In this document: piece by piece, positions 1 to 64,000 of the stretch
Layout of the letters: the number at the start of each line of letters is the position of its first letter
Position numbering within the stretch: the first letter of the stretch is position 1
Assembly (NCBI GenBank): GCA_009992235.1
Contig: JAACVZ010000004.1
Coordinates: 1-64,000, forward strand
Length of the DNA: 64,000 nt
Direction: 5' to 3'
Origin: Candidatus Saccharimonadota bacterium
Lineage (GTDB): Bacteria; Patescibacteriota; Saccharimonadia; Saccharimonadales; Saccharimonadaceae
Made by a program: the position numbers and the translations under genes
Notes under the pieces: generated by a model
Databases searched by the model: none
What the model saw: the letters and a program-made list of their open reading frames with translations, nothing else
What the model was told of the DNA's origin: nothing

Positions 1-1858
1 TATCGCGTTCAGTGGCGGACGATGTATATAGTCTGTCGCCATTTGTTTTACTTACTAGTCGGTACACGTTCACCTCACCGTCGGCACAAGTGTAGAAGGC
101 TAGTTGCTCGTAACGATAACGGCGCTCATAGAGAGCTCTGTCGCGCTCTGTGGCTGAGGTTGTGTATAATCTGTCACCCGTTTCTGTATTTACTAGACGA
201 TAGACGGCTTGATTATCGCTGCTGTCGCACGTATTGAAGGCAACGCCCTTATTAATGAATCCAGCAGCCGCCCCTTCGTTTGGGTTAATAGAGTAAATAC
301 TGCGCTTATTGGCCGAGTCGTATAGCCAGTATATAGGTACGTTGCCTTGATTGCTCACAGAGAACACAGGAGACTCAACTCTGTATCCTTGTGTAGCGAG
401 GGCTGCGTATGTACCGGAGCCTTCAACCGCCAAGCGTCGCTCTTCGCCGTTTGTCATTCGGTGGACTAATTGTTCGCCAGATTGGCAAAAGTAGAAATTA
501 ACACCTTGATCTACCCATCCTTCCGCCGTTCTTTCGCCGCGCTCTGAGGTACTTGAGGTAAAGTAGTATTTGTCTGTCTCGCTTGAGGCCATACGGTATA
601 CGGCTGGAGCACTTGATGTATCTTGGTGTAATATTGAGGCGTTACCCCTAAAAATACTTGATAAATTATTATACCGAATATCTTGTGATGCAATGGACCA
701 TGGTATTAGCCAATAGCGATAATTTCCGACTAGGTCGGTATTATTTTTGCCTTTAATCCTAATAGTATTTAAATTAGGCTTATCCCAGTTTTCTGAATTA
801 AAAACAATAGTACCATTGCCCACAACCTCACCATTTGAAGGACTTGATACTTTAAACACTATTGTTACGGGTGAGGTTGGGCGGCTGCTGAGCTTAAACC
901 CAATAAGAGCCGGCTCACCTGTTTTATCTGTTGTAGAGTCGTATGTTACAGGTATGATTCGAACGCCTTGCGTAGACCCAAACCATTCGGAGAAGTATAC
1001 AAAGAAATTTAAGTTTCCATACGCACCGCAACTACTTGGGTAAGCACCCCCATTGAACTTCCAGCTTAACGTTTCATTGTTGGGTTGGTAAGGCGTGTAG
1101 TTATACAGTGCTTGGGTCGTTCTGTTCCGAATAGTAACGTTACTTCCGCCACAAGAAGTGCTTGGGTTGAACTGGATATAATTGGTTCCCGTTAGATAGG
1201 GCGTATACCAGGTTGGTGAGTTATTAAGAATGGCTCGAAACATACGTGAGGACCACCGCAGCTGATTGGTCAGTCCGAAGTACTCAGCGTCGCACGGTGC
1301 CGTGTCTGGACAGCCGTAGCCTGTCGCGGTCTTGTATTGAGACGATCCTGGAATTGGCCAGGTATCCGTTATGAGTGCCTGTTCTTTTTGTAAAAGGACA
1401 ATGAGTACCTGTGGGTTAATGGAGAACTCCTGAGCGGCCTCGTAGATTATTTGTGCTGAAGTTTTACCATTCTCGCTGTAGCTTTTCAGGCAGGTAAAAG
1501 GTGGAGAGTAGCCTTTTACTTTTGCCCACTCCCATCGCTGTATGCGGCCGTCGTCATTGTAGTCAGCTAAGTTTATGTCGGCCTGTGTGTTGTATACGCC
1601 GTCTCCGTCGGCGTCGCCAGCGCCAAATTCAGAAGTTTGCAACCCTTGCGTGTCGCAGGTTGGCACTTTGCTGTTTAGGAATGTTTGAATTTGACTAACC
1701 GACATTGAGTTTTTGTTTGTCATTACAAGGTCACTCATAATGTTCCCTGCCACAAAGTCACTCGCTGTAAGTGCTTCTGTCTTGTTTTGACTATTGATGA
1801 AAAATAGGCTTCCAAGAAGTGCTAAGACGATGAAGGAGAGTGCAAACAGTTTTTTCAT
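1..1858 (-). CDS. Secreted EF-hand/DUF5648-repeat surface protein (3' end cut by window edge)
   Basis: The reading frame runs from ATG at 1858 off the left edge, so at least 619 residues are seen and the C-terminus is missing. Residues 1-22 form a signal peptide (MKKLFALSFIVLALLG). Calcium-binding-like Asp loops (DADGDG near 82-87, DYNDDG near 99-104) are followed by a region around 135-170 (INPQVLIVLLQKEQ) that resembles a lysozyme-fold muramidase helix; this is only a suggestion. The last 190 visible residues hold about four repeats of the DUF5648 type (pattern VYRL..TGDRLYTTSATERD, then YE.LAFYTC). The gene is translationally coupled to the gene before it: the stop and start overlap as TGATG. 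It is probably exported and acts at the cell surface. The sorting signal, if any, lies outside the window. The start and the repeats are clear; the function is unknown. Confidence 0.85.
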   Translation of the reverse strand, partial: MKKLFALSFIVLALLGSLFFINSQNKTEALTASDFVAGNIMSDLVMTNKNSMSVSQIQTFLNSKVPTCDTQGLQTSEFGAGDADGDGVYNTQADINLADYNDDGRIQRWEWAKVKGYSPPFTCLKSYSENGKTSAQIIYEAAQEFSINPQVLIVLLQKEQALITDTWPIPGSSQYKTATGYGCPDTAPCDAEYFGLTNQLRWSSRMFRAILNNSPTWYTPYLTGTNYIQFNPSTSCGGSNVTIRNRTTQALYNYTPYQPNNETLSWKFNGGAYPSSCGAYGNLNFFVYFSEWFGSTQGVRIIPVTYDSTTDKTGEPALIGFKLSSRPTSPVTIVFKVSSPSNGEVVGNGTIVFNSENWDKPNLNTIRIKGKNNTDLVGNYRYWLIPWSIASQDIRYNNLSSIFRGNASILHQDTSSAPAVYRMASSETDKYYFTSSTSERGERTAEGWVDQGVNFYFCQSGEQLVHRMTNGEERRLAVEGSGTYAALATQGYRVESPVFSVSNQGNVPIYWLYDSANKRSIYSINPNEGAAAGFINKGVAFNTCDSSDNQAVYRLVNTETGDRLYTTSATERDRALYERRYRYEQLAFYTCADGEVNVYRLVSKTNGDRLYTSSATERD

Positions 1859-2442
1859 CAACGAACCTCTATGCTTTGTTCGTCTTTTGCATATTCATCA
1901 CCGTTGCGGTATTCAATGGTTGCGTTCCACGTTCCAGACGATAGCTCACTAAAGGCAACATCAAAACCTTTACAGGTGCTGCCACTCGGAAGTGCTTGAA
2001 TTTGTGCAGTTTTCAAAACTTGTTTATTTCCATTGCTCATTGTTAGCGTGCACGTACCTTGGTTGGTGGTTTTTTGAATAAACGCACGTATAGAAACAGT
2101 CTCTCCTGGCGCACTTTGGCTCGCTGCAGTAATTTGAACGGTGGTTGTTTGAGGTGTTTCGTCTTGCTCGCTTTCGGTAAGGCTATCGCGTTTAATTTCC
2201 GCGCCATCGCTAATCTGTTCATCGGTTGGTGGTGATTCAGGGTCCGGTGTAGCGTCTTCGGTGTCAATCGCATCCGTCTCTGACGAACTTTGTTCTTGTG
2301 TCGTTGGGTTGAGTTGCCATCCGAAGAGGTTCCCGTTCATGGCAAAAACATAAATAGACAGAGACGCAAGTCCGACAACGAGCAACGCCGCCAGGGCGAT
2401 TACGAGGTTTCTTTTAGTGGTGTATCGATTTTTTATTTTCAT
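1858..2442 (-). CDS. Single-pass membrane protein, extracellular beta domain
   Basis: The product has 194 residues. A basic N-terminus (MKIKNRYTTKRN) leads into one membrane helix at about 12-34. A strongly acidic, Ser/Thr/Pro-rich linker follows (about 40-110), then a C-terminal domain of about 85 residues with two cysteines that looks immunoglobulin-like (predicted strands, not a recognised family). I chose the ATG at 2442 over the upstream one at 2493 because AAGGT lies just before it and the longer form only adds a non-helical tail. The stop overlaps the start of the secreted DUF5648 protein (TGATG), so the two are probably made together at the cell surface. I do not recognise the family. 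Confidence 0.7.
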   Translation of the reverse strand: MKIKNRYTTKRNLVIALAALLVVGLASLSIYVFAMNGNLFGWQLNPTTQEQSSSETDAIDTEDATPDPESPPTDEQISDGAEIKRDSLTESEQDETPQTTTVQITAASQSAPGETVSIRAFIQKTTNQGTCTLTMSNGNKQVLKTAQIQALPSGSTCKGFDVAFSELSSGTWNATIEYRNGDEYAKDEQSIEVR

Positions 2443-2550
2443 GGTGAAGGCTACCTTATATTCATGCTTATTATAGAGAAAACACAAGTACAATGCAACC
2501 GATTGGCGACATACGCTAAAAGATTGAGAACTAGCTTAAGTGGCACTTTC

Positions 2551-2580
2551 AAAGAAAAGACCGGAACCCGAGGGTTCCGG
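2551..2580 (-). terminator. Rho-independent terminator of the rmlCD-rmlA unit
   Basis: A perfect 8-bp stem (CCGGAACC / GGTTCCGG, 2561-2580) with loop CGAG lies 24 nt beyond the rmlA stop. On the minus strand it is followed by the T-rich run TCTTTTCTTT. Confidence 0.85.
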
Positions 2581-2604
2581 TTGTCGCATGGGCGACCCCT
2601 TTCT

Positions 2605-3453
2605 CTACACCAAGTAGTTGCCGTAGCCGGACTTCATCAGTGGTTTTGCGAGGCTTTGTAGTTGTTCGTCGGTGACGAATCCTTCATCGCGAGCCGCTTT
2701 CTCGGGACTGCCAATAATTTGCCCGGTCCTTTTTTGCAATACTCTGACATAGTCGCTGGCTTCGGCCATCGAGTCTATAGTGCCGGTGTCTAGCCAGACG
2801 TCTCCCGTGTCTAGCGGTGTTACGGTCAACTTACCTAGCCTGAGGTATTCCTCATTAACTGAGGTAATTTCTAGCTCACCGCGTTCACTCGGTTTGACGT
2901 TTTTGGCGATGTCGACAACATTATTGTCGTAGAAATATAGACCTACGACAGCATAGTTGGATTTGGGGTCGCTCGGCTTTTCTTCGATTGACTTGGCCCG
3001 CATCTTATCGTCGAACTCCACTACGCCGTAACGCTCGGGGTCGCTGACTTCGTAGGCGAATACAGTACCACCATCTGGGTCAATACACGACTTGAGAGAT
3101 TCATTTAGCGTGTGACCGTGGAAGATGTTGTCGCCGAGAATTAGCGCCACCTTATCATCACCAATAAACTCCTCGCCGATGATGAATGCTTGCGCGAGAC
3201 CATCTGGTGAAGCCTGAGTCGCGTAGGTGAGTGATATGCCCCAGTCGGAGCCGTCACCAAGCAAACTCTCGAACGCTGGGCGATCGTGGGGTGTGGTGAT
3301 GATGAGGATATCACGAATCCCAGCCGACATTAGCGTCGACAGTGGATAGTACACCATCGGCTTGTCGTATATTGGCACTAGCTGCTTGCTGATGCCTTTG
3401 GTTATTGGCCAAAGTCGCGTGCCAGAACCTCCGGCAAGAATGATACCCTTCAT
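2605..3453 (-). CDS. rmlA: Glucose-1-phosphate thymidylyltransferase RmlA
   Basis: RmlA makes dTDP-glucose from glucose-1-phosphate and dTTP, the first step of dTDP-L-rhamnose synthesis. The 282-residue length is normal for the family. Residues 8-16 carry the nucleotidyltransferase signature GGSGTRLWP, followed by the sugar-nucleotide signature [27 protein letters not shown] and the C-terminal [11 protein letters not shown] segment are also typical. It lies 25 nt after the rmlC-rmlD fusion on the same strand and is closed by a terminator at 2551-2580. With rmlB (5490-6482) all four rhamnose activities are present. Rhamnose would feed the surface polysaccharide assembled by the genes at 8.3-12.3 kb. 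The identification is firm. Confidence 0.97.
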
Positions 3454-3478
3454 GGTGTTCCCTTCGATTGATATGATG

Positions 3479-4897
3479 CTATGACTTTAAGTACTCTTCG
3501 AGCGCCTCGTCCCACCGCCTTGGCGAAAAGCCTGCACTCTGTAGTTTACCAATATTAAGAGTGCTCTGCAAAGGCCGAGGGGCGACGCCTTCTTTTCCGG
3601 CGTAGTATTCGTCGGTAGAAACACCGGTAACATCGTCAGGGTTGTGGCCGGTAAATTCATAGGTCCTCTTCGCGATGTCCGCCCAGCTCACGGGTTCGCC
3701 ATCGTTGGTGACGTTATAGGTGCCATATGGCGCTTCTGACTTGAGTAGGTGCTTAATGCTGCGTGCAAGATCTTTGGTGAAGGTTAGTCGTCCAATTTGG
3801 TCATCTACAACATCTGGCTTCTTACCTTTTTCAGCGAGGCTTTTCATTATTTTTACAAAGTTATTACCGTCTCCAATAACCCACGATGTTCTTGCTATAT
3901 AGTGCTGCGGCACGGTTGCGACAATAGCATCTCCAGCTGCTTTTGATTGACCGTAGACGTTGATGGGTGAGAAGGGCTCATCTTCGTCGTGAGTTTCTTT
4001 TGTGCCGTCAAAGACATAGTCGCTTGATATGTGAACGAGGGTAAAGTGATTTTGAATTGCAAGGCTTGCGAGCTCTTGTACGCCACGAGCGTTTGCTTTC
4101 CATGCCTCAACGCGCCCTTCTGGAGTTTCGGCGCCGTCCACAGCCGTGTAGGCAGCAGCATTTATAACAGACTCGACTTGTCTCCAGTCGCGGGTCTCCC
4201 AGCTGTTTGGGTTGGCGATGTCAAAATTTTCACGGTCAAGAAATTCTGCTCCAGGAAACTCTATTTGTAGTGCGCGGCCAAGCTGGCCGTTTGCGCCTGT
4301 AACAAGCGTTTTTCTGGGCTTCATGGGAGTTACGCCCTCAAGGTGAGGGTGGAGGAGATCTTTATCTGATCGAACGGCCTCGTTTAGAGGTATTGGCCAC
4401 GGAATGTTTGACGATCTATCTTCAAGGTTGAGGAAGGTGTAAAGCGATTGAGCCTCCTCGCTCCAGTGGTTGTTCACAAGGTAGGTGTATGCGGTGTTGT
4501 CTTCAAGCGCCTGGAAGGCGTTGCCAACGCCTCGTGGCACAAATATCGCCTTGGAGGGGTCTACTTCGGTTGTAAAAACGGTTCCAAAGCTATCTCCTTC
4601 ACGAAGGTCAACCCAGGCGCCAAAAATGCGACCACTGGCTACGGAAATATACTTGTCCCATGGTTCTGCGTGGATACCACGAGTAACACCTCTTTCCGCG
4701 TTGAAGGAGATGTTGTTTTGAACCGGTCCAAGGTCCGGCAGGCCAAGACCTGTCATCTTGGCGTGCTGCCAGTTTTCCTTGAACCACCCGCGACTATCGC
4801 CATAAACAGGCAAATCGACGGCAAGGAGACCCGGGATCGGCGTTTTTTCTACATGCAATTCTTTGTTGAATTGCGTGCGTTCACCGTCCGCTCTCAT
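3479..4897 (-). CDS. rmlCD: Bifunctional dTDP-4-dehydrorhamnose 3,5-epimerase / 4-reductase (RmlC-RmlD fusion)
   Basis: Two consecutive rhamnose enzymes are fused in 472 residues. Residues 1-190 are an RmlC cupin (SRGWFKEN near 35-42, [14 protein letters not shown] near 70-83 with the catalytic-type His76). Residues from about 196 are an RmlD short-chain reductase with [10 protein letters not shown], the [10 protein letters not shown]-x3-K active site and the RPLQSTLN C-terminal signature. Epimerisation and reduction are successive steps, so fusion couples them; the same fusion is known in actinobacteria such as bifidobacteria. There is no Shine-Dalgarno. A minus-strand TACACT (4905-4910) ends 7 nt before the ATG, so the mRNA is probably leaderless. 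Upstream, a terminator (4925-4960) separates it from the small membrane gene, giving this gene its own transcript with rmlA. Confidence 0.95.
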
Positions 4898-4924
4898 GAG
4901 TGAAAGTGTAGCACAGTATATAAG

Positions 4925-4960
4925 TTAAACAAAATCAATAGGGAGAGCAAAAGCTCTCCC
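4925..4960 (-). terminator. Rho-independent terminator after the 120-aa membrane gene
   Basis: Perfect 8-bp stem GGGAGAGC / GCTCTCCC with an A4 (T4 on the minus strand) loop at 4941-4960. On the minus strand it is followed by a T-rich stretch (TATTGATTTTGTTT). It separates rmlB plus the membrane gene from rmlCD-rmlA. Confidence 0.8.
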
Positions 4961-5023
4961 TGTGAACATCGTGCCCCCAAGGGGGGATTATTTAGGATTA
5001 CGTCTCATACTCGTACACGCCCG

Positions 5024-5386
5024 TTACTTGCTGCTCGAGGACTTGATGGTATACACCATGTCCTTTAAGCCATCTAATAGCAGGGGTACTGCGTAGTAGA
5101 TTACCGCCAGTAAGAGGCCGATTGCCCATGCCAGGACCAGAACTGGAGCCACAGCGAGTGCGGCGATGGTTCCTGCCCGGCTAATGGCGACAGCAACAAC
5201 TATGCGATTTGTCGATCCGATTATCTGAATGCGGCCGGTTGGATGCCTAATCAGTTTGATCTCGTCACTTACGAGGCTGACGCATGCGAGGTAAAGAATT
5301 ACCAGGCAGATGACGACGAATGCCGTGATGGAGACGTCTAGGAGCCACCATAGGCCGCCTGTATAGTCGATCCATACGTTTGTCAT
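5024..5386 (-). CDS. Small multi-pass membrane protein in the rhamnose locus
   Basis: The product has 120 residues with three likely membrane helices (about 14-38, 65-85 and 88-108). A short polar stretch between the first and second (HPTGRIQIIGSTNR) is probably cytoplasmic. The tail KSSSSK is short and basic. I do not recognise the family. It is 104 nt downstream of rmlB on the same strand and has its own terminator, so it is probably cotranscribed with rmlB. A role in polysaccharide export or anchoring is only a guess from position. Confidence 0.6.
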   Translation of the reverse strand: MTNVWIDYTGGLWWLLDVSITAFVVICLVILYLACVSLVSDEIKLIRHPTGRIQIIGSTNRIVVAVAISRAGTIAALAVAPVLVLAWAIGLLLAVIYYAVPLLLDGLKDMVYTIKSSSSK

Positions 5387-5489
5387 GAGGTTTTCCTTAT
5401 GTCGATGTTCGACACGTTCGGCTGAGCGTGTAGAATACTATTATAGCAAAAATACTGAAAAAAGTCAATAGGGCTGGACTAGCGGGCGC

Positions 5490-6522
<1,033 letters not shown>

Positions 6523-7575
6523 ATGATTATTGTTATTATCGCCGGAGGGTCTGGCACGCGCCTGTGGCCCCTCTCTACCAGCGACTACCCAAAGCATCTA
6601 CTGAAATTAACAGGCGACAAGAGTCTTTTGCAATCGGCTTACGAGCGAGCATCTCAAATTGGCGATACGGTGTATGTTGTCACCGAGGCCAGTCACGCTG
6701 ACCACGTTAAAGACCAACTCCCAGAGTTAACGGACGATAAATTTCTGATTGAACCAGGCCGACGGGGAACGGCGCACTGTATTTTGTTTGCGCTGGACTA
6801 TATTGCCAGGAACCATGACCACGACGAGCCGGTGGCCTTTATTCACTCCGACCATCATATTCGTGACGTTGAAGGCTTTGCCCGCTCATTCGCCATAGCC
6901 GGAAATGTATCGACCGAACGAAACGAAATTAGCCTTATTGGCATTGAGCCAACTTACGCTGCCACTGGCTTTGGTTACATTGAGCGAGACGGGGTACTCG
7001 ACGCCGAGCGCGGTGTGTCGCTTGTGGAATCGTTCAAAGAAAAACCAGACTACGAAACCGCCCAGAAGTACCTCGAGTCGGGGAGCTATGTCTGGAACGC
7101 CGGCTACTTTGTGGGATCGGTGAGAACCTTCCTCGACGAGATTGCCAACAGCGCCCCTGACCTCCAAGAAAGCTACAATCGCCTTTCGGCCATTTCTGAA
7201 CATAGTTGCGAAGAATACAACAATGCTTATTTAGAGCTAGACAACCAAGTTATCGACATTGCCCTTATTGAAAAAGCCCGTGGACTATCGGTTGTAGCGG
7301 CCAGCTTCGACTGGGTTGACGTTGGATCGTTTAAGGACCTCCACGACACCGTTGTTCAAGACGAGCAAGGAAACCATGTTCAAGGCAACAACATCCACGC
7401 CATAGACGTCGAGAACACCTATGTACGTAACGAAACCAGCACACCGGTGGCGGTTATTGGCCTGGATAACATTATCGTTGTGAACACACCCGAGGGCCTA
7501 TTAGTCGCCCGTAAAGACGCCAGCCCGAAAGTGGGCGAAATTGCTAAGAAAATTGCCAGCGAAAAGGAGCAGTAA
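6523..7575 (+). CDS. manC: Mannose-1-phosphate guanylyltransferase (ManC type)
   Basis: The enzyme makes GDP-mannose from mannose-1-phosphate and GTP. The 350 residues carry the nucleotidyltransferase signature [11 protein letters not shown] at 8-18, FIEPGRRGTAHC-like binding residues (LIEPGRRGTAHC), SDHHI, and FKEKPDYETAQKYL with the following WNAGYFVGSV typical of ManC. It lacks the C-terminal isomerase domain of bifunctional ManC/AlgA proteins, whose usual length is near 470. The next gene starts 1 nt after its stop and encodes a phosphomannomutase, so the two together turn mannose-6-phosphate into GDP-mannose. The promoter is shared head-to-head with rmlB. Confidence 0.93.
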   Translation: MIIVIIAGGSGTRLWPLSTSDYPKHLLKLTGDKSLLQSAYERASQIGDTVYVVTEASHADHVKDQLPELTDDKFLIEPGRRGTAHCILFALDYIARNHDHDEPVAFIHSDHHIRDVEGFARSFAIAGNVSTERNEISLIGIEPTYAATGFGYIERDGVLDAERGVSLVESFKEKPDYETAQKYLESGSYVWNAGYFVGSVRTFLDEIANSAPDLQESYNRLSAISEHSCEEYNNAYLELDNQVIDIALIEKARGLSVVAASFDWVDVGSFKDLHDTVVQDEQGNHVQGNNIHAIDVENTYVRNETSTPVAVIGLDNIIVVNTPEGLLVARKDASPKVGEIAKKIASEKEQ

Positions 7576-8331
7576 ATGAAAAAACTATTAGCATTCGATT
7601 TAGATGACACCCTAGCAATAACAAAATCACCAATTACCGACCGTATGGCCGAGTTGCTGGGGCAGACCCTTGAAGAGTTCGACGTTTGCGTTATTTCTGG
7701 TGGCCGCTACGAACAATTCGTGAAGCAGGTTATCGAGCGGCTCGACGTAAGCCCGATGGCCCTTCGCCGACTTCACCTTATGCCAACCTGCGGCACGCGC
7801 TATTATCGTTACGACGAGGTCTCCAAAGACTGGGAACTGCAGTATGCTGAAGACCTTACCGCCGAGCAGAAGAAGCGCATTATTAAAGTTGTCGAAACTT
7901 CAGCCAAAGAACTTGGCTACTGGGAGGAAAACCCGGCCGGTGACATTATTGAAGATCGCGAAAGCCAAATTACCTACTCGGCGCTTGGACAGCAAGCGAA
8001 GCCTGAAGATAAATACGCCTGGGATCCAACTGGCGAAAAGAAGCAAACCCTCCGCGCAGCGGTTGCCAAGCAGCTTCCAGACTTCGAGGTTCGTGCTGGG
8101 GGCTCAACATCCATAGACGTGACGCGCCCCGGCATTGATAAGGCGTATGGTATGCAAAAACTTATCGACACACTCGATATTTCCCGTGACGATATTTTAT
8201 TCTTTGGCGACAAACTGCAAGAAGGTGGCAACGATTACCCAGTTAAAGCTATGGGTATTGAGTCGCTCGAAGTTTCCGAATGGGAGAATACCGCCGATCG
8301 TCTTGAGACAATTCTTGCGGTTATTCGCTAA
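7576..8331 (+). CDS. HAD-IIB phosphomannomutase (eukaryotic-PMM type)
   Basis: The 251 residues match the HAD subfamily IIB phosphomannomutases. DLDDT at 8-12 is the phosphoryl-accepting motif I, VISGG is motif II, then RESQITYSALGQQA, the sugar-binding GGSTSIDVT and a final FFGDKLQEGGNDYPV metal motif. These conserved blocks are those of eukaryotic PMM1/2, not of the alpha-D-phosphohexomutase (ManB/CpsG) superfamily that most bacteria use. It is coupled to the guanylyltransferase (1-nt gap) and should isomerise mannose-6-P to mannose-1-P for GDP-mannose supply. The identification is strong from motifs; which sugar phosphates it prefers is unknown. Confidence 0.88.
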   Translation: MKKLLAFDLDDTLAITKSPITDRMAELLGQTLEEFDVCVISGGRYEQFVKQVIERLDVSPMALRRLHLMPTCGTRYYRYDEVSKDWELQYAEDLTAEQKKRIIKVVETSAKELGYWEENPAGDIIEDRESQITYSALGQQAKPEDKYAWDPTGEKKQTLRAAVAKQLPDFEVRAGGSTSIDVTRPGIDKAYGMQKLIDTLDISRDDILFFGDKLQEGGNDYPVKAMGIESLEVSEWENTADRLETILAVIR

Positions 8332-8334
8332 CTA

Positions 8335-9447
8335 TTACTCGGTTATATCGTTAATAATTTTGCGCATTTTGGTGTCAAAAAATCCCTTATCAAAGCGTTT
8401 TGCCTTGCGGTGAAGGGTAGCTGGTCGAAAGGTGATGGTCTCGGCTTTTTGAATAGCTTTTACAAGGCTGTCGACAGTCTGTTTCTTGAAAAATACTCCT
8501 GTTTCGCCGTCTTGAACAATATCTAATGCGCCACCTTTTTGGTAGGCAACAACTGGAATGCCAGCGGCTAGCGCCTCAACTGCCGATATCCCGAAATCTT
8601 CTTCGTTTGGGAAAAGAAATCCTTTTGCTTTATGCGCCCGGGCGACAAGTTCTTCATCACTCACCCGCCCGGTAAATTCTATAGTCGGCCCAGCGAGTTT
8701 CTTCAAGCGCTCAGTGTCGGGACCGCTGCCCATGACGGTCAATGGAACGCCGAGCTGCGTGCAGGCCTGAATGGCTAGATCAAACCGTTTGTAAGGTACG
8801 TGTCGGCCCCACAGAACGTAGCCTTCACGTTTGCCTGTTGGCGGCGGGGTAAAGCGGTCGACGTCGACAGGTGGGTGCACTACGGTGCTTGGTTTGCTGT
8901 AGTACTTCTTGATGCGTTTTTGGGTAATGGTCGAGTTCGCGATGAAGACGTCAATGTCTTTGGTCGATGCGAGGTCAAGGCGACGCATCCAGGCTACGAA
9001 CAAGGGTATGAACGGTCGAATAAGCAAGGTGAGTGGGCCAAAGTTAAACTCTTTCTTAAACTCTTCGTAGTGACTCCAGTAGTAGCGGGTCGGCGTATGA
9101 ATATAGGCAACATGAATTTGGCCTGGGCGTGTTTTCTTGACCGCTTTCGCTTCGGCGCTTGACGTGCTGATGATGATATCGAACTCGCTAAGGTCAAGCT
9201 TTCTGAAGGCGTGCGCCCGAAGTACTGGCCACAGCACGTGCTTGTAGCGGATAAAGCGCGGTAGCTTCCGTTCGAGATAGGTGGTGCGAACATCGATGCC
9301 ATGAAAAGCTGGCATGGCCGACTTGTTGTACACCGATGTATAGATGGGTGCTTTTGGGAATAGTTTGTGAATGGCTAGAAGCACTGGCTCGGCACCGCCC
9401 ATTGAGGTAAGCCAGTCGTAGGTTATAGCAATTTTTGGTTTTGCCAC
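8335..9447 (-). CDS. Family GT4 glycosyltransferase
   Basis: The 370 residues form a GT-B glycosyltransferase of family 4. The N-terminal domain begins IAITYDWLTSMGGAE, whose Gly-rich acceptor loop is usual. The second half has GYVLWGRHVPYKRFDLAI and the donor-site E-x7-E in FPNEEDFGISAVEALAAG. The similarity is to mannosyltransferases of the WbaZ type, and GDP-mannose genes lie next door, so mannosyl transfer onto a lipid-linked oligosaccharide is a reasonable inference. Its start overlaps the stop of the initiating sugar transferase by one base (TAATG-like junction at 9447), so the two are translationally coupled. It ends 4 nt from the convergent phosphomannomutase. Confidence 0.88.
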   Translation of the reverse strand: MAKPKIAITYDWLTSMGGAEPVLLAIHKLFPKAPIYTSVYNKSAMPAFHGIDVRTTYLERKLPRFIRYKHVLWPVLRAHAFRKLDLSEFDIIISTSSAEAKAVKKTRPGQIHVAYIHTPTRYYWSHYEEFKKEFNFGPLTLLIRPFIPLFVAWMRRLDLASTKDIDVFIANSTITQKRIKKYYSKPSTVVHPPVDVDRFTPPPTGKREGYVLWGRHVPYKRFDLAIQACTQLGVPLTVMGSGPDTERLKKLAGPTIEFTGRVSDEELVARAHKAKGFLFPNEEDFGISAVEALAAGIPVVAYQKGGALDIVQDGETGVFFKKQTVDSLVKAIQKAETITFRPATLHRKAKRFDKGFFDTKMRKIINDITE

Positions 9448-10895
9448 TACTCGGCGCCTCTATTGCTAAATACTACACGGATAGTCTTAAATAGTATTTT
9501 AATGTCCAGCCAAAATGTCCAGTTTTGAGCGTAAAATAGTTCAAGTTCAATGCGGTCATCGAAACTTAGCTGACTACGTCCAGACACTTGCCATAAACCA
9601 GTAATGCCAGACTTAACGCTGTGCAATATAGATAGACGGCCTTTCGCCTGCTTTAGTTCTTGCGGCAAAATAGGTCGCGGCCCAACCAGACTCAGGTCGC
9701 CCTTTAGCACGTTGAAGAACTGCGGCAGTTCATCTAGCGAGGTTCGACGCAGGAAGCGTCCAAAGGGTGTAATGCGTGGATCGTTTTCGACTTTTCGACG
9801 GGTTTCGTACTCAAGCGCAAGATCTTCGCGACCCATGGCTCGAAATTCTTCAGCGGCATCTTTGAAGTCGTAGCCCTTAAGGTGTGTCATGGAGCGAAAC
9901 TTCAACAGACTTACCGGTTCAGAGAATCGCGACAAGCGCTTATTTTTGTATAGAATCGTGCCCGGGTTAAGGACTTTTTGAAGAATGATGAGGATAATGA
10001 AGACAGGGGAGAGAATAATAATTAAAAGGAGGCTAACAAAGAAGTCGAATATACGCTTAATTATGGCGCCCCATCCAACAAGCGGGGTTTGGTAGACGGT
10101 AATCATTGGGTATCCAAGGAATACGTCGACAGTGTTTTTACCCGAGTAGAACTCGTTCTCTGCAGGAATGAAGTTGTAGTCGATGTGATGTTCTTGTGCC
10201 GTAAACAATATACGTTCATTGCGCACCGGGTTTTCGTAGAGGTCGGTTTGAATAATTGCCGTAATGCGGTTCTTCTTAATATCTTTTAGCGCGGCTTCGG
10301 CGTTGGTGTAGTGTAGGCCGTGAAAGTGGTCGGGGAGTGTTTTCTTTGGGCCTGCAATTGCGACCACTTTGTAGCCGCTTCTCTCGGTGTTGGCAATGCT
10401 CCTGGCAATATCCTGCGTGGCGCCCGACGTACCAATAAGCAGCACCCGTCGAACCCCCTTGCCGTAACGGAACATAATACTACGAATAGCGCGCATCATC
10501 TCGCGCACCGCGACTAGCAGGAAGAATGAGCCAATTAGGGCATAGGCGGCAACCAGCCGGGCCGGAAACAGGTTCTTTTCGCTGATATACTCCCAGCCAA
10601 TAACCAGCAAAATACCAATGAACGATCCAACTCCAATCTTTGCCCATTCAACCAGGCGACGGTTGTAGGTATCGGGTCGGTACAGGCCGATTAGCGCAAA
10701 CACCCCTAGCCATATTGGTATAAGAAGCAAGAAGGCGACGAGATAGTCGTAGGCGTAAATGTTGTGTAGGAGTGGGCGAGGATCATACTGAACGCGGGCA
10801 ACGTAGGCAAGGACAAAGGCAGCAACAAGCACCAAGGCATCGACAATTATTAATACAAAGCTATAGAACTGAGAATTTTGACGATTCATAGACAT
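9447..10895 (-). CDS. Polyprenyl glycosylphosphotransferase (WcaJ/WbaP-like initiating sugar transferase)
   Basis: This enzyme starts polysaccharide synthesis by moving a sugar-1-phosphate to undecaprenyl phosphate. It has about four N-terminal membrane helices (residues about 10-120), a Rossmann-like CoA-binding-type domain (RRVLLIGTSGATQDIA), then a membrane re-entrant helix and the catalytic domain with KFRSM, RTSLDELPQFFNVLKGDLSL, VGPRP and SGITGLWQVSGRS. The frame opens at 10910, but a minus-strand TATACT (10901-10906) sits 5 nt before ATG 10895 (and 11 nt before ATG 10889), so the shorter start at 10895 giving 482 residues is better. The C-terminal signature is complete. Confidence 0.92.
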   Translation of the reverse strand: MSMNRQNSQFYSFVLIIVDALVLVAAFVLAYVARVQYDPRPLLHNIYAYDYLVAFLLLIPIWLGVFALIGLYRPDTYNRRLVEWAKIGVGSFIGILLVIGWEYISEKNLFPARLVAAYALIGSFFLLVAVREMMRAIRSIMFRYGKGVRRVLLIGTSGATQDIARSIANTERSGYKVVAIAGPKKTLPDHFHGLHYTNAEAALKDIKKNRITAIIQTDLYENPVRNERILFTAQEHHIDYNFIPAENEFYSGKNTVDVFLGYPMITVYQTPLVGWGAIIKRIFDFFVSLLLIIILSPVFIILIILQKVLNPGTILYKNKRLSRFSEPVSLLKFRSMTHLKGYDFKDAAEEFRAMGREDLALEYETRRKVENDPRITPFGRFLRRTSLDELPQFFNVLKGDLSLVGPRPILPQELKQAKGRLSILHSVKSGITGLWQVSGRSQLSFDDRIELELFYAQNWTFWLDIKILFKTIRVVFSNRGAE

Positions 10896-10933
10896 ATATA
10901 AGTATATCATTCATACGGTACACTAATAGGGAT
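10896..10933. promoter_or_regulatory. Divergent leaderless promoters, sugar transferase / polymerase
   Basis: Minus-strand TATACT (10901-10906) and plus-strand TACACT (10919-10924, 9 nt before ATG 10934) face apart within 38 bp. TATATCA-N2-CATACGGTACA here matches TATATCA-N3-CATACGGTACA between rmlB and manC (6491-6511). Confidence 0.6.
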
Positions 10934-12259
10934 ATGATATCGCGAGCCGCTCCCCTTCATTTCATCGACAAGCTTTTTATTGGGTTGTTATTGTCTGTAT
11001 TTGGGGGAATTGTCCTTCACGCGCCGCTTATCGTAAGTCTTGGAACGGTATTCCCGGAGGCCGATTTGTTTATCAAAGCCTGGAAAGAGGTGCTGCTCGC
11101 CATTGCTGCTGGGCTGTTTTTGGTAATATATATCCGTGAAAAACGACCGCCGTTTTTCAAAACACCGTTGTTCATAATTATTGCGGCCTATATTGTGCTG
11201 CACTTGCTCCTTATACCGGTATTCTTCTCTGGGATCGATTCGACCATTGCTGGGCTAATGATTGACCTTCGCTTCTTGGCGTTCTTTGTTCTGGTCTACG
11301 GAGCCGCGAAACTTTATCCGCAGCTGTCGAGGCTGTTTTTATGGACGTTTTTCAGCGGCGCGGCCGTTGTGGCTGGGTTTGCATTGCTGCAAGTGACCGT
11401 TCTTCCAGACGATGTGCTGTCCGGCATCGGGTACAGCACTTCAACCATTGCTCCGTATCTTACTATTGACCAGAACACCGACTATGTTCGCATAAATAGT
11501 ACGCTTCGAGGGCCGAACCCGCTGGGAGCTTACGCGGTTATTGTAATAGCTTCGTGTCTGGCTTATTGGCTTAAGACGCGAAGGGCTATGAATCCTCGGC
11601 GGCAGGTGGGGCTTGGCGCACTTGTCTTTGCTTCAACTATTGCCCTGTGGGCAAGCTACTCACGGAGCGCCGCTTTTGCGGCAATTGTGACGATTGGCTT
11701 AGTGCTGGCCGTGGCTGCTGGACGAAAGTACGCAAAATATATTGCAATTGCGTCGGTTGCCGGTATGCTTGCTGCTACCGCTGGACTAGTAATCTTCCGC
11801 GACAGTAGCTTTGTGTCAAACGTCGTGCTTCACGTTAATCCCGAAGGTGGAAGTGAGACAACGTCAAACATCGGCCATATCGACTCGCTTATCGATGGAA
11901 CCCAGCGGATGGCGCAACAACCGCTTGGGGCTGGCGTGGGCAGCACCGGATCGGCGTCCTTACTGTCTGATGAGCCGGTTATCATTGAAAATCAATATCT
12001 ACTAGTGGCACACGAGACCGGCTGGCTGGGCCTTGCGCTATTTATGACATTACAGGGTATGGTGCTTTGGGGGCTATGGCGTCGTCACCTTCACTGGCTA
12101 GCGCTCGGGCTTGGCGCCAGTGGTGTCGGCATGGTGTTTATTGGTCTATTGCTCCCCGTTTGGGTTGATGATACCGTCGCTATTATCTGGTGGGGACTAG
12201 CGGCCGTGGCGCTAGCATTCTCAGCCTATTCTAATAATCACAAGCGTGATATGATGTAG
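10934..12259 (+). CDS. O-antigen polymerase/ligase-like membrane protein (Wzy/WaaL superfamily)
   Basis: The 441-residue product is hydrophobic throughout, with about ten to twelve membrane helices. The long loop between helices (about 165-200) carries RINSTLRGPNPLGAYAV, and the Wzy_C-like region contains WASYSRSAAFAAIV and a late periplasmic loop with GAGVGSTGSASLL and IENQYLLVAHETG. These features are those of the Wzy/WaaL superfamily (PF04932 type) that polymerise or ligate lipid-linked glycans outside the membrane. It faces away from the initiating sugar transferase across a shared promoter region. Polymerase and ligase roles cannot be told apart from sequence alone. Confidence 0.85.
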   Translation: MISRAAPLHFIDKLFIGLLLSVFGGIVLHAPLIVSLGTVFPEADLFIKAWKEVLLAIAAGLFLVIYIREKRPPFFKTPLFIIIAAYIVLHLLLIPVFFSGIDSTIAGLMIDLRFLAFFVLVYGAAKLYPQLSRLFLWTFFSGAAVVAGFALLQVTVLPDDVLSGIGYSTSTIAPYLTIDQNTDYVRINSTLRGPNPLGAYAVIVIASCLAYWLKTRRAMNPRRQVGLGALVFASTIALWASYSRSAAFAAIVTIGLVLAVAAGRKYAKYIAIASVAGMLAATAGLVIFRDSSFVSNVVLHVNPEGGSETTSNIGHIDSLIDGTQRMAQQPLGAGVGSTGSASLLSDEPVIIENQYLLVAHETGWLGLALFMTLQGMVLWGLWRRHLHWLALGLGASGVGMVFIGLLLPVWVDDTVAIIWWGLAAVALAFSAYSNNHKRDMM

Positions 12260-12301
12260 GGGAAATTTATAATATGCAAACACAAATAGAAGAGGTGAAA
12301 C

Positions 12302-14449
12302 ATGTCGCAGGCAGTAAGTAAGCGAAGAATGAAGGCTTTCTTTCAGGCGTTTATTTCAATAACACTACTAATTGGAGTCGCGTTTATTGGCGCACAGTCG
12401 GGTAACCGAGCAATCATTGCAGCCGATGAGCCAGACGGTCCAACAAAAGCCGTTTTAGTGACCTTCAAGGATGCTGCAGTTGTATCGGGAAGCGCGACCT
12501 ACGATCGTCAGAGAAATGTTATCGCCGATAAAACCCAGACCGTTCAAGACGAACTTCCTTATTCTGAAGGCTATAAGCAAATGACTCGAAGCTATGACAA
12601 CCTTCCGTTTGCTGCCTATACGGTTGACGCGAGAGGTGAGGAATCGCTTCGAAATGACCCTCGGGTTGCATCGGTTGTCGACGACCAGCTTCATGCCCCT
12701 TCGCTATACGAAGCCGTTACGACCATCGGTGGAAGCACTACGACTGGCTTTAGTGACGGGACGTCGTCGTACACAGGAACTGGTTATTCGGTTGCAGTCC
12801 TCGATACTGGCGTGCTAAGCACCCACGACATGTTGAGCGGTAAGGTAATTGCTGAAGCGTGTTTTAGCGTCAATCAAGAGTACACCGATGCGAGCGTGAC
12901 CAGTAGCTGTCCAGGTGGCGTTGAATCGTCAACGGCAACAGGAAGTGCTGCCGACTGTTTAACGACTGACGCAACAGGCTGTGGACACGGAACGCACGTC
13001 GCGTCAATTGCCTCTGGCGCGCCGGTTGTTGTTTCTGTTAATGCGCAAAACGAGACACTCTCAGGAGTCGCTGCCGGAAGCGATATTGTTGCGGTGAACG
13101 TGTTTAGTGAAGTAAGTAGTGTTAGTCTATGTGGTTCGGCGACTCCTTGTATGATGTCGTTTACCTCAAGCCAACTTGCTGCATTCGATTTCTTGCTTGA
13201 TGGTATCATTGCCGATTCATTCAGCAGTCCCCTTGCGGCAATTAATATGAGCCTAGGTGGCGCCCCGTATCACAGCAGCCAGACACAGTGCGATGCCAAC
13301 TCAGAATTTACGGCGTATAACAACACGCTTGGCGTCTTTGCGTCTCACGGAGTTGCAACGGTCATCGCAACCGGTAATGCGGGCGATACGGCTGGTAACG
13401 AGGATAAGATTGCATCTCCGTCGTGTCTTAGTAATGCGATTGCGGTATCGGCAACGAATAAGACTGGAACGGCAATTGCGAGCTATGCAAATAACGGGCC
13501 ACTTACCGACTTGCTTGCACCGGGCGGTGAATATAATGGAACTGACGCCGAGACGATGATATTGGGTGCAGGAAGTGGTTCCGACACGGAGATTGTAGTC
13601 AAGCAGGGTACGTCGATGGCGGCGCCAATGGTAGCCGGCGCCTTCGCTGTACTAAAGGACAGGCATCCGAGCGCAACAGTAGGTCAGTTGTTGGGGCTTT
13701 TGCAGGCCACCGGAACAGCAGTTGATGACACGCGAGTAGGATACACAGTAGGCACAAAACCGCTCATCCAATTAGCAGCGGCACTTCAAAGCTCACCGGA
13801 CCCTGTTATTACCAGTTTTACTGGACCGCTGGGAACTGTAAATGAGAACGCAACTATCACCCTTGAGGCAGTTGTCCAAAACGCTGTCAGCTGTTCGTTA
13901 AACAACGGTGTCGGTGCGGTTACTGTACAGGGTGGCGCTATTAGTGCTTCTGTTCCCGCAAAAGCAAGCTATACACTCAGCTGTCTTAGCGGCTATAACG
14001 GATCAGTGAATTCGGTTCTAAACTTGACGGTTAATCCGGCGCCAACTGTTCCGACAATTACGAATCATGTATATGACACAGACGCCGGCACATTAAGCGT
14101 AACTTGGACAGCAAGTACTGACAGCGACGGCATTGAAGAGTATCGCGCTTACTTGAACAATCAGCTTATCGAGACACTTCCTTCTGAAACAACCAGTTAT
14201 ACTTTCCAGAATATTCTTGCAAGCGTCGCTTATACTGCCGAGGTCCGAGCAGTCGACGTTCTTGGTGCAGTTTCTAGCGCTTCAAGCGTTTCAATTAATA
14301 CCGAAGACGCTAGCGGGTCACTTGATGCTCCAAACACTGGCCTATTGCAGCCAAATACAGCTCAGGCAGTACTGGTAGCCAGTCTCGGCATTCTTATCTC
14401 GTTTGCAGCCATTGTCGGGGCGGTGAAGTATCGCACCCGAAGCCAGTAA
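12302..14449 (+). CDS. Cell-wall-anchored subtilisin-like serine protease (S8) with FnIII domain and APNTG sorting signal
   Basis: The 715 residues comprise a signal peptide (about 15-40), an I9-like propeptide (about 45-130) and an S8 catalytic domain. The triad is visible as Asp168 (AVLDTG), His229 (GHGTHVAS) and Ser438 (GTSMAAPMVAG), with the oxyanion Asn in ATGNAG near 359. A beta domain and a fibronectin-type-III-like domain follow (about 500-665). The C-terminus has the five-residue motif APNTG (676-680), a hydrophobic helix and a basic tail (KYRTRSQ), the layout of a sortase substrate. GAGGTG lies ahead of the ATG. A sortase gene follows at 15007, so the protease is probably exported and attached to the cell wall. 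Confidence 0.95.
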   Translation: MSQAVSKRRMKAFFQAFISITLLIGVAFIGAQSGNRAIIAADEPDGPTKAVLVTFKDAAVVSGSATYDRQRNVIADKTQTVQDELPYSEGYKQMTRSYDNLPFAAYTVDARGEESLRNDPRVASVVDDQLHAPSLYEAVTTIGGSTTTGFSDGTSSYTGTGYSVAVLDTGVLSTHDMLSGKVIAEACFSVNQEYTDASVTSSCPGGVESSTATGSAADCLTTDATGCGHGTHVASIASGAPVVVSVNAQNETLSGVAAGSDIVAVNVFSEVSSVSLCGSATPCMMSFTSSQLAAFDFLLDGIIADSFSSPLAAINMSLGGAPYHSSQTQCDANSEFTAYNNTLGVFASHGVATVIATGNAGDTAGNEDKIASPSCLSNAIAVSATNKTGTAIASYANNGPLTDLLAPGGEYNGTDAETMILGAGSGSDTEIVVKQGTSMAAPMVAGAFAVLKDRHPSATVGQLLGLLQATGTAVDDTRVGYTVGTKPLIQLAAALQSSPDPVITSFTGPLGTVNENATITLEAVVQNAVSCSLNNGVGAVTVQGGAISASVPAKASYTLSCLSGYNGSVNSVLNLTVNPAPTVPTITNHVYDTDAGTLSVTWTASTDSDGIEEYRAYLNNQLIETLPSETTSYTFQNILASVAYTAEVRAVDVLGAVSSASSVSINTEDASGSLDAPNTGLLQPNTAQAVLVASLGILISFAAIVGAVKYRTRSQ

Positions 14450-14458
14450 GGAGTGTTT

Positions 14459-14968
14459 ATGGTGCGTCAAAGAAAACTATGGATTATTGTCGGAAGCGTT
14501 CTGCTGGTTGCCGTAGTGGCTGTTGCGCTTGTCTATAGTCTGTCGCAGAGAAGCGATACAAATAACAATGAGTCCGAGGCGAAGACCGCCACTATGTCAG
14601 TGTACGAAGGCGCGGCGCCTCAGGTCATCGATACGAGTGACGCTTTGTCGCGCTACGTCTCTAACAAGAAGGCTGGGGTAGTTCAGGAGTCTGACTTATA
14701 TCTTCCGGCAGATGTTGACTGGAACGAAGAGGTGCTTGTAGCCGTGCAGTTTGATGCTCTTCAAGCCAAAGCCTTTCGAGGTATAACCCGAGAGGTTGTC
14801 GATGGCGAAGAATCGTATATTATTGAACTCCTTGGCGCGGCCGAGGGCTGCTCGACGGTTCAGATTAATACAGTGCGGATAGCCTTCATCGTTCAAAGCA
14901 CTAGCCAAGATACATCTCTCCCTGTTATAATACGGACAGTTCCAAACACAGCTTCTTGTGAGCTGTAA
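14459..14968 (+). CDS. Single-pass membrane/secreted protein between subtilase and sortase
   Basis: The 169-residue product has one N-terminal membrane helix (about 7-27), a polar linker, and a C-terminal globular domain of about 110 residues with two cysteines (AEGCSTV and the extreme C-terminal SCEL), which could form a disulfide outside the cell. The ATG at 14459 is preferred because AAGGAG ends 5 nt before it; a GTG at 14453 is too close to that site. The gene starts 9 nt after the subtilase stop and is probably cotranslated with it. I do not recognise the family; it could be an inhibitor or accessory of the protease, by position only. Confidence 0.75.
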   Translation: MVRQRKLWIIVGSVLLVAVVAVALVYSLSQRSDTNNNESEAKTATMSVYEGAAPQVIDTSDALSRYVSNKKAGVVQESDLYLPADVDWNEEVLVAVQFDALQAKAFRGITREVVDGEESYIIELLGAAEGCSTVQINTVRIAFIVQSTSQDTSLPVIIRTVPNTASCEL

Positions 14969-15006
14969 AACAGACAAAAAACAACAAAACCAAAAACACA
15001 AAAACC

Positions 15007-16035
15007 ATGATAGACAACATCACAACCCGACACAGTTCGACCACGCGTTTGCCGATGGTGAATTATCGTCCCGATGAAATGGGCGTGTATGCTCGTCGTG
15101 TGGTGCGCGTGTCCGAAGAAGGCCGATCGCGACAAGAGCTTCAAAAGCTGAAGTCGATTCCAGCCGGCGTGAACCGGGTTGCTACAAAGGCCGATTATCG
15201 GTCGCTCGATATTGATGAAGTTCTTGTTAAGATTACCCAAATTGAAGCCGAAGGGCCAACCGGCGGTCAGCCGTCACTTTCAAGTGTTGCTGGTGTCGGG
15301 TTCATTAGCCGAACCACGCTTATGAATACCCCGCTTCAACTGCTCGAGAGTGTCCGCGGGGCAAAACTTCCTTCACGGGTTATGCTCGGTGGAGCAGCGG
15401 CAGCAATTGTCTTGGCTTTTACTGGTTATATTAGCCTTGATACATGGATTACCAACAACCAGGTGCGCGAAGTGGTTGCTGACCGACAGGTTGCTGGCGA
15501 CAGCACGGCGCGTTCAATGGCCGTCCTTGGTGAGGGTGAAGATGAAGCCGATGTTACGAAGAGCGCCATCGACTCATACACCGTTGCACCAGACCTTCCT
15601 CGGGTCCTAACCATTAATAAAATAGGTGTTGAGGCGCGAGTCTTGCCAATGAGCGTGAACAGCGATGGATCGCTTCAGGCGCCGGTTAACATATTCGACA
15701 GTGGTTGGTATGGTGCCAGTGCAAAGCCAGGACAGTCAGGGGCTGGATTCATCGATGCCCATGCCAGCGGTTCAACTCGCGAAGGACTATTTGCTTACCT
15801 CGATACGCTTGCTGCCGGCGACAGCATATCGGTTGAGCGCGGTGATGGTCAGGCATTCAACTACGAAGTCGCCACAACCGAAACCGTTCCGCTTGGTGAA
15901 GTAGATATGCAAAAAGCGCTTCGAGTACACGGCGGCGCAACTGAAGGCTTAAACCTCATGACCTGTACTGGCAAATGGCTCCCCGAAGAAAAGACCTACG
16001 ACCAACGAGTTATTGTCTACGCAGTGAGGGTGTAG
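15007..16035 (+). CDS. Sortase (class E/F-like) with long N-terminal cytoplasmic extension
   Basis: The 342 residues have an unusual, hydrophilic N-terminal region of about 120 residues, then one membrane helix (about 128-148) and a C-terminal sortase domain. The catalytic residues are His252 (DAHASG), Cys320 (LMTCTGKW) and Arg334 (YDQRVIVYA). Most sortases of this type are near 200-240 residues, so the basic N-terminal region is extra. The likely substrate is the subtilase two genes upstream, with its APNTG motif. No Shine-Dalgarno is seen; a TATAAT at 14926-14931 would give an A-rich, unstructured leader made of AAAAC-like repeats. Confidence 0.92.
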   Translation: MIDNITTRHSSTTRLPMVNYRPDEMGVYARRVVRVSEEGRSRQELQKLKSIPAGVNRVATKADYRSLDIDEVLVKITQIEAEGPTGGQPSLSSVAGVGFISRTTLMNTPLQLLESVRGAKLPSRVMLGGAAAAIVLAFTGYISLDTWITNNQVREVVADRQVAGDSTARSMAVLGEGEDEADVTKSAIDSYTVAPDLPRVLTINKIGVEARVLPMSVNSDGSLQAPVNIFDSGWYGASAKPGQSGAGFIDAHASGSTREGLFAYLDTLAAGDSISVERGDGQAFNYEVATTETVPLGEVDMQKALRVHGGATEGLNLMTCTGKWLPEEKTYDQRVIVYAVRV

Positions 16036-16041
16036 GTCGCC

Positions 16042-16491
16042 ATGACCGACCGATCGACCAAGCGACAGAAAGAGCTGCTCGACTACGTGTCGACATTCAT
16101 TACCGAACACGGGTACGGCCCCAGTTATCGAGAAATCATGAATGCGCTGGGGTACAAGTCGGTATCGACAGTTGCGGTGCACATTGATGGATTAATCGCC
16201 AAAGGCTATGTACGGAAGAGGGATAATTCAGCGAGGTCCCTTGAAGTTATAACTTCTCACTACACACCGGGTGTTGCTAAAAACGCAACAAAAGGGGCAA
16301 CCGAGGCACGCGAAAAGTGGTTGGTTGAAGTCATTAACGAACGCTTTTCTACCTATAAAGCCAACAAAACATCCGAGCAGCTGGACGAGCTGTATGTATT
16401 AATTGGTGCCCTGAAAGTACTTGGCTTCGATGGCGCCTATGAAGCAATGCGCTCCAAACTGATGAGTATTGTTACTCGTGCTGGGTCTTAA
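16042..16491 (+). CDS. LexA-like DNA-binding protein without the autoprotease domain
   Basis: The N-terminal 65 residues are a LexA-type winged helix (TKRQKELLDYVSTFI, GYGPSYREIMNALGYKS, then STVAVHIDGLIAKGYVRK). The remaining 80 residues are helical, and the S24 autoprotease domain with its Ser/Lys dyad is absent. Full LexA is about 200 residues; this is 149. It therefore cannot respond to DNA damage by self-cleavage in the standard way and may be a constitutive or co-factor-dependent repressor. The gene starts 6 nt after the sortase stop, so it is likely cotranscribed. Its 3' end overlaps the convergent PopT gene by 20 nt. The DNA-binding domain is clear; its targets are unknown. Confidence 0.85.
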   Translation: MTDRSTKRQKELLDYVSTFITEHGYGPSYREIMNALGYKSVSTVAVHIDGLIAKGYVRKRDNSARSLEVITSHYTPGVAKNATKGATEAREKWLVEVINERFSTYKANKTSEQLDELYVLIGALKVLGFDGAYEAMRSKLMSIVTRAGS

Positions 16492-17404
16492 TTTCGCGCT
16501 TAAATTCTTTTGAATCGACGTCACTAACGTGTTCTTTAGCAATACCGGCTCGTTCGAGGAAGAGAACAATAACAAAACCGCCAACCATCAGGATAATGGC
16601 TAGGGCGAATGGCCAGCTTATTTCTGGGGCAACAATCGCTCCAGCAGCCGATTGCCACGGCCAAATAGCGCCAAGTGAGCCAAGCATAACGCCGGTAAGG
16701 GTGGCAATAACCGCACTGTGATGGTTGTGGAGTAACCAGCTAAGTAGCCTGGCAAAAAGGGCGAGACCGGTGATAATACCAACCGCGAATAGTCCAAGCG
16801 TGAAGATGTCTAGCGATGAAATAGCATCAATGATGTGCTCGTATTGTCCAAGCAGCACCATAATCAGTGAGCCAGAAATACCAGGTAGAATCATGGCAAC
16901 CGAGGCAATCGCACCAGTTCCAAGTGTGATAAGCGGTGAGCTAACAGTATCAAGCTCTGGTAAGTTAACAATGAAAAATGTTAGTGCAAAACCAGCCAGC
17001 AGTAGTGCGACTCGTCGCGTCGTCCAGCCTTCCATGCGTTTTCGAATAACAAACGCCGAGCCCAGGACAAGACCAAAGAACACCGACCAAATGAAGACCG
17101 TCTGCGATTCAAGCAAGTATGACACCACCTGCACCATACCAAACACTGCCGCCGCCATACCAATGCCAAGAGGAATAAGAAAGTGAAACGGAATTAGTTT
17201 CCAAGCCTCAACAAATTTGCCTCGAAGGACAAGTTTCGGCACCGCACCGGTGAGAAGGCGAATAGTATAAATAAGCTCTTGGTAAATACCGTACAAAAAG
17301 GCGATAGTACCACTAGAAACCCCCGGAATAAGGTCGGCAAACCCCATAGAGAATCCGGTGAACAGTAGGCGACCAGTACGGTGATTGGTTTTAGGGGTCA
17401 TCAT
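16472..17404 (-). CDS. DUF368 / PopT-family undecaprenyl-phosphate translocase
   Basis: The 310 residues have about eight to nine membrane helices and the DUF368 (PF04018) signatures MGFADLIPGVSSGTIAFLYG near the N-terminus and a second inverted copy ILPGISGSLIMVLLGQYE. The family was shown in Gram-positive bacteria to recycle undecaprenyl phosphate across the membrane (PopT). That role suits a locus where lipid-linked polysaccharide is made at 8-12 kb. Two adjacent ATGs (17404, 17401) follow a minus-strand TATAAT by about 10 nt. The last 20 nt overlap the convergent LexA-like gene. Confidence 0.9.
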   Translation of the reverse strand: MMTPKTNHRTGRLLFTGFSMGFADLIPGVSSGTIAFLYGIYQELIYTIRLLTGAVPKLVLRGKFVEAWKLIPFHFLIPLGIGMAAAVFGMVQVVSYLLESQTVFIWSVFFGLVLGSAFVIRKRMEGWTTRRVALLLAGFALTFFIVNLPELDTVSSPLITLGTGAIASVAMILPGISGSLIMVLLGQYEHIIDAISSLDIFTLGLFAVGIITGLALFARLLSWLLHNHHSAVIATLTGVMLGSLGAIWPWQSAAGAIVAPEISWPFALAIILMVGGFVIVLFLERAGIAKEHVSDVDSKEFKREIKTQHE

Positions 17405-17461
17405 AGTGGTATTTATTATAGGCTTGGTAGGCGTGAAACACCAGTTGGTTTTTAAGGGTCA

Positions 17462-17491
17462 TTGACTTTTTACCAGAGGTAGCAGTATAAT
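17462..17491 (+). promoter_or_regulatory. Promoter of tRNA-Asn
   Basis: TTGACT (17462-17467), 18-bp spacer, TATAAT (17486-17491), 11 nt before the mature tRNA 5' end. Confidence 0.75.
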
Positions 17492-17502
17492 AACCAAAGC
17501 AT

Positions 17503-17577
17503 TCCGGCGTAGCTCAGCGGTAGAGCAGGTCGCTGTTAACGACAAGGTCGCTGGTTCGAACCCAGCCGCCGGAGCCA
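17503..17577 (+). tRNA. tRNA-Asn (anticodon GTT), integration site of the adjacent element
   Basis: The acceptor arms TCCGGCG (17503-17509) and CGCCGGA (17567-17573) pair perfectly, followed by discriminator G and an encoded CCA. The D-arm GTAGCTCAGCGGTAGAGC, an anticodon loop CTGTTAA (GTT) and the T-arm GGTTCGAACCC are all intact. The 3' part is overlapped on the other strand by the last codons of the serine recombinase, so this is the probable attachment site of the element on its right. A weak hairpin and T-run follow at 17586-17611. Confidence 0.97.
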
Positions 17578-19173
17578 TGATAGAGAGCCGTGCTGTAAAG
17601 CAGGGCTTTTTATCTGTAGATCGTCGGTTCTAACCATTTCTGAAAGCTCAGCCTTCGATTCATTCATTTTTTCTATAGGTACAAAGAATTTATTAGGGGT
17701 GAATTGAATAGTTCTATCCAAAATCGTAAGCTTTTCACCTAGCTTCATGACTACTGAACGTTTCCTCTCTAAGTCATCGCTATCAAAGTCTTCTTTTGCG
17801 TAACGAGCAAAGGTGAATGTCTCGTCGGCTACTTCACGCCAGTTGCGAGCCTTGTACTCATCTTTATTACGTACGTCTTGTAGGCGTTCTAGCTCATCTT
17901 CAAGTGTCTTCATCTCAGCGAAGTACCATGAGTCATCATCGGCTTCTCCTGAGTACCTCATTCGACGTAGATTAGTTATAGAACGCTGAGCTTTTGCGAT
18001 AGCTTTATCATGAGCATCTGAAATGGCAGTGTTCTTTTCTACGACTTCATCTTCTTCTTGAGCCAATGCTTCGACTGCAAGCTTATAAAAGTCGGGATCA
18101 ATTGTGAATTTAGTTAGCTTATCTTTTATTTGTTTCAGCAGCTCATCTTCCGAAACGTGGCGTTTCGGTTGAGTACATTTAATGTTCTTATTTTTGCCAG
18201 TGCAGTGATAGTAGATGTATGTCTTTGTCTCGCCTGTAGACTTAATCAACTTTTGCTTTTGTTCGACCGTGATTGCAAAACCACATTCACCGCATAGGAA
18301 TAAGTTACGTAATTGGAAGTTGTAAGTCTTGTCTTTAGGTCGTGTTGTATGAGAAGGATCAATTATTTGCTGCACTTTCTCGAATTCTTCTTCAGTAATC
18401 ATAGGCATGTGCTTGCCAGGATATTCTTGACCCTTGAATGGCAGGACTCCGATATAAAAGCGACTCTTGAACATCGCACATAAGCTAGAATAAGCAATTG
18501 GCTTTCCACCCGTCTTTCCTCGCACTGGTGTAGTGAGGCTTAATTCTTTGTCTGCAATTGTTACGAGCTGAGCTATCGAGTATGTCCCTGTTAGCATTTT
18601 GTCCCATAGTATTCGCACTAGATGAAACCTATCGGGATCAGCAATCACTATCTTTTCAAAACGGTCATTTAAGTAACCTACTGGTGGTATGCCAGGCTTA
18701 TGTCCTTTTTCTGCCTTTGATTGCATTCCTCGTCTGGTATCTACAGCAAGCTTGCGAACATATTCCGCCGCCTGACTAGCTTCAACACTAAATACAATAG
18801 AGTTATCTTCGGGGAAATAGCTTTTATCCATTGCAAGAATATGCTGAATCTTTTCGTCTTGCAGTAGCTGTTGTATGCGACCGCTATCGGTCGGATTTCG
18901 TGATAGCCTATCAACCTTCCAACAAATAATACCGTCGATTTTGCCTTCTTCTATTTCCTCTAACATTGCAGAGAAAAGGGGACGGTTGTTTGGGCGTTTA
19001 GCCGACTTAGATTCTCTTATAGGCTTTCCGACAATCGTTAGACCCATTTCCTTAGCTCTTTCTTGCATATACTTCACTTGATCCTCAAGTGATTGAACCT
19101 GCCTGTCCTCGGTGTCCGTGGACTTTCGGGCGTATAATCGGTAGCGTAGATTTTGTAGATTTTTATTGTACAT
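17536..19173 (-). CDS. Large serine recombinase (integrase) ending inside tRNA-Asn
   Basis: The 545 residues form a complete large serine recombinase. The N-terminal catalytic domain has the nucleophile Ser18 in YRLYARKSTD and GIICWKVDRLSRN. A recombinase domain follows (about 170-280), then a zinc-ribbon (LFLCGECGF ... YYHCTGKNKNIKC) and a C-terminal coiled coil (about 370-440). The last 13 residues, WLRRLGSNQRPCR, are read from the antisense of tRNA-Asn, so the open frame reaches into the attachment site and 42 nt are shared. This is expected if the recombinase targets that tRNA. It is the only integrase in the window and the key gene of the element. Its promoter region (19174-19350) is full of inverted repeats. 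Confidence 0.95.
   Translation of the reverse strand: MYNKNLQNLRYRLYARKSTDTEDRQVQSLEDQVKYMQERAKEMGLTIVGKPIRESKSAKRPNNRPLFSAMLEEIEEGKIDGIICWKVDRLSRNPTDSGRIQQLLQDEKIQHILAMDKSYFPEDNSIVFSVEASQAAEYVRKLAVDTRRGMQSKAEKGHKPGIPPVGYLNDRFEKIVIADPDRFHLVRILWDKMLTGTYSIAQLVTIADKELSLTTPVRGKTGGKPIAYSSLCAMFKSRFYIGVLPFKGQEYPGKHMPMITEEEFEKVQQIIDPSHTTRPKDKTYNFQLRNLFLCGECGFAITVEQKQKLIKSTGETKTYIYYHCTGKNKNIKCTQPKRHVSEDELLKQIKDKLTKFTIDPDFYKLAVEALAQEEDEVVEKNTAISDAHDKAIAKAQRSITNLRRMRYSGEADDDSWYFAEMKTLEDELERLQDVRNKDEYKARNWREVADETFTFARYAKEDFDSDDLERKRSVVMKLGEKLTILDRTIQFTPNKFFVPIEKMNESKAELSEMVRTDDLQIKSPALQHGSLSWLRRLGSNQRPCR
17586..17611 (+). terminator. Terminator of tRNA-Asn
   Basis: An imperfect stem (AGCC and TGC with GCA and GGCT) followed by TTTTT lies 8 nt past the tRNA, within the recombinase 3' coding region. 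Confidence 0.55.
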
Positions 19174-19272
19174 AGCAAATTTCCTTTTATGGACATAAGT
19201 CCTATTTCATTGTTTAATTATAGTCGGATTCTTGTGGGTTGTATACCATTACTTCATGGTTATATCTTTACT

Positions 19273-19350
19273 TAGTAGAACCTTTATATGGAGATTATCT
19301 TTAATAGTTAAAGGTTATCTTTATATATAAAGGTCTACTAATATAAAGGT
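19273..19350. repeat. Nested inverted repeats and iterated ATATAAAGGT boxes before the recombinase
   Basis: A 16-bp inverted repeat (TAGTAGA-ACCTTTATAT at 19273-19289 with ATATAAAGGTCTACTA at 19325-19340; one extra A in the left arm) encloses a second perfect palindrome (CTTTAA-TAG-TTAAAG). ATATAAAGGT recurs directly at 19341-19350. It lies between the SSB-tailed gene and the recombinase, so it could be an operator array, a terminator hairpin or recombinase arm sites. Confidence 0.6.
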
Positions 19351-19353
19351 TTG

Positions 19354-19692
19354 TTAGAACGGTATATCATCTAATGTAATTGGGGTGTCCTCGTCGAAAT
19401 CAGTAATTACTACATCTTTGTGGTAGGACTGATCTAGTTTTACCGCATCTACACATGCGTCAAAGATCTCTTCCCATAAAGGGAGCTTCTTATCGAACTC
19501 AGTTATGTATACGTACTTTCCTCTACCAGCTCGCATTGCTGGTGGTTTTACAGTCCAGTAGTCATGCTCTTCGTTTGGTGTAAAAACAACCATGCCGTTG
19601 ATGTAAAGCCCTAGATCCAAAATAGATACTTTCACTCGATAGCCAAAGGGCAGCTCCTTATGTACCTTTGCTTCGACATTATGGGATTTCAT
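19354..19692 (-). CDS. Small element protein with an SSB-like DDIPF C-terminal tail
   Basis: The 112 residues are a compact, probably beta-rich domain (YINGMVVFTPNEEHDYWTVK, then GRGKYVYITEF) followed by an acidic tail ending TLDDIPF. That ending is the same as the C-terminal hook by which single-stranded DNA-binding protein recruits RecQ, PriA, DnaG and other genome-maintenance proteins. No OB-fold signature is evident, and SSB itself is about 150 residues or more. The gene overlaps the preceding 49-aa gene as ATGA, so the two are coupled. A replication or recombination helper of the element, acting on SSB partners, is an inference from the tail. A SpoVG-like fold is another possibility I could not test. 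Confidence 0.65.
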   Translation of the reverse strand: MKSHNVEAKVHKELPFGYRVKVSILDLGLYINGMVVFTPNEEHDYWTVKPPAMRAGRGKYVYITEFDKKLPLWEEIFDACVDAVKLDQSYHKDVVITDFDEDTPITLDDIPF

Positions 19693-19838
19693 TTTTGAGC
19701 CTCAGTTTTCGATGTTAATCGTACTAGTTCGGCTAGTTCTTTTAGTTGATATTCAGCTAATTTGTAGCTTATCTCTATTCCGTACTTGTTAAGGTGTAGC
19801 TCTTGAAATCTTTCAATGAGCTTATTATTTGTTGTCAT
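19689..19838 (-). CDS. 49-aa helical protein coupled to the SSB-tailed gene
   Basis: The frame ATG 19838 to TGA 19689 encodes 49 residues (MTTNNKLIERFQELHLNKYG, then a Leu/Glu/Lys-rich amphipathic helix). AGGAG lies 6 nt before the ATG, and the stop overlaps the next start as ATGA. These signals support a real gene. The product is small, charged and predicted helical; the family is unknown. Confidence 0.6.
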   Translation of the reverse strand: MTTNNKLIERFQELHLNKYGIEISYKLAEYQLKELAELVRLTSKTEAQK

Positions 19839-19859
19839 CGCTGACTCCTATGGAGTCCG

Positions 19860-19910
19860 CCTAACGGGACGATTAAAGTTAGGTGAACTCGGATTATTCG
19901 TCCTGTTCAC
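19860..19910. ncRNA. Two hairpins with complementary loops (possible kissing-loop or pseudoknot RNA)
   Basis: Stem 1 is CCTAAC/GTTAGG (19860-19865 with 19878-19883). Stem 2 is TGAAC/GTTCA (19884-19888 with 19905-19909) and abuts it. GGACGA in loop 1 (19867-19872) is perfectly complementary to TCGTCC in loop 2 (19898-19903). The palindrome GACTCC-ATA-GGAGTC lies just beside it on the left, overlapping the ribosome-binding site of the 49-aa gene. The minus-strand transcript of 19689-19838 would carry this as its leader. Confidence 0.4.
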
Positions 19911-19990
19911 CATTAAAGATCTTAGGTAGTCCTAGGTCGCTGTTTCGGTTTTAAGTTGTAAGCAATCGGTTCTATTTTGGTTCAATCATT

Positions 19991-20893
19991 TTAATAAAAG
20001 CTTTGGTTTACTTCATCGACGGTGGGTTCATAAATTTCCGGAGTTACTAGGTGCGGGATAGCACCATGCTTCATAAGTTCTTCTTCAAATTCTCTGGTTC
20101 TTATGCGATCGCTCAGAGCTTCTCTGAATGTTACCGTTGGTCTGAATAGCACACCCTTTTCATCGCTCACTATAGGGAAGAATAGATCTCTCATAATCGG
20201 GGTAATGCCTATACTACTCAGGATTGTACTGATATTGCGTGATGTTCTACCGAGCTTGGGTTTGAAAAGCTTGTTGGGGTTTTTCATACATTGCTCTAGT
20301 AAATGCTCAGATATAGATCCGGCGTGTACTTTTTTCAATTTTAGAACATCATTTATAAGCACCGTGCCATCCTGTTTATAGGTAAAAGTAAATCTATGTA
20401 TATATAAAGTAGGCAATTCCACCTCGTTTTTAGGTGATTTTTTATGCTCTTCGATTATGATTTCGGTGTATTTCTTAGCAATAGTATCTACGTACTCAAC
20501 GAGCCTCTTTTGATCATCCGTTAGGCGTGGTTCTTCCTCGCCAGCAAGCATACTAAGCTTCTCTACTCTTGCATTGTGTGATTTACCGCCGTCATCGTCT
20601 TCTAAGTATTTACTGACATCGTACATTGGTAGTAATAGATCGAATTTCTTCCATGTCGGTTCTGGCTTAATTTCTTGTAGCTCAGGATTTTTATCGTATA
20701 TCTTCTGTAGTTCATCAACAATAAATATGTAAGCTCTGTTGAGTTCATCTTTATCAAATTTTTCATGACGAACAATTACTTGATACATCATCAATACTTC
20801 AAAAAGACTTATCACACTCTCATTTAGTGCTTTGGCTACGGCAAAATCATTGTTGCCATTAGATTTTCTTTTATATACCATTCTAGTCATCAT
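19991..20893 (-). CDS. Hypothetical element protein
   Basis: The 300 residues are soluble and charged. The N-terminal half is mainly helical, with an acidic centre (EDDDGGKSHNARVEKL, then AGEEEPRLTDDQ). The C-terminal half is more structured (TLYIHRFTFTYKQDGTVLIN ... RNISTILSSIGITPIMRDL). I do not recognise the family. A minus-strand TATAAT (20892-20897) overlaps the first ATG, so the likely start is the ATG at 20881 (MVYKRK), 10 nt after it. Codon use is A+T-rich like the neighbours. It is divergent from the small HTH gene at 20994. Confidence 0.7.
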   Translation of the reverse strand: MMTRMVYKRKSNGNNDFAVAKALNESVISLFEVLMMYQVIVRHEKFDKDELNRAYIFIVDELQKIYDKNPELQEIKPEPTWKKFDLLLPMYDVSKYLEDDDGGKSHNARVEKLSMLAGEEEPRLTDDQKRLVEYVDTIAKKYTEIIIEEHKKSPKNEVELPTLYIHRFTFTYKQDGTVLINDVLKLKKVHAGSISEHLLEQCMKNPNKLFKPKLGRTSRNISTILSSIGITPIMRDLFFPIVSDEKGVLFRPTVTFREALSDRIRTREFEEELMKHGAIPHLVTPEIYEPTVDEVNQSFY

Positions 20894-20993
20894 TATAAAT
20901 CAGCGTGACATATCTAGCTCACAGTCATCAAAAAAGGCAAAATGAGATAATAAGAACAGGAAGAATCCAAAATAAAAAAGGAGTTACACAGCT

Positions 20994-21221
20994 ATGGATA
21001 GAGCAGTTGGAAGACCCACGAAACTAAATATTAGAACATTATTAAAGCTCACAGACGCACTGCGGAATAATTACAGCGTCACTGACAGTTGCAAGTGGGC
21101 AGGTATATCAACAAATACCTATTACAGGCACTTGAACAATGACATGGCGTTTGCAGCTAGAGTAAATTATGCGATTGAATCACGGAATAAAGTTTCATTT
21201 AATTTTGACATAGTCCTTTAG
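20994..21221 (+). CDS. Small helix-turn-helix protein upstream of the type IIS R-M genes
   Basis: The 75 residues contain a helix-turn-helix of the homeodomain-like type (LRNNYSVTDSCKWAGISTNT then YYRHL) similar to the N-terminal domain of phage terminase small subunits. AGGAG precedes the ATG. No large terminase follows, so packaging is unlikely. As the gene is next to and on the same strand as the methyltransferase, it may be a controller of the R-M operon; that is inference from position. Confidence 0.65.
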   Translation: MDRAVGRPTKLNIRTLLKLTDALRNNYSVTDSCKWAGISTNTYYRHLNNDMAFAARVNYAIESRNKVSFNFDIVL

Positions 21222-21461
21222 TTTAACTTGCTGATTCGCACTAGTTTTTAGCAAAAGTGGTGTCACTAAATTCAAGCATAATAGCGGAAAATGGCGTTTG
21301 GGGGGTAAATGCTGATAAAAAAATTTGTCCATAGTTGCACATTCCTTGGTAATGCAAAAAGATGAACGCTTATAAAGTACCGCCTGTGACCCACAGGGAG
21401 ACGCTAGGAGGCGTTTTAAGTTCAAAAACGGGTATAGACACGTATAAGCAAAAGCTTTACT

Positions 21462-23477
21462 ATGTATTATATGAATGATGCAGGTTTTGGAAATAACACA
21501 ATCAAAAAGACGAAAATCAATCAGCGTAGATACTTAGGAAGCAAGATGAAGCTATTAGAGTTTATCGAAGACATTCTTAAGGAAGAGAATGCTGATTTTA
21601 AGGTGTTCGCAGACATATTTGGTGGTACAGGAGTTGTTGCTCACCACTTCTACGATGAGGCAGACGTGATAGTAAATGACATCCTAAAATCAAGCTATCT
21701 ATCTTACTGTGCATACTTTGGAAAATCTCGTATTCGCCAGCCCTATCTTAATAAGAAAATTGAAGAATATAATGCTTTAGATTCTGAAAAAATTACGGAA
21801 AATTACTTTTCAATCAATTTCTCCAATACCTACTTCGATCGAGAAAATTCTTTGAAGATAGGTGCCATTCGAGAGGATATAGAAAATCAATATACTAATG
21901 GAGTCATTAACGATAGAGAGCGAGCCTACTTAATAACATCCTTGATATATGCACTTGATCGAATTGCAAATACAGTCGGACATTACGATGCTTATAGAAA
22001 AGTAGATATACCGAAACGGGCACTCGTTCTTCAGCCGCTCCATATAAAAAGCACGAAATCAAAAAGTAAAATCTATAATCAGGATGCCAACGAGCTGGTA
22101 AGGCATATAAAATCGGATGTCGTTTACATTGATCCGCCGTATAACTCTCGGCAATATTCAGACGCTTACCACTTGCTTGAAAATATTGCAGAATGGAAAA
22201 AAGAGCCAGTACACGGTGTAGCTAAAAAGATTGATCGCACACACCTTAAGAGTAAATACAGTCTGAAGACAGCGGGTGAAGCATTCAGCGACTTAATAGA
22301 CAAAATTGATGCAAAGTATATCCTCGTTTCATATAACGATATGGGCAAGAGCGGGGATGCACGTTCACAGTCTCGGATTACTGATCATGAAATAATTTCA
22401 GCACTCGAACGACGTGGCAAAGTTAAGATTTATGAAAAATCCTTTAAGCAGTTTACGACTGGTCGATCATCAAAAGATGATCTTAAGGAAAGAGTATTTT
22501 TTTGTAGAATCGGTAAAAGTTTGCAAAAAAAGAGCGTATCTATTCCGAGATCGAAGAATGAAGATACTAGGGAGTTTGTGAAATCGCCCTTAAATTACAC
22601 AGGCGGTAAGCATAAGCTACTTCCACAAATCTCGAAATACATTCCTGAAGATATTGATACATTCTATGATGTATTTTGCGGTGGAGCGAATGTTGGAATC
22701 AATGCAAAGAGCAAGGGCATAGTCTGTATTGATAAAGATAAGAATGTAATAGATCTACATAATTTAATATCTTCTGTTAATTATGATGAGCTGCATCAAG
22801 ACATACTTTTTATCATTGAGAAATTCGGCCTTAGCCATAGCTATGTAAATGGTTATGAGGTGTACGGTGCAGAGAGTTCCAAAGGTCTTGGTCTGTACAA
22901 CAAGGATAAATATTTACTACTGAGGGAAGAATATAATAATACCAATCATTCTAGGAAAAAAACGACGTTATTGCTGGTATTGATTATGTACGCATTTAAT
23001 AATCAGATTCGGTTCAATTCTAAGGGTGGTTTCAATTTGCCAGTAGGCAAGCGAGATTATAATGGTAGTTCACGTAGGAATTTAGCGGCATTTAATAAAG
23101 CGGCCACGGAAAAATCTGTTAGATTCTTAGTTGGAGACTTTAGAGACTTGCTTACTATGAGCCTGACTGGAAATGATTTTGTATATCTAGATCCTCCGTA
23201 TCTGCTCGGACTTGCTTCGTACAATGAGAGCGGTGGCTGGAACGATAACCATGAAAAAGAGCTATATAGTGTTCTTGATAATCTTAACGAGCGTGGCATT
23301 CGTTTTGCCCTATCTAACGTAATTGAACATAAGGGGCAATCGAACGATATTCTTAAAAAATGGGTAGAGAATGGCGGCTACAAGCTCAACAAGCTCGACT
23401 TCCATTATAAGAACTCGAACTATCAATCGACAGCAAAGCTCAATAGCTCTGTTGAAGTACTCGTTACTAACTACTAA
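21462..23477 (+). CDS. Two-domain DNA adenine methyltransferase (type IIS, D12 class fusion)
   Basis: The 671 residues are two fused MethyltransfD12 (PF02086) domains. Domain 1 has the AdoMet motif FADIFGGTGVVAHHF and catalytic DPPY at about 224 (DPPYNSRQY). Domain 2 has SPLNYTGGKHKLLPQI, FYDVFCGGANVG and catalytic DPPY at about 577 (DPPYLLGL). Type IIS sites are asymmetric, so each strand needs its own methylase; fusion of the two is known in M.FokI. The frame opens at 21462, but a TACTAT (21458-21463) lies 7 nt before a second in-frame ATG at 21471, which would fit a leaderless start. The AlwI-like endonuclease gene follows after 22 nt. Confidence 0.93.
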   Translation: MYYMNDAGFGNNTIKKTKINQRRYLGSKMKLLEFIEDILKEENADFKVFADIFGGTGVVAHHFYDEADVIVNDILKSSYLSYCAYFGKSRIRQPYLNKKIEEYNALDSEKITENYFSINFSNTYFDRENSLKIGAIREDIENQYTNGVINDRERAYLITSLIYALDRIANTVGHYDAYRKVDIPKRALVLQPLHIKSTKSKSKIYNQDANELVRHIKSDVVYIDPPYNSRQYSDAYHLLENIAEWKKEPVHGVAKKIDRTHLKSKYSLKTAGEAFSDLIDKIDAKYILVSYNDMGKSGDARSQSRITDHEIISALERRGKVKIYEKSFKQFTTGRSSKDDLKERVFFCRIGKSLQKKSVSIPRSKNEDTREFVKSPLNYTGGKHKLLPQISKYIPEDIDTFYDVFCGGANVGINAKSKGIVCIDKDKNVIDLHNLISSVNYDELHQDILFIIEKFGLSHSYVNGYEVYGAESSKGLGLYNKDKYLLLREEYNNTNHSRKKTTLLLVLIMYAFNNQIRFNSKGGFNLPVGKRDYNGSSRRNLAAFNKAATEKSVRFLVGDFRDLLTMSLTGNDFVYLDPPYLLGLASYNESGGWNDNHEKELYSVLDNLNERGIRFALSNVIEHKGQSNDILKKWVENGGYKLNKLDFHYKNSNYQSTAKLNSSVEVLVTNY

Positions 23478-23499
23478 ATAGTTGTTATAATGACAAACA

Positions 23500-25293
23500 A
23501 TGGCTGAAGTATGGAGTTTTAACACAACCGTCCGAAATCCTGAACGCATGGAGGCTCTTTTGCGTATTCTAGCTGAAATGGAGGGTGCAACATTTGATGC
23601 AGCGGGTCAGGAGCAATTCTTCGGTTTACAAATAAAGAAGCGGTTTTATAAGCCTACACGGGGCACATTAGGCGAAGATTTAGCGTCAGAGGTATATGAC
23701 TCGGATCAAAATGAAGACCTCAGTGATGATGTAGTAAGTAAAATACTAGAAAAATACAGGGGTAGTGTCGATAGTGCTGGGCGTGGTCGCACCTCCGTAG
23801 CCGTACTTAATAGGTTCGGATTAAGTATTGCTCTTCAATCCCATGGACCTGTGGTTATTACCCCTTTAGGTAAAAAATGGCTTAGTGGTGAAATTGATGA
23901 CCAAGAACTTTTTACCCGCTTTTTGCTGAGATGGCAGTATCCTAATCCTATTGAAAGTGGCTACAGCAGCTTTGACATAAAGCCGTTTCCAGCCGTCCTA
24001 CATCTTATCGATCAAGTAAATAAAAAGTGGAAAGATCTAGGGAACGAACCAGTTGGTCTATCAAAAGAGGAGTATCGACTATTTGCATTATCACTTCAAA
24101 CGCAAAATAGTATTCACAGTGCTGCTGAGCAGATTATTCAACTTAGAAAGCAGTCAAGATCTTTATCTGGAAGAGATCGCTCAGACTATATAAATAACTT
24201 CGTACGACAACGAGTAATTAGAATTTTCGGATACACAAACGAGGAGAACCTGAGAAAACACACAGGTAATATTAAAGACTATGCCGACTCTTCATTGCGA
24301 TACTTCAGAATCTCAGGACTTATAGCATTACGAGGGGCAGGCAGGTATATAGATATAGCAGCAGATATGAGAGCTGAAGCCGATAGTGTTATCAAAACGC
24401 TGCCCCTTGCTTCGGTTGATTTCTCTTCAGCCGAGGATTACTTGAGTTATCTAGGTGACCTCTCTTACGAGTTGCCTTGGCAAAATGAAGCCGACTTACG
24501 TAATATTAGCGAAAATCTTACCACCGTCTTGGAGTCGGAATCTGAAGATACATCTCTGACGTTTGATTCTTCAGAATTGGAAGATAAAACACTTCCCCAG
24601 CAAGTTACTATACTGAAAGATAAAATTAATGACGTCCGTATAGAAAAGTTACGATCATTGAAGCATGATCTTGTGGCGTTAGATGAAGCTATTGATAAGC
24701 TTTCAAACATTACGAGTTCAAGGTATGAGACTGTTACGGCACGCCCGTCACTTGATTTCGAGTGGTATGCTTCTCGGGCTCTTATGGTCTTGAATGACGC
24801 TATTAGAATCGAGCCAAGCTTCAAAGTAGGTGACGACGGTCTTCCAACCGGATTCAGAGGCAACACATCTGATATAGAGTGTGAGTATGATACTTTTGGG
24901 ATGACAGTCGAAGTGACTCTTTTGAACGGACGTGATCAGTGGTACGCAGAGGGACAGCCTGTAATGAGGCACTTACGTGATTTTGAGGATAAGCTTCCTG
25001 AGGGTAAGGCAGCATTCTGTATATTCGTCGCACCCTACGTTCACCGTGACACATTAAATCAATTCTGGACCAGTAATAAATTTGCGTATGAAGGTAGGCG
25101 ACAGAATATTATACCGTTATCGATCGGGGAGTTTGTAGATTTCCTACTTAAATCACGGGTAATGATAGAATCGGGCTCACTCAATCACAATACACTCAAA
25201 GGGCTTTTAGATACTATCGTAGAGACAGTAGATACACATACTGATTCATTCCAATGGCAGAGTACGATTAAAGAAGCGGTCGCTAGTTGGTGA
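23500..25293 (+). CDS. AlwI-family type IIS restriction endonuclease
   Basis: The 597 residues match the AlwI endonuclease family (PF09491) in their opening AEVWSFNTTVRNPERMEALL and in the later ITPLGKKWLSGEIDDQELF, then RFLLRWQYPNPIE and FDIKPFPAVLHLIDQVN. The catalytic domain lies in the C-terminal half (about 400-560). Known relatives recognise GGATC (AlwI) or GAGTC (MlyI, PleI, the nicking enzyme BstNBI), so one of these sites is likely; which one cannot be read from the sequence. A TATAAT ends 8 nt before the ATG. With the fused methylase upstream it forms a complete R-M system inside the integrated element. Confidence 0.88.
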   Translation: MAEVWSFNTTVRNPERMEALLRILAEMEGATFDAAGQEQFFGLQIKKRFYKPTRGTLGEDLASEVYDSDQNEDLSDDVVSKILEKYRGSVDSAGRGRTSVAVLNRFGLSIALQSHGPVVITPLGKKWLSGEIDDQELFTRFLLRWQYPNPIESGYSSFDIKPFPAVLHLIDQVNKKWKDLGNEPVGLSKEEYRLFALSLQTQNSIHSAAEQIIQLRKQSRSLSGRDRSDYINNFVRQRVIRIFGYTNEENLRKHTGNIKDYADSSLRYFRISGLIALRGAGRYIDIAADMRAEADSVIKTLPLASVDFSSAEDYLSYLGDLSYELPWQNEADLRNISENLTTVLESESEDTSLTFDSSELEDKTLPQQVTILKDKINDVRIEKLRSLKHDLVALDEAIDKLSNITSSRYETVTARPSLDFEWYASRALMVLNDAIRIEPSFKVGDDGLPTGFRGNTSDIECEYDTFGMTVEVTLLNGRDQWYAEGQPVMRHLRDFEDKLPEGKAAFCIFVAPYVHRDTLNQFWTSNKFAYEGRRQNIIPLSIGEFVDFLLKSRVMIESGSLNHNTLKGLLDTIVETVDTHTDSFQWQSTIKEAVASW

Positions 25294-25318
25294 TCCTTAC
25301 GGCTAGGGAGTAATCATT

Positions 25319-25399
25319 ATGGCAAAGAAGCGAACACAAGAGCAGGAACAGATTGACGAAGAGTTAATCACAGTTGTGCTGCCTATAATCAGTGGATAG
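25319..25399 (+). CDS. 26-aa ORF, possibly a truncated gene start
   Basis: ATG 25319 to TAG 25399 encodes MAKKRTQEQEQIDEELITVV then LPIISG. GGGAG lies 8-9 nt before the ATG and the gene sits 25 nt after the endonuclease stop. The charged N-terminus then hydrophobic turn looks like the beginning of a longer protein cut off where the convergent PIN gene ends. Real small protein and remnant are both possible. Confidence 0.35.
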   Translation: MAKKRTQEQEQIDEELITVVLPIISG

Positions 25400-25402
25400 C
25401 AA

Positions 25403-25951
25403 TTAAGTCGGACCTAGTTTGATTCCTTCTTTTTTGCAATAGCCGAGTATAGAGTAGCACTCTACTTCTAGCTCATCGCATAGATTGGGAATCTTCACAC
25501 AGGCGTTGTTTTGTAGGTCGGCTTCCGTAACTCGGGATTCCTCGGTGATTACAGCTAGTCCGTACGTCTTTGCCGTGGCTACAAGAAACGCATCTGCACC
25601 ATTTCTCTTCGTCTTGTGAAATAGTATTTCGGGGTGATTGTTGAGTATTTTTGTCGCTAGACTGATTACCGGAATATCATCCTCGACGTATAACTTGTCG
25701 CTGTGTAATGATAGCCATTGCTGGAAGTTAGGATCACTGCTTTCTTTCAGTTCACGATAGACTTCTTCTGTACTAGTGAAAATACCTTCAGATATTTGCG
25801 ACGACATATGTTCCCACAGCTTATCGTATATGTCTTTTGGGAACTTGCGATTTGGTAGCCAGAATTCATAAAAGAAGTTTGCATCTAAGCAGTATTTGGC
25901 TGACTTGCCAGTTAGAAGGGATATTTGGGCAGGGGTGTCATGAACGCTCAT
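25403..25951 (-). CDS. DUF4411 PIN-like protein (putative toxin partner of ImmA/IrrE protease)
   Basis: The 182 residues match DUF4411 (PF14367), a PIN-like nuclease family. Acidic residues expected of a PIN site are Asp23 (CLDANFFYEFW), Glu62/63 (STEEVYREL) and Asp120 (NGADAFLVATA), plus VITEE. The gene overlaps the upstream ImmA/IrrE gene by 14 nt, so they are coupled. DUF4411-ImmA/IrrE pairs recur in bacterial defence islands and are thought to behave as toxin-antitoxin modules. Nuclease activity is an inference from the fold. Confidence 0.82.
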   Translation of the reverse strand: MSVHDTPAQISLLTGKSAKYCLDANFFYEFWLPNRKFPKDIYDKLWEHMSSQISEGIFTSTEEVYRELKESSDPNFQQWLSLHSDKLYVEDDIPVISLATKILNNHPEILFHKTKRNGADAFLVATAKTYGLAVITEESRVTEADLQNNACVKIPNLCDELEVECYSILGYCKKEGIKLGPT

Positions 25952-27101
25952 TCAACATTGTCACTATTCTGCCCACCAGATTAACTTTTACACCCATAAC
26001 ACTAGCGAACTCTCGAGGGGTAATTTTCTCAGTCGAATAACTAGAGAGAACTGAGTTTGCTAGTGGTATACTCACACGATTAATCGCATTTCGTTCATGA
26101 CCCTTTGGATCAAAGCCGCCCTTATCTTTATTCTTTTTTTTCTTAGCTACTTCTTTTTCTTGATAGATACGCTTTGCAGTAGCTAGTTGTGTCTCTAGCA
26201 TATCTTGAGTTATGAGCTTTAATTCATAAAGCCTGAGAGCAGCTTGACTCATACTGATACAGAATTGTTTTGATATTGCCATATAATCTACTTCTGTCGC
26301 AGGCTCTCCACTTGCTATCATTCGGACATTTGCTTGTGACATAAACATTGTTTCGGGCACAAGAACCTTACTTGCAAATTCATTAGCGAATATTTCGTCT
26401 TTAGATTTGTGTACCAGTTCGTATGTATCGCATGCCGCTGACAATCTCTGCACATAGTGTGCTACTTCATGCAAGAGGGTGAATGTTCTGCGGTATACAC
26501 TTTTAACATCCTTGTTAATTACAATGACTGTAGCTTCATCCTTAACAACGATGAAGCCGTCCACGCCTTCATCTAGTTTTTGTATTGAAATCAGGAAGCC
26601 TAGTTCCTCTAGCTTTTTGTAATAATACTTCCATGCATCGGTGTCGTTACGCCACGACGCCTGTAGGTCTGCGGTCACACCAAGCAGTTTCCTTACTTTG
26701 GTTGCCAGTGTTCCTACGGGCGTAGCATTTGAAGATATTTCCGATAAAGCATTATCTATGTTGCCTACTCCATACTCTTTGGAATACTCAATTATTCTAT
26801 TAGCTTCCTCGAATGCGAGGTTGCTTATTAGGGTTAAGGCGTGTTTGCTGGATCGTGCCCTGAAGTCTTTCGGCTTTTTGAAGCTGTTTTTCGGTTCATC
26901 AAGTAAGAATATACCCCAGTGCTTCTTGTAAATATCTGCCAAAGTCCTTAATTGGCCAACAGGTATCTCTGTGTCAGCTTTTGTCCACGCCTCCACTTTT
27001 TCTAGAGCTATACCGGACTTATCCGATAGATACTCCATATTTATACCGTATGATTTTAGGTAGAAATTAAATACATCTGATTTGACCAGAATCTTAGTCA
27101 T
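25938..27101 (-). CDS. XRE-like / ImmA-IrrE metallopeptidase protein
   Basis: The 387 residues have an N-terminal helical domain (about 10-65) resembling an XRE-type HTH (GINMEYLSDKSGIALEKVEA) and a central ImmA/IrrE (PF06114) zinc peptidase domain with HEVAH at 211-215 and the downstream Glu region (EIFANEFASKVLVP). The C-terminal 60 residues are Lys-rich. It probably represses or cleaves in response to damage and controls the DUF4411 partner. Its start lies at the edge of the element, next to a 328-nt non-coding region. Confidence 0.88.
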   Translation of the reverse strand: MTKILVKSDVFNFYLKSYGINMEYLSDKSGIALEKVEAWTKADTEIPVGQLRTLADIYKKHWGIFLLDEPKNSFKKPKDFRARSSKHALTLISNLAFEEANRIIEYSKEYGVGNIDNALSEISSNATPVGTLATKVRKLLGVTADLQASWRNDTDAWKYYYKKLEELGFLISIQKLDEGVDGFIVVKDEATVIVINKDVKSVYRRTFTLLHEVAHYVQRLSAACDTYELVHKSKDEIFANEFASKVLVPETMFMSQANVRMIASGEPATEVDYMAISKQFCISMSQAALRLYELKLITQDMLETQLATAKRIYQEKEVAKKKKNKDKGGFDPKGHERNAINRVSIPLANSVLSSYSTEKITPREFASVMGVKVNLVGRIVTMLNERS

Positions 27102-27428
27102 ATCTTCATTGTAGTCTATATTACTATTAATGTGACGGTTGCAGGCTGGTATGGTCTTGTTTGATTGCGGTTATAACTTCCTCTATCGTTGTGAGCCAAA
27201 TTAGACACCCAAATATCATCAACCGGTTCTAGCGACCGGTTTTTGTTTTACCTCTGTAAATATATTATCTACAGTGAACTTATTGTTAATAAATGACGCA
27301 TTGATTGATTTATTAATACTTTTGTCATAGCCACCTCTGGTAATGCGGTCCTAGACCAGTCCCTCTCGTCTGCGGATAGTTGATTAAGTTCGAGACCCGG
27401 CCTCATGTCTTTGATATACTTACGGTAG
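27102..27428. other. Non-coding junction between element and downstream genes
   Basis: No gene is seen in these 327 nt. They hold repeat copy A (27204-27284) with a plus-strand terminator-like hairpin that has no plus-strand gene before it, an A+T-rich stretch (27285-27325), and a short tRNA-like fragment GTTCGAGACCC (27389-27399) that might be an eroded T-arm. The promoter of the HD gene (TATACT, 27415-27420) closes the region. This is the best place for the right end of the integrated element. Confidence 0.4.
27204..27284 (+). repeat. Intergenic repeat copy A (terminator-like)
   Basis: About 80 bp similar to 30021-30100 in the same orientation, sharing CATCAAYCGGTYCTAG and GACCGGTTTTTGTTTT. 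The core is a palindromic stem (ACCGGT ... ACCGGT, 27222-27240) with a T-run. No plus-strand gene precedes it. Confidence 0.65.
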
Positions 27429-28130
27429 ATGACAAATCAGGGCGTAATAGATATTTCTGCGGTATATCAAGATGCAAAAGTGCTTCTTGATGGCGATAAA
27501 AGCGGACACGGCATGGATCACGTTGATCGTGTCCTTAAGCTTGCAATGACGTTTGCGGAGAACGAAAGAGCCGACAAAGAAATCGTCACACTTGCTACTC
27601 TGCTCCACGACGTAGATGACTATAAGATTTTTGGCGAAGAGCATGCAGAAAAACTATTGAACGCTAATACTATTTTGAATAAATACAGTGTTGCAAACGA
27701 AACAAAAAGTAACGTATTGAACATCATTCGTTCGATGGGATACAACAAATACATTGAAGGAATTCGCCCGGGTACACTTGAGGGAATGATAGTGAGCGAC
27801 GCCGACATGTGCGATGCCATAGGTTCAATTGGTATTCTACGAACACATGCCTATGCGCTATCGAAGGGCAATGTCTTTTTTGATAAGGACGTACAGCCAG
27901 AAACGGAGCTACTTGATGTTACTAAATACAAAACTGCGAGAAAGAGTCATAGCGTCCAACATTTCTTTGATAAGCTTTTGAGAATCCCAGCAATACTATT
28001 GACAGACTCTGGTAGAAAAGAAGGCGAGAAACGTAAGATGATTATGGTCAGTTTCCTACGAGAACTCTTCCAGGAAGAAGATTCTCAAGAGTGGCAGAAG
28101 TATCTCAACACATTTGAAGATAAGGGTTAA
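27429..28130 (+). CDS. HD-domain phosphohydrolase
   Basis: The 233 residues carry the HD metal site: HGMDHVDRV (His27, His31), LLHDVDD (His60-Asp61) and SDADMCDAIGSIG with the final Asp. It is likely a nucleotide phosphohydrolase (family PF01966). A TATACT ends 8 nt before the ATG. The stop is followed immediately by the 2H phosphoesterase start, so the two are cotranscribed. Confidence 0.88.
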   Translation: MTNQGVIDISAVYQDAKVLLDGDKSGHGMDHVDRVLKLAMTFAENERADKEIVTLATLLHDVDDYKIFGEEHAEKLLNANTILNKYSVANETKSNVLNIIRSMGYNKYIEGIRPGTLEGMIVSDADMCDAIGSIGILRTHAYALSKGNVFFDKDVQPETELLDVTKYKTARKSHSVQHFFDKLLRIPAILLTDSGRKEGEKRKMIMVSFLRELFQEEDSQEWQKYLNTFEDKG

Positions 28131-28131
28131 C

Positions 28132-28620
28132 ATGGATCGGTTCACCCAAAAATATACGGTTGTTCATTTTTTTGACAATATTGAAGAAGGCTATGAGTAT
28201 TCATCTGACAACTGGCCACTTCATTCAACGGTCGTTGGTACGTTTGCCTTAAAGTGGTCGATTGATGAAATGGTGACCAAATTGACAGATGTCTTGAAGT
28301 ACCATGCAACGGCCAACTCTGAGGCTGGAGACGATAGATTTTTTGGCAAAAACGGACAAGTTCAGGTGGTGCTCTTGGGTCGAACGGAAAGTTTAATCAA
28401 GCTTCATTTGGATGTACTCGCGACACTGGAAGATGGAGAACTTGCTCTTAATGATCCGCAGTTTGCGCGCGATGGTTTCATCCCACATGCAACCGTTCAG
28501 AAACATGCACGCCTCAACAAAGGCGACAAAGTGCTGTTCACAGCCCTCAGTATCATCGATATGTTTCCTAATGAAGACCCATATATGCGTAGGGTATTGA
28601 AGACAATTAAAATTGGCTAA
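28132..28620 (+). CDS. 2H phosphoesterase (LigT/2'-5' RNA ligase-like)
   Basis: The 162 residues hold two H-x-T motifs, HST at about 31-33 (WPLHSTVVGTF) and HAT at 119-121 (FIPHATVQKH), the signature of the 2H superfamily that opens or closes cyclic phosphates in RNA and nucleotides. The start is the ATG at 28132 because AAGGG lies before it; an upstream in-frame ATG at 28114 lies inside the previous gene. The gene is coupled to the HD hydrolase. A terminator follows at 28667-28693. The substrate is unknown. Confidence 0.8.
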   Translation: MDRFTQKYTVVHFFDNIEEGYEYSSDNWPLHSTVVGTFALKWSIDEMVTKLTDVLKYHATANSEAGDDRFFGKNGQVQVVLLGRTESLIKLHLDVLATLEDGELALNDPQFARDGFIPHATVQKHARLNKGDKVLFTALSIIDMFPNEDPYMRRVLKTIKIG

Positions 28621-28666
28621 CGACTACACAGAAGGGTCCGTGACCTGTAAGCTGAGCCAAGCATAA

Positions 28667-28693
28667 GCACTTTCTGAAAAGAAAGTGTTTTTG
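28667..28693 (+). terminator. Terminator of the HD/2H unit
   Basis: Stem CACTTTC / GAAAGTG (28668-28674 with 28681-28687), loop TGAAAA, followed by TTTTTG. The next promoter starts only a few nt later. Confidence 0.85.
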
Positions 28694-28710
28694 TTTGGTA
28701 TAGTAAATGT

Positions 28711-29418
28711 ATGATTAAAAATTCTCAGAAACAAAGCGGAAATGCATTGGTAGTAGCTGTTATTGTATTGGTATTAGCGTTACTGGGTGCACTTGGGTTT
28801 ATTTTTTGGAATAATATTCTAAACAAAGACAGCGATTCGGTTGTGAATACAGATACGAGTAGTAATGACTCGCAGGGCGTGTCAAAATCAAAAGGAATAT
28901 CTACTGAAGTCTCAGACTTGGTTAGCAAATCTCTTATGACAAGTGATAATATTGGAATTAATTACAAAGCGCCCTCGACGTGGTCGGGAGGAAGTTTTGG
29001 TGGAGGTGATAACCTGGGTGATAGTGAATCAACTACCCTTACATCATCTGATGGATTTGTAATTACTATGACTATCAGTAGGTTAATCCGTGGTTGGGAG
29101 TACGATAGTCTTACGGCTACGATCTTGGACGTACAAAAATCTACAGGTACTGACCTAAAATGGGTGATCGTTGATCATTCGGGCGGCACGACTGGACCAA
29201 TAAATTTACAGATTGTTAACAACCAGGTGTTACCTAGTGTCGGAGACAAGAAACTCGCTGGATCGTCTATATATAAACTTGGAGAGGCTGAGGGGTCCAG
29301 TGTTTACCTAGAAATGTATGGTGGCTACCAAAAAGATATGTCTCTTGCCGATTTTAATGCAAAGCAGTCTGTCGTCGAGGCAAAGTCAATATTCGAAAGT
29401 GTTAAAATAGGCCTATAG
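28711..29418 (+). CDS. Membrane-anchored extracytoplasmic protein
   Basis: The 235 residues have one N-terminal helix (about 11-33), a Ser/Asp linker and a C-terminal domain of about 170 residues rich in beta structure, with no cysteines in the pattern of a known family. A TATAGT ends exactly 6 nt before the ATG (leaderless). It belongs to a type of small anchored protein seen repeatedly in this window. Family and function are not recognised. Confidence 0.75.
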   Translation: MIKNSQKQSGNALVVAVIVLVLALLGALGFIFWNNILNKDSDSVVNTDTSSNDSQGVSKSKGISTEVSDLVSKSLMTSDNIGINYKAPSTWSGGSFGGGDNLGDSESTTLTSSDGFVITMTISRLIRGWEYDSLTATILDVQKSTGTDLKWVIVDHSGGTTGPINLQIVNNQVLPSVGDKKLAGSSIYKLGEAEGSSVYLEMYGGYQKDMSLADFNAKQSVVEAKSIFESVKIGL

Positions 29419-29451
29419 CTTAAGACTTAATAAGAAAGACTACAGTTGCGA

Positions 29452-29528
29452 AGTGCGTCCACTAGCGGGAGCCATGAAAAACGTCAGACCTTTTGGTCTG
29501 GCATTTTTAGTTCTCAGGACGCATCACT
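29452..29528 (+). other. Structured intergenic element: outer 8-bp stem around a terminator
   Basis: GTGCGTCC (29453-29460) pairs with GGACGCAT (29517-29524), enclosing a terminator hairpin CAGACC-TTTT-GGTCTG (29485-29500) followed by a T-run to 29508. The segment GGAGCCATGA (29468-29477) matches the end of tRNA-Asn plus its flank (17571-17580), so an attachment-site remnant is conceivable. Confidence 0.45.
29483..29508 (+). terminator. Terminator after the 235-aa gene
   Basis: CAGACC / GGTCTG stem with T4 loop and downstream GCATTTTT. Confidence 0.8.
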
Positions 29529-29569
29529 GTTAACGGGTTTTCTATAGGGGGGCCTTGTTTTATCTAGTA

Positions 29570-29598
29570 TTGACTTTACTTAACGTACATGTTATACT
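29570..29598 (+). promoter_or_regulatory. Consensus promoter directly before a start codon
   Basis: TTGACT (29570-29575), 17-bp spacer, TATACT (29593-29598), then 6 nt to ATG 29605. It is one of the clearest leaderless promoters in the window. Confidence 0.8.
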
Positions 29599-29604
29599 GT
29601 AGTT

Positions 29605-29985
29605 ATGATAGAACAAAGCAAACACGAGCAATTTATTAAAAAAAATCTTGAAAAGGATGTTGAAAAAGCACATGAGCAGGCACTGTTTGCGGAAAAGTCT
29701 GCACAACTGTTGTCTTCTCAGGCTTTAGGGATGGTACCTAAGGGCGAAACTGTTGCCATAGCTGATAGACCTTTGTCCCGCAAGCTTCACCCTAACAGCT
29801 GGGGCGGTAATAATATTTTTGATGATGAAGATGTTCACAGTATGGAACTTGCTACAAATGCTGCGTTAAGAACTGAGAATGTCACGGTAAGAATTGAAGA
29901 AGGCAGTCCGGACTATGAATTAACAAAACACAGAGACAAGATTATTATTAATACTATTGATGGTAAGTCTTTGAGTGAAAAGTAG
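29605..29985 (+). CDS. Small soluble hypothetical protein
   Basis: The 126 residues begin with a charged helix (about 5-40), then a motif-like stretch RKLHPNSWGGNNIF and an acidic C-terminal part. No family is recognised. A near-consensus promoter with a leaderless start supports it as a gene. Repeat copy B with a terminator lies 36 nt downstream. Confidence 0.7.
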   Translation: MIEQSKHEQFIKKNLEKDVEKAHEQALFAEKSAQLLSSQALGMVPKGETVAIADRPLSRKLHPNSWGGNNIFDDEDVHSMELATNAALRTENVTVRIEEGSPDYELTKHRDKIIINTIDGKSLSEK

Positions 29986-30020
29986 GGGCAAAGAAGAACT
30001 TCAAGATATTATGAAGACCA

Positions 30021-30100
30021 GACATCCGAAAACCATCAATCGGTCCTAGTGACCGGTTTTTGTTTTGCCTCCGTAATATATTAACTATAGTGAGGTTGTT
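30021..30100 (+). repeat. Intergenic repeat copy B with terminator
   Basis: About 80 bp similar to 27204-27284. The hairpin (CGGTC ... GACCG) and T-run serve as the terminator of the 126-aa gene. The repeat extends beyond the hairpin on both sides (GACATCCGAAAACC before, then TATATTAACTATAGTGA after). Confidence 0.65.
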
Positions 30101-30182
30101 TCGGTTCGAGACCGCTTTCACCGAAGCGTAATGCGTCATTTGCTATATTGTGCCAGGCTTCGGAAAGACGTAAACTATAAAA

Positions 30183-30980
30183 ATGAATAAAAACAAAGTA
30201 TCAAAATCCATAATTATTTGGTCTCTATTAATATCAGCATTGGTATTGGTAGCTAGTTTCTATGGTCTGTTAGATTCGAGTATCTATAGCAAAGAAACAT
30301 TGAACTGGGCAACCCAAGCGAAAGGCCAGGATATTGGTAATTTATTGGCTGTGCCAATCTTACTAGTTTGTGGCTATATGTACTATAAAGGTTCTTTCAG
30401 AGCTGCACTTCTGTGGCTGGGCGCTTTACTGTATTTAATCTATGCATATATAGTTTATGCCGTAGCAGTTCATTTTAACGTATTATTTTTGGTATATATT
30501 GCAATTCTTGGACTCAGTTCCTACGCTGTTTTGTTAACTATCAATGACATCAGATCTCGCGAGGGTAAATATCCAAAAACATCTGTAAGAAGATTTGCAG
30601 CTTATACAATCATGGCTATTGGTGTTTTATTTGGTTTGCTTTGGCTTAGTGAAATTATCCCAGCGTTGATTGCTGGCGATGTACCTAAAGCTGTAGTCGA
30701 AGCTGGCCTATGGGTTAACCCTATACATGTAATCGATTTATCTGTTGTTCTTCCGGCCTTCATAATTACGGGCTACTATGCCTTGAAAAATAAACCCGAC
30801 GGACTTTTTTTCCTCGTTCCCTGGCTGACTTTTTCAGTATTAATGGGGCTGAGCATCGTTGCCGCTATGAGTCTAATGATAATGGAGGGGGTTAGCGCTA
30901 TCACGCCTATGGTGATGGTTCTTGTGGTCGTAGGCATGAGTTTTATTGCGCTAGCAAGATATATCCGAAGAATTGCATAG
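30183..30980 (+). CDS. Multi-pass membrane protein
   Basis: The 265 residues have about seven to eight membrane helices, with a short cytoplasmic loop near 120-135 (RSREGKYPKT). A TAAACT ends 6 nt before the ATG. The family is not recognised, and no transporter or enzyme motif is evident. Confidence 0.75.
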   Translation: MNKNKVSKSIIIWSLLISALVLVASFYGLLDSSIYSKETLNWATQAKGQDIGNLLAVPILLVCGYMYYKGSFRAALLWLGALLYLIYAYIVYAVAVHFNVLFLVYIAILGLSSYAVLLTINDIRSREGKYPKTSVRRFAAYTIMAIGVLFGLLWLSEIIPALIAGDVPKAVVEAGLWVNPIHVIDLSVVLPAFIITGYYALKNKPDGLFFLVPWLTFSVLMGLSIVAAMSLMIMEGVSAITPMVMVLVVVGMSFIALARYIRRIA

Positions 30981-31074
30981 TGATTCAAGATCGGTGCGCT
31001 AAGCCACTTCAGAAAATGCCAGCCCTGATACGCTAGGGCTTATCGACGCAGTTTACTGCTACAATTATAAGCAT

Positions 31075-31710
31075 ATGCAAGTAGTTAATGACGCAAGGAC
31101 TCCTAGGCTCGGTGTGTACGCTAGTGTGGTTGCTGGATGCCTACTGGTTCTAGCGGGTGTGCTTTTATTAGGATTTTTTCAAACCAACAAAGACGTTGCG
31201 CCTGCCGGCGTGTCTTTTCGGAGGCCGGTAAGCGGCGGTGATATTGATATTAAGGATGATCGTGGAGTTCCTAGGCTTGATATACCAGCCATCAGAGTCT
31301 CTTCGGCGGTAGAGCTGGTTGGCGTGGAATCAAATGGAGACATGGCTGTGCCAAATAACTATGAACGTGTCGGCCTTTACGAACGCGGCCCAAGCCCAGG
31401 GTCAACCGGGAACGCTGTTATCGCCGGGCATGTTAACGGCAGCACTTTAAATGATGATGGAGTATTTGCAAAACTTAACGATTTAACAGATGGAGACACT
31501 TTGAAGTATTATGCCAAAGATAAGGACTACCCTTTCATATTTCAGGTTTTCCGAATAGAAGAGTATAAGTTAGACGATTTTCCGATAAAAGAGGTGTTTG
31601 GCTCTTCGGTTGGTAAAAACCTTAACCTTGTTACCTGTTCTGGCGAGTGGGATGCGAGCCTAAATACTTATTCGCACAGGTTAGTTGTATACGCCAATTT
31701 TATTGAGTAG
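31075..31710 (+). CDS. Sortase (class E/F-like)
   Basis: The 211 residues have an N-terminal membrane helix (about 14-36) and a sortase domain with His119 (AGHVNGS), Cys188 (LVTCSGEW) and Arg202 (SHRLVVYA). The length is normal. The next gene, 45 nt downstream, encodes a surface propeller protein ending in APNTG, which is likely its substrate. A TACAAT ends 9 nt before the ATG. It is a different lineage from the sortase at 15007, which has a long N-terminal region. Confidence 0.93.
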   Translation: MQVVNDARTPRLGVYASVVAGCLLVLAGVLLLGFFQTNKDVAPAGVSFRRPVSGGDIDIKDDRGVPRLDIPAIRVSSAVELVGVESNGDMAVPNNYERVGLYERGPSPGSTGNAVIAGHVNGSTLNDDGVFAKLNDLTDGDTLKYYAKDKDYPFIFQVFRIEEYKLDDFPIKEVFGSSVGKNLNLVTCSGEWDASLNTYSHRLVVYANFIE

Positions 31711-31755
31711 AATAGAAAACATAAGTGTCATAAAAAACTAGAATTGGAGATCAAG

Positions 31756-33258
31756 GTGAAAGTATTTTTTGAAAAGGCGAGGAGAGCGGCGATACTTTCG
31801 TTCGCGGCATTATTGGTGCTTCCACTGGTAGCTGGAGCGGTAAACACCCCAACCGCACCTGCGGTTAGCGGCGATCCGGAACAGCCAACAATCAGCTGGA
31901 CGACAGTGGACAGTGATCCAAGCGGTGTTCTGTGGGAGGAGGCGACGGCGTCTGCTGCTTTTATCGGGCGAGCGTACGCTTCAGCTATCGTTTTTGACAA
32001 CAAGATGTGGGTAATGGGTGGAGTCGCTGGAGGCGCCCCCGGGTACTTAAATGACGTATGGTACTCCGCGGATGGGGTTAACTGGACAGAGGCTACGGCT
32101 GACGCAGGATGGAGCCCACGCTCTGAACTGGCAGTCACCGTTTTTGACAACAAGATGTGGGTAATGGGGGGCTGGAATGCCGCTGCGGCTCCTGGGGGCG
32201 TCAGATATAATGATGTGTGGTACTCCAGTGACGGTGTCTCATGGACAGAGTCTACCAGTAGCGCCGCGTGGAGCGCCCGTGGTGGAGCAAAGGTTGAGAC
32301 TTTCGGAAGCAAGATGTGGTTAGTAGGTGGTTCTAGCGGGGCTGTTACATATAGCGATGCGTGGTACTCCAGTGACGGTGTCTCCTGGACAGAAGCTACG
32401 GGAGCGGCCGCATTTGAAGAAAGGTATCAGCATGGGCTGGTAGCATTTGATAATAAGCTCTGGGTAGTAGGAGGGAGTACCAATGGCTCAGTATATGCAA
32501 ACGATGCGTGGCACTCTCAGGACGGTATAAATTGGACCGAAGCTACAGCTGACGCTGGATGGGTTGGAAGAGCCGGATTTGGTCTAGTTGTGTTTGATAA
32601 TAAGCTATGGGTTAACGGAGGTGAGTCGGAGGTAAATCCTAGTTGGCTGGCGGATGATGCGTGGTACTCAAGCGATGGTATAAATTGGACCGAGGCAACC
32701 GACAGCACGGCGTCTGGAGACAGAGGGTATCACACCAGCCTGGCCTTTGACGACAAGCTGTGGGCTATAAGTGGTTATTCGGGTGATTCCTGGAATACTA
32801 ATCCTGATGTTTGGTATACGCAAAATAACAGTGTAGAGAAGTATAAACTTTGCTGGGATACGTCGAGTGGCGGCTGCGCCAATAGTGTTATGGTATCGGC
32901 TTCTAACGGCCAGGTCGTGGGCTCGCTTGGCGAACAAGGCATAGTTGAAAAAGCACTTGGCTATTTGGGAATTCTAAATACCGCAAGTGCAGTGGGCGGA
33001 GAACAACTGAGCTACACTCTTAGTTCGCCCCTAGATTCCGGAACTTGGTACTTCAGTGTCGCTGCGGTTACTTATAGCGGCGTCGAGTCCGAATTATCAT
33101 TAGTAGCGTCCGTAAACGTACAAGACACGAATGCCCTACCTGGTGCGCCAAACACTGGCCTTGTCTCTAAGTGGTCGTGGGGCGTGACCGCTGCGATAGC
33201 GCTTGCTTCGGTCGCAGGAGTTACGTTTGCGCTTCGATTGATTAAAAGGATCGTGTAA
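31756..33258 (+). CDS. Surface beta-propeller protein with six Kelch-like repeats and APNTG sorting signal
   Basis: The 500 residues comprise a signal peptide (about 10-27), six repeats of about 55 residues with the pattern FDNK-MWVMGG ... DVWYSSDGVSWTEAT, a fibronectin-like domain (about 355-455) and a sorting signal: APNTG at about 464-468, a hydrophobic helix and a KRIV tail. The repeats probably form a six-bladed propeller for binding ligands. GGAG ends 6 nt before GTG 31756; the TTG at 31744 is less likely. The DNA repeats are almost identical in places, so they expanded recently. The sortase gene upstream is the probable partner. Confidence 0.88.
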   Translation: MKVFFEKARRAAILSFAALLVLPLVAGAVNTPTAPAVSGDPEQPTISWTTVDSDPSGVLWEEATASAAFIGRAYASAIVFDNKMWVMGGVAGGAPGYLNDVWYSADGVNWTEATADAGWSPRSELAVTVFDNKMWVMGGWNAAAAPGGVRYNDVWYSSDGVSWTESTSSAAWSARGGAKVETFGSKMWLVGGSSGAVTYSDAWYSSDGVSWTEATGAAAFEERYQHGLVAFDNKLWVVGGSTNGSVYANDAWHSQDGINWTEATADAGWVGRAGFGLVVFDNKLWVNGGESEVNPSWLADDAWYSSDGINWTEATDSTASGDRGYHTSLAFDDKLWAISGYSGDSWNTNPDVWYTQNNSVEKYKLCWDTSSGGCANSVMVSASNGQVVGSLGEQGIVEKALGYLGILNTASAVGGEQLSYTLSSPLDSGTWYFSVAAVTYSGVESELSLVASVNVQDTNALPGAPNTGLVSKWSWGVTAAIALASVAGVTFALRLIKRIV

Positions 33259-33312
33259 TTTTATATTGATTTTTGATGCACATAGGCTACAGTAAATTGT
33301 GAAGGAGGACGT

Positions 33313-33759
33313 ATGTCTAAAGCAAGAACACTGTATCGCCGACCAAAAGAAGGCAAAATATTTGGTGTCGCCGCAGGGCTGGCTGAATATTTCGATCTTG
33401 ACGTCACGTTGTTAAGGATTATTTTCATTATCTTGGTTATCGCTGGTGTCGGATTTATTATTCCGGTTTACCTAGTGCTTGCGCTACTTTTACCGAAAAA
33501 CGAGTCTGAGGCGAAGTCGGGAATATCGGCCAGCTCGGTGCAGTCGAATCTTTCAGACTTGTCACGCGAGTTTACCAAGGATGGCGCTGGCCACCGTGCG
33601 AAGCACTATCTAGGAATTGGGTTAATCGTTGTCGGTGCGTGGCTGTTCCTTAGTCGGGCCTTTCCTGAAGTATTTAGCTTTGGCTGGGAGCTCTTTTGGC
33701 CAGTTGCATTGATTCTTGTCGGTATATTATTACTCGCAAAAATGGGAGGAAAAAAGTAA
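33313..33759 (+). CDS. PspC-domain membrane protein
   Basis: The 148 residues start with a PspC domain (PF04024; LYRRPKEGKIFGVAAGLAEY then IIFIILVIAG) with its usual membrane helix, and end with two further helices typical of LiaF/DUF5668-type membrane domains. AGGAGG lies before the ATG. The stop overlaps the next start as TAATG. PspC proteins take part in envelope-stress responses. With the next gene this makes a PspC-LiaF-like pair. Confidence 0.9.
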   Translation: MSKARTLYRRPKEGKIFGVAAGLAEYFDLDVTLLRIIFIILVIAGVGFIIPVYLVLALLLPKNESEAKSGISASSVQSNLSDLSREFTKDGAGHRAKHYLGIGLIVVGAWLFLSRAFPEVFSFGWELFWPVALILVGILLLAKMGGKK

Positions 33760-34718
33760 TGGCAAGCGCAAAGAAAACCGCATCAGTTGAAAAGGATGAA
33801 ACTACATCGAACCCAAAACGATATAGGGGATGGGACATGAGTCGTATCTTCTGGGGGCTACTTCTTGTCCTCGTTGGTGTACTGGCGCTACTCGATAACC
33901 TCAATGTCGTTGAGGTGCACTATGGAAACCTATGGCAACTCTGGCCACTATTAATTGTTGGTTGGGGCGTATCGCTGCTCAATATAAAAGGCACTTTGTG
34001 GAGCATCGTCTCGGCGCTTTTGATGCTTGGAAGCCTTGGGCTTGTCGCTTGGACGGCTACTGGAATGGCGCCGTTTCAAACAGGAGACAATAGCGTGCAA
34101 ACGCAACGAATTGAAAAAACTGGCAGCACCGTTAATCGTCTCGATGTGACCGTTGAGGCCGGAGCTGGCAATATTACTATTGGTTCACACGAATCTGAAG
34201 CACCTGTTGAGGCAGTACTAGATAGTGATTTTGCGACGCTGGACGTCGATTCACGAATAGACGGCAATACCCAGAAGGTCGACGTCTCTATGGACGGCAA
34301 CCGTATGTGGTGGAGCGGACACTTCCGCAATGATCTCGACGTAACACTTGCGAAACAACTACCAGTATTCCTTAATGTAAAGACGGGCGCATCTGACCTA
34401 AACGCCAATCTATCTAAAGTCATGCTGGAACGCCTGGATATGAACCTCGGTGCAAATAGTAGCGATGTGACTCTTGGTGATCTTGTCGACCGGGTTGAGG
34501 TTAGTGTTAGCGCTGGTGCAAGTTCAATAACACTACGGGCACCGAAAGACAGTGGCGTCAGCGTCAAGCTCGATAAGGGTGTCTCTAGCCAAGATCTTGA
34601 CGGCCTCCAAGACAAAGGCAGCGGATTCTACGAAACCGACGGCTTCGATACAGCCTCTAAGAAAATTATTGTCCGCGGCGATCTCGGCGCAGCTTCATTC
34701 AAGCTCGAACGTTACTAA
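33759..34718 (+). CDS. LiaF-like membrane protein with toast-rack domain
   Basis: The 320 residues have a short N-terminal cytoplasmic tail, then three to four membrane helices (about 30-115; WGLLLVLVGVLALLDN and LWPLLIVGWGVSLL) and a C-terminal all-beta domain (about 135-320) with repeated strands like DUF4097/LiaF toast-rack domains (LDVTVEAGAGNITIGS, VKTGASDLNANL, EVSVSAGASSITL). The start is 33759, in TAATG overlap with the PspC gene and after GGAGGA; the longer frame from 33696 is unlikely. Envelope-stress sensing is the known role of LiaF relatives; here it is inferred. Confidence 0.82.
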   Translation: MASAKKTASVEKDETTSNPKRYRGWDMSRIFWGLLLVLVGVLALLDNLNVVEVHYGNLWQLWPLLIVGWGVSLLNIKGTLWSIVSALLMLGSLGLVAWTATGMAPFQTGDNSVQTQRIEKTGSTVNRLDVTVEAGAGNITIGSHESEAPVEAVLDSDFATLDVDSRIDGNTQKVDVSMDGNRMWWSGHFRNDLDVTLAKQLPVFLNVKTGASDLNANLSKVMLERLDMNLGANSSDVTLGDLVDRVEVSVSAGASSITLRAPKDSGVSVKLDKGVSSQDLDGLQDKGSGFYETDGFDTASKKIIVRGDLGAASFKLERY

Positions 34719-34720
34719 AA

Positions 34721-35413
34721 CTACCTTTTCTTCGCACTATGCGGCAACACGACCGTGACAATGACAATAGCAAGTAAGACGGCGAAGCCACACATTATTG
34801 AAGGTATACCCTTGACGGTTGATGGGTCGATTATATTGAAGAATGTTGTTGGCAATATGAACGACAGGTAGCCAATTGACATTCCAATTAAAGCTTTCTT
34901 GGCTTTGGGAATTTCTTGGCTCCATTTGAAGGCGAGGAATGTACCGACAAGCATCCAACCGTAATAGTAGATGATGTACGGCCAAACGCTGATGCTATCG
35001 GTCGAGAAGACGGCGTAGTTGGGCTGACAACTTTCGGCCGATACTGCTTGATTAACGAAGACAAAGAATACTAGAAAGGCGGCACAGGTTGCGTAAGCAA
35101 AGCTGAGTAGCGCGCGCGATTTTTTGTTGGCAATCGACAAAATAATATGTATACCAAGTGCCGGCAGAAGTGTTATCGAGGCATAGCCAAGTTTTGCCCA
35201 CTCGACGTTAGACAATCCAAGACCGCCACAAATCATGTACTCTGCTAACTGAAAGGTTCCCAGCGCCAGAAGTATGGACACCGCTAGCCTTGAGGTGGTT
35301 GTCATCTTGTATCGCCATATGGTGTAGAATGCGGCGCCAAATTCAAATAAAAAAGTTAGTAACATAACTGGTGGAGAAAAGCAGTAAAGCTTCCCCTGAT
35401 ATTTTTTAAGCAT
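34721..35413 (-). CDS. Seven-helix membrane protein divergent from heliorhodopsin
   Basis: The 230 residues form about seven membrane helices (GGLGLSNVEW lies in an outer loop; the conserved-looking tail is PHSAKKR). Two cysteines occur near CGG and SCQPNY. I do not recognise the family; it is similar in length and topology to the 7TM sensor modules of some histidine kinases, but no kinase follows. The ATG at 35413 is chosen because a minus-strand TATACT (35420-35425) ends 6 nt before it. The start lies 36 bp from the heliorhodopsin start, so the two are likely coregulated. Confidence 0.7.
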   Translation of the reverse strand: MLKKYQGKLYCFSPPVMLLTFLFEFGAAFYTIWRYKMTTTSRLAVSILLALGTFQLAEYMICGGLGLSNVEWAKLGYASITLLPALGIHIILSIANKKSRALLSFAYATCAAFLVFFVFVNQAVSAESCQPNYAVFSTDSISVWPYIIYYYGWMLVGTFLAFKWSQEIPKAKKALIGMSIGYLSFILPTTFFNIIDPSTVKGIPSIMCGFAVLLAIVIVTVVLPHSAKKR

Positions 35414-35448
35414 AACCCCAGTATACACCGCCGTGCTATATTAAAAGC
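35414..35448. promoter_or_regulatory. Divergent leaderless promoters of heliorhodopsin and the 7TM gene
   Basis: Minus-strand TATACT (35420-35425) and plus-strand TATATT (35437-35442) are each exactly 6 nt from their ATG. The two -10 boxes lie only 11 bp apart, so each -35 region falls on the opposite promoter. Confidence 0.65.
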
Positions 35449-36213
35449 ATGAGCAAAATTATCACAACAAAATCACTTCGTCGGTATAATATTTTTGCTG
35501 GGTTTCTACACCTGGCGCAGGGAATTGCCGTCCTTGTTTTAAGTAGGGAGTTCTTGTTACCTATAAGTGGTGCATTTCTAGATTTTAATTCGACGACTCG
35601 TGAGCTCGAACCTGCATCAACGGTACTTTTTGACCTGTCGCTGCCTCTATTGGTCGCGGCCTTCTTCTTCCTCTCGGCGGTTGCGCATTTTAGTATTGCA
35701 ACCTTTTATAACAAGCAGTATGTTGCACAGCTGGCAAGGGGCATGAATAAAGCACGCTGGGTAGAATACTCAATTTCCGCTAGCATAATGTTGGTCGCTG
35801 TCAGTCTGCTTGTCGGTATTTACGATGGCATGAGCCTTCTGATGATATTTAGCCTTGCGGCCATCATGAACCTGATGGGGCTGGTCATGGAAGTTCACAA
35901 CCAAACAACTAAGCGGGTCAATTGGCTGAGCTACTGGATAGGTTGTTTTGCCGGAGTTATTCCATGGTTAGTGATTGCATCATACTTACTCCTTGGAGCT
36001 GAACAGGGAAGCAAGGCGCCAGACTTTGTGTATTGGATATTCGTCTCAATCTTCATCTTCTTTAACTGTTTTGCGGTAAATATGGCGCTTCAATACAAAA
36101 AAGTTGGTCCCTGGAAAGACTATCTGTATGGTGAGTTTGTGTATATCGTCTTAAGCCTTGTCGCAAAATCTTTACTCGCCTGGCAGGTGTTCGCGGGAAC
36201 ACTTCGTCCGTAG
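35449..36213 (+). CDS. Heliorhodopsin (retinal-binding photoreceptor)
   Basis: Heliorhodopsins are light-sensing retinal proteins with inverted topology. The 254 residues match the family all along: LRRYNIFAGFLHLAQGI in helix A with His21, RWVEYSISASIMLVAVSLL in helix C with the counterion-type Glu106, and VYIVLSLVAKSLLAWQVF in helix G with the retinal Lys240. These correspond to Glu107 and Lys241 of the type member 48C12, and His21/His80 match positions reported there. Length and seven helices are usual. The mRNA is probably leaderless (TATATT, 6 nt). Rhodanese and NUDIX genes follow on their own promoters. No retinal-forming Blh gene is in the window. Confidence 0.93.
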   Translation: MSKIITTKSLRRYNIFAGFLHLAQGIAVLVLSREFLLPISGAFLDFNSTTRELEPASTVLFDLSLPLLVAAFFFLSAVAHFSIATFYNKQYVAQLARGMNKARWVEYSISASIMLVAVSLLVGIYDGMSLLMIFSLAAIMNLMGLVMEVHNQTTKRVNWLSYWIGCFAGVIPWLVIASYLLLGAEQGSKAPDFVYWIFVSIFIFFNCFAVNMALQYKKVGPWKDYLYGEFVYIVLSLVAKSLLAWQVFAGTLRP

Positions 36214-36237
36214 CAGGTATTAAAGTATAATAAGAGC

Positions 36238-36504
36238 ATGAGTAACAAACGAATAATCATTGATGTCCGTGAGCCATACGAATACGCTATGGGCCACGTT
36301 GACGGTGCACTTAATATTACCGCCTCAGAGCTAATGTCAGGGTCAAAAAAACTTGAAGCTGTCGATAAAGACGCAGAAATAATCGTCTACTGCAAGACCG
36401 GTGGTCGGGCCAGTATGAGCGTTCAAATACTAAACCAGCTTGGCTTCAGAAATGTTGTTAATGGAATCAATGCCGCCCAAGTTGAGCAGAAGTATTTTGG
36501 GTAA
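36238..36504 (+). CDS. Rhodanese-like sulfurtransferase domain protein
   Basis: The 88 residues are a single rhodanese domain: DVREPYEYAMGHVDGALNI and the active-site loop YCKTGGRASMS with the persulfide Cys. A TATAAT ends 6 nt before the ATG (leaderless). The NUDIX gene overlaps its 3' end. It likely moves sulfur or senses redox state. Confidence 0.93.
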   Translation: MSNKRIIIDVREPYEYAMGHVDGALNITASELMSGSKKLEAVDKDAEIIVYCKTGGRASMSVQILNQLGFRNVVNGINAAQVEQKYFG

Positions 36505-36898
36505 CGTTGCCAAACTATTAATAATCGATCAAGATGATAAGCATCTGCTGATGTATCGAAGCGAACATCCTTATTTTGGGATAGACCCAGACCTTCCCGG
36601 AGGAACCGTAGAAGAGGGTGAGTCTATGTTGGAGACTATGATACGAGAGGTACAGGAGGAGGCTGGTATTATTATTGACGCCAATGATGCCACAGAGCTT
36701 TATTCGGGTGCAGACTATTCTTGGCACGGAACACACTATTCATTGTTTACGACAAAGGCAACCGTTAGGCCTGACGTTGTTATGAGCTGGGAGCACTCTT
36801 CGTACGAATGGATTGATCGAGAGGACTTTCTCGAAAAATCAAAAAACGCCAAAGACACATATATGCATATGGTGCACGATGTATTAAACCGTGCATAG
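36452..36898 (+). CDS. NUDIX hydrolase
   Basis: The NUDIX box is GGTVEEGESMLETMIREVQE then EAG. The domain begins at NVAKLLIID. The frame overlaps the end of the rhodanese gene; candidate starts are ATGs at 36452, 36461 and 36470 or a TTG at 36497, and none has a strong ribosome-binding site. I list 36452, but the TTG next to the rhodanese stop is equally possible. The substrate is unknown. Confidence 0.85.
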   Translation: MLLMESMPPKLSRSILGNVAKLLIIDQDDKHLLMYRSEHPYFGIDPDLPGGTVEEGESMLETMIREVQEEAGIIIDANDATELYSGADYSWHGTHYSLFTTKATVRPDVVMSWEHSSYEWIDREDFLEKSKNAKDTYMHMVHDVLNRA

Positions 36899-36903
36899 CT
36901 ATT

Positions 36904-38097
36904 TTAGTATTTAAACCGGTTCACCAAAACAAGCAGACCAGCGAGAGCGCCCATGAGAAGGCCGGCCTGTAGGGCTGTTTTTTCAGCTAGAATGAAGGCA
37001 AATAGCGCAAGAATCGCCCAGAATAGCATGCGCGATAGGTTGGAGACGAACATCATGTAACCCCAGTAGACGTCTCGGTAACCGGTGAACTCGGACGATT
37101 TTGCGTACTGACCTTTTGTGTATGCCATACGCACAGCTAAAGATGCCGGGTCGCTAGCCATAGATAAACCAACCGCAGCGCCAAATGATCCAGCTACTGC
37201 CTTCAAAGATCCAATAGCCGCTGTTACGACGGTACCTATTGTCAGCACTTTTCTGCCCTCACCTTTATCTACAAGCGTACCGTAGACTTTTGTCGCAAGT
37301 AGCGACACCAGTAGACCAATGGAAGCGATGAACCCTACGCCTAAATAAACACTTTCGCCAACTAAGAATAGAGCGATAAATAGTGGCCACACAATCATAC
37401 CGGCGACTTGTTCGAACCCGAGAGCTGCACTTGCAATCGCGTCGCGCTTTACCTTGGCCCAGGCAAAACCTTTTAGGGTTATTTTCTGCCTGGTACGAAC
37501 CGCTTCTTTGCTCGCCAGTAGTGGAATACCGCTCGCAAACACCATACCTATAGCTACGACTATGGCCATACGAATATCTGATAAATAAGCGATTAATCCG
37601 CCAATCATCGGCCCTAACACACCAGCAATCTTCGAAAGTTGAAACATGCGACTAAGCTCATGGCCAGCACTTTTGGTGTGTTGAATTTTAGAAAACTCAA
37701 TATGATACGCCGTAAAAAATAAACCCGCAGACAGTGCATCGAAGAGCGCTAGGACGGGTAGCGGCCAGTGAAACGCGGGGTAGGTAACAAGAAAAATTAA
37801 AAATACTCCAAGAAGCATGTTTGCGATTGTCATGGCGTGTTTTGGTCCAAACCGGGCCGTAAAGTGAGTTACAGGATAGTCGATGAGGGCACGGATGCCA
37901 TACGCCATCATATAGAACAAGGCAATCTGCAGGAGACCTAGCCCATTTTCATACAGATAAATTGGCAAGAAGATACCTATGAGGCTCAACCCAAGTGTTT
38001 TAATTGTCATGCTCACATACAGCTCTGTTAGGTCAGAGTTCTTTATTGTTTTCCAGGAATAGCGATGTGAAATAAGGTCACTAAGATGGGTTATCAT
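36904..38097 (-). CDS. MFS transporter
   Basis: The 397 residues have about eleven to twelve helices and an MFS-like arrangement (YDIRxx-type loop at VTHFTARFGPKHAMTIANM, and a second-half VYGTLVDKGEGRKV loop). A TATAAT on the minus strand ends 8 nt before the ATG. It is convergent with the NUDIX gene and divergent from the small membrane gene at 38154. The substrate cannot be told. Confidence 0.85.
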   Translation of the reverse strand: MITHLSDLISHRYSWKTIKNSDLTELYVSMTIKTLGLSLIGIFLPIYLYENGLGLLQIALFYMMAYGIRALIDYPVTHFTARFGPKHAMTIANMLLGVFLIFLVTYPAFHWPLPVLALFDALSAGLFFTAYHIEFSKIQHTKSAGHELSRMFQLSKIAGVLGPMIGGLIAYLSDIRMAIVVAIGMVFASGIPLLASKEAVRTRQKITLKGFAWAKVKRDAIASAALGFEQVAGMIVWPLFIALFLVGESVYLGVGFIASIGLLVSLLATKVYGTLVDKGEGRKVLTIGTVVTAAIGSLKAVAGSFGAAVGLSMASDPASLAVRMAYTKGQYAKSSEFTGYRDVYWGYMMFVSNLSRMLFWAILALFAFILAEKTALQAGLLMGALAGLLVLVNRFKY

Positions 38098-38153
38098 ACC
38101 TTGCGATTATAGCAGAGACTTATATACTATAAGCATAAACAAGGAAAGTTCTC

Positions 38154-38345
38154 ATGGCGAAATCAAAGCAAATAATTCAGAACAATACGTGCGCTCCAGT
38201 GCTATTCATGGCATATATTGGTGCAGCTATCTACTTTATATCAGAGTCCAACGGTGGTTTCTGGGAAGTTGTTCTTGGGTTGCTTCAGGCAATTGTATGG
38301 CCAGTTTACGCCATTTACCACGTGCTCGTACTTCTTGGCGCGTAG
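38154..38345 (+). CDS. 63-aa membrane protein
   Basis: Two helices (about 15-28 and 37-60) with a short N-terminal basic stretch (MAKSKQ). AAGGAAAG precedes the ATG and TATACT lies upstream. I recognise the pattern from Saccharibacteria but no family name. Function unknown. Confidence 0.75.
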   Translation: MAKSKQIIQNNTCAPVLFMAYIGAAIYFISESNGGFWEVVLGLLQAIVWPVYAIYHVLVLLGA

Positions 38346-38521
38346 TTAAGTGTTCCATCCTCGGGTCGAGAAGAAAGCGTCTTCGAGAATTTTACGGTTG
38401 AAGATATATATTGTGGTTGCATGTGTCACCATTCGTTTTGCTGCTTACGTTTACAGTAGCATGTTTGCATCGAGCTATCTAAGGGTCTATTATATAGAGG
38501 TAAGTAAAGGGAGATTATTCT

Positions 38522-38830
38522 ATGAATATCAAATACCTTACCAACAGTTTACTCGGTGCGCTCTTCGTTCTGGTTGAATCATTCCTGGGATTCCGGTTCA
38601 TTCTAAAGCTTTTCGGTGCCGATTCGTCTAATGGATTTGTAAGTTGGGTCTACGAGATGAGCGGCGTACTTCTTGACCCGTTTGCAGGTATCTTCCCGGC
38701 GCGAGTCTTCGAGAATACCTACGTGCTTGAATTCTCGACACTGTTTGCAATGCTTATCTACGCGGTTGCTGCCATTCTCATTGGCGAGCTTATTTCCGGT
38801 GTTTCAAGAGCGAAAAGCACTAAGAAGTAA
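38522..38830 (+). CDS. YggT-family membrane protein
   Basis: The 102 residues have three membrane helices and the YggT (PF02325) pattern: VESFLGFRFILKLFGAD then LDPFAGIFPARVFE. GGGAG lies before the ATG. The family is linked to cell division and osmotic stress, but its biochemical role is open. Confidence 0.85.
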   Translation: MNIKYLTNSLLGALFVLVESFLGFRFILKLFGADSSNGFVSWVYEMSGVLLDPFAGIFPARVFENTYVLEFSTLFAMLIYAVAAILIGELISGVSRAKSTKK

Positions 38831-38845
38831 CTAAATAGGAGGCGC

Positions 38846-39409
38846 ATGCCAAAACTTTACATACCTGTGCTTGCAGGCACAACTCGCGACCAACGAAAAA
38901 GCATTTTTGCAGCTAGGCTCGTCGCTGAAATCGGCAACACCTTTGATGATGTTGAGGCTGAGGTTATTGATCCGCTAGATTATAATTTTCCCGGTGATGG
39001 TAACGATCCAGAGGGCAAAGACCCGCGCTATACAGCTGTGACCGAACGGGCTCAAGGCTTCTTTATAGTGACGCCGGAATACAACCATGGCTATCCTGGC
39101 AGCCTGAAGCGAATGCTCGATAGCGAGTTAAAGAATTACATTCACAAACCAGTTGCTTTTGCGGGCGTATCTTCCGGGCCCTGGGGCGGCGTACGGGCCA
39201 TTGAACAGCTTGTCGGAACTGTGCGCGAAATGGGCATGGTGTCGACATTCACTGATATGAATTTTCCAAAAGTCGGCCAGCTATTTGATGACGATGGCAC
39301 GCTTCAGGATGAAGCCTATCGTGAGCACGTTAAAGCAGCCTGGACGGAACTTATTTGGATGAGTAAGGTGCTAAAAGCCGGTCGCGACGGCGAGATAGGA
39401 GGCGCATGA
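38846..39409 (+). CDS. NAD(P)H-dependent FMN reductase
   Basis: The 187 residues have a flavodoxin-like fold: VLAGTTRDQRKSIFAARLV phosphate loop, TPEYNHGYPGSLKRMLD and SSGPWGGVRAIEQL, the FMN reductase family signatures (PF03358). AGGAGG CGC precedes the ATG. The stop overlaps the next start as ATGA. It probably reduces flavins or quinones. Confidence 0.92.
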   Translation: MPKLYIPVLAGTTRDQRKSIFAARLVAEIGNTFDDVEAEVIDPLDYNFPGDGNDPEGKDPRYTAVTERAQGFFIVTPEYNHGYPGSLKRMLDSELKNYIHKPVAFAGVSSGPWGGVRAIEQLVGTVREMGMVSTFTDMNFPKVGQLFDDDGTLQDEAYREHVKAAWTELIWMSKVLKAGRDGEIGGA

Positions 39410-40524
39410 TAATCAATGAAACAATTTTCAAGCAACTACTACAAACAAACAACGCTGATCAGAAGTTGAGCATATATTTGCCGACTCACTCGGCAAGCTC
39501 AAGCCAGACAGTCAATGAAGATATCATACGCTTTAAGAACTCGTTAAAAGCGATACGACTTGATGAGGACTACGACGAGCTGGAGCTGTCTGAGACTATG
39601 GAGGCGCTTGAGGCGCTTATTGATGATGTCGAATTTTGGAAACACCGGACGCTCGGGCTGGCAGTTTTTGCTGACGCGCATGGGTACGAAGCGGTGTCGT
39701 TGACTCATGAGGTGACCCAGGCGCACTACATAGATGAGCGATATGTGGTTAGTCCACTTGCATCGATGTTAAGTTTTGGGGCTGGGTATTTTATTCTGGA
39801 AGTTAACCACACAAATCCACGGCTACTTCACGCGACAACATTTTCATGCGAAGAGATTAATGTTCCAGACATGCCCGATTCGTTTCAGTCGACGGTCGAA
39901 AATGTTGAGTATAGCAAAGAGCTACAGCACCAATCTGGTGGCACCGGTACATTCCACGGACACACCGATGATGCGGCAATTGAAGATGACGAGCGACGGT
40001 ATTATAAGTCTATCGCTCATGCTGTCGATGTGCACTTGATGCACGAAAGTCAAACCGAACCGCTGGTCATGGTGGGGGTTGAAGAGCGAGTAGCCGGGCT
40101 GCGTAAACAGCTTAAGTATGCACACGTTCTAGCTGATTATACTGAAGGCAGTAGCACCAGCATGAACGAGCAGGCGCTTCACGATCATACATATCCGCTA
40201 ATTGATAAACTGGACGATGTGCGTCGCCAAGCGATAGTTGATGAGTACGAAAAGAACGACAACACCCACGTCGTCGCTGGCGTCGATGACGTAAAAGCGG
40301 CCGTCGCCGAACACCGTGTTGAGAAACTTCTTCTTGAAGGTTTTCGTCGGACAACCGACAGTGTGCGCGGCGGGTACGATCCGGTTATTGTTTTTCAGCT
40401 TGATTACTACGACGATTCAATAGAAACGCTTGTGCGAGAGGCTATCGCACAGGGTGCTGAAACCGTTGCTCTAAGTGAGGGCGCGTTTGCCGACAAGGCA
40501 CCGCGAGCCATCTGTCGCTTTTAG
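39406..40524 (+). CDS. Bacterial eRF1-like (baeRF) family protein
   Basis: The 372 residues resemble bacterial relatives of archaeo-eukaryotic release factor eRF1 (baeRF families): an N-terminal domain (about 20-140), a central domain with a Gly-rich region (SGGTGTFHGHTDD) and a C-terminal L7Ae-like domain (VRGGYDPVIVFQLDYYDDS then AQGAETVALSEGAF). The catalytic GGQ of true eRF1 is not seen. The family is thought to act on stalled ribosomes or in stress responses; this is a family-level inference. ATGA overlap with the FMN reductase. Confidence 0.8.
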   Translation: MIINETIFKQLLQTNNADQKLSIYLPTHSASSSQTVNEDIIRFKNSLKAIRLDEDYDELELSETMEALEALIDDVEFWKHRTLGLAVFADAHGYEAVSLTHEVTQAHYIDERYVVSPLASMLSFGAGYFILEVNHTNPRLLHATTFSCEEINVPDMPDSFQSTVENVEYSKELQHQSGGTGTFHGHTDDAAIEDDERRYYKSIAHAVDVHLMHESQTEPLVMVGVEERVAGLRKQLKYAHVLADYTEGSSTSMNEQALHDHTYPLIDKLDDVRRQAIVDEYEKNDNTHVVAGVDDVKAAVAEHRVEKLLLEGFRRTTDSVRGGYDPVIVFQLDYYDDSIETLVREAIAQGAETVALSEGAFADKAPRAICRF

Positions 40525-40567
40525 CGACTATACCTTTCGAGGTCAGCATCTGATACTATATGAAGCA

Positions 40568-41293
40568 ATGCTTCACTATTCAGCGACTAAAATTCTTAAA
40601 GTGCTACTTCTGACAGTAGCCCTACTTGCGGTACTTCATGTTGGTGCGAGTATTATACTAGTTAACGATCCCAGTATGGATATCGCTACGGCTTCATTTT
40701 TTCAGTTGTTTAACATGGATAACGAGGTAAGCATTCCAACTTGGTTTGAGCAGATGTTACTAGCGGTTGCGGGCACCGTTGCTTTACTTATCGCTTATTG
40801 CGCTAGACAAAAAGAATCAGCAAACAGGGAGTGGCGCTACTGGCTGGGATTAGGATTAATCTTTGTTGGCCTCAGTATTGATGAAGGCGCTGGGGTTCAC
40901 GAGCTCTTCGGCTCAGTGGTGAGCTTTTTCACGGGAGACCTTTCTGGGACGATTTTTAACTTTAGTTGGGTAATTGCTGGAATCTTGTTTGTGGGCGCGG
41001 TTGCGGCCGTATTCGTAAGGTTTATTTTTGCACTGCCGCGAAGAACGTATATGTACCTATTCTTGTCGGCGGCATTATTCATTTCAGGCGCTATTGGCGC
41101 AGAGATGTTCGGGGGCTATCACGCCAGCAACATAGGTTGGGATTTCTCATATTCACTTTTCGTTTTGCTTGAGGAGGTGCTTGAAATGACAGGTATATCG
41201 ATATTTGTTTATGCACTGCTCGATTACGCAACTTCAAATAACATGAAGCTGACTTTAACGCGAAGCGAGGCAGCGGAGCCTGTGACACGATAG
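40568..41293 (+). CDS. Multi-pass membrane protein
   Basis: The 241 residues have six to seven helices. Acidic residues stand out within the membrane region: LSIDEGAGVHELFGS and LLEEVLEMTGI. The ATG at 40568 is preferred since the -10 TACTAT ends about 8 nt before it, while the longer frame from 40475 runs inside the baeRF gene. The repeated acid-His pattern suggests a metal or enzyme site, but the family is not recognised. It is not Blh: the HxxxH-type residues expected of that oxygenase are missing. Confidence 0.72.
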   Translation: MLHYSATKILKVLLLTVALLAVLHVGASIILVNDPSMDIATASFFQLFNMDNEVSIPTWFEQMLLAVAGTVALLIAYCARQKESANREWRYWLGLGLIFVGLSIDEGAGVHELFGSVVSFFTGDLSGTIFNFSWVIAGILFVGAVAAVFVRFIFALPRRTYMYLFLSAALFISGAIGAEMFGGYHASNIGWDFSYSLFVLLEEVLEMTGISIFVYALLDYATSNNMKLTLTRSEAAEPVTR

Positions 41294-41337
41294 ATTTATG
41301 GTATAGTTGTAGGTAGTAAATTGACCGAAGGATAGAC

Positions 41338-42858
41338 ATGGCAACCCTACAAGATTTCCGCAACGAACGCATCAAAAAGCTCGAGCAACTGAAGTCGTTC
41401 GGTGTTAATCCGTACCCGGCAAAAGCCAGCCATGCTAACAACGCTGGAGATGTTGTGGCGTCATTCGATGAGCTTGAGGGCAAAAAGGTAGCTGTTGCTG
41501 GAAGAGTGATATCAATTCGCAAGTTCGGAAAACTTGCCTTTATCGGCATCCGAGATTTTAGCGGAGAAATTCAATTATTCATTAAAGATGGTGACCTAGC
41601 CGAGCTCGATGCCAAAAAAGGCCAGCTTGGTATTGCCGAATTAAATCTTCTTGATACTGGCGATTTTGTTGAGGCAACCGGTGAAGTTATTAAAACAAAG
41701 ACCGGCGAAATATCGGTGCATACACGCGAGCTTCGTTTGCTGACAAAGTCACTTCGCCCAATGCCACTTGGCCACGAAGCGTTTAATAGCAAAGAAGAGC
41801 GAATGCGGCGGCGATATGTTGACATCAACGTTAACCGCGAGGTTCGCGATCGATACGTTCGACGCTCAAAGTTCTGGCAAGCGACGCGCGACTTTCTTAA
41901 TGACCACGGATTCATGGAAATTAATATTCCTGTACTTGAGCATACCGCTGGCGGCGCTGATGCCAACCCATTCGTGACACATATGGATGCCCTCGATACC
42001 GATTTTTACCTTCGCATAAGCCACGAGCTTCCCCTGAAGCGACTAATTGGTGCAGGGTACGAGAAGGTGTATGATATTGGTCCAAGGTTCCGCAACGAAA
42101 ACTATAGCGACGAGCATTTGCCGGAACACGTCGCTATGGAGTGGTACTGGGCATACGCCAACTGGGAAGACGGCATGCTCTTAACCCAGGAAATGGTACG
42201 ATATATTGCTGATGAAGTTTGGGGTACGCGCAACTTTACACTTGCCGATGGCACAAAGCTTGACTTAGGCCAGGACAGAACCGATTTCCCGCGCATCAGT
42301 TTTGTCGATGTTATTAAAAAGACCTATGGAATTGATGTATTCAATACGACAATTGAAGAAGTGTCCACGAAACTAAAAGAAAATAATATTGAGGTAGAGC
42401 GTTCAGACAGCATACCACGCGGTCTAGACAAGCTCTGGAAAAATATCCGAAAAGACATCGCTGGTCCAGCATTTTTGGTTGATATTCCGGTATTCTTGCA
42501 GCCACTTGCTAAGAAGCAGGAAGCTGACGACCGCTTAACGGACCAATTTAACCTTCTTCTTGGTGGTACAGAAGCGTGTAAGGCCTACAGCGAATTGAAT
42601 GACCCTATTGACCAGCTAGAACGGTTTATGGAGCAACAAAAAATGCGAGACGCTGGTGACGATGAGGCGATGATGCTTGATATCGACTTCGTCGAGATGC
42701 TTGAATACGGCATGCCGCCAACTTGTGGCTATGGAAATTCAGAGCGTTTATTCTGGCTCCTTGAGGGCGTTACTGCTCGCGAGGGAGTGCCATTCCCGCA
42801 GCTTCGTCCAGAAGTAGACTTAACGACAAAAAATATTTATCCGGAGATTACGTTTTAG
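41338..42858 (+). CDS. lysS: Lysyl-tRNA synthetase (class II)
   Basis: The 506 residues have an OB-fold anticodon domain (about 50-145; VAVAGRVISIRKFGKLAFI) and a class II core with motif 1 around FLNDHGFMEINIPVLE, motif 2 GPRFRNENYSDEHLPEH and motif 3 GYGNSERLFWLL. GAAGGA precedes the ATG. The length is usual. Confidence 0.97.
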   Translation: MATLQDFRNERIKKLEQLKSFGVNPYPAKASHANNAGDVVASFDELEGKKVAVAGRVISIRKFGKLAFIGIRDFSGEIQLFIKDGDLAELDAKKGQLGIAELNLLDTGDFVEATGEVIKTKTGEISVHTRELRLLTKSLRPMPLGHEAFNSKEERMRRRYVDINVNREVRDRYVRRSKFWQATRDFLNDHGFMEINIPVLEHTAGGADANPFVTHMDALDTDFYLRISHELPLKRLIGAGYEKVYDIGPRFRNENYSDEHLPEHVAMEWYWAYANWEDGMLLTQEMVRYIADEVWGTRNFTLADGTKLDLGQDRTDFPRISFVDVIKKTYGIDVFNTTIEEVSTKLKENNIEVERSDSIPRGLDKLWKNIRKDIAGPAFLVDIPVFLQPLAKKQEADDRLTDQFNLLLGGTEACKAYSELNDPIDQLERFMEQQKMRDAGDDEAMMLDIDFVEMLEYGMPPTCGYGNSERLFWLLEGVTAREGVPFPQLRPEVDLTTKNIYPEITF

Positions 42859-42860
42859 AT

Positions 42861-43205
42861 ATGAACATAAACGATTATTCAGATACAGCAATTTCGACGC
42901 TTCTTCACGGAGATGAACTAAGTGATGATATGACGCCAGCTATACTTCATCAAGTTTTTGGACTTGTTGGCGAGAGCGGTGAAGTCGCCGAAAAGTTCAA
43001 GAAGCTGATTCGAGATAAGAATGGACAAATGCTTCCAGAAGACAAGGAAGAGATTATTAAGGAGCTTGGTGACGTTCTTTGGTATGTTAACTCGCTTTCA
43101 ATTCTGCTTGGATCAAGCCTTGAAGCTGTTGCCCAGAAGAACCTTGATAAGGTTTTGAGCCGTAAGGAACGTGGCGCTACCCAAGGGAGCGGCGATAATC
43201 GTTAA
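42861..43205 (+). CDS. MazG-like nucleotide pyrophosphohydrolase
   Basis: The 114 residues carry the MazG-type metal site GLVGESGEVAEKFKK and ELGDVLWYVNSLS. It starts 2 nt after the lysS stop and is cotranscribed. The length is that of single-domain MazG-like proteins, which remove non-canonical nucleotides. Confidence 0.9.
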   Translation: MNINDYSDTAISTLLHGDELSDDMTPAILHQVFGLVGESGEVAEKFKKLIRDKNGQMLPEDKEEIIKELGDVLWYVNSLSILLGSSLEAVAQKNLDKVLSRKERGATQGSGDNR

Positions 43206-43701
43206 AACAATTACCGTCAACGACCTCATGCAACGCGGGTATTCCTATGAGCGTACTGCCCTGGTTGGGCGCGACTTTCCTGAAGACTTTAAGCCAGAAC
43301 TTACGCCAAAAGAAATGCTTACAATGGGGGTGTTTGGTGGCGTATATATGCGCGACTGTCGAGATGAATTCCCCGAAAGTTGGTATGAAAATGCAAAGCT
43401 TGCAGCTGATAGGCGCGACCCAGCTTGCAACTATTACGGTGTATTAGCCAGTCAGCCTCTGTCCGAGTGGCAACGTAAAGGTTGGGTACAACCTCAAGAT
43501 CCGCGCGGTTGGTTCCAGTGGTATTGTCGGTATTATATGGGCCGACGAACCGATGACGACACTCGTCAAATTAAGCGGTGGAGAGCTATGCGACGACATG
43601 TCGGGCAAATCAAAGCTAATTGTGAACCGGGCGATGAACAGTGCCGCCCAAGACAACGCCAAGTCTTGCTGCAGTGGGCCTACGACAGCAGAAAACTATA
43701 G
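43171..43701 (+). CDS. Conserved hypothetical protein (Trp/Tyr/Arg-rich)
   Basis: The 176 residues are rich in Trp, Tyr and Arg with blocks GWFQWYCRYYMGRR, RQIKRWRAMRRHVGQIK and CRPRQRQVLLQWAYDSR, a conserved pattern I associate with a widespread uncharacterised family. Charged and soluble. GTG 43171 is the first start; it overlaps the MazG gene by 35 nt. A second possible start is the ATG at 43228. Function unknown. Confidence 0.78.
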   Translation: MALPKGAAIIVKTITVNDLMQRGYSYERTALVGRDFPEDFKPELTPKEMLTMGVFGGVYMRDCRDEFPESWYENAKLAADRRDPACNYYGVLASQPLSEWQRKGWVQPQDPRGWFQWYCRYYMGRRTDDDTRQIKRWRAMRRHVGQIKANCEPGDEQCRPRQRQVLLQWAYDSRKL

Positions 43702-43726
43702 TTCTGTGGTATATTGAGAGACAGAT

Positions 43727-45040
43727 ATGACACGAGTAGAACCCCGTCGACCAGGTGGATTCGCTGAATTTCTTCCAGGCGAACAAATCGCATTTAACGC
43801 AATGCTTACGACTATTCGTGATACCTACGAAAAGTACGGCTACGCACCGCTAGATACGCCGGACCTTGAGCGAACTGAAGTGTTGCTTGCAAAAGGCGGG
43901 GGCGAAACCGAACAGCAGGTTTATAGCTTTACTCGTGAAGGTTCAAAAACAAGCCTGACACTTCGATACGACTTAACGGTTCCTTTGGCTCGCTATGTTG
44001 CCGAACACGAGAGCGATCTTACCTTTCCGTTTCGCCGATATCATATTGGAAAAGTTCACCGAGCTGAACGACAGCAAAAAGGTCGTTTTCGTGAATTCTA
44101 TCAATGCGACATTGACGTCATTGGTTCTGAAAGCCCACTCGTTGATGCTGAGTTTCCTGCAATCATTAATGAAATATTCGAATCATTTAATTTTGGTGAA
44201 TTTACCATTCGACTTAACAACCGAATGATTTTGACGGGCTTCTTTGAAGGGCTTGGCTTGCGAGATGTATCGGCCGAAGTTCTGCGAGTTATTGATAAAA
44301 TTGACAAGCTTTCAGGCGAGGCTTTCGTCAGCGAACTTTCGGCATTAGGGCTCAACGACATGCATATTGCACGAGTTCATGACTTTATAGGAATTCGCGG
44401 CAGTAATAGTGAAATCCTTGAGAAGCTTAAGACAATTGATATTCCGTCTGAACAGTATCACCAGGGCGTCGCCAAGCTTGCGGCGGTTATCGACGCGCTT
44501 CAGGCTATGGGCATTCCCGAATCTAGGTACTGCGTTGATCTTCGTATTGCTCGCGGGCTCGATTATTACACCAGTACAGTTTACGAAACGACACTCGACG
44601 AATATCCGGACGTAGGGAGCGTGTGTTCTGGTGGTCGCTATGACAATCTTGCCGATAATTACACAAAGACCGAGCTTCCAGGTGTAGGCATCTCAATTGG
44701 CCTCAGCCGATTGTTCGCGAAACTTCGCGAAATTCCCGGTCTTATATCTGTCGATCGCCAATCGCCAGCGAATGTTATTGTTGTGCCAATTTCTTCAGAT
44801 CAAAACAAGTATGCCATAGAGGTTTCTGCCTTGCTTAGAGGCGCCGCTATTTCGACCGTATTGTTTGCCGATGACGTAGCAATGAAAAAGAAGTTTCGCT
44901 ATGCTGACAAGATGGGTTTTGCTTATGTCGTTATTGTTGGTGACGATGAAGTGCAGGCCGGCACCGTGTCTTTGAAGGACATGGAAACCGGCGACGCCAA
45001 GACTGTCTCGAAACAAGATCTTATAGCACGGTTGAAATAA
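43727..45040 (+). CDS. hisS: Histidyl-tRNA synthetase
   Basis: The 437 residues have the class II core: LTLRYDLTVPLARYV, RAERQQKGRFREFYQCDID (motif 2), IARGLDYYTSTVYE and GGRYDNLADNY, and a C-terminal anticodon domain (about 345-437). A TATATT ends 11 nt before the ATG. It is convergent with the carotenoid operon and overlaps crtEb by 20 nt. Confidence 0.97.
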   Translation: MTRVEPRRPGGFAEFLPGEQIAFNAMLTTIRDTYEKYGYAPLDTPDLERTEVLLAKGGGETEQQVYSFTREGSKTSLTLRYDLTVPLARYVAEHESDLTFPFRRYHIGKVHRAERQQKGRFREFYQCDIDVIGSESPLVDAEFPAIINEIFESFNFGEFTIRLNNRMILTGFFEGLGLRDVSAEVLRVIDKIDKLSGEAFVSELSALGLNDMHIARVHDFIGIRGSNSEILEKLKTIDIPSEQYHQGVAKLAAVIDALQAMGIPESRYCVDLRIARGLDYYTSTVYETTLDEYPDVGSVCSGGRYDNLADNYTKTELPGVGISIGLSRLFAKLREIPGLISVDRQSPANVIVVPISSDQNKYAIEVSALLRGAAISTVLFADDVAMKKKFRYADKMGFAYVVIVGDDEVQAGTVSLKDMETGDAKTVSKQDLIARLK

Positions 45041-45878
45041 TAAGCTGCAGGGTAATAACAAACCCAACAAAATAATTAATCCACAGGAATCGTTTCCAGC
45101 CCAACCGTGTCACGCCGGACGTTTTGTTTGATACGCGTGCAAACGGTATAACATTTACTGCGTAAACAAGCGCACAGGCGGCTATGGCGATATTTTGTAG
45201 TCCTGTACCTAAAACTACAATTGCTGCGAGTATGTATAGGACAGCAGAGAATAGAACGGTTCTTTGAGCCCCAAACACGGTTGCAACCGACTGAATGCCG
45301 GCTTTTTTATCTGGGATGATATCTTGGACTGCACCAAATGCTTGGCTGGCCATCCCCCAGAAAAAGAAGGCGATTACATACGGCCAGGCTTCAACTGGAA
45401 ATGCAAATAGGGAAAGAGCGTAAATAAATGGACCAACAAAATGAAGGCTTGAGGTGACGGCATCGAGAATTGGCTTTTCCTTAAATCGTAAACCTTTGAG
45501 GCTGTAGGCGACGACAAAAAACAAAACGCCAAGTAGCACGGCAAAACTTGTCGGGTTGCCGAGTATCGCTAGCCAGACAACGAACGGTAGGCACGAAATA
45601 AAGGACGATATCAGAATGAGCCGGTGATGATGTTTTGGTGTAACCGCACCTTCGACGCCGCCTTTGCGAGGGTTTTTGATGTCAGATTCATAGTCAAAGA
45701 CATCGTTTACGCCATACATTAATAGGTTATAGGGGATTAGGAAAAATAGTGTGCCAATCCAAAACATTAGGTCAAGCGCACCACCAAGAACGATGTAGGC
45801 AGCCGCAAAAGGGTAGGCGGTATTTATCCACGAAACTGGTCTAGAGGAGGCGAGTAGGAGCTTAACTTTTTCGTTCAC
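45021..45878 (-). CDS. crtEb: Lycopene elongase/hydratase (UbiA family, CrtEb type)
   Basis: The 285 residues are a UbiA prenyltransferase with eight to nine helices and two Asp motifs, NDVFDYESD and QDIIPDKKAG. The opening SRPVSWINTAYPFAAAY and KGGVEGAV are distinctive of CrtEb, which adds two C5 units to lycopene to make C50 flavuxanthin. It is the last gene of a six-gene crt operon in the order known from corynebacteria, overlapping crtYf by 17 nt. UbiA enzymes for quinones lack this signature set. Function is a strong inference from motif and context. Confidence 0.9.
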   Translation of the reverse strand: MNEKVKLLLASSRPVSWINTAYPFAAAYIVLGGALDLMFWIGTLFFLIPYNLLMYGVNDVFDYESDIKNPRKGGVEGAVTPKHHHRLILISSFISCLPFVVWLAILGNPTSFAVLLGVLFFVVAYSLKGLRFKEKPILDAVTSSLHFVGPFIYALSLFAFPVEAWPYVIAFFFWGMASQAFGAVQDIIPDKKAGIQSVATVFGAQRTVLFSAVLYILAAIVVLGTGLQNIAIAACALVYAVNVIPFARVSNKTSGVTRLGWKRFLWINYFVGFVITLQLIISTVL

Positions 45879-46173
45879 GACTCCCCCGCTTCCCTAGCCC
45901 GCGCCAGACACTAGGTACAATAATGCAGGCGAGCGCTGCGTAGAAAAAGTCTTCAACAGGAGCGTGGCCAATAAATATGCCAGTAAGCTTGCTTTCATCG
46001 TAACTCACGATGCCTGCAGAAATAATCAGTGAATCGAACAAGGCGGTAAACGCGAGCAGGATAAGTAGCGTGACCCAGAACGGCTTCGACGGACTTGTTG
46101 GCGTGCGCCAAATTAGCAGGGCGAGGGAAACGACAGCTAGAAAGACGACGTTGAGTATTAAGTACGTTGCCAT
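45862..46173 (-). CDS. crtYf: Lycopene/C50-carotenoid cyclase subunit f (CrtYf)
   Basis: The 103 residues are a three-helix lycopene cyclase domain with the Pro-x-Glu motif APVEDFFYAAL. It forms a heterodimer with the neighbouring CrtYe in actinobacteria; neither alone is active. It overlaps crtYe by 16 nt and crtEb by 17 nt. Confidence 0.85.
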   Translation of the reverse strand: MATYLILNVVFLAVVSLALLIWRTPTSPSKPFWVTLLILLAFTALFDSLIISAGIVSYDESKLTGIFIGHAPVEDFFYAALACIIVPSVWRGLGKRGSRERKS

Positions 46174-46472
46174 AGTTTCTCCGTCGTGCGATATACAATC
46201 AGCGTAAAATAGCTGAGAAATGTTAGGAAAAATAGCTCTTCAATCGGAAACTCTGGAGCTAAGAAAAGGCCAGACATGTAAGGCGAGTCTCCTGCAAAGA
46301 AAATGCCGAGTGCGATTCCAAGAACATCCCAGACAATGAAAACCGCAACGGCAACGAATACGGTAATAAGTGCGCGCCGCTTGTCTTTAAAAAAGGCGAG
46401 TGAGTATTTTCTGTCGATGATAACCATGCCGAAGAGTGAAACTAGAAGGCCGCCGAGGTATAGAAACGCCAC
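46158..46472 (-). CDS. crtYe: Lycopene/C50-carotenoid cyclase subunit e (CrtYe)
   Basis: The 104 residues hold three helices and the Pro-x-Glu-Glu motif FPIEELFFLTFLSYF. The start is GTG 46472: the crtI stop TAG and this GTG share one base, and GAGGAA lies before it. The longer frame from 46559 lies inside crtI. It should pair with CrtYf to cyclise C50 flavuxanthin or lycopene. Confidence 0.85.
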   Translation of the reverse strand: MAFLYLGGLLVSLFGMVIIDRKYSLAFFKDKRRALITVFVAVAVFIVWDVLGIALGIFFAGDSPYMSGLFLAPEFPIEELFFLTFLSYFTLIVYRTTEKLWQRT

Positions 46473-47995
46473 TAGCGCAGTTCCTCTATGTCTGTTAACG
46501 GTCCTTCGTCTTTTATGCCAGCAATGCGTTTGTAGGTGAGGTGTGCGCTCATGAGGCACATTGGTAGGCCTATGCCTGGTACTGTCCCCGCCCCAACATA
46601 GTACAAGCCCTTAACCTTCTTGCTTTCATTCGGAGTTCTGAAAATTACACTTTGTTGCAGGAGGTGCGATTGGCCACCAAAGGCGTTGTACTCCCAGGCG
46701 TTGTAGCGACTTTTGAAATCGTTTGGCCCAAACACACGACGAGAGACGATTCTCTCTGGAAGGTTTGGGGCGTCTATGATGTGGGCAACAGTTGCAATCG
46801 TGCGTGATGTCAGTGAGGCTAGTGCGCGATCGGTCAGGCTGACACCGGAAGGTATAGGAACTAGGATGAACAGATTTTCGTGTCCAGCGGGCGCCAGAGA
46901 ACGGTCGCTTTTGGTTGGGTTACATAGGTAAATAGACGCATGTTCGGGAATAGCCATAGTTTCGTAAATATCTCGGAAGTTTTCACGCCATTCATCGACG
47001 AAATATAGGTTGTGGTGTAGGAGCTGCGGAAGCTTGCCTTTGACGCCAAGTGATATAAGCACGTTGCTTGGGCCGGCCTGGCGTTTCTGCCAGTAGCGTT
47101 TTGGGAAGCTTCGGTGAGATGGCGAAAGTAGCGAGGTTTCGGTGTGGTGGAGATCGGCGTTTGAAATAACGATATCGGCACGCTCAACTTTCGAGCTGTG
47201 GAGTTTTACGCCAACCGCTTTTCCGCCTTCAACAACAATTCGTTTTATTGGTGAGTCGGTGTGATAGGTGATGTCATAGGGTTTTCCGAGCTCGACTAAA
47301 TCACTAACCAGCGACATCATACCGCGTTTTGGATAATAGACGCCGCTTTTAAAGTCGAGGTGACTCATGAGGCTATATATTGCTGGCGCCTGGAATGGTG
47401 AACTTCCCAAGAAAACCATATGGTATTCAAGAATTTGCTTGAGGCGTTGGTCGGTAAAGCTCTTTGAGACATAGCGGTCGAGTGTTTCGAGAGCCATGTA
47501 CAGGAGGTGCGGCGCCTTCTTTATAATTGACCAGTCAATAAGCTTGAAGATGTTTGTAAAGTTCGTATAAAGAAAGCGTTCGGTCGACAACTTATATATG
47601 AAGCTACTTCGCGAAACATACTGTCGGAGCATCTTGCCGGCACCGCGCTCTATCGATTCGAAAGTACGGGCATCTTCTTTTAGTGAACCCTCGATGATGA
47701 TAGGAGCTTCATTCTCAAAGAACACCTTATAGCCAGGCGATAAACGTTGGATGTCGAGACGATCTTTCGCAGAGGCATTGAACAGGCGATAGTACTGTTC
47801 GAAGACCTCGGGCATTAGATACCACGATGGACCGATGTCAAACGAGAAACCGTCCTGCGAGAAGGCCGATAGTCGGCCACCGACCGCTTCGTTTTTCTCA
47901 TATACGTCGACTTTATAGCCGGCTTTGCCAAGAATGTTAGCTAGCGCGATTCCGGCGTATCCAGACCCAATAATAATGGCACGTTTTTTGGTCAT
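46472..47995 (-). CDS. crtI: Phytoene desaturase
   Basis: CrtI turns phytoene into lycopene using FAD. The 507 residues have the N-terminal FAD loop IIIGSGYAGIALANILGKAG, EKNEAVGGRLSAF and the C-terminal carotenoid signature YYVGAGTVPGIGLPMCLMSA. The length is usual. The crtB stop overlaps its start as ATGA. Confidence 0.95.
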   Translation of the reverse strand: MTKKRAIIIGSGYAGIALANILGKAGYKVDVYEKNEAVGGRLSAFSQDGFSFDIGPSWYLMPEVFEQYYRLFNASAKDRLDIQRLSPGYKVFFENEAPIIIEGSLKEDARTFESIERGAGKMLRQYVSRSSFIYKLSTERFLYTNFTNIFKLIDWSIIKKAPHLLYMALETLDRYVSKSFTDQRLKQILEYHMVFLGSSPFQAPAIYSLMSHLDFKSGVYYPKRGMMSLVSDLVELGKPYDITYHTDSPIKRIVVEGGKAVGVKLHSSKVERADIVISNADLHHTETSLLSPSHRSFPKRYWQKRQAGPSNVLISLGVKGKLPQLLHHNLYFVDEWRENFRDIYETMAIPEHASIYLCNPTKSDRSLAPAGHENLFILVPIPSGVSLTDRALASLTSRTIATVAHIIDAPNLPERIVSRRVFGPNDFKSRYNAWEYNAFGGQSHLLQQSVIFRTPNESKKVKGLYYVGAGTVPGIGLPMCLMSAHLTYKRIAGIKDEGPLTDIEELR

Positions 47996-48801
47996 GATAT
48001 TCTCGCTTTCAATAATAATTGTAGCTTTCTGGCCCTCGGAACACGCACCCTTCGTGAAACCAGTGTTGATGTTGGTGTCTTTTCTATCGTATCTAGGAGA
48101 GCTGTGTAGTACAGGTAGCTTGCATACACCGCTTTTCGGGCCGACGGTGGTAGCTGGCGAAGTGCTGGCTGTGCCTTCGCAAGGTCATTTCGAACATCTT
48201 TAATAATGGCGCTCTTCGCTCTGTTGTTGAACTTCTCGAAGCTAACACTTGGGAAATAAACTCGGCCAAGTTCATCGTGGTCAGCGCGGATGTCTCGCAG
48301 GAAGTTAATTTTTTGGTAGGCCGATCCTAGTGCCTTCGCGCCATCTTCAAGCTGGTGGTAGGTATCGGCGTCGGTAAATATCTTGAGGCACATCAACCCG
48401 ACGACCTCTGCCGAACCATAAATGTATTGGTCGTACTCTTCCTGGGTGAAGTGAGTGGCCGTGAGGTCGGTTTTCATACTCTCAAAGAACGGGTCAATAA
48501 GTGTTTCGTCTATTGAAAAGTGTCGGGCGGTCGTTGCGAAGGCATGAAGAATTGGGTTTGAACTAAAACCACTCTTGCGAGCCTGATGTGTATCACGTTG
48601 CAGCTTTTCGAGTTGCTTGTCGGCATCCTTTTCCCTGTACGAGTCAACGATTTCATCGGCAATACGCACTAGTCCGTAAATAGCGTAAATGTGAGGCCGA
48701 ATTGATGGCGAGAAAAGAGTGCTGCTCATTGAGAATGATGTAGAGTAGCGAGTAGTGAGCTTTTTAGATAACTCGTAGCTGGTTTTGCCGTAAAGCTCCA
48801 T
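47992..48801 (-). CDS. crtB: Phytoene synthase
   Basis: CrtB condenses two geranylgeranyl diphosphates into phytoene. The 269 residues have the two Asp-rich motifs IADEIVDSY and LRDIRADHDELGRVYFP of squalene/phytoene synthases. It lies 4 nt after crtE and overlaps crtI by 4 nt. Confidence 0.95.
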   Translation of the reverse strand: MELYGKTSYELSKKLTTRYSTSFSMSSTLFSPSIRPHIYAIYGLVRIADEIVDSYREKDADKQLEKLQRDTHQARKSGFSSNPILHAFATTARHFSIDETLIDPFFESMKTDLTATHFTQEEYDQYIYGSAEVVGLMCLKIFTDADTYHQLEDGAKALGSAYQKINFLRDIRADHDELGRVYFPSVSFEKFNNRAKSAIIKDVRNDLAKAQPALRQLPPSARKAVYASYLYYTALLDTIEKTPTSTLVSRRVRVPRARKLQLLLKARIS

Positions 48802-48805
48802 ATAT

Positions 48806-49861
48806 TTATGAGCTCCTTGCCATGAGTATGTTAGTCAGACCTAAGAGTTCGGCTTGTTGGGTTGACGATGATAGTTCGGGCAGTGCCGAAAGGGCTTTCT
48901 TGTAATAGGTTTCGCACAATGTTTCAACTTCTTTTCTAGCTCCAGAGGCAATAAGGTCGGCCTTGAGTGAGTGTAGGTCACTATCGCTAGCCTGTTGGTT
49001 TCCGAAAACGGCGTTGAAATGAGCCGCTTGCTTTTCATTCATCTTGGTTTTATGAATTTCAATGAGTTTTGTCGCTTTGGCTTCGCGAAGGTCACCGAGC
49101 GTAGACTTCCCTGTTTCATTTTCGTCACCAAAAACACCCAAAAGATCATCCTGGAGTTGGAAGGCGATACCAATAGCTCCACCATAGGCTTCAAGCGCCG
49201 TGCAATCCTTTTCGCTGGCATTCGCACAATACGCCCCAGTGAGTAGCGGGCCAATGAACCCATAGCCAGCAGTTTTGTAGCGTGAAACTATTAGCGGTTC
49301 GTATGACATGTCTTTAACGAAAGCGGCCTCGACGTCCATGAACTCTCCGCCAATAACTTCGAAAATTGATGCGTGTAGGCGAGTGGTTATTTTACGAATT
49401 AATTCAGGTGAAATTGAGGACGATGATACAGCAAAAAAGGCTTCAGCGATAAGCGCATCACCGGCAATAATGGCAACGCTGTCTGCATGATGTCGGGCCG
49501 AGGCTTCGTCCAGCAGCGGTGAGTACTTATCGTTATATATTCCACTCATGTTCTTGTGGCCACGTCGCACCATGTCCTGGTCAATAATATCGTCGTGAAC
49601 CAGCATGGCAGTATGAATGAGCTCTTGAGCGCTAGCGACGGGGACGATGTCCTCCGAGAACGACCCGTATCCAACCATAGTCAAATATGGACGAAATCGC
49701 TTCCCGCCACTAGTTGTGACGCTAAGGATATTTTCCCAGAACTGTTTATAGGAGGTGTGCAGTGTATTCGCTTCATCAATGCGCTGTTGAATAAGGGCCG
49801 TAAGGTAGCTGTCGACCGCCTGAGTTGTGTGTTGCAAGAGCGCGCTGTGGGGACGAAGCAT
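48806..49861 (-). CDS. crtE: Geranylgeranyl diphosphate synthase
   Basis: The enzyme builds C20 diphosphate for carotenoids. The 351 residues have the two Asp-rich motifs of trans-prenyltransferases, VHDDIIDQDMVRRG and QLQDDLLGVFGDE. The ATG at 49861 (residue 17 of the longer frame from 49909) is chosen because a minus-strand TACAAT (49871-49876) with TTGCGC (49894-49899, 17-bp spacer) is 9 nt upstream. It heads the six-gene crt operon. Confidence 0.93.
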   Translation of the reverse strand: MLRPHSALLQHTTQAVDSYLTALIQQRIDEANTLHTSYKQFWENILSVTTSGGKRFRPYLTMVGYGSFSEDIVPVASAQELIHTAMLVHDDIIDQDMVRRGHKNMSGIYNDKYSPLLDEASARHHADSVAIIAGDALIAEAFFAVSSSSISPELIRKITTRLHASIFEVIGGEFMDVEAAFVKDMSYEPLIVSRYKTAGYGFIGPLLTGAYCANASEKDCTALEAYGGAIGIAFQLQDDLLGVFGDENETGKSTLGDLREAKATKLIEIHKTKMNEKQAAHFNAVFGNQQASDSDLHSLKADLIASGARKEVETLCETYYKKALSALPELSSSTQQAELLGLTNILMARSS

Positions 49862-49870
49862 AGTACTGTC

Positions 49871-49899
49871 ATTGTAAGGTAGGAGCCTCAACTGCGCAA
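49871..49899 (-). promoter_or_regulatory. Promoter of the carotenoid operon
   Basis: Minus strand: TTGCGC (49894-49899), 17-bp spacer, TACAAT (49871-49876), then 9 nt to the crtE ATG. Confidence 0.65.
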
Positions 49900-49915
49900 C
49901 TGGCAACAAAAACCC

Positions 49916-49944
49916 TTGCGACCGTGTTTTTAATAGGTTATGAT
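49916..49944 (+). promoter_or_regulatory. Promoter 1 of the micro-ORF unit
   Basis: TTGCGA (49916-49921), 17-bp spacer, TATGAT (49939-49944), then 6 nt to ATG 49951. It faces away from the crt operon. Confidence 0.55.
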
Positions 49945-49950
49945 AAAAGC

Positions 49951-49980
49951 ATGAGCGTCGGAAGAGACGTGTATTCTTGA
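49951..49980 (+). CDS. 9-codon leaderless micro-ORF (leader peptide candidate)
   Basis: ATG 49951 to TGA encodes MSVGRDVYS. Its start is 6 nt past the -10 box. ATGAG at its start pairs with CTCAT just beyond its stop (the DNA repeat is GCATGAG 49949-49955 with CTCATGC 49981-49987), so translation could change the folding of the transcript. Confidence 0.3.
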   Translation: MSVGRDVYS

Positions 49981-50005
49981 CTCATGCCCGGATAATTGAT
50001 ACTAT
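49977..50005 (+). promoter_or_regulatory. Promoter 2 of the micro-ORF unit
   Basis: TTGACT (49977-49982), 17-bp spacer, TACTAT (50000-50005), then 5 nt to ATG 50011. The -35 overlaps the stop of the first micro-ORF. Confidence 0.6.
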
Positions 50006-50010
50006 AGTTG

Positions 50011-50067
50011 ATGTGTCCTGCGCCAAATCAATCAAATAAAGGTCGGAGTGCAAGGGACTGTACATAG
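50011..50067 (+). CDS. 18-codon leaderless micro-ORF
   Basis: ATG 50011 to TAG encodes MCPAPNQSNKGRSARDCT, starting 5 nt after the second -10 box. Its stop lies 20 nt before the ATG of the 30-aa gene, just ahead of AAGGAG. Start and spacing match other leaderless genes, but there is no protein-level support. Confidence 0.3.
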   Translation: MCPAPNQSNKGRSARDCT

Positions 50068-50086
50068 TACAAGGAGTGTGAATCAC

Positions 50087-50179
50087 ATGCCAATAGCCAT
50101 CGAGTTTGTGTCCTCGCGACGCAAGAAGATAGCAGTTGATGTGGTGCCCGCCGAATGGCGAATCTTCATCGCGCACTAA
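50087..50179 (+). CDS. 30-aa protein
   Basis: ATG 50087 to TAA encodes 30 residues (MPIAIEFVSSRRKKIAVDVV then PAEWRIFIAH). AAGGAG lies 10 nt before the ATG, and a strong bidirectional terminator follows, so transcript and translation signals frame it. The function is unknown. Confidence 0.5.
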   Translation: MPIAIEFVSSRRKKIAVDVVPAEWRIFIAH

Positions 50180-50206
50180 AGACGCGATTAAACACAAGAA
50201 ACATAA

Positions 50207-50233
50207 AACACCCCAAGGCACCGGGGTGTTTTT
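50207..50233. terminator. Bidirectional terminator
   Basis: Perfect 8-bp stem AACACCCC / GGGGTGTT (50207-50214 with 50223-50230) with T-runs on both strands; it ends the micro-ORF unit and the convergent DsbA gene. Confidence 0.9.
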
Positions 50234-50251
50234 CTATTGCAGAGGCTTGCG

Positions 50252-50947
50252 CTATTCCTCCGCAAGATACTCGTCGAGAAGGGCGTGGAAGGACGAAGGG
50301 TCGCCATTAACAAAGCTAGAGGCCACTTCAGTGTCGATAGGTTCACCGTTAACGTAGTAGCTTGGCGTTCCAGTTACCCCTTGGGCGGTTCCAAGGCTGA
50401 CGTCGAATGATATTTTCTTCCGTACATCTTCACCACCTAGGTCGCCGACGAACTGTTCGGGGTCAAGCCCAAGCTGCGTAGCGTACGAGCGGAAGGCGTC
50501 AGTTCGCTTGTTTGTGTCGAGTGTGCTCCAGCTTGTTTGGTTTTCAAACAAAAGATTCTGCATTTCCCAGTATTTATTTTGAAGCCCGGCTGCTTCAGCT
50601 GCTCCGGAGGCTGCTTGAGCGTTCGGGTGGATTGATGGAAGAGGGAAGTTTCTAAAGATGAAGGCGACGCTGTCTCCATACTTATTAACGAGGTCGTTTA
50701 CTTCGGAATGGGCCGCCTGACAGCTTGGGCACTGAAAGTCTGCGTATTCAACGACTACCACAGAAGAGCTGGCGTCTCCCCTGACATGATCTTCAATGTT
50801 GCCACTAGCTTCACTTGCCGAAACAACGCCACTTTTATCGACATTTGAAGTATCGACCGGCGGGTTGGCTAATCTGCTCCAGGCGATAAGGCTACCAAAA
50901 AGTAATATTACGACAACCGAAAATATAATCCAACGCGCTTTTTCCAT
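50252..50947 (-). CDS. DsbA-like thiol-disulfide oxidoreductase (membrane anchored)
   Basis: The 231 residues have an N-terminal helix (about 6-26), then a thioredoxin fold with active site CPSC (ADFQCPSCQAAHSEV) and the cis-Pro loop GVTGTPSYYVNG. It probably forms or isomerises disulfides outside the membrane. The ATG at 50947 is used because GGAGGT lies 3 nt before it; the longer frame from 51031 has no signal. Confidence 0.93.
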   Translation of the reverse strand: MEKARWIIFSVVVILLFGSLIAWSRLANPPVDTSNVDKSGVVSASEASGNIEDHVRGDASSSVVVVEYADFQCPSCQAAHSEVNDLVNKYGDSVAFIFRNFPLPSIHPNAQAASGAAEAAGLQNKYWEMQNLLFENQTSWSTLDTNKRTDAFRSYATQLGLDPEQFVGDLGGEDVRKKISFDVSLGTAQGVTGTPSYYVNGEPIDTEVASSFVNGDPSSFHALLDEYLAEE

Positions 50948-50972
50948 AGTACCTCCATTTGCTACTCTCTCT

Positions 50973-50995
50973 ATTGTAACAAAGTGGGTTACAAT
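50973..50995. promoter_or_regulatory. Palindromic divergent promoter region, dsbA / CNNM
   Basis: ATTGTAAC-N7-GTTACAAT is a perfect 8-bp inverted repeat. Each half contains a -10 TACAAT, one for each direction. Confidence 0.6.
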
Positions 50996-51005
50996 AATGG
51001 GTATA

Positions 51006-51938
51006 ATGATGACGCTTATTCTATTAGTCATAGCAGGCTTACTTTGGGTGAAGGCGGTATGGCTCGGCTCGCTTCGTCTTTCGGCATCTCCGATTAGTCA
51101 CTTTGAACTGCAACGACGGGCTATTAATTCCCATAAAGCACGCAATGAACTGTGGCGCAACGAAACCCTGCACGACGTACGTGCGCTTCGACGGGTCATA
51201 GTTGTCATTTTACTGGTCGCCATAAGTGCACTATCTATTGGAGCGCTTGGGTGGCTGTGGGGTGTAGCAGTGGCCTGTTTGGCCGGCATCGTTTATGTGG
51301 GTCTTTCGGGTCGACCGTTTGTTGGTCGCTTTGCCGATAAATTGTATGCACCATACGAACTGCGGGTGTTGAACGCTGTTGAAAAAGCGCACATATTCAT
51401 TCGCCCGTTTCGTGCATATTATCAGGACGATCTTAGGCGGATTGATTCACGCGAGCACCTAGCCTATTTAGTTGAATCGTCGGAAGAGGTGTTTTCTGAC
51501 GAGCAAAGAAAGCTGATTGTTCACGCCATGAGCTTTAGCGACACGCCGGTTTCATCGGTAATGACGCCCAAAAAAGATATTAAGACAGTAGAGAAGACCG
51601 AGTTTCTTGGACCACTTGTTCTTGATGAGCTACATGGCTATGGTCATAGTCACCTTCCGGTTATCGCGAAGGACGTCCATCATATTGTTGGCGTGCTAGA
51701 CGTGAGAGGGTTGCTGTCGCTTGACGTTACTCGTTCGACAACTGCTCAGAAGGCGATGGATAAAAAAGTTATTACTATCAAACCTGATGATTCACTGGAA
51801 GACGCACTGTCGCTTTTTCTAAATTCGCATCAGCATATATGTATTGTTAAGGATGACGATGGCGAAACGGTTGGCCTGCTGACGCTGAGTGATGTTATAG
51901 CTGCGCTAATCGGCCGTCGAATCACTAAGAAGCTTTGA
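51006..51938 (+). CDS. CNNM/CBS-domain membrane protein (CorC/HlyC type)
   Basis: The 310 residues have two membrane helices near the N-terminus (about 1-20 and 60-95), a central linker and two CBS domains (about 180-300; VSSVMTPKKDIKTVEKTE and LPVIAKDVHHIVGVLDVRGL, then ALSLFLNSHQHICIVKDDDG). It resembles CNNM/CorC proteins tied to Mg or envelope functions. The frame is open further upstream. The -10 TACAAT (50990-50995) puts the transcript start near 51002, so ATG 51006 is favoured over 50997. Confidence 0.8.
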   Translation: MMTLILLVIAGLLWVKAVWLGSLRLSASPISHFELQRRAINSHKARNELWRNETLHDVRALRRVIVVILLVAISALSIGALGWLWGVAVACLAGIVYVGLSGRPFVGRFADKLYAPYELRVLNAVEKAHIFIRPFRAYYQDDLRRIDSREHLAYLVESSEEVFSDEQRKLIVHAMSFSDTPVSSVMTPKKDIKTVEKTEFLGPLVLDELHGYGHSHLPVIAKDVHHIVGVLDVRGLLSLDVTRSTTAQKAMDKKVITIKPDDSLEDALSLFLNSHQHICIVKDDDGETVGLLTLSDVIAALIGRRITKKL

Positions 51939-51980
51939 GGCCTAGGTCATTGCCATCAGAGGTGGTACAATAATTCCGAT

Positions 51981-53294
51981 ATGACACGAACACTTATTCA
52001 CGATGTAGCGGCCCATTCGGGCGAAACGATAACAATTAAAGGCTGGCTTCACAAAAAGCGATTGCTTGGGGGTCTTAACTTTATTACCTTGCGTGACCGC
52101 ACTGGACTTGCGCAAAGTTTGATTCAAGACAAAGACGAGCTCGAGAAACTCCGCGGACTTCATATTGGAACCGTCCTGTCATTAACTGGTATGGTTGTTG
52201 CCGACGAACGTGCACCAGGTGGAGCAGAACTTCACGATGTAAAGGTTGAGGTATTGGTTCCCGTCACAGACGAGCCGCCTATTGAAATTGATAAGCCACT
52301 TGAGCATAAGTCTGAGAATCTTGACACCTTATTTGAACACCGCGTCATTGGACTCCGCAATCTTCAAGAAGCCGGTGTATTTAAGGTTCAGGCGGCTATA
52401 AAAGAGGCTGCCCGTCAGTATCTTGCCTCTCAGGACTTTACTGAATTTAACTCTCCAAAACTGCTTCCTGGTGCAACTGAAGGTGGTGCGGAAGTATTTA
52501 AGTTGGATTATTTCGGCAAAGAGGCCACACTTGCTCAAAGTGCACAGTTTTACAAGCAAATTATGGTTGGGGTGTTCGAGCGTGCCTATGAAATTAACCC
52601 AACCTACCGAGCAGAGCTGTCGGCTACCACTCGCCACATGACTGAGTTTATTCAGCTTGATGTTGAGATGGGCTTTGTTGACTTCGACGAGCTTTTGAAC
52701 ACTACCGGCGGATTACTTAGTTCGGTCGCAAGCCGGGTATGGGATACGAATGAGACAGAACTTAAGAAGTGGAACGCTCAGCCAGTGAAGCTCCCCGAGA
52801 TCATTCCGCGTCTCGCTTTGCAGGAAGTTCACGAGCTATACAGCAAGGCGACTGGTGAAGATACTCGTGGCGAAAAAGATATGCGTCCTGATGAAGAGCG
52901 CTGGGTGACTGAATATGCCAAGAAGAATCTCGATAGCGAAGCGGTGTTCATAGTCGATTGGCCAGCTAGCGAAATGAAGTTCTACCACAAGAAATCGGAG
53001 TCTGACCCATCACTAGTGGAACGCGCCGACCTTATTTTTAGGGGTGTTGAAATCGCAACCGTTAGCATGCGTGAAAACCGCTACGATGTTCTACTGCAAC
53101 AGCTTAAGGACATTGCCGGTGGTGATCCAGAGGCCGATGGCTTCCGCTACTACCTACAGGCTTTCCGCTATGGACTTCCTGCTCATGGAGGTTTCGGCAT
53201 GGGCCTCGAGCGATTAACTCAAAAGATTATCGGTCTCAAGAACGTTAAAGAAGCAACTCTCTTCCCTCGAGACATCAATCGACTAACTCCATAG
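51981..53294 (+). CDS. aspS: Aspartyl-tRNA synthetase, archaeal/eukaryal type
   Basis: The 437 residues have an OB-fold anticodon domain (about 17-100) and a class II core: FTEFNSPKLLPGATEGGAEV, SAQFYKQIMVGVFERAYEI (motif 2 region), and the final HGGFGMGLERLTQKI (motif 3). The length of about 437 and the absence of the bacterial GAD insertion (bacterial AspRS is about 590) mark the archaeal type, which is often nondiscriminating and also charges tRNA-Asn. A TACAAT ends 9 nt before the ATG. Confidence 0.93.
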   Translation: MTRTLIHDVAAHSGETITIKGWLHKKRLLGGLNFITLRDRTGLAQSLIQDKDELEKLRGLHIGTVLSLTGMVVADERAPGGAELHDVKVEVLVPVTDEPPIEIDKPLEHKSENLDTLFEHRVIGLRNLQEAGVFKVQAAIKEAARQYLASQDFTEFNSPKLLPGATEGGAEVFKLDYFGKEATLAQSAQFYKQIMVGVFERAYEINPTYRAELSATTRHMTEFIQLDVEMGFVDFDELLNTTGGLLSSVASRVWDTNETELKKWNAQPVKLPEIIPRLALQEVHELYSKATGEDTRGEKDMRPDEERWVTEYAKKNLDSEAVFIVDWPASEMKFYHKKSESDPSLVERADLIFRGVEIATVSMRENRYDVLLQQLKDIAGGDPEADGFRYYLQAFRYGLPAHGGFGMGLERLTQKIIGLKNVKEATLFPRDINRLTP

Positions 53295-53330
53295 TTGTGT
53301 CTCTTTGCCATAGACGGGTATAATAAAAGA

Positions 53331-53873
53331 ATGCACACCGTGATACGCTTTATTATTGCTGGAATTATTGTAGCGAGTGGATTACTCGTTATGTTTGGGT
53401 TGTCTTCTGCCCGAGCTCAGTCTTCCGTTTTATCTAACGAACAGCTGTCGCTCATTCGTCAGAACTGTCAGAGTACCAAGAGTACCCTTAACCAGCTTCA
53501 CATGACCGACGCACTGCTTCGAGTTAACCGTGGTCAGGTGTATGAAGCGCTTTCGACGAAGCTTATGGACAGGTTTAATGCCCGACTTTCGAACAACCAG
53601 CTGGATAATAAGGCGACAGTGTCTGTGTCTACCAGCTATAACTCGGCATTGAATATTTTTAGGTCAAACTATAAGGCGTACGAAGAGCGACTATCCGATA
53701 CCCTAAAGATGGACTGTAGCGCCGATCCGTCGGGCTTTTATTGGGCAATAGACGATGCTCGTTCTAAGCGTGAGCGAGTCCACGGTGATGTACAGCGCCT
53801 TCACCGCCTGATTGATGATTACCGTTCGGCAGTAAACGACTTCCTGCTTAATTACGATAGGACACAGCGGTAG
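53331..53873 (+). CDS. Secreted coiled-coil protein
   Basis: The 180 residues have a signal peptide (cleavage probably after ARA, about residue 29) and a mostly helical, charged mature part with two cysteines. The ATG 53331 lies 6 nt after TATAAT; the frame opens earlier at 53295 without support. I do not know the family name. The next gene starts 3 nt after the stop. Confidence 0.75.
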   Translation: MHTVIRFIIAGIIVASGLLVMFGLSSARAQSSVLSNEQLSLIRQNCQSTKSTLNQLHMTDALLRVNRGQVYEALSTKLMDRFNARLSNNQLDNKATVSVSTSYNSALNIFRSNYKAYEERLSDTLKMDCSADPSGFYWAIDDARSKRERVHGDVQRLHRLIDDYRSAVNDFLLNYDRTQR

Positions 53874-53876
53874 GAT

Positions 53877-54266
53877 ATGGAAGATCAACAAAATCACGCT
53901 GAATTATTTAGTGCGGACGATCAAGAAGTTCCAAGTTTTTGGGATAGACACCGATTGTCACTACTGCTGATTATTACCGTTATTGTTACTATAGTTTTTA
54001 CGACCGTCAGTATTGTGCTGTACGACGTCAGCGGCACCGTACAACTTGACCTAAGTCGACCTGGCTACAGGTCTATAAGCAGCCAAATCGATCACGACAC
54101 GACAATTGACGAGTATAGCGCTTTTGGCACGCTCGACCGAGAGGCGATCGAAGAGTTCATAGCCCTATACGAAGAACAGGCAGCGAAAGCTAAAGCGGTT
54201 GACGCATTTAATGGCGACCCGCTGAACCCCGAGCTACTCGAACTTGTTGAATCATCAACTAATTAA
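53877..54266 (+). CDS. Single-pass membrane protein
   Basis: The 129 residues have a cytoplasmic acidic stretch, one helix (about 27-49) and an outer acidic domain (about 55-129). It starts 3 nt after the secreted coiled-coil gene, so the pair is probably an operon. Function unknown. Confidence 0.7.
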   Translation: MEDQQNHAELFSADDQEVPSFWDRHRLSLLLIITVIVTIVFTTVSIVLYDVSGTVQLDLSRPGYRSISSQIDHDTTIDEYSAFGTLDREAIEEFIALYEEQAAKAKAVDAFNGDPLNPELLELVESSTN

Positions 54267-54320
54267 AGTCGGAATATTTTGCTATGGTGTGCTACTATAA
54301 AAATATAATTTGAGTCAAAA

Positions 54321-54995
54321 ATGAATAACATTACATCTGTAAAACATCCCATACGCCAACACATACTTGAGTATTTATCTCAACATGAGATTGCTCGATT
54401 TCGCGACCTGCGACCACCGCGCGTCGATACGAACTTATTTACGTATCATCTTAATTCCCTGGTTAAGCTTGGTTTTGTCGTGAAAACCGAACAGGGCTAC
54501 ACGTTGGCCGGCGGAGGCCTTCAATATGCCGACGAGCTGAATGCCGAAAGCAGCATGCGCCTTCGTCCAACCATTGAAATGATGTTTGTAGTGCAAAATA
54601 GCGACGGCGATATTCTTTTGCAGCGTCGCAATGTTCAACCGTATATCAATAGGTTAGCCTTGCCGTACGGCGAGGTTTTGCTTGGTGACGGCACTATTCA
54701 AGAAGCTGCGGTCCGCGAAGCTCGAAAAAAGTTTGGAACTGAAAATCTGTCAGTGATTCATGCTGGAGATTGCTATATACGAGTGAATGATGGCAAGCAG
54801 CAAATTTCTGTGGCGTTCGCACACGTTTTCCGGTTTAACAGTGATGATATTGTGATTAAAGATTCTTTGATGTGGGCGCGACCTCATAAGTTGGCATCGC
54901 TAGCACTTGCGCCAGCAACCGAAGATATTGCAGCCCGAACCTTCTTTCAAGATCCCTTATTTTTCGAGGAATATTCCATTCAGTTTTTCGCGTAG
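54321..54995 (+). CDS. Winged-helix-NUDIX fusion protein
   Basis: The 224 residues combine an N-terminal ArsR-like winged helix (about 5-70; RQHILEYLSQHEIARFRDL and TYHLNSLVKLGFVVKT) with a NUDIX-like domain (about 88-200; MMFVVQNSDGDILLQRR then GEVLLGDGTIQEAAVREARK). The box departs from the canonical one. The pair suggests a regulator that senses a nucleotide or sugar metabolite. Its 3' end overlaps the convergent murC by 39 nt. Confidence 0.82.
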   Translation: MNNITSVKHPIRQHILEYLSQHEIARFRDLRPPRVDTNLFTYHLNSLVKLGFVVKTEQGYTLAGGGLQYADELNAESSMRLRPTIEMMFVVQNSDGDILLQRRNVQPYINRLALPYGEVLLGDGTIQEAAVREARKKFGTENLSVIHAGDCYIRVNDGKQQISVAFAHVFRFNSDDIVIKDSLMWARPHKLASLALAPATEDIAARTFFQDPLFFEEYSIQFFA

Positions 54996-56228
54996 CCAGG
55001 CGTCGATTGTCCCTGCACCCATACAGAGCACGAGAATACCTCGCTCACGGGCGTCTTCAATAGCATTCCATAGTTCATCATCGAGGTCGGCATAGTGAAT
55101 GTTTTCGCGATTGGTGACCGAAGCAGAGAGCTCCTGTGGTGTAAGAATCTCCTGAGAAGGATCTTCCCGGCTGAGATAGGTGGGTAACCAGTAGATGCTT
55201 TGCGCGCCTTCAAAAACATCGGTATAGAGATACTTAACGAGGTGCTGGCGTTGATTCTGGTGTGGTTGGTATACGAGCATGACAGAATCGGCTATTTCTC
55301 GGGCTAGTTCAAGTGTTGCGGCAATTTCCACTGGGTGATGTCCGTAGTCGCTGTAAAGGTTATCGGCAAGCCTTTCGAAGCGGCGGTCGGTACCCGGAAA
55401 GTGCGACAGCGCCTCAGCCGGATCGCCTTCGCCTGACATGTGAAGATACTCGAGCGCCTTAAGGACTAGTTGACCGTTCCGACGGTTGTGAGCACCCGCT
55501 AGTGCAAGCTGCGGGACGTCGCCGTCATCAAGTATCCACGCGTTGTCGTCGGGCTGGAGGGACAAATACTCGGCGTCTTTTCGCCACATAATTACATTGT
55601 CTGAGCTAGCAGAGAACTGGGCAAACGCTTGAACGTAGTCGTCTTTTGTCGGGTAGGTGTCGGGGTGATCGTAGTCGACTGAGGTAATAAGCGATAGGTA
55701 CGGGTCGAAATGAAGGAAATTGCGATCGTATTCGTCGCACTCGTACACGAAATAGGTGCTATTGGGGTCGTAGGTTCCACTTGGGCCGAAAGTAAGCGTT
55801 GAGCCAACCGAATAGCTAACTGGAATACCGAGTTGTTTCATAACCCAAACCAGCATGCCGGTGGTGGATGTTTTGCCATGAGTTCCAGAGATGGCAATAA
55901 GCTTGAGGCTGTGCTCCTTCACGAAGTTGGCGAGAAATTCATCACGTTTGCTGGTGTGTATGCCCAGTGAAGTTGCTAGGGTTAGCTCGGGGTGGTCACT
56001 AGGGAGCGCCGAGGTGTAAACGAACCAGTCAATCGGGTTTTGGCGGTGGAAGGCCTCTAGGAACTGACCATCTTGGCTCATTTCAATTTCAATGCCTCCG
56101 GCTCGAAGCTCGCGGGTAACGAGGCTTTCGGTAAGGTCCGACCCAACGACAGTGTGTCCAGCATCGTGGGCTATTTTTGCCAGCGGCCCTACGCCGACGC
56201 CACCTATACCAGAGAAGTAAATATTCAT
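54957..56228 (-). CDS. murC: UDP-N-acetylmuramate-L-alanine ligase (Mur ligase)
   Basis: The 423 residues have the Mur ligase three-domain layout: GIGGVGVGPLAKIAHDAGH at the start, ATP motif ISGTHGKTSTTGML and a central YECDEYDRNFLHFDP, then the ADD..YGHHPVEI-like C-terminal motif SDYGHHPVEIAATL. It joins L-alanine to UDP-MurNAc. The related ligase Mpl has a similar layout, so Mpl cannot be fully excluded. Confidence 0.88.
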   Translation of the reverse strand: MNIYFSGIGGVGVGPLAKIAHDAGHTVVGSDLTESLVTRELRAGGIEIEMSQDGQFLEAFHRQNPIDWFVYTSALPSDHPELTLATSLGIHTSKRDEFLANFVKEHSLKLIAISGTHGKTSTTGMLVWVMKQLGIPVSYSVGSTLTFGPSGTYDPNSTYFVYECDEYDRNFLHFDPYLSLITSVDYDHPDTYPTKDDYVQAFAQFSASSDNVIMWRKDAEYLSLQPDDNAWILDDGDVPQLALAGAHNRRNGQLVLKALEYLHMSGEGDPAEALSHFPGTDRRFERLADNLYSDYGHHPVEIAATLELAREIADSVMLVYQPHQNQRQHLVKYLYTDVFEGAQSIYWLPTYLSREDPSQEILTPQELSASVTNRENIHYADLDDELWNAIEDARERGILVLCMGAGTIDAWLREKLNGIFLEK

Positions 56229-56324
56229 AACCCTTCAAGTATATCACTTGTGCTAACAGGGTGCATGGTGCGGGCAACGTCGTGATACAATAGACCGTAG
56301 TAATAGAGGTGGGATGGTACATCC

Positions 56325-56957
56325 GTGTCAGACAAGGGACAGCTACATCATAGCCTGAAAGGGCTTCAAAGGGTTAAGACCTGGCAACTGGTTATTCTTT
56401 TAATTATTTCTGGTTTTATTGCCGCCACTTTTCTTCGTCTCGATAATATTGGCATGGTAGAGCGCCGTAGCGCCGTTTTAAGCGCCGATGAGCAAGGAAA
56501 CGAAGAAGTAACCATTCAGCGTCTATACGAGCTTCAGGGCTACGTTAGCGGCCACATGAACACCGATTTAGGCCGAGGCGTCTTCTTGGAGGCTAGCTAT
56601 AACCGAGATCTTGAGAAGTGGCAGGCTGAGCAGTACGGAGACCGAAATCCAAACGGTAATATATTCAAAAAAGCCCAAGAAGTATGTGCCCCACGGTTCT
56701 CCTCGTGGTCAACTGCTTACGTGCAATGTGTCAGCGATCAACTTGCGACTTATCCGTCTGCTGAAGAAATTGCAACAGAAACATCGAAACCTCGTCAGGA
56801 GGCCTATATATATAGCTACGCTAGCCCGCTATGGACCCCAAGTTTCTCAGGGTGGACAGTGGTCGTTGCGCTAGTTATTGCCTTGCTCATTGTCATTCGT
56901 CTCATAACGATTGGCGTTCTTCAAATTGTCCTTCGCCGACAATATCGTTCACTTTAA
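56325..56957 (+). CDS. Membrane protein with two helices
   Basis: The 210 residues start at GTG 56325. One N-terminal helix (about 19-36) and one C-terminal helix (about 173-200) flank an extracytoplasmic domain (about 45-165) with two cysteines. GAGGTGGG lies about 10-15 nt before the GTG and TACAAT farther upstream. The family is not recognised. Confidence 0.72.
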   Translation: MSDKGQLHHSLKGLQRVKTWQLVILLIISGFIAATFLRLDNIGMVERRSAVLSADEQGNEEVTIQRLYELQGYVSGHMNTDLGRGVFLEASYNRDLEKWQAEQYGDRNPNGNIFKKAQEVCAPRFSSWSTAYVQCVSDQLATYPSAEEIATETSKPRQEAYIYSYASPLWTPSFSGWTVVVALVIALLIVIRLITIGVLQIVLRRQYRSL

Positions 56958-57027
56958 TGTTGACAGCACCCCTAGGGTCGCTGTATGCTACCTCTGTATA
57001 GCACTAATAGGAGGGATAAAATCCATC

Positions 57028-57234
57028 ATGGCTTACAGTCACACAAACTCTAAAGGCGTTACTTACTACTTGCACAGCACTGAAGTAACCCTACGCGGTG
57101 GAAAACCACAAACAATTTACTTCTTTGCCAAAGTTGCAAAGAACGCTAAGGGTCAACCAGTAGAACTTCCTGCTGACCGCATCGTTAAGGAAAACCCACG
57201 TAACGGTTTCCTTACTGTTTCTAAGAAGAAATAG
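57028..57234 (+). CDS. 68-aa conserved basic protein
   Basis: The 68 residues (YYLHSTEVTLRGGKPQTIYF then FAKVAKNAKGQPVELPADR) form a small beta-rich domain of a type common in CPR genomes. GGAGGG lies ahead of the ATG at 57028, and a strong terminator follows. The earlier ATG at 56911 lies in the previous gene. Nucleic-acid binding would fit its charge but is not shown. Confidence 0.75.
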   Translation: MAYSHTNSKGVTYYLHSTEVTLRGGKPQTIYFFAKVAKNAKGQPVELPADRIVKENPRNGFLTVSKKK

Positions 57235-57303
57235 TTGCTAGCAGAAAAGTATTGCACCACAAGCAGTTTGCTTTTATACTAAAGTCAAACAAACAGGTGC
57301 CAG

Positions 57304-57333
57304 AAATACCCCCTTTCCCCGGGGGTATTTTTT
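57304..57333 (+). terminator. Terminator of the 68-aa gene
   Basis: Nine-bp stem AATACCCCC / GGGGGTATT (57305-57313 with 57321-57329), 7-nt loop, T-run; the ABC transporter promoter follows at once. Confidence 0.9.
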
Positions 57334-57350
57334 GTATACAATGTGAATTG

Positions 57351-58106
57351 ATGAAAAATATTATTACGGTAAAGAACTTAACAAAAAAATACAGTGGCAA
57401 AACAACCGTCGACGGAGTGAGCTTTTCAGTAAAAGAAGGGGAAGTGTTTGGCATTCTTGGGCCAAACGGAGCTGGTAAGACAACAACTCTTGAGATGATT
57501 GAGGCTTTGCGACCTATTGACGGCGGAAGCGTAAAGCTCGATGGCCTCGATGTCGCAAAAGACCCTAATGAAGTAAAGAAGATTATCGGTATTCAGCTTC
57601 AGTCGACAGCTTTCTTCGATAAGCTAAGCTTGCGCGAGCAACTTGAATTGTTCGACGGACTCTATGACGAAACGACCGATCCAAACACTCTTCTTGAATA
57701 TGTGCAGCTAACGGATAAGTCTAAAAGCTACGTCGAGCAGCTTTCTGGTGGACAGAAGCAGCGATTTAGTATTGCTGCAGCGCTGGTGAACAAGCCACGC
57801 GTTTTGTTCCTGGACGAGCCAACTACCGGTCTTGACCCTCAGGCTCGCCGTAACCTTTGGGACCTCATTACAAATATCAAAAAGCAGGGAATAACAGTGG
57901 TGCTGACGACACACTATATGGATGAAGCTGAACTTCTATGTGACCGCATTGCCATTATGGATAATGGGAAAATCATTACCATCGATACACCGAAGAACCT
58001 TATTAAGGCGCTTATTAAACGAGGCTTTACGAAACCGCAGGTCGTTGAACAGGCTAACCTTGAAGATGTGTTTATTGATTTGACTGGAAAGGACTTACGA
58101 GAATAA
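57351..58106 (+). CDS. ABC-2-type exporter ATP-binding protein
   Basis: The 251 residues have Walker A GPNGAGKTTTLEM, ABC signature LSGGQKQRFSIAAALV, Walker B VLFLDEPTTGLD and the H-loop TTHYMDEAE. The start is ATG 57351, 8 nt after TACAAT. It overlaps the permease start by one base. Confidence 0.96.
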   Translation: MKNIITVKNLTKKYSGKTTVDGVSFSVKEGEVFGILGPNGAGKTTTLEMIEALRPIDGGSVKLDGLDVAKDPNEVKKIIGIQLQSTAFFDKLSLREQLELFDGLYDETTDPNTLLEYVQLTDKSKSYVEQLSGGQKQRFSIAAALVNKPRVLFLDEPTTGLDPQARRNLWDLITNIKKQGITVVLTTHYMDEAELLCDRIAIMDNGKIITIDTPKNLIKALIKRGFTKPQVVEQANLEDVFIDLTGKDLRE

Positions 58107-59212
58107 TGGAACGATATCTTACGGCGACTTACGCCCTTACAAAAGCCTATCTTATTCGGTTTTTCCGAGACAAAACGGCGATGTTCTTTACGTTCTTGTT
58201 TCCGCTTCTATTCTTGTTCGTGTTCGGTTCGCTGAATAGCGGTGGAGGAGATGTTAGCTTTAATATTGCGATGATTAACAAGTCGGACTCTAGCTTTTCA
58301 GAGCAATTCGCCACTCAGCTACGCGAAAATGACGTGTTCGATGTAACCAGCGACACTCAAGACTTTGAGGTCGCCCGCGAGGCAATGGGGCGAAGCGAGA
58401 TTGATTCGATTATTATACTCCCCGAAGGCTTCGGAGAGCTGAACGATCGGCAGCAACCAAGCGGTTCGGTTGAGGTATATTACAGCGAGGCAGCACCACA
58501 ATCTGGACAGACCATTGCTGCGGTCATGGAAGGCGCACTCGAGGGGATCAACCGAGAACTTGGCCAGCCAGAAGCACCGCTCACGGTTGCTCAAAAATCA
58601 ACTGCGACGTCGAACCTTTCAAACTTTGACTATGTCTTTGCCGGGCTGCTTGGGTTCTCGATACTCTCGCTTGGTATATTTGGCCTCGCGAATCAAATGC
58701 CAGCTGAAAAGAAAACCGGCTCATTCCGTCGTCTACGCGCTTCGCCGATTCGAAAAAGCCAGCTCATCTTTGCGAACATGATCTACTATCTGTTTATTGG
58801 CGTACTCAGCGTGGCGCTCATGTTTGCTGTCGCCACCTGGATGTTTGATTTCGATATGAGAGGCGATTGGTTTAACCTAGTCGTGTTTATTATCCTGGGT
58901 ATAGTCACGATGTTTGGTTTTGGGCTTGCCATCGGAGGATGGGCCAAAAACGAGAATCAATCTGCGGCTTTAACAAACATCGTTGCTTTCCCAATGATGT
59001 TTCTCTCAGGTGTATTCTTTCCGCGCTTCTTGATGCCAGAATGGTTGCAGGGTATTACCGCCTACCTTCCGCTCTCTCCTATTATTGACGGCTTGCGTAT
59101 GATTATGACCGAAGCAAAAACCTTGCTCGACCTTGGACCAGAGCTATTGGTTATAGGTGGATGGCTTGTACTGATTTACGCCATTGCAATACGCATCTTC
59201 CGCTGGGAGTAG
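58106..59212 (+). CDS. ABC-2-type exporter permease
   Basis: The 368 residues have one N-terminal helix, a large extracytoplasmic domain (about 45-170) and five more helices (about 175-365; ABC2_membrane type). With the ATPase it should export a drug, lipid or polymer; the substrate is unknown. Confidence 0.93.
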   Translation: MERYLTATYALTKAYLIRFFRDKTAMFFTFLFPLLFLFVFGSLNSGGGDVSFNIAMINKSDSSFSEQFATQLRENDVFDVTSDTQDFEVAREAMGRSEIDSIIILPEGFGELNDRQQPSGSVEVYYSEAAPQSGQTIAAVMEGALEGINRELGQPEAPLTVAQKSTATSNLSNFDYVFAGLLGFSILSLGIFGLANQMPAEKKTGSFRRLRASPIRKSQLIFANMIYYLFIGVLSVALMFAVATWMFDFDMRGDWFNLVVFIILGIVTMFGFGLAIGGWAKNENQSAALTNIVAFPMMFLSGVFFPRFLMPEWLQGITAYLPLSPIIDGLRMIMTEAKTLLDLGPELLVIGGWLVLIYAIAIRIFRWE

Positions 59213-59213
59213 A

Positions 59214-59242
59214 TTGACTTTGAATATAGCTTATGCTATAAT
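59214..59242 (+). promoter_or_regulatory. Consensus leaderless promoter
   Basis: TTGACT (59214-59219), 17-bp spacer, TATAAT (59237-59242), then 6 nt to ATG 59249. Confidence 0.8.
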
Positions 59243-59248
59243 AAGTAT

Positions 59249-59707
59249 ATGACATCAACCGAAAGAGAACACCCCGTACCACAGCGTATAATGGGACCCC
59301 TAGAGACAGAGGTTGATAAGCGTGCCGAGGAAATGACAGATAAAGATCCTCGAAAAACGTACCCTGAAGCCGAACAACAAATGATCGATAGTATTGGCCG
59401 CGAACGGTACGAAAGCGAGCTTCGAGAATCTTTAAGGCAACAGGCTATTGATTACGCACAGCTGACACCAGATGACGTGCGCAACTTTGAAGAGCAGGGA
59501 AGAATCGATGCTATTGCAGCCCGCATTCGGCTTGCAATGGAAAAAGACCAAGACCCTGCCGAAATTAGAGATAGGATGTTGCGACCTCTCGGTGACGTTG
59601 CCTTGAGTGACCCCGATGATCCTGAATGGAATCCAAAGAGCGGGCATCAGCCAAGACTCCCGCGTATTCGTCGCGACAACGGCCCTACTAGCCCAAGACT
59701 ATTTTAA
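59249..59707 (+). CDS. Hydrophilic hypothetical protein
   Basis: The 152 residues are charged and probably helical (QQMIDSIGRERYESELRES), with a Pro/Arg-rich C-terminus (HQPRLPRIRRDN). A consensus promoter ends 6 nt before the ATG, and a terminator follows. The family is not recognised. Confidence 0.72.
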   Translation: MTSTEREHPVPQRIMGPLETEVDKRAEEMTDKDPRKTYPEAEQQMIDSIGRERYESELRESLRQQAIDYAQLTPDDVRNFEEQGRIDAIAARIRLAMEKDQDPAEIRDRMLRPLGDVALSDPDDPEWNPKSGHQPRLPRIRRDNGPTSPRLF

Positions 59708-59716
59708 GTAATAAAA

Positions 59717-59747
59717 AAAGTCGCTCGAATAAAGGAGCGATTTTTTT
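59717..59747 (+). terminator. Terminator
   Basis: Stem TCGCTC / GAGCGA (59721-59726 with 59735-59740), 8-nt loop, followed by seven T. Confidence 0.9.
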
Positions 59748-59890
59748 GGTGGGCTTAAGCGGAACTATTCTGAACCAAATCTACGAACAGCTTAGAGTAT
59801 TTTACAATCTGTTGTCTGGATTGAACGTGGCAAGGTGGTTAATGCTGCCATGGTAGTATAAAACTGTCTCCCCCGGTGTATACTTAGCTA

Positions 59891-60538
59891 ATGGACATAA
59901 GGAACGAAATAATGGCAGATGAAATAGACGGGACTTTAGATTTTATTGAATATTGCGAAGGGTTAAAACGTGAGCTACGAAATTCGTGGCTATCTGATGA
60001 TAGACAAGAAAGCGTTGCTGAGCACAGCTGGAGAATGTCTATGATGGCTATAGCTATAGCTCCTAGAACAAAGCTCAACTTGGACATGAAAAAAGTTCTA
60101 GAAATGGTTGCTATCCATGACGTTGCCGAAATAGAGGCAGGTGACGTTCCTACCGTCTTGCATATGGTTGATAAAAATGTTGCGCTAAAGAAAATAGATG
60201 ATGAAACAAAAGCGGTCGATAATATAAGATTAACTCTAGGGGACCAGCTAGGTGAATATATCTACGACTTATGGCACGAATTTGAAGACCAGAAGACGAG
60301 TGAAGCAAAGTTTGTGAAGATTCTGGATAAATTTGAGGCAATAGTTCAAAAATATCAGGCTAGTTTCAAAAGCTATACTAGAATGGATGAGCCACAAAGA
60401 GAAGGTGCGCCGGGATATATCGAAATGGTTGCAAAACTATGTGAAATCGACGAGTATCTAGGGGAGGTTTTGCAGGGGCTTGTCTCTCGCAGGAATATGA
60501 CAAAAAAGAAAAGACTGTCAAAGCTGAGCAGTCTTTAA
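59891..60538 (+). CDS. HD-domain nucleotide phosphohydrolase (YfbR-like)
   Basis: The 215 residues carry an HD metal site: SVAEHSWRMSMMAIAI, AIHDVAEIEAGDVPT and the later Asp region (KILDKFEAIVQKYQ). It resembles 5'-deoxynucleotidase YfbR. A TATACT ends exactly 6 nt before the ATG. The terminator hairpin lies inside its last codons. Confidence 0.88.
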   Translation: MDIRNEIMADEIDGTLDFIEYCEGLKRELRNSWLSDDRQESVAEHSWRMSMMAIAIAPRTKLNLDMKKVLEMVAIHDVAEIEAGDVPTVLHMVDKNVALKKIDDETKAVDNIRLTLGDQLGEYIYDLWHEFEDQKTSEAKFVKILDKFEAIVQKYQASFKSYTRMDEPQREGAPGYIEMVAKLCEIDEYLGEVLQGLVSRRNMTKKKRLSKLSSL

Positions 60539-60541
60539 TTC
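60510..60541 (+). terminator. Terminator overlapping the end of the HD gene
   Basis: AAAGACTG / CAGTCTTT (60510-60517 with 60529-60536) is within the coding sequence; the stop TAA is in the 3' tail. Confidence 0.75.
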
Positions 60542-60542
60542 T

Positions 60543-60618
60543 TGGTGGGGCTGGATGGAATCGAACCATCTACCAAGTGGTTATGAGCCGCCTGCTCTAA
60601 CCGATGAGCTACAGCCCC
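60543..60618 (-). tRNA. tRNA with anticodon CAT (probably tRNA-Ile2, possibly Met)
   Basis: The minus-strand sequence folds as a 76-nt tRNA: acceptor GGGGCTG, D-arm GTAGCTCATCGGTTAGAGC, anticodon loop CTCATAA, T-arm GGTTCGATTCC, encoded CCA. The anticodon arm GCAGGCGGCTCATAACC then ACTTGGT resembles tRNA-Ile2 (CAU, needs lysidine) more than elongator Met. Confidence 0.92.
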
Positions 60619-60697
60619 GCGGTGTTTTATTATAGCCTATTTCAATCTGTTCAACCACTGTCAGTTTATAGCGCTCATGGTATAATAATGGTGGTTT

Positions 60698-61150
60698 ATG
60701 CCTCACATACACATCAAAAAAATCATCTACAACATTCGCACGCACTATTTCACGCTTAATAACGTGGTTATTGCGGTTGCTCTTCTAATTGCCGTGAACT
60801 GGATGTGGGGGGCGCTAGGGATGATGCAGAGGAACTATACTCTGCAACGAGAAGTGGATACCAAGCAACGACAATTGCAGCTTACAGAGCTACAGCGAGA
60901 CAGCCTGGCACTTGAAAAGCGCTATTATCAGACCGATGAATATCGTGAGCTTGCCGTGCGAGAATCGCTAGGGCTTGTGATGCCGGGCGAGAGTGCATTG
61001 CTTCATAGCCCAGAGAGGCAACCGGTGAGCGCAGCTCAAGATGGGCCATCGGCCACAAGTGATGTTATTTCTGTTGAAGATACCAGCAACGTCGAGCAAT
61101 GGCTGAACTTCCTATTCGGAGGCAACAGCCAGGGTATTGGTCGCACGTAG
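60698..61150 (+). CDS. FtsL/DivIC-like cell-division protein
   Basis: The 150 residues have one helix (about 22-44), a coiled coil (about 48-88; LQREVDTKQRQLQLTELQRD) and a motif ESLGLVMPGE that is usual at the end of DivIC-type domains. The C-terminal 50 residues are Ser-rich. A TATAAT lies 11 nt before the ATG. The role in septum assembly is inferred from architecture. Confidence 0.82.
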   Translation: MPHIHIKKIIYNIRTHYFTLNNVVIAVALLIAVNWMWGALGMMQRNYTLQREVDTKQRQLQLTELQRDSLALEKRYYQTDEYRELAVRESLGLVMPGESALLHSPERQPVSAAQDGPSATSDVISVEDTSNVEQWLNFLFGGNSQGIGRT

Positions 61151-61211
61151 GAGCCACCTACTATAGTTCACATTTTGTCTAAGGTGTGGTAAAACAGAGG
61201 TAGACTTTGCT

Positions 61212-61235
61212 ATGAGACGCCAATCGTTTCTTTGA
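61212..61235 (+). CDS. 7-codon micro-ORF before the G+C-rich gene
   Basis: ATG 61212 to TGA encodes MRRQSFL, 5 nt after TAGACT. A hairpin CCGCAC-GCA-GTGCGG (61236-61250) follows its stop at once, so an attenuator-like arrangement is possible. Weak support. Confidence 0.2.
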   Translation: MRRQSFL

Positions 61236-61285
61236 CCGCACGCAGTGCGGGTGTCATTAACATTCTACATGAGGTGGTGGTTGCT

Positions 61286-61861
61286 TTGACAAGTAAAGAT
61301 CCTGCTCGGCGGTACCAGCTAGGCCAGGTTTCGCTTGAAGACTACTTTCGTTCCGAAGAGGATCAGGATGAAGTCTTCGCGGCGATTCATCGAAAGGTGG
61401 TTGGAGTACTCCTTAATGCTACGTGTCCGGATACGGGCATGTCCACGGGGAGTCAGAATTACATACGCGGGATGGACGGGACGGTTAGTTCTCTCGTCAA
61501 CTACGTAATGCAGAACATCCGCGGGCTCAATGGCGTTTTTGGCCATAGGCACATGCCCAAGCAGTCGGTCTACATGAGCCGCCATGAGTGGGACAGAGTT
61601 ATCGCTCGTGTTCACCATCAGATCGTTTCGGCGATTCTGGTGACGATGCGCGAGGATCTGAACCTGTGGTACATGACGGGTGATGGCGACTGGATGTTCT
61701 CAAACTTGATCCGCATCGAGTACGATCGCTCTCGGCGAGAGGCTCGTCAGGCGTGGCGCGATGAGCGCAGTTTCCACGGCAGACCATCTAAACAAGGTCG
61801 CCGCCGAGCAAAGCAGAACCGTATGGCCCCCGGCGTTTCTATCGGGGGACACACTTCATGA
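61286..61861 (+). CDS. Hypothetical protein in a G+C-rich segment
   Basis: The product has about 191 residues from TTG 61286 (GAGGTG 9 nt before), or 209 from TTG 61232. The central part has a Gly/Asp/Asn-rich stretch (NYIRGMDGTVSSLVNYVMQN) and a His-rich segment (FGHRHMPKQ); the C-terminus is very basic (KQGRRRAKQNR). The segment is richer in G+C than its neighbours. I do not recognise the family. A long structured terminator follows. Confidence 0.55.
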   Translation: MTSKDPARRYQLGQVSLEDYFRSEEDQDEVFAAIHRKVVGVLLNATCPDTGMSTGSQNYIRGMDGTVSSLVNYVMQNIRGLNGVFGHRHMPKQSVYMSRHEWDRVIARVHHQIVSAILVTMREDLNLWYMTGDGDWMFSNLIRIEYDRSRREARQAWRDERSFHGRPSKQGRRRAKQNRMAPGVSIGGHTS

Positions 61862-61865
61862 ATGA

Positions 61866-61957
61866 CCCGGCAAGGGGCGCTGCAAAAGTGTAGATGGGAA
61901 CAAGCATAACAAGCTGACCCTCCTACCAACAGCGCCTCTGCCGGGGTTTATTTTTTG
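61866..61957 (+). terminator. Long structured terminator (possible small RNA)
   Basis: A 16-bp stem with one bulged A (CCCGGCA plus GGGGCGCTG, 61866-61882, with CAGCGCCTC plus TGCCGGG, 61930-61945) encloses 47 nt and is followed by GTTTATTTTTT. The large loop is unusual for a plain terminator. Confidence 0.75.
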
Positions 61958-61967
61958 AACTCGAAGA

Positions 61968-62057
61968 TTATCGAGCCAGTTTGATTTTCAGTGACTTCAG
62001 TTTCTTTTTGAGAATACGTTTACGAGACGCGCTGTGGCGGTTCTTTTGCTTTGCCAT
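61968..62057 (-). CDS. 29-aa strongly basic protein
   Basis: ATG 62057 to TAA 61968 encodes MAKQKNRHSASRKRILKKKL then KSLKIKLAR. AGGAG lies 7 nt before the ATG, a clear ribosome site. The length and charge resemble tiny ribosome-associated proteins (for example bTHX or AURKAIP1-like), but no family can be assigned safely. Confidence 0.6.
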   Translation of the reverse strand: MAKQKNRHSASRKRILKKKLKSLKIKLAR

Positions 62058-62073
62058 GAGTAAGCTCCTTTAT

Positions 62074-62313
62074 TTATTTGGTGACACGGGTCATGAGTTT
62101 GAGGTTCGAGATATATTGCTCGGGTTTGACGTTCATATGAAGACTAAGGTACCTCATGTGTTTTTCGACAAACGGCTGATCTTCAATTGTTGAGGGAGTG
62201 TAGGTAGACTTCGTGTTGAAATCTTTACTCTTCATCATCTTTTCAAGCTCGTTACGTATCTCGATTGCATCCTCAGAATCGAGGAACCGTTGTATACGTG
62301 TTGGATTAACCAT
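62074..62313 (-). CDS. 79-aa hypothetical protein
   Basis: Small, soluble, helical and rich in Lys, Asn and Met (RFLDSEDAIEIRNELEKMMK). A CATAAT lies 6 nt before the ATG, and AGGAG overlaps this gap. The 29-aa basic gene follows. Function unknown. Confidence 0.6.
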   Translation of the reverse strand: MVNPTRIQRFLDSEDAIEIRNELEKMMKSKDFNTKSTYTPSTIEDQPFVEKHMRYLSLHMNVKPEQYISNLKLMTRVTK

Positions 62314-62425
62314 ACTCCTATTATGCCCTATAACCCCTTAAATTCCTAATCGTAGTTCAACGAACAGATGAATGTAGCAGGATAAATAGTTAGCCGGGCC
62401 AGTCTTTAGAGGATATACTGTCTCT

Positions 62426-63001
62426 ATGAAAACAGTTAATTTCGCGACAACTAACACCGAAAAGATACAAATAGCACAGACCGTTTGCGTGGAGGCTGAC
62501 ATCACGGTCAAGCCGATTACTTTAGATATCGATGAGATCCAAGGTGAGGACCCGGAGCTCATTGTGCGCGACAAGGCGAGGCGTGCATTTGAACAGCTCG
62601 GCGCGCCTGTTATCGTGAGTGATGACACTTGGGAAATTAAGGCTTTAAACGGCTTCCCGGGCGCGTACATGAAATCAATAAATCACTGGTTCTCGGCTGA
62701 AGATTTCTTGAGATTGATGAACGGTATTGAAGACAGGCGGGTAACACTGCGTCAGCATCTTGCTTACACGGACGGAAACATCACAGAGGTTTTTAAAAAC
62801 GATATTCATGGACACATGACCACTGAGTCGCGTGGTACGGATGTTAAATCTCCCAACGCGACAGTTATAGAGCTCGAATCTGACAACGGAAAGACAATCG
62901 CCGAAGTCTTCGAACAGGGTACCGAAGCGGTACTCGCTCGTTATAAGAACCGACCCGATGCTTGGCATGGGTTTGTTGAGTGGTCTCGAACAGTCGAGTA
63001 G
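62426..63001 (+). CDS. HAM1/RdgB-like purine NTP pyrophosphatase
   Basis: The 191 residues match non-canonical purine NTP pyrophosphatases: FATTNTEKIQIA, the acidic loop IDEIQGEDPELIVRDKA and VIVSDDTWEIKALNGFPGAY. It clears ITP/XTP. A TATACT ends exactly 6 nt before the ATG. Confidence 0.9.
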   Translation: MKTVNFATTNTEKIQIAQTVCVEADITVKPITLDIDEIQGEDPELIVRDKARRAFEQLGAPVIVSDDTWEIKALNGFPGAYMKSINHWFSAEDFLRLMNGIEDRRVTLRQHLAYTDGNITEVFKNDIHGHMTTESRGTDVKSPNATVIELESDNGKTIAEVFEQGTEAVLARYKNRPDAWHGFVEWSRTVE

Positions 63002-63062
63002 AGAAATTGCCTACTACCCATAAAGCCTGATGATATCTAGCTTCAGGTGCTATATTAGTATC

Positions 63063-64000
63063 ATGGAAGACAACAAGTTAAAGCCGAAGACCAAAAGAGT
63101 ATATAAAGTCTTGGCGATAGTTGGCGCTTGGATAAGCGTCCCGGTTATAGGATTAGGTTTGTTATTTTTAACAACCCAAGGGTCTATAATACAGAAATCA
63201 CTGCTAGCCGGAAATTACACTTCAGATATAAGCATTGCTGCGCTGAATGGCCTATTGGGTATCATCCTCATACTGCTTATTATAATTTTAACGAATAAAT
63301 TTCGTAAAATAATTTACTTCTTTCATTTGCGCATAGGGCTGTTTATTGGGTTAGGAATCTATGCGCTTTTGTTTGCACTCGGCGCAACCCAGAACCTTAC
63401 CTCAAATTTTACAAACGATAACCCCACTGCCTGTACGACAGCTCGACAGCAATATGTAGATCACGGTAGTGCAATCGTCCCAATAGCAACTGATGTAGGT
63501 AGTGGAACCGGTTTTGCTGTTAAAGATGGAAGTACAGTCCTCACCGCTTATCACGTGGTTGACGGTGTGTCGTCGATTGTCGCTAATTATTCCTCGGGCG
63601 AAGTGGGTATGGAGGTGATTGATACGGCACCGCAATATGATTTGGCACTTTTAAAAATAGATAAACCCCTTGAGTCGTTCTTCAGCTTGAGCGACACGTA
63701 TATCGCCGGGGACGACGTACTTGCATACGGTTACCCGAGCAACGCTTTAACCGCAGGCCCCCCTAGTCTTAGCGGTGGTATTATTTCGAGAGTGCTCAAG
63801 CTTTCCGACTTGCGAATGACAACGCAAGATGCGGCGGAAGGCCTTGAGATATTGCAGACAGACGCCGCCTTGAACCCCGGTAACTCGGGGGGGCCACTCA
63901 TTGGAGAATGTGGTGTTATCGGCATTGTGAGTTTTGTATCTGACAGTAGCCAGTTGCGTATGTATATAGGGTCGGTGAGCGAGCAGAATATAGGTTTCGC
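63063..64000 (+). CDS. Membrane-anchored trypsin-like (S1C) protease, 3' end cut by window edge
   Basis: The frame runs from ATG 63063 off the right edge (312 residues seen). Three N-terminal helices (about 13-40, 53-75, 84-103) anchor a chymotrypsin-fold domain with His in LTAYHVVDGV, Asp in QYDLALLKI and Ser in NPGNSGGPL. This is the DegP/HtrA-type triad. A TATATT ends 6 nt before the ATG. Whether a PDZ domain follows is not visible. The catalytic domain faces outside. Confidence 0.92.
   Translation, partial: MEDNKLKPKTKRVYKVLAIVGAWISVPVIGLGLLFLTTQGSIIQKSLLAGNYTSDISIAALNGLLGIILILLIIILTNKFRKIIYFFHLRIGLFIGLGIYALLFALGATQNLTSNFTNDNPTACTTARQQYVDHGSAIVPIATDVGSGTGFAVKDGSTVLTAYHVVDGVSSIVANYSSGEVGMEVIDTAPQYDLALLKIDKPLESFFSLSDTYIAGDDVLAYGYPSNALTAGPPSLSGGIISRVLKLSDLRMTTQDAAEGLEILQTDAALNPGNSGGPLIGECGVIGIVSFVSDSSQLRMYIGSVSEQNIGF

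Follow-up and report, generated by a model that had tools for sequence, protein, structure and literature searches.

A Saccharibacterial heliorhodopsin with a complete retinal pocket in a genome without a recognizable retinal-forming enzyme

Introduction

Heliorhodopsins (HeRs) are known from the bacterial class studied here: 80 HeRs of Saccharimonadia have been on record since 2022, and SLVAK is among the commonest motifs (PMC9166423). Bulzu et al. listed Patescibacteria among the phyla with histidine kinases near HeR genes (PMC8612252). Sensory and partner-binding roles have been published for other HeRs (PMC8612252, PMC9529153, PMC11109279), and viral HeRs can transport protons (PMC9448325). 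Proteins of known structure include TaHeR from a Thermoplasmatales archaeon (PDB 6is6 and 7u55) and the actinobacterial-type HeRs 48C12 and 9ljj. Saccharibacteria also possess proton-pumping type-1 rhodopsins (SacR). These rhodopsins and TaHeR take up retinal rapidly from outside; the Saccharibacteria genomes are without blh, and the retinal is thought to come from actinobacterial hosts (PMC9296517).

Here, we analyzed a HeR gene in a stretch of 64,000 nucleotides (the window) with which contig 6 of a Saccharibacterial genome begins. The genome comprises 691 kb in 6 contigs and is listed as 96.72% complete with a contamination of 0. The source organism is probably a tiny, host-dependent episymbiont.

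Results and Discussion

Identity and fold of the protein

The HeR open reading frame was found intact in the 64-kb window, exactly as earlier described:

35449..36213, plus strand: heliorhodopsin, 254 amino acids, ATG start (open reading frame, family profiles, alignment and AlphaFold model)

Membership of the HeR family was defined as a whole-length match above the cut-off of the curated models PF18761 and NF038020. The window protein matched PF18761 with 326 bits (E = 1.5e-97; cut-off 26.7) in the Pfam profile search and the NCBIfam HeR equivalog NF038020 with 330.7 bits (cut-off 100), in both cases over its whole length. In a phmmer search, residues 7 to 254 matched TaHeR (PDB 6is6) with an E value of 4e-79, and the best hits were HeRs. 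The type-1 rhodopsin profile PF01036 did not match the window protein, the helix G motif of which is SxxxK, not DxxxK. The comparison of heliorhodopsin with type-1 profiles that a sequence-only reading of this DNA had proposed thus bore out its identification of a 254-residue heliorhodopsin.

We then examined the residues around the chromophore. The window HeR keeps His21, His80, Arg103, Glu106 (the counterion), Ser236 and Lys240 (the retinal Schiff base). In helix C, the Glu counterion follows Arg-Trp (R103-W-V-E106); H21 and H80 are the pocket histidines, and the SxxxK retinal-binding motif of helix G reads S236-L-V-A-K240. We aligned 34 HeR sequences drawn from Patescibacteria, Chloroflexi, Actinobacteria and archaea. 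Four residues (H80, E106, S236 and K240) were invariant throughout and H21 was nearly invariant, implying selection for retinal binding in the window HeR and its relatives. The alignment also placed His21, Glu106 and Lys240 where the earlier reading had put them, with the helix G lysine kept.

An AlphaFold model of the window HeR built from the 34-HeR alignment had a pLDDT of 92.5 and a pTM of 0.88. It predicted helices at residues 7-31, 65-84, 101-121, 127-154, 160-185, 192-217 and 225-251, with the long A-B beta hairpin of the HeR fold formed by strands within residues 36-64. The best PDB matches of the model were ten HeR chains, while type-1 rhodopsins were weakly matched. TaHeR shares 54% identity and the same pocket residues with the window HeR (TM 0.90-0.91). 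The 48C12 and 9ljj proteins have the same fold (TM 0.84-0.87) and the same motifs, but are 41-43% identical to the window HeR and sit on a distant tree branch. When Lys and Arg residues were tallied on the sequence, using the helix limits of the AlphaFold model, about 13 fell on the side formed by the N-terminus together with loops B-C, D-E and F-G, versus about 4 on the opposite side. This distribution, together with the homology to TaHeR, would fit the inverted orientation with a cytoplasmic N-terminus.

Descent and spread

A maximum-likelihood HeR tree was built from 89 rows. In it, the window HeR grouped with L002 and L020 at a fork with support 100/89, and L003 joined them at 97/92. The enclosing clade of 25 rows is largely Saccharibacterial (support 95/90). 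Chloroflexi and actinobacterial HeRs fell outside this clade, as did TaHeR, which pairs with an archaeal HeR. The closest relatives fetched were L002 (79% identity, full-length) and L020 (84%, partial). The L020 HeR sequence is the same as that of G010 (L078), and the L003 sequence is the same as that of G004 (L071, L098).

HeRs are common in Actinobacteria, which are also likely hosts of Saccharibacteria, and one congener (G016) bears an actinobacterial-type HeR, as might be expected if the window HeR were a contaminant or a recent actinobacterial transfer. However, actinobacterial HeRs in the alignment were mostly 42-46% identical to the window HeR, versus the 79% of L002, and the tree placed the window HeR among its Saccharibacterial relatives. 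The flanking genes have Saccharimonadales homologs, the GC and GC3 of the HeR gene resemble those of the neighboring genes, and the listed contamination is 0. We therefore regard this origin as having a negligible probability; for the window HeR, the tree and the flanking homologs rule it out. The earlier, putative assignment of the DNA to Saccharibacteria stands, and the tree with known HeRs that had been suggested as a check supports it. Taken together, sequence, tree and model establish that the window protein is a genuine HeR with all the chromophore-pocket residues and that it is of Saccharibacterial descent.

PF18761 matches were found in 106 of the 295 sampled genomes of the order, a count that takes in divergent PF18761 homologs too, and in 84 of the 143 genera. 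Within the genus of the source organism, HeRs were patchily distributed, occurring in 6 of 17 genomes (G000, G004, G005, G010, G011 and G016), and belonged to at least three lineages: the window type, the actinobacterial-like type of G016, and a second G011 copy that groups with Asgard archaeal HeRs. The patchy spread and the several lineages point to repeated gain and loss. The sequence-only reading had held that a HeR in this group would be notable. With the 80 published Saccharimonadia HeRs and the 106 matching genomes found here, that view is out of date. The window HeR shares its family, bacterial class and SLVAK helix G motif with the HeRs of PMC9166423, from which it has no essential difference. 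It is one more member of an already known kind in its class and carries little weight on its own.

The source genome has one PF18761 copy. Other Saccharimonadales genomes have two or three such genes, which belong to different lineages: G011 (L069/L097 and L094), G037 (L072 and L095) and G043 (L068, L096 and L091). The HeR genes L099 (G005) and L078 (G010) lie in two frames or have an internal stop, reflecting decay or assembly errors.

Neighboring genes and transcription

The following features surround the HeR gene:

34721..35413, minus strand: multi-pass membrane protein without known family, divergent from HeR (homolog and profile searches)
35437..35442, plus strand: -10-like hexamer TATATT with TGC before it, 6 nt 5' of the HeR ATG (sequence; predicted promoter)
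36238..36504, plus strand: rhodanese-domain protein, 88 amino acids, 24 bp 3' of HeR; a separate TATAAT immediately precedes its ATG
36476..36898, plus strand: NUDIX hydrolase overlapping the end of the rhodanese gene (profile match)

The likelier start of the divergent gene is the ATG at 35413, which has TATACT just upstream, rather than the GTG at 35428. Its product had no Pfam or NCBIfam match and represents a Saccharimonadales family (L101-L110) of about 235 amino acids found in 17 of 61 relatives, including the source genome itself. We considered the divergent protein as a HeR partner and rejected it, since its homologs lie away from HeR in other genomes. A conserved operon partner was likewise rejected: neighbor clustering across about 55 Patescibacterial HeR loci gave no neighbor that was frequent, and NUDIX homologs were near HeR in only three other loci (L020, L024 and L094).

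It could be proposed that HeR forms one unit with the divergent membrane protein, the rhodanese and the NUDIX hydrolase, for example in a light-controlled redox or nucleotide-cleaning response. The gaps are short (24 bp to the rhodanese gene and 35 bp between the likely divergent start codons), the NUDIX association recurs at the three loci named, and redox proteins have been reported as enriched around HeR genes (PMC8612252). However, we consider such a unit quite unlikely, because none of these neighbors is frequent at the HeR loci, the divergent protein is found apart from HeR elsewhere, and the rhodanese gene has a -10 element of its own.

TATAAT-like hexamers lie just before the ATG of the HeR, divergent and rhodanese genes alike. 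Throughout the window, a hexamer of this kind was found 3-9 nt before the ATG of 21 of the 64 genes (5 of them with a perfect TATAAT), versus 2 of 58 internal-ATG controls, and this -10 signal was seen only when start codons served as anchors. When the surroundings of HeR were scanned for promoters and terminators, the counts did not differ from those of shuffled sequences. The putative -10 element at 35437..35442 suggests that the HeR transcript may be leaderless. From the excess of hexamers over controls, leaderless transcription is likely to be widespread in the source Saccharibacterium, and HeR could be expressed alone. Other genes with a hexamer near the start include 5490-6482 (minus), 36904-38097 (minus) and 53295-53873 (plus).

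Elsewhere in the window, the gene at 40475-41293 (plus) encodes a membrane protein without a Pfam or NCBIfam match. Its acidic and His stretches (SIDEGAGVHE, EMFGGYH and LEEVLEMTG) could be a metal site.

Supply of retinal and the carotenoid gene cluster

We searched the genomes for enzymes that could supply retinal. Blh (PF15461) had no match in the source genome, a negative that is weakened by the lack of a match in the control genomes, including HeR-bearing actinobacteria taken as a positive control. Blh was above the cut-off in none of the 295 genomes of the order. No RPE65-type oxygenase (PF03055) was found in the source genome, although the control genomes matched. A type-1 rhodopsin (PF01036) was likewise not found in the source genome; no control genome matched, making this negative weaker than that for RPE65. 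At a completeness of 96.7%, a gene may also have escaped these searches. With neither a Blh nor an RPE65-type oxygenase found beside HeR, the genome showed no self-sufficient retinal system.

The earlier reading had noted that no Blh was encoded in the window. This statement held and could be extended to the assembled genome by the whole-genome blh search that had been suggested, although that search had no working positive control. What had been overlooked is a carotenoid cluster in the same window, which we found through a search for phytoene synthase. The cluster is a run of six genes on one strand (45021-49909, minus), 9 kb from HeR, with crtE-crtB-crtI, two cyclase subunits and a UbiA gene:

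48806..49861, minus strand: crtE-like prenyl diphosphate synthase (family profiles)
47992..48801, minus strand: crtB-like phytoene synthase (PF00494, E = 6.5e-48)
46472..47995, minus strand: crtI-like phytoene desaturase (TIGR02734, 472 bits, cut-off 238)
46158..46559, minus strand: lycopene cyclase subunit, CrtYc/Ye type (TIGR03462, 50.8 bits, cut-off 39.4)
45862..46173, minus strand: lycopene cyclase subunit, CrtYd/Yf type (TIGR03462, 63.3 bits; PF18916)
45021..45878, minus strand: UbiA-family prenyltransferase, putative CrtEb/LyeJ-type lycopene elongase (NF009608, 396 bits)

Translation of the crtE-like gene more likely begins at the ATG at 49861, with TACAAT upstream, than at the TTG at 49909. 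PF00494 was present in 41 of the 295 genomes of the order, and the same six-gene run was found in 15 of the 18 crtB-bearing Saccharimonadales relatives for which the surroundings were fetched.

The C50 carotenoid clusters of Corynebacterium have a gene order of the crtE-crtB-crtI-crtYe-crtYf-crtEb type, and the window cluster has the same gene order as these actinobacterial clusters. The UbiA protein is 50% identical to the product of an Arthrobacter locus. From the gene order and this identity, we infer that it may act as a lycopene elongase of the CrtEb/LyeJ type, which would imply C50 carotenoids. The cluster product would most likely be a C50 carotenoid with a membrane or photoprotective role, a function separate from that of HeR.

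On the other hand, heterodimeric lycopene cyclases of this type can yield beta-carotene in some actinobacteria. With a complete crtE-B-I-cyclase set 9 kb from HeR, the organism might make beta-carotene, cleave it with an unrecognized enzyme and so supply its own retinal, HeR and the crt genes being one light-response module. We judge this very unlikely. The last gene of the cluster, the elongase-type UbiA, argues for C50 products, neither a Blh nor an RPE65-type enzyme was found in the genome, and HeR and crtB (PF00494) occurred together in 18 genomes versus 14.7 expected (Fisher test, 295 genomes, p = 0.17). As this co-occurrence is not beyond chance, a linkage of HeR with the carotenoid genes was rejected. 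No titles on heliorhodopsins with a carotenoid antenna turned up in a literature search.

Lycopene elongase genes are also on record in a Baikal Saccharibacterium. However, the lyeJ-crtD-cruF genes of the Baikal Patescibacteria are genes for acyclic bacterioruberin and do not form one cluster (PMC9948471), whereas the window cluster has a two-part cyclase and would be expected to give a cyclic C50 product.

The isoprenoid precursors were also considered. A search for GHMP-family kinases gave no match in the source genome (G000), while 14 of 14 control genomes matched. The result argues against the mevalonate route as well as the MEP route and is in line with the report that, outside Gracilibacteria, only the C10-C20 isoprenoid steps are present (PMC9166423). 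The C5 or prenyl precursors for the carotenoid cluster are probably imported, and the retinal for the window HeR is likely made elsewhere and imported as well. Scavenging of retinal, which the sequence-only reading had named as a possible source, is supported by the failure to find a retinal-forming enzyme in the genome and by the published retinal uptake of TaHeR and of the Saccharibacteria type-1 rhodopsins (PMC9296517). In this respect the source organism resembles the SacR-bearing members of its class, whose genomes are also without blh. SacR itself differs from the window HeR in rhodopsin family and in its opposite membrane orientation, and none was found in the source genome.

The genome thus encodes a HeR with its retinal pocket intact as well as a full carotenoid cluster, but neither a recognizable retinal-forming enzyme nor a GHMP kinase, so that both pigments would depend on imported molecules. 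Such pigment import would be a testable form of host dependence in a likely episymbiont.

Proposed function

We consider it probable that the window protein is a functional Saccharimonadia HeR that serves as a non-pumping light sensor, obtains its retinal from outside and is patchily kept in the genus. HeR would be expressed as its own unit from the leaderless promoter and placed in the membrane with the N-terminus in the cytoplasm. All-trans-retinal from a host or a neighboring organism would then be taken up by HeR, because the genome has no recognizable retinal-forming oxygenase. Light absorption would drive a slow, non-pumping photocycle, and the signal may be relayed by contact with another protein rather than by ion transport, by analogy with other HeRs (PMC8612252, PMC9529153, PMC11109279). 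The neighbors of the HeR gene, which are not conserved, point to no partner protein. Proton transport by viral HeRs means that a non-pumping mode is not guaranteed for the window HeR.

The main rival to this sensor function is a retinal-free membrane role, in which the opsin works mostly without retinal, for example as a phospholipid scramblase, and senses light only incidentally or conditionally. Lipid scrambling that needs neither light nor retinal is on record for bacterial, archaeal and mammalian opsins and has been proposed to explain opsin-bearing genomes without the last retinal gene (PMC12805836). The failure to find a retinal-forming enzyme in the source genome would agree with such a role, as would the many HeR homologs of the same order without the retinal lysine. 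However, the text of PMC12805836 does not mention heliorhodopsin, and the lysine, the counterion and the pocket His and Ser residues are invariant or nearly so in the window HeR and its relatives. We consider the retinal-free role unlikely and retain the light sensor as the preferred function of the window HeR.

Homologs without the retinal lysine

In Saccharimonadales, we collected 32 divergent PF18761 homologs (L080-L093 and L111-L130; for example, L084:1503-2489, minus, and L113:439-1218, plus). Arg103 was kept and the Glu counterion was lost in all 32, His21 was lost in 30, and the retinal lysine was lost in 19, where R, Q, A, V, L, S, E, W or I replaced it; an alignment of homologs this distant is uncertain at single positions. 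The lysine-less homologs are possibly retinal-free HeR-like proteins.

Among type-1 rhodopsins, the idea of opsins that have no lysine (Rh-noK) is already known. A HeR counterpart of Rh-noK was the subject of no title in a brief literature search, which is not proof of absence. A broader proposal is that the Saccharimonadia HeR scaffold has a retinal-independent membrane role, such as lipid scrambling or partner binding, with a series running from full HeRs without their own retinal supply to the lysine-less set. We regard this proposal as quite improbable. The lysine-less homologs across the order could help to show which roles of the HeR fold depend on light and which do not. The divergent homologs were not one well-supported group, and a core of 22 rows had support of 99/97.
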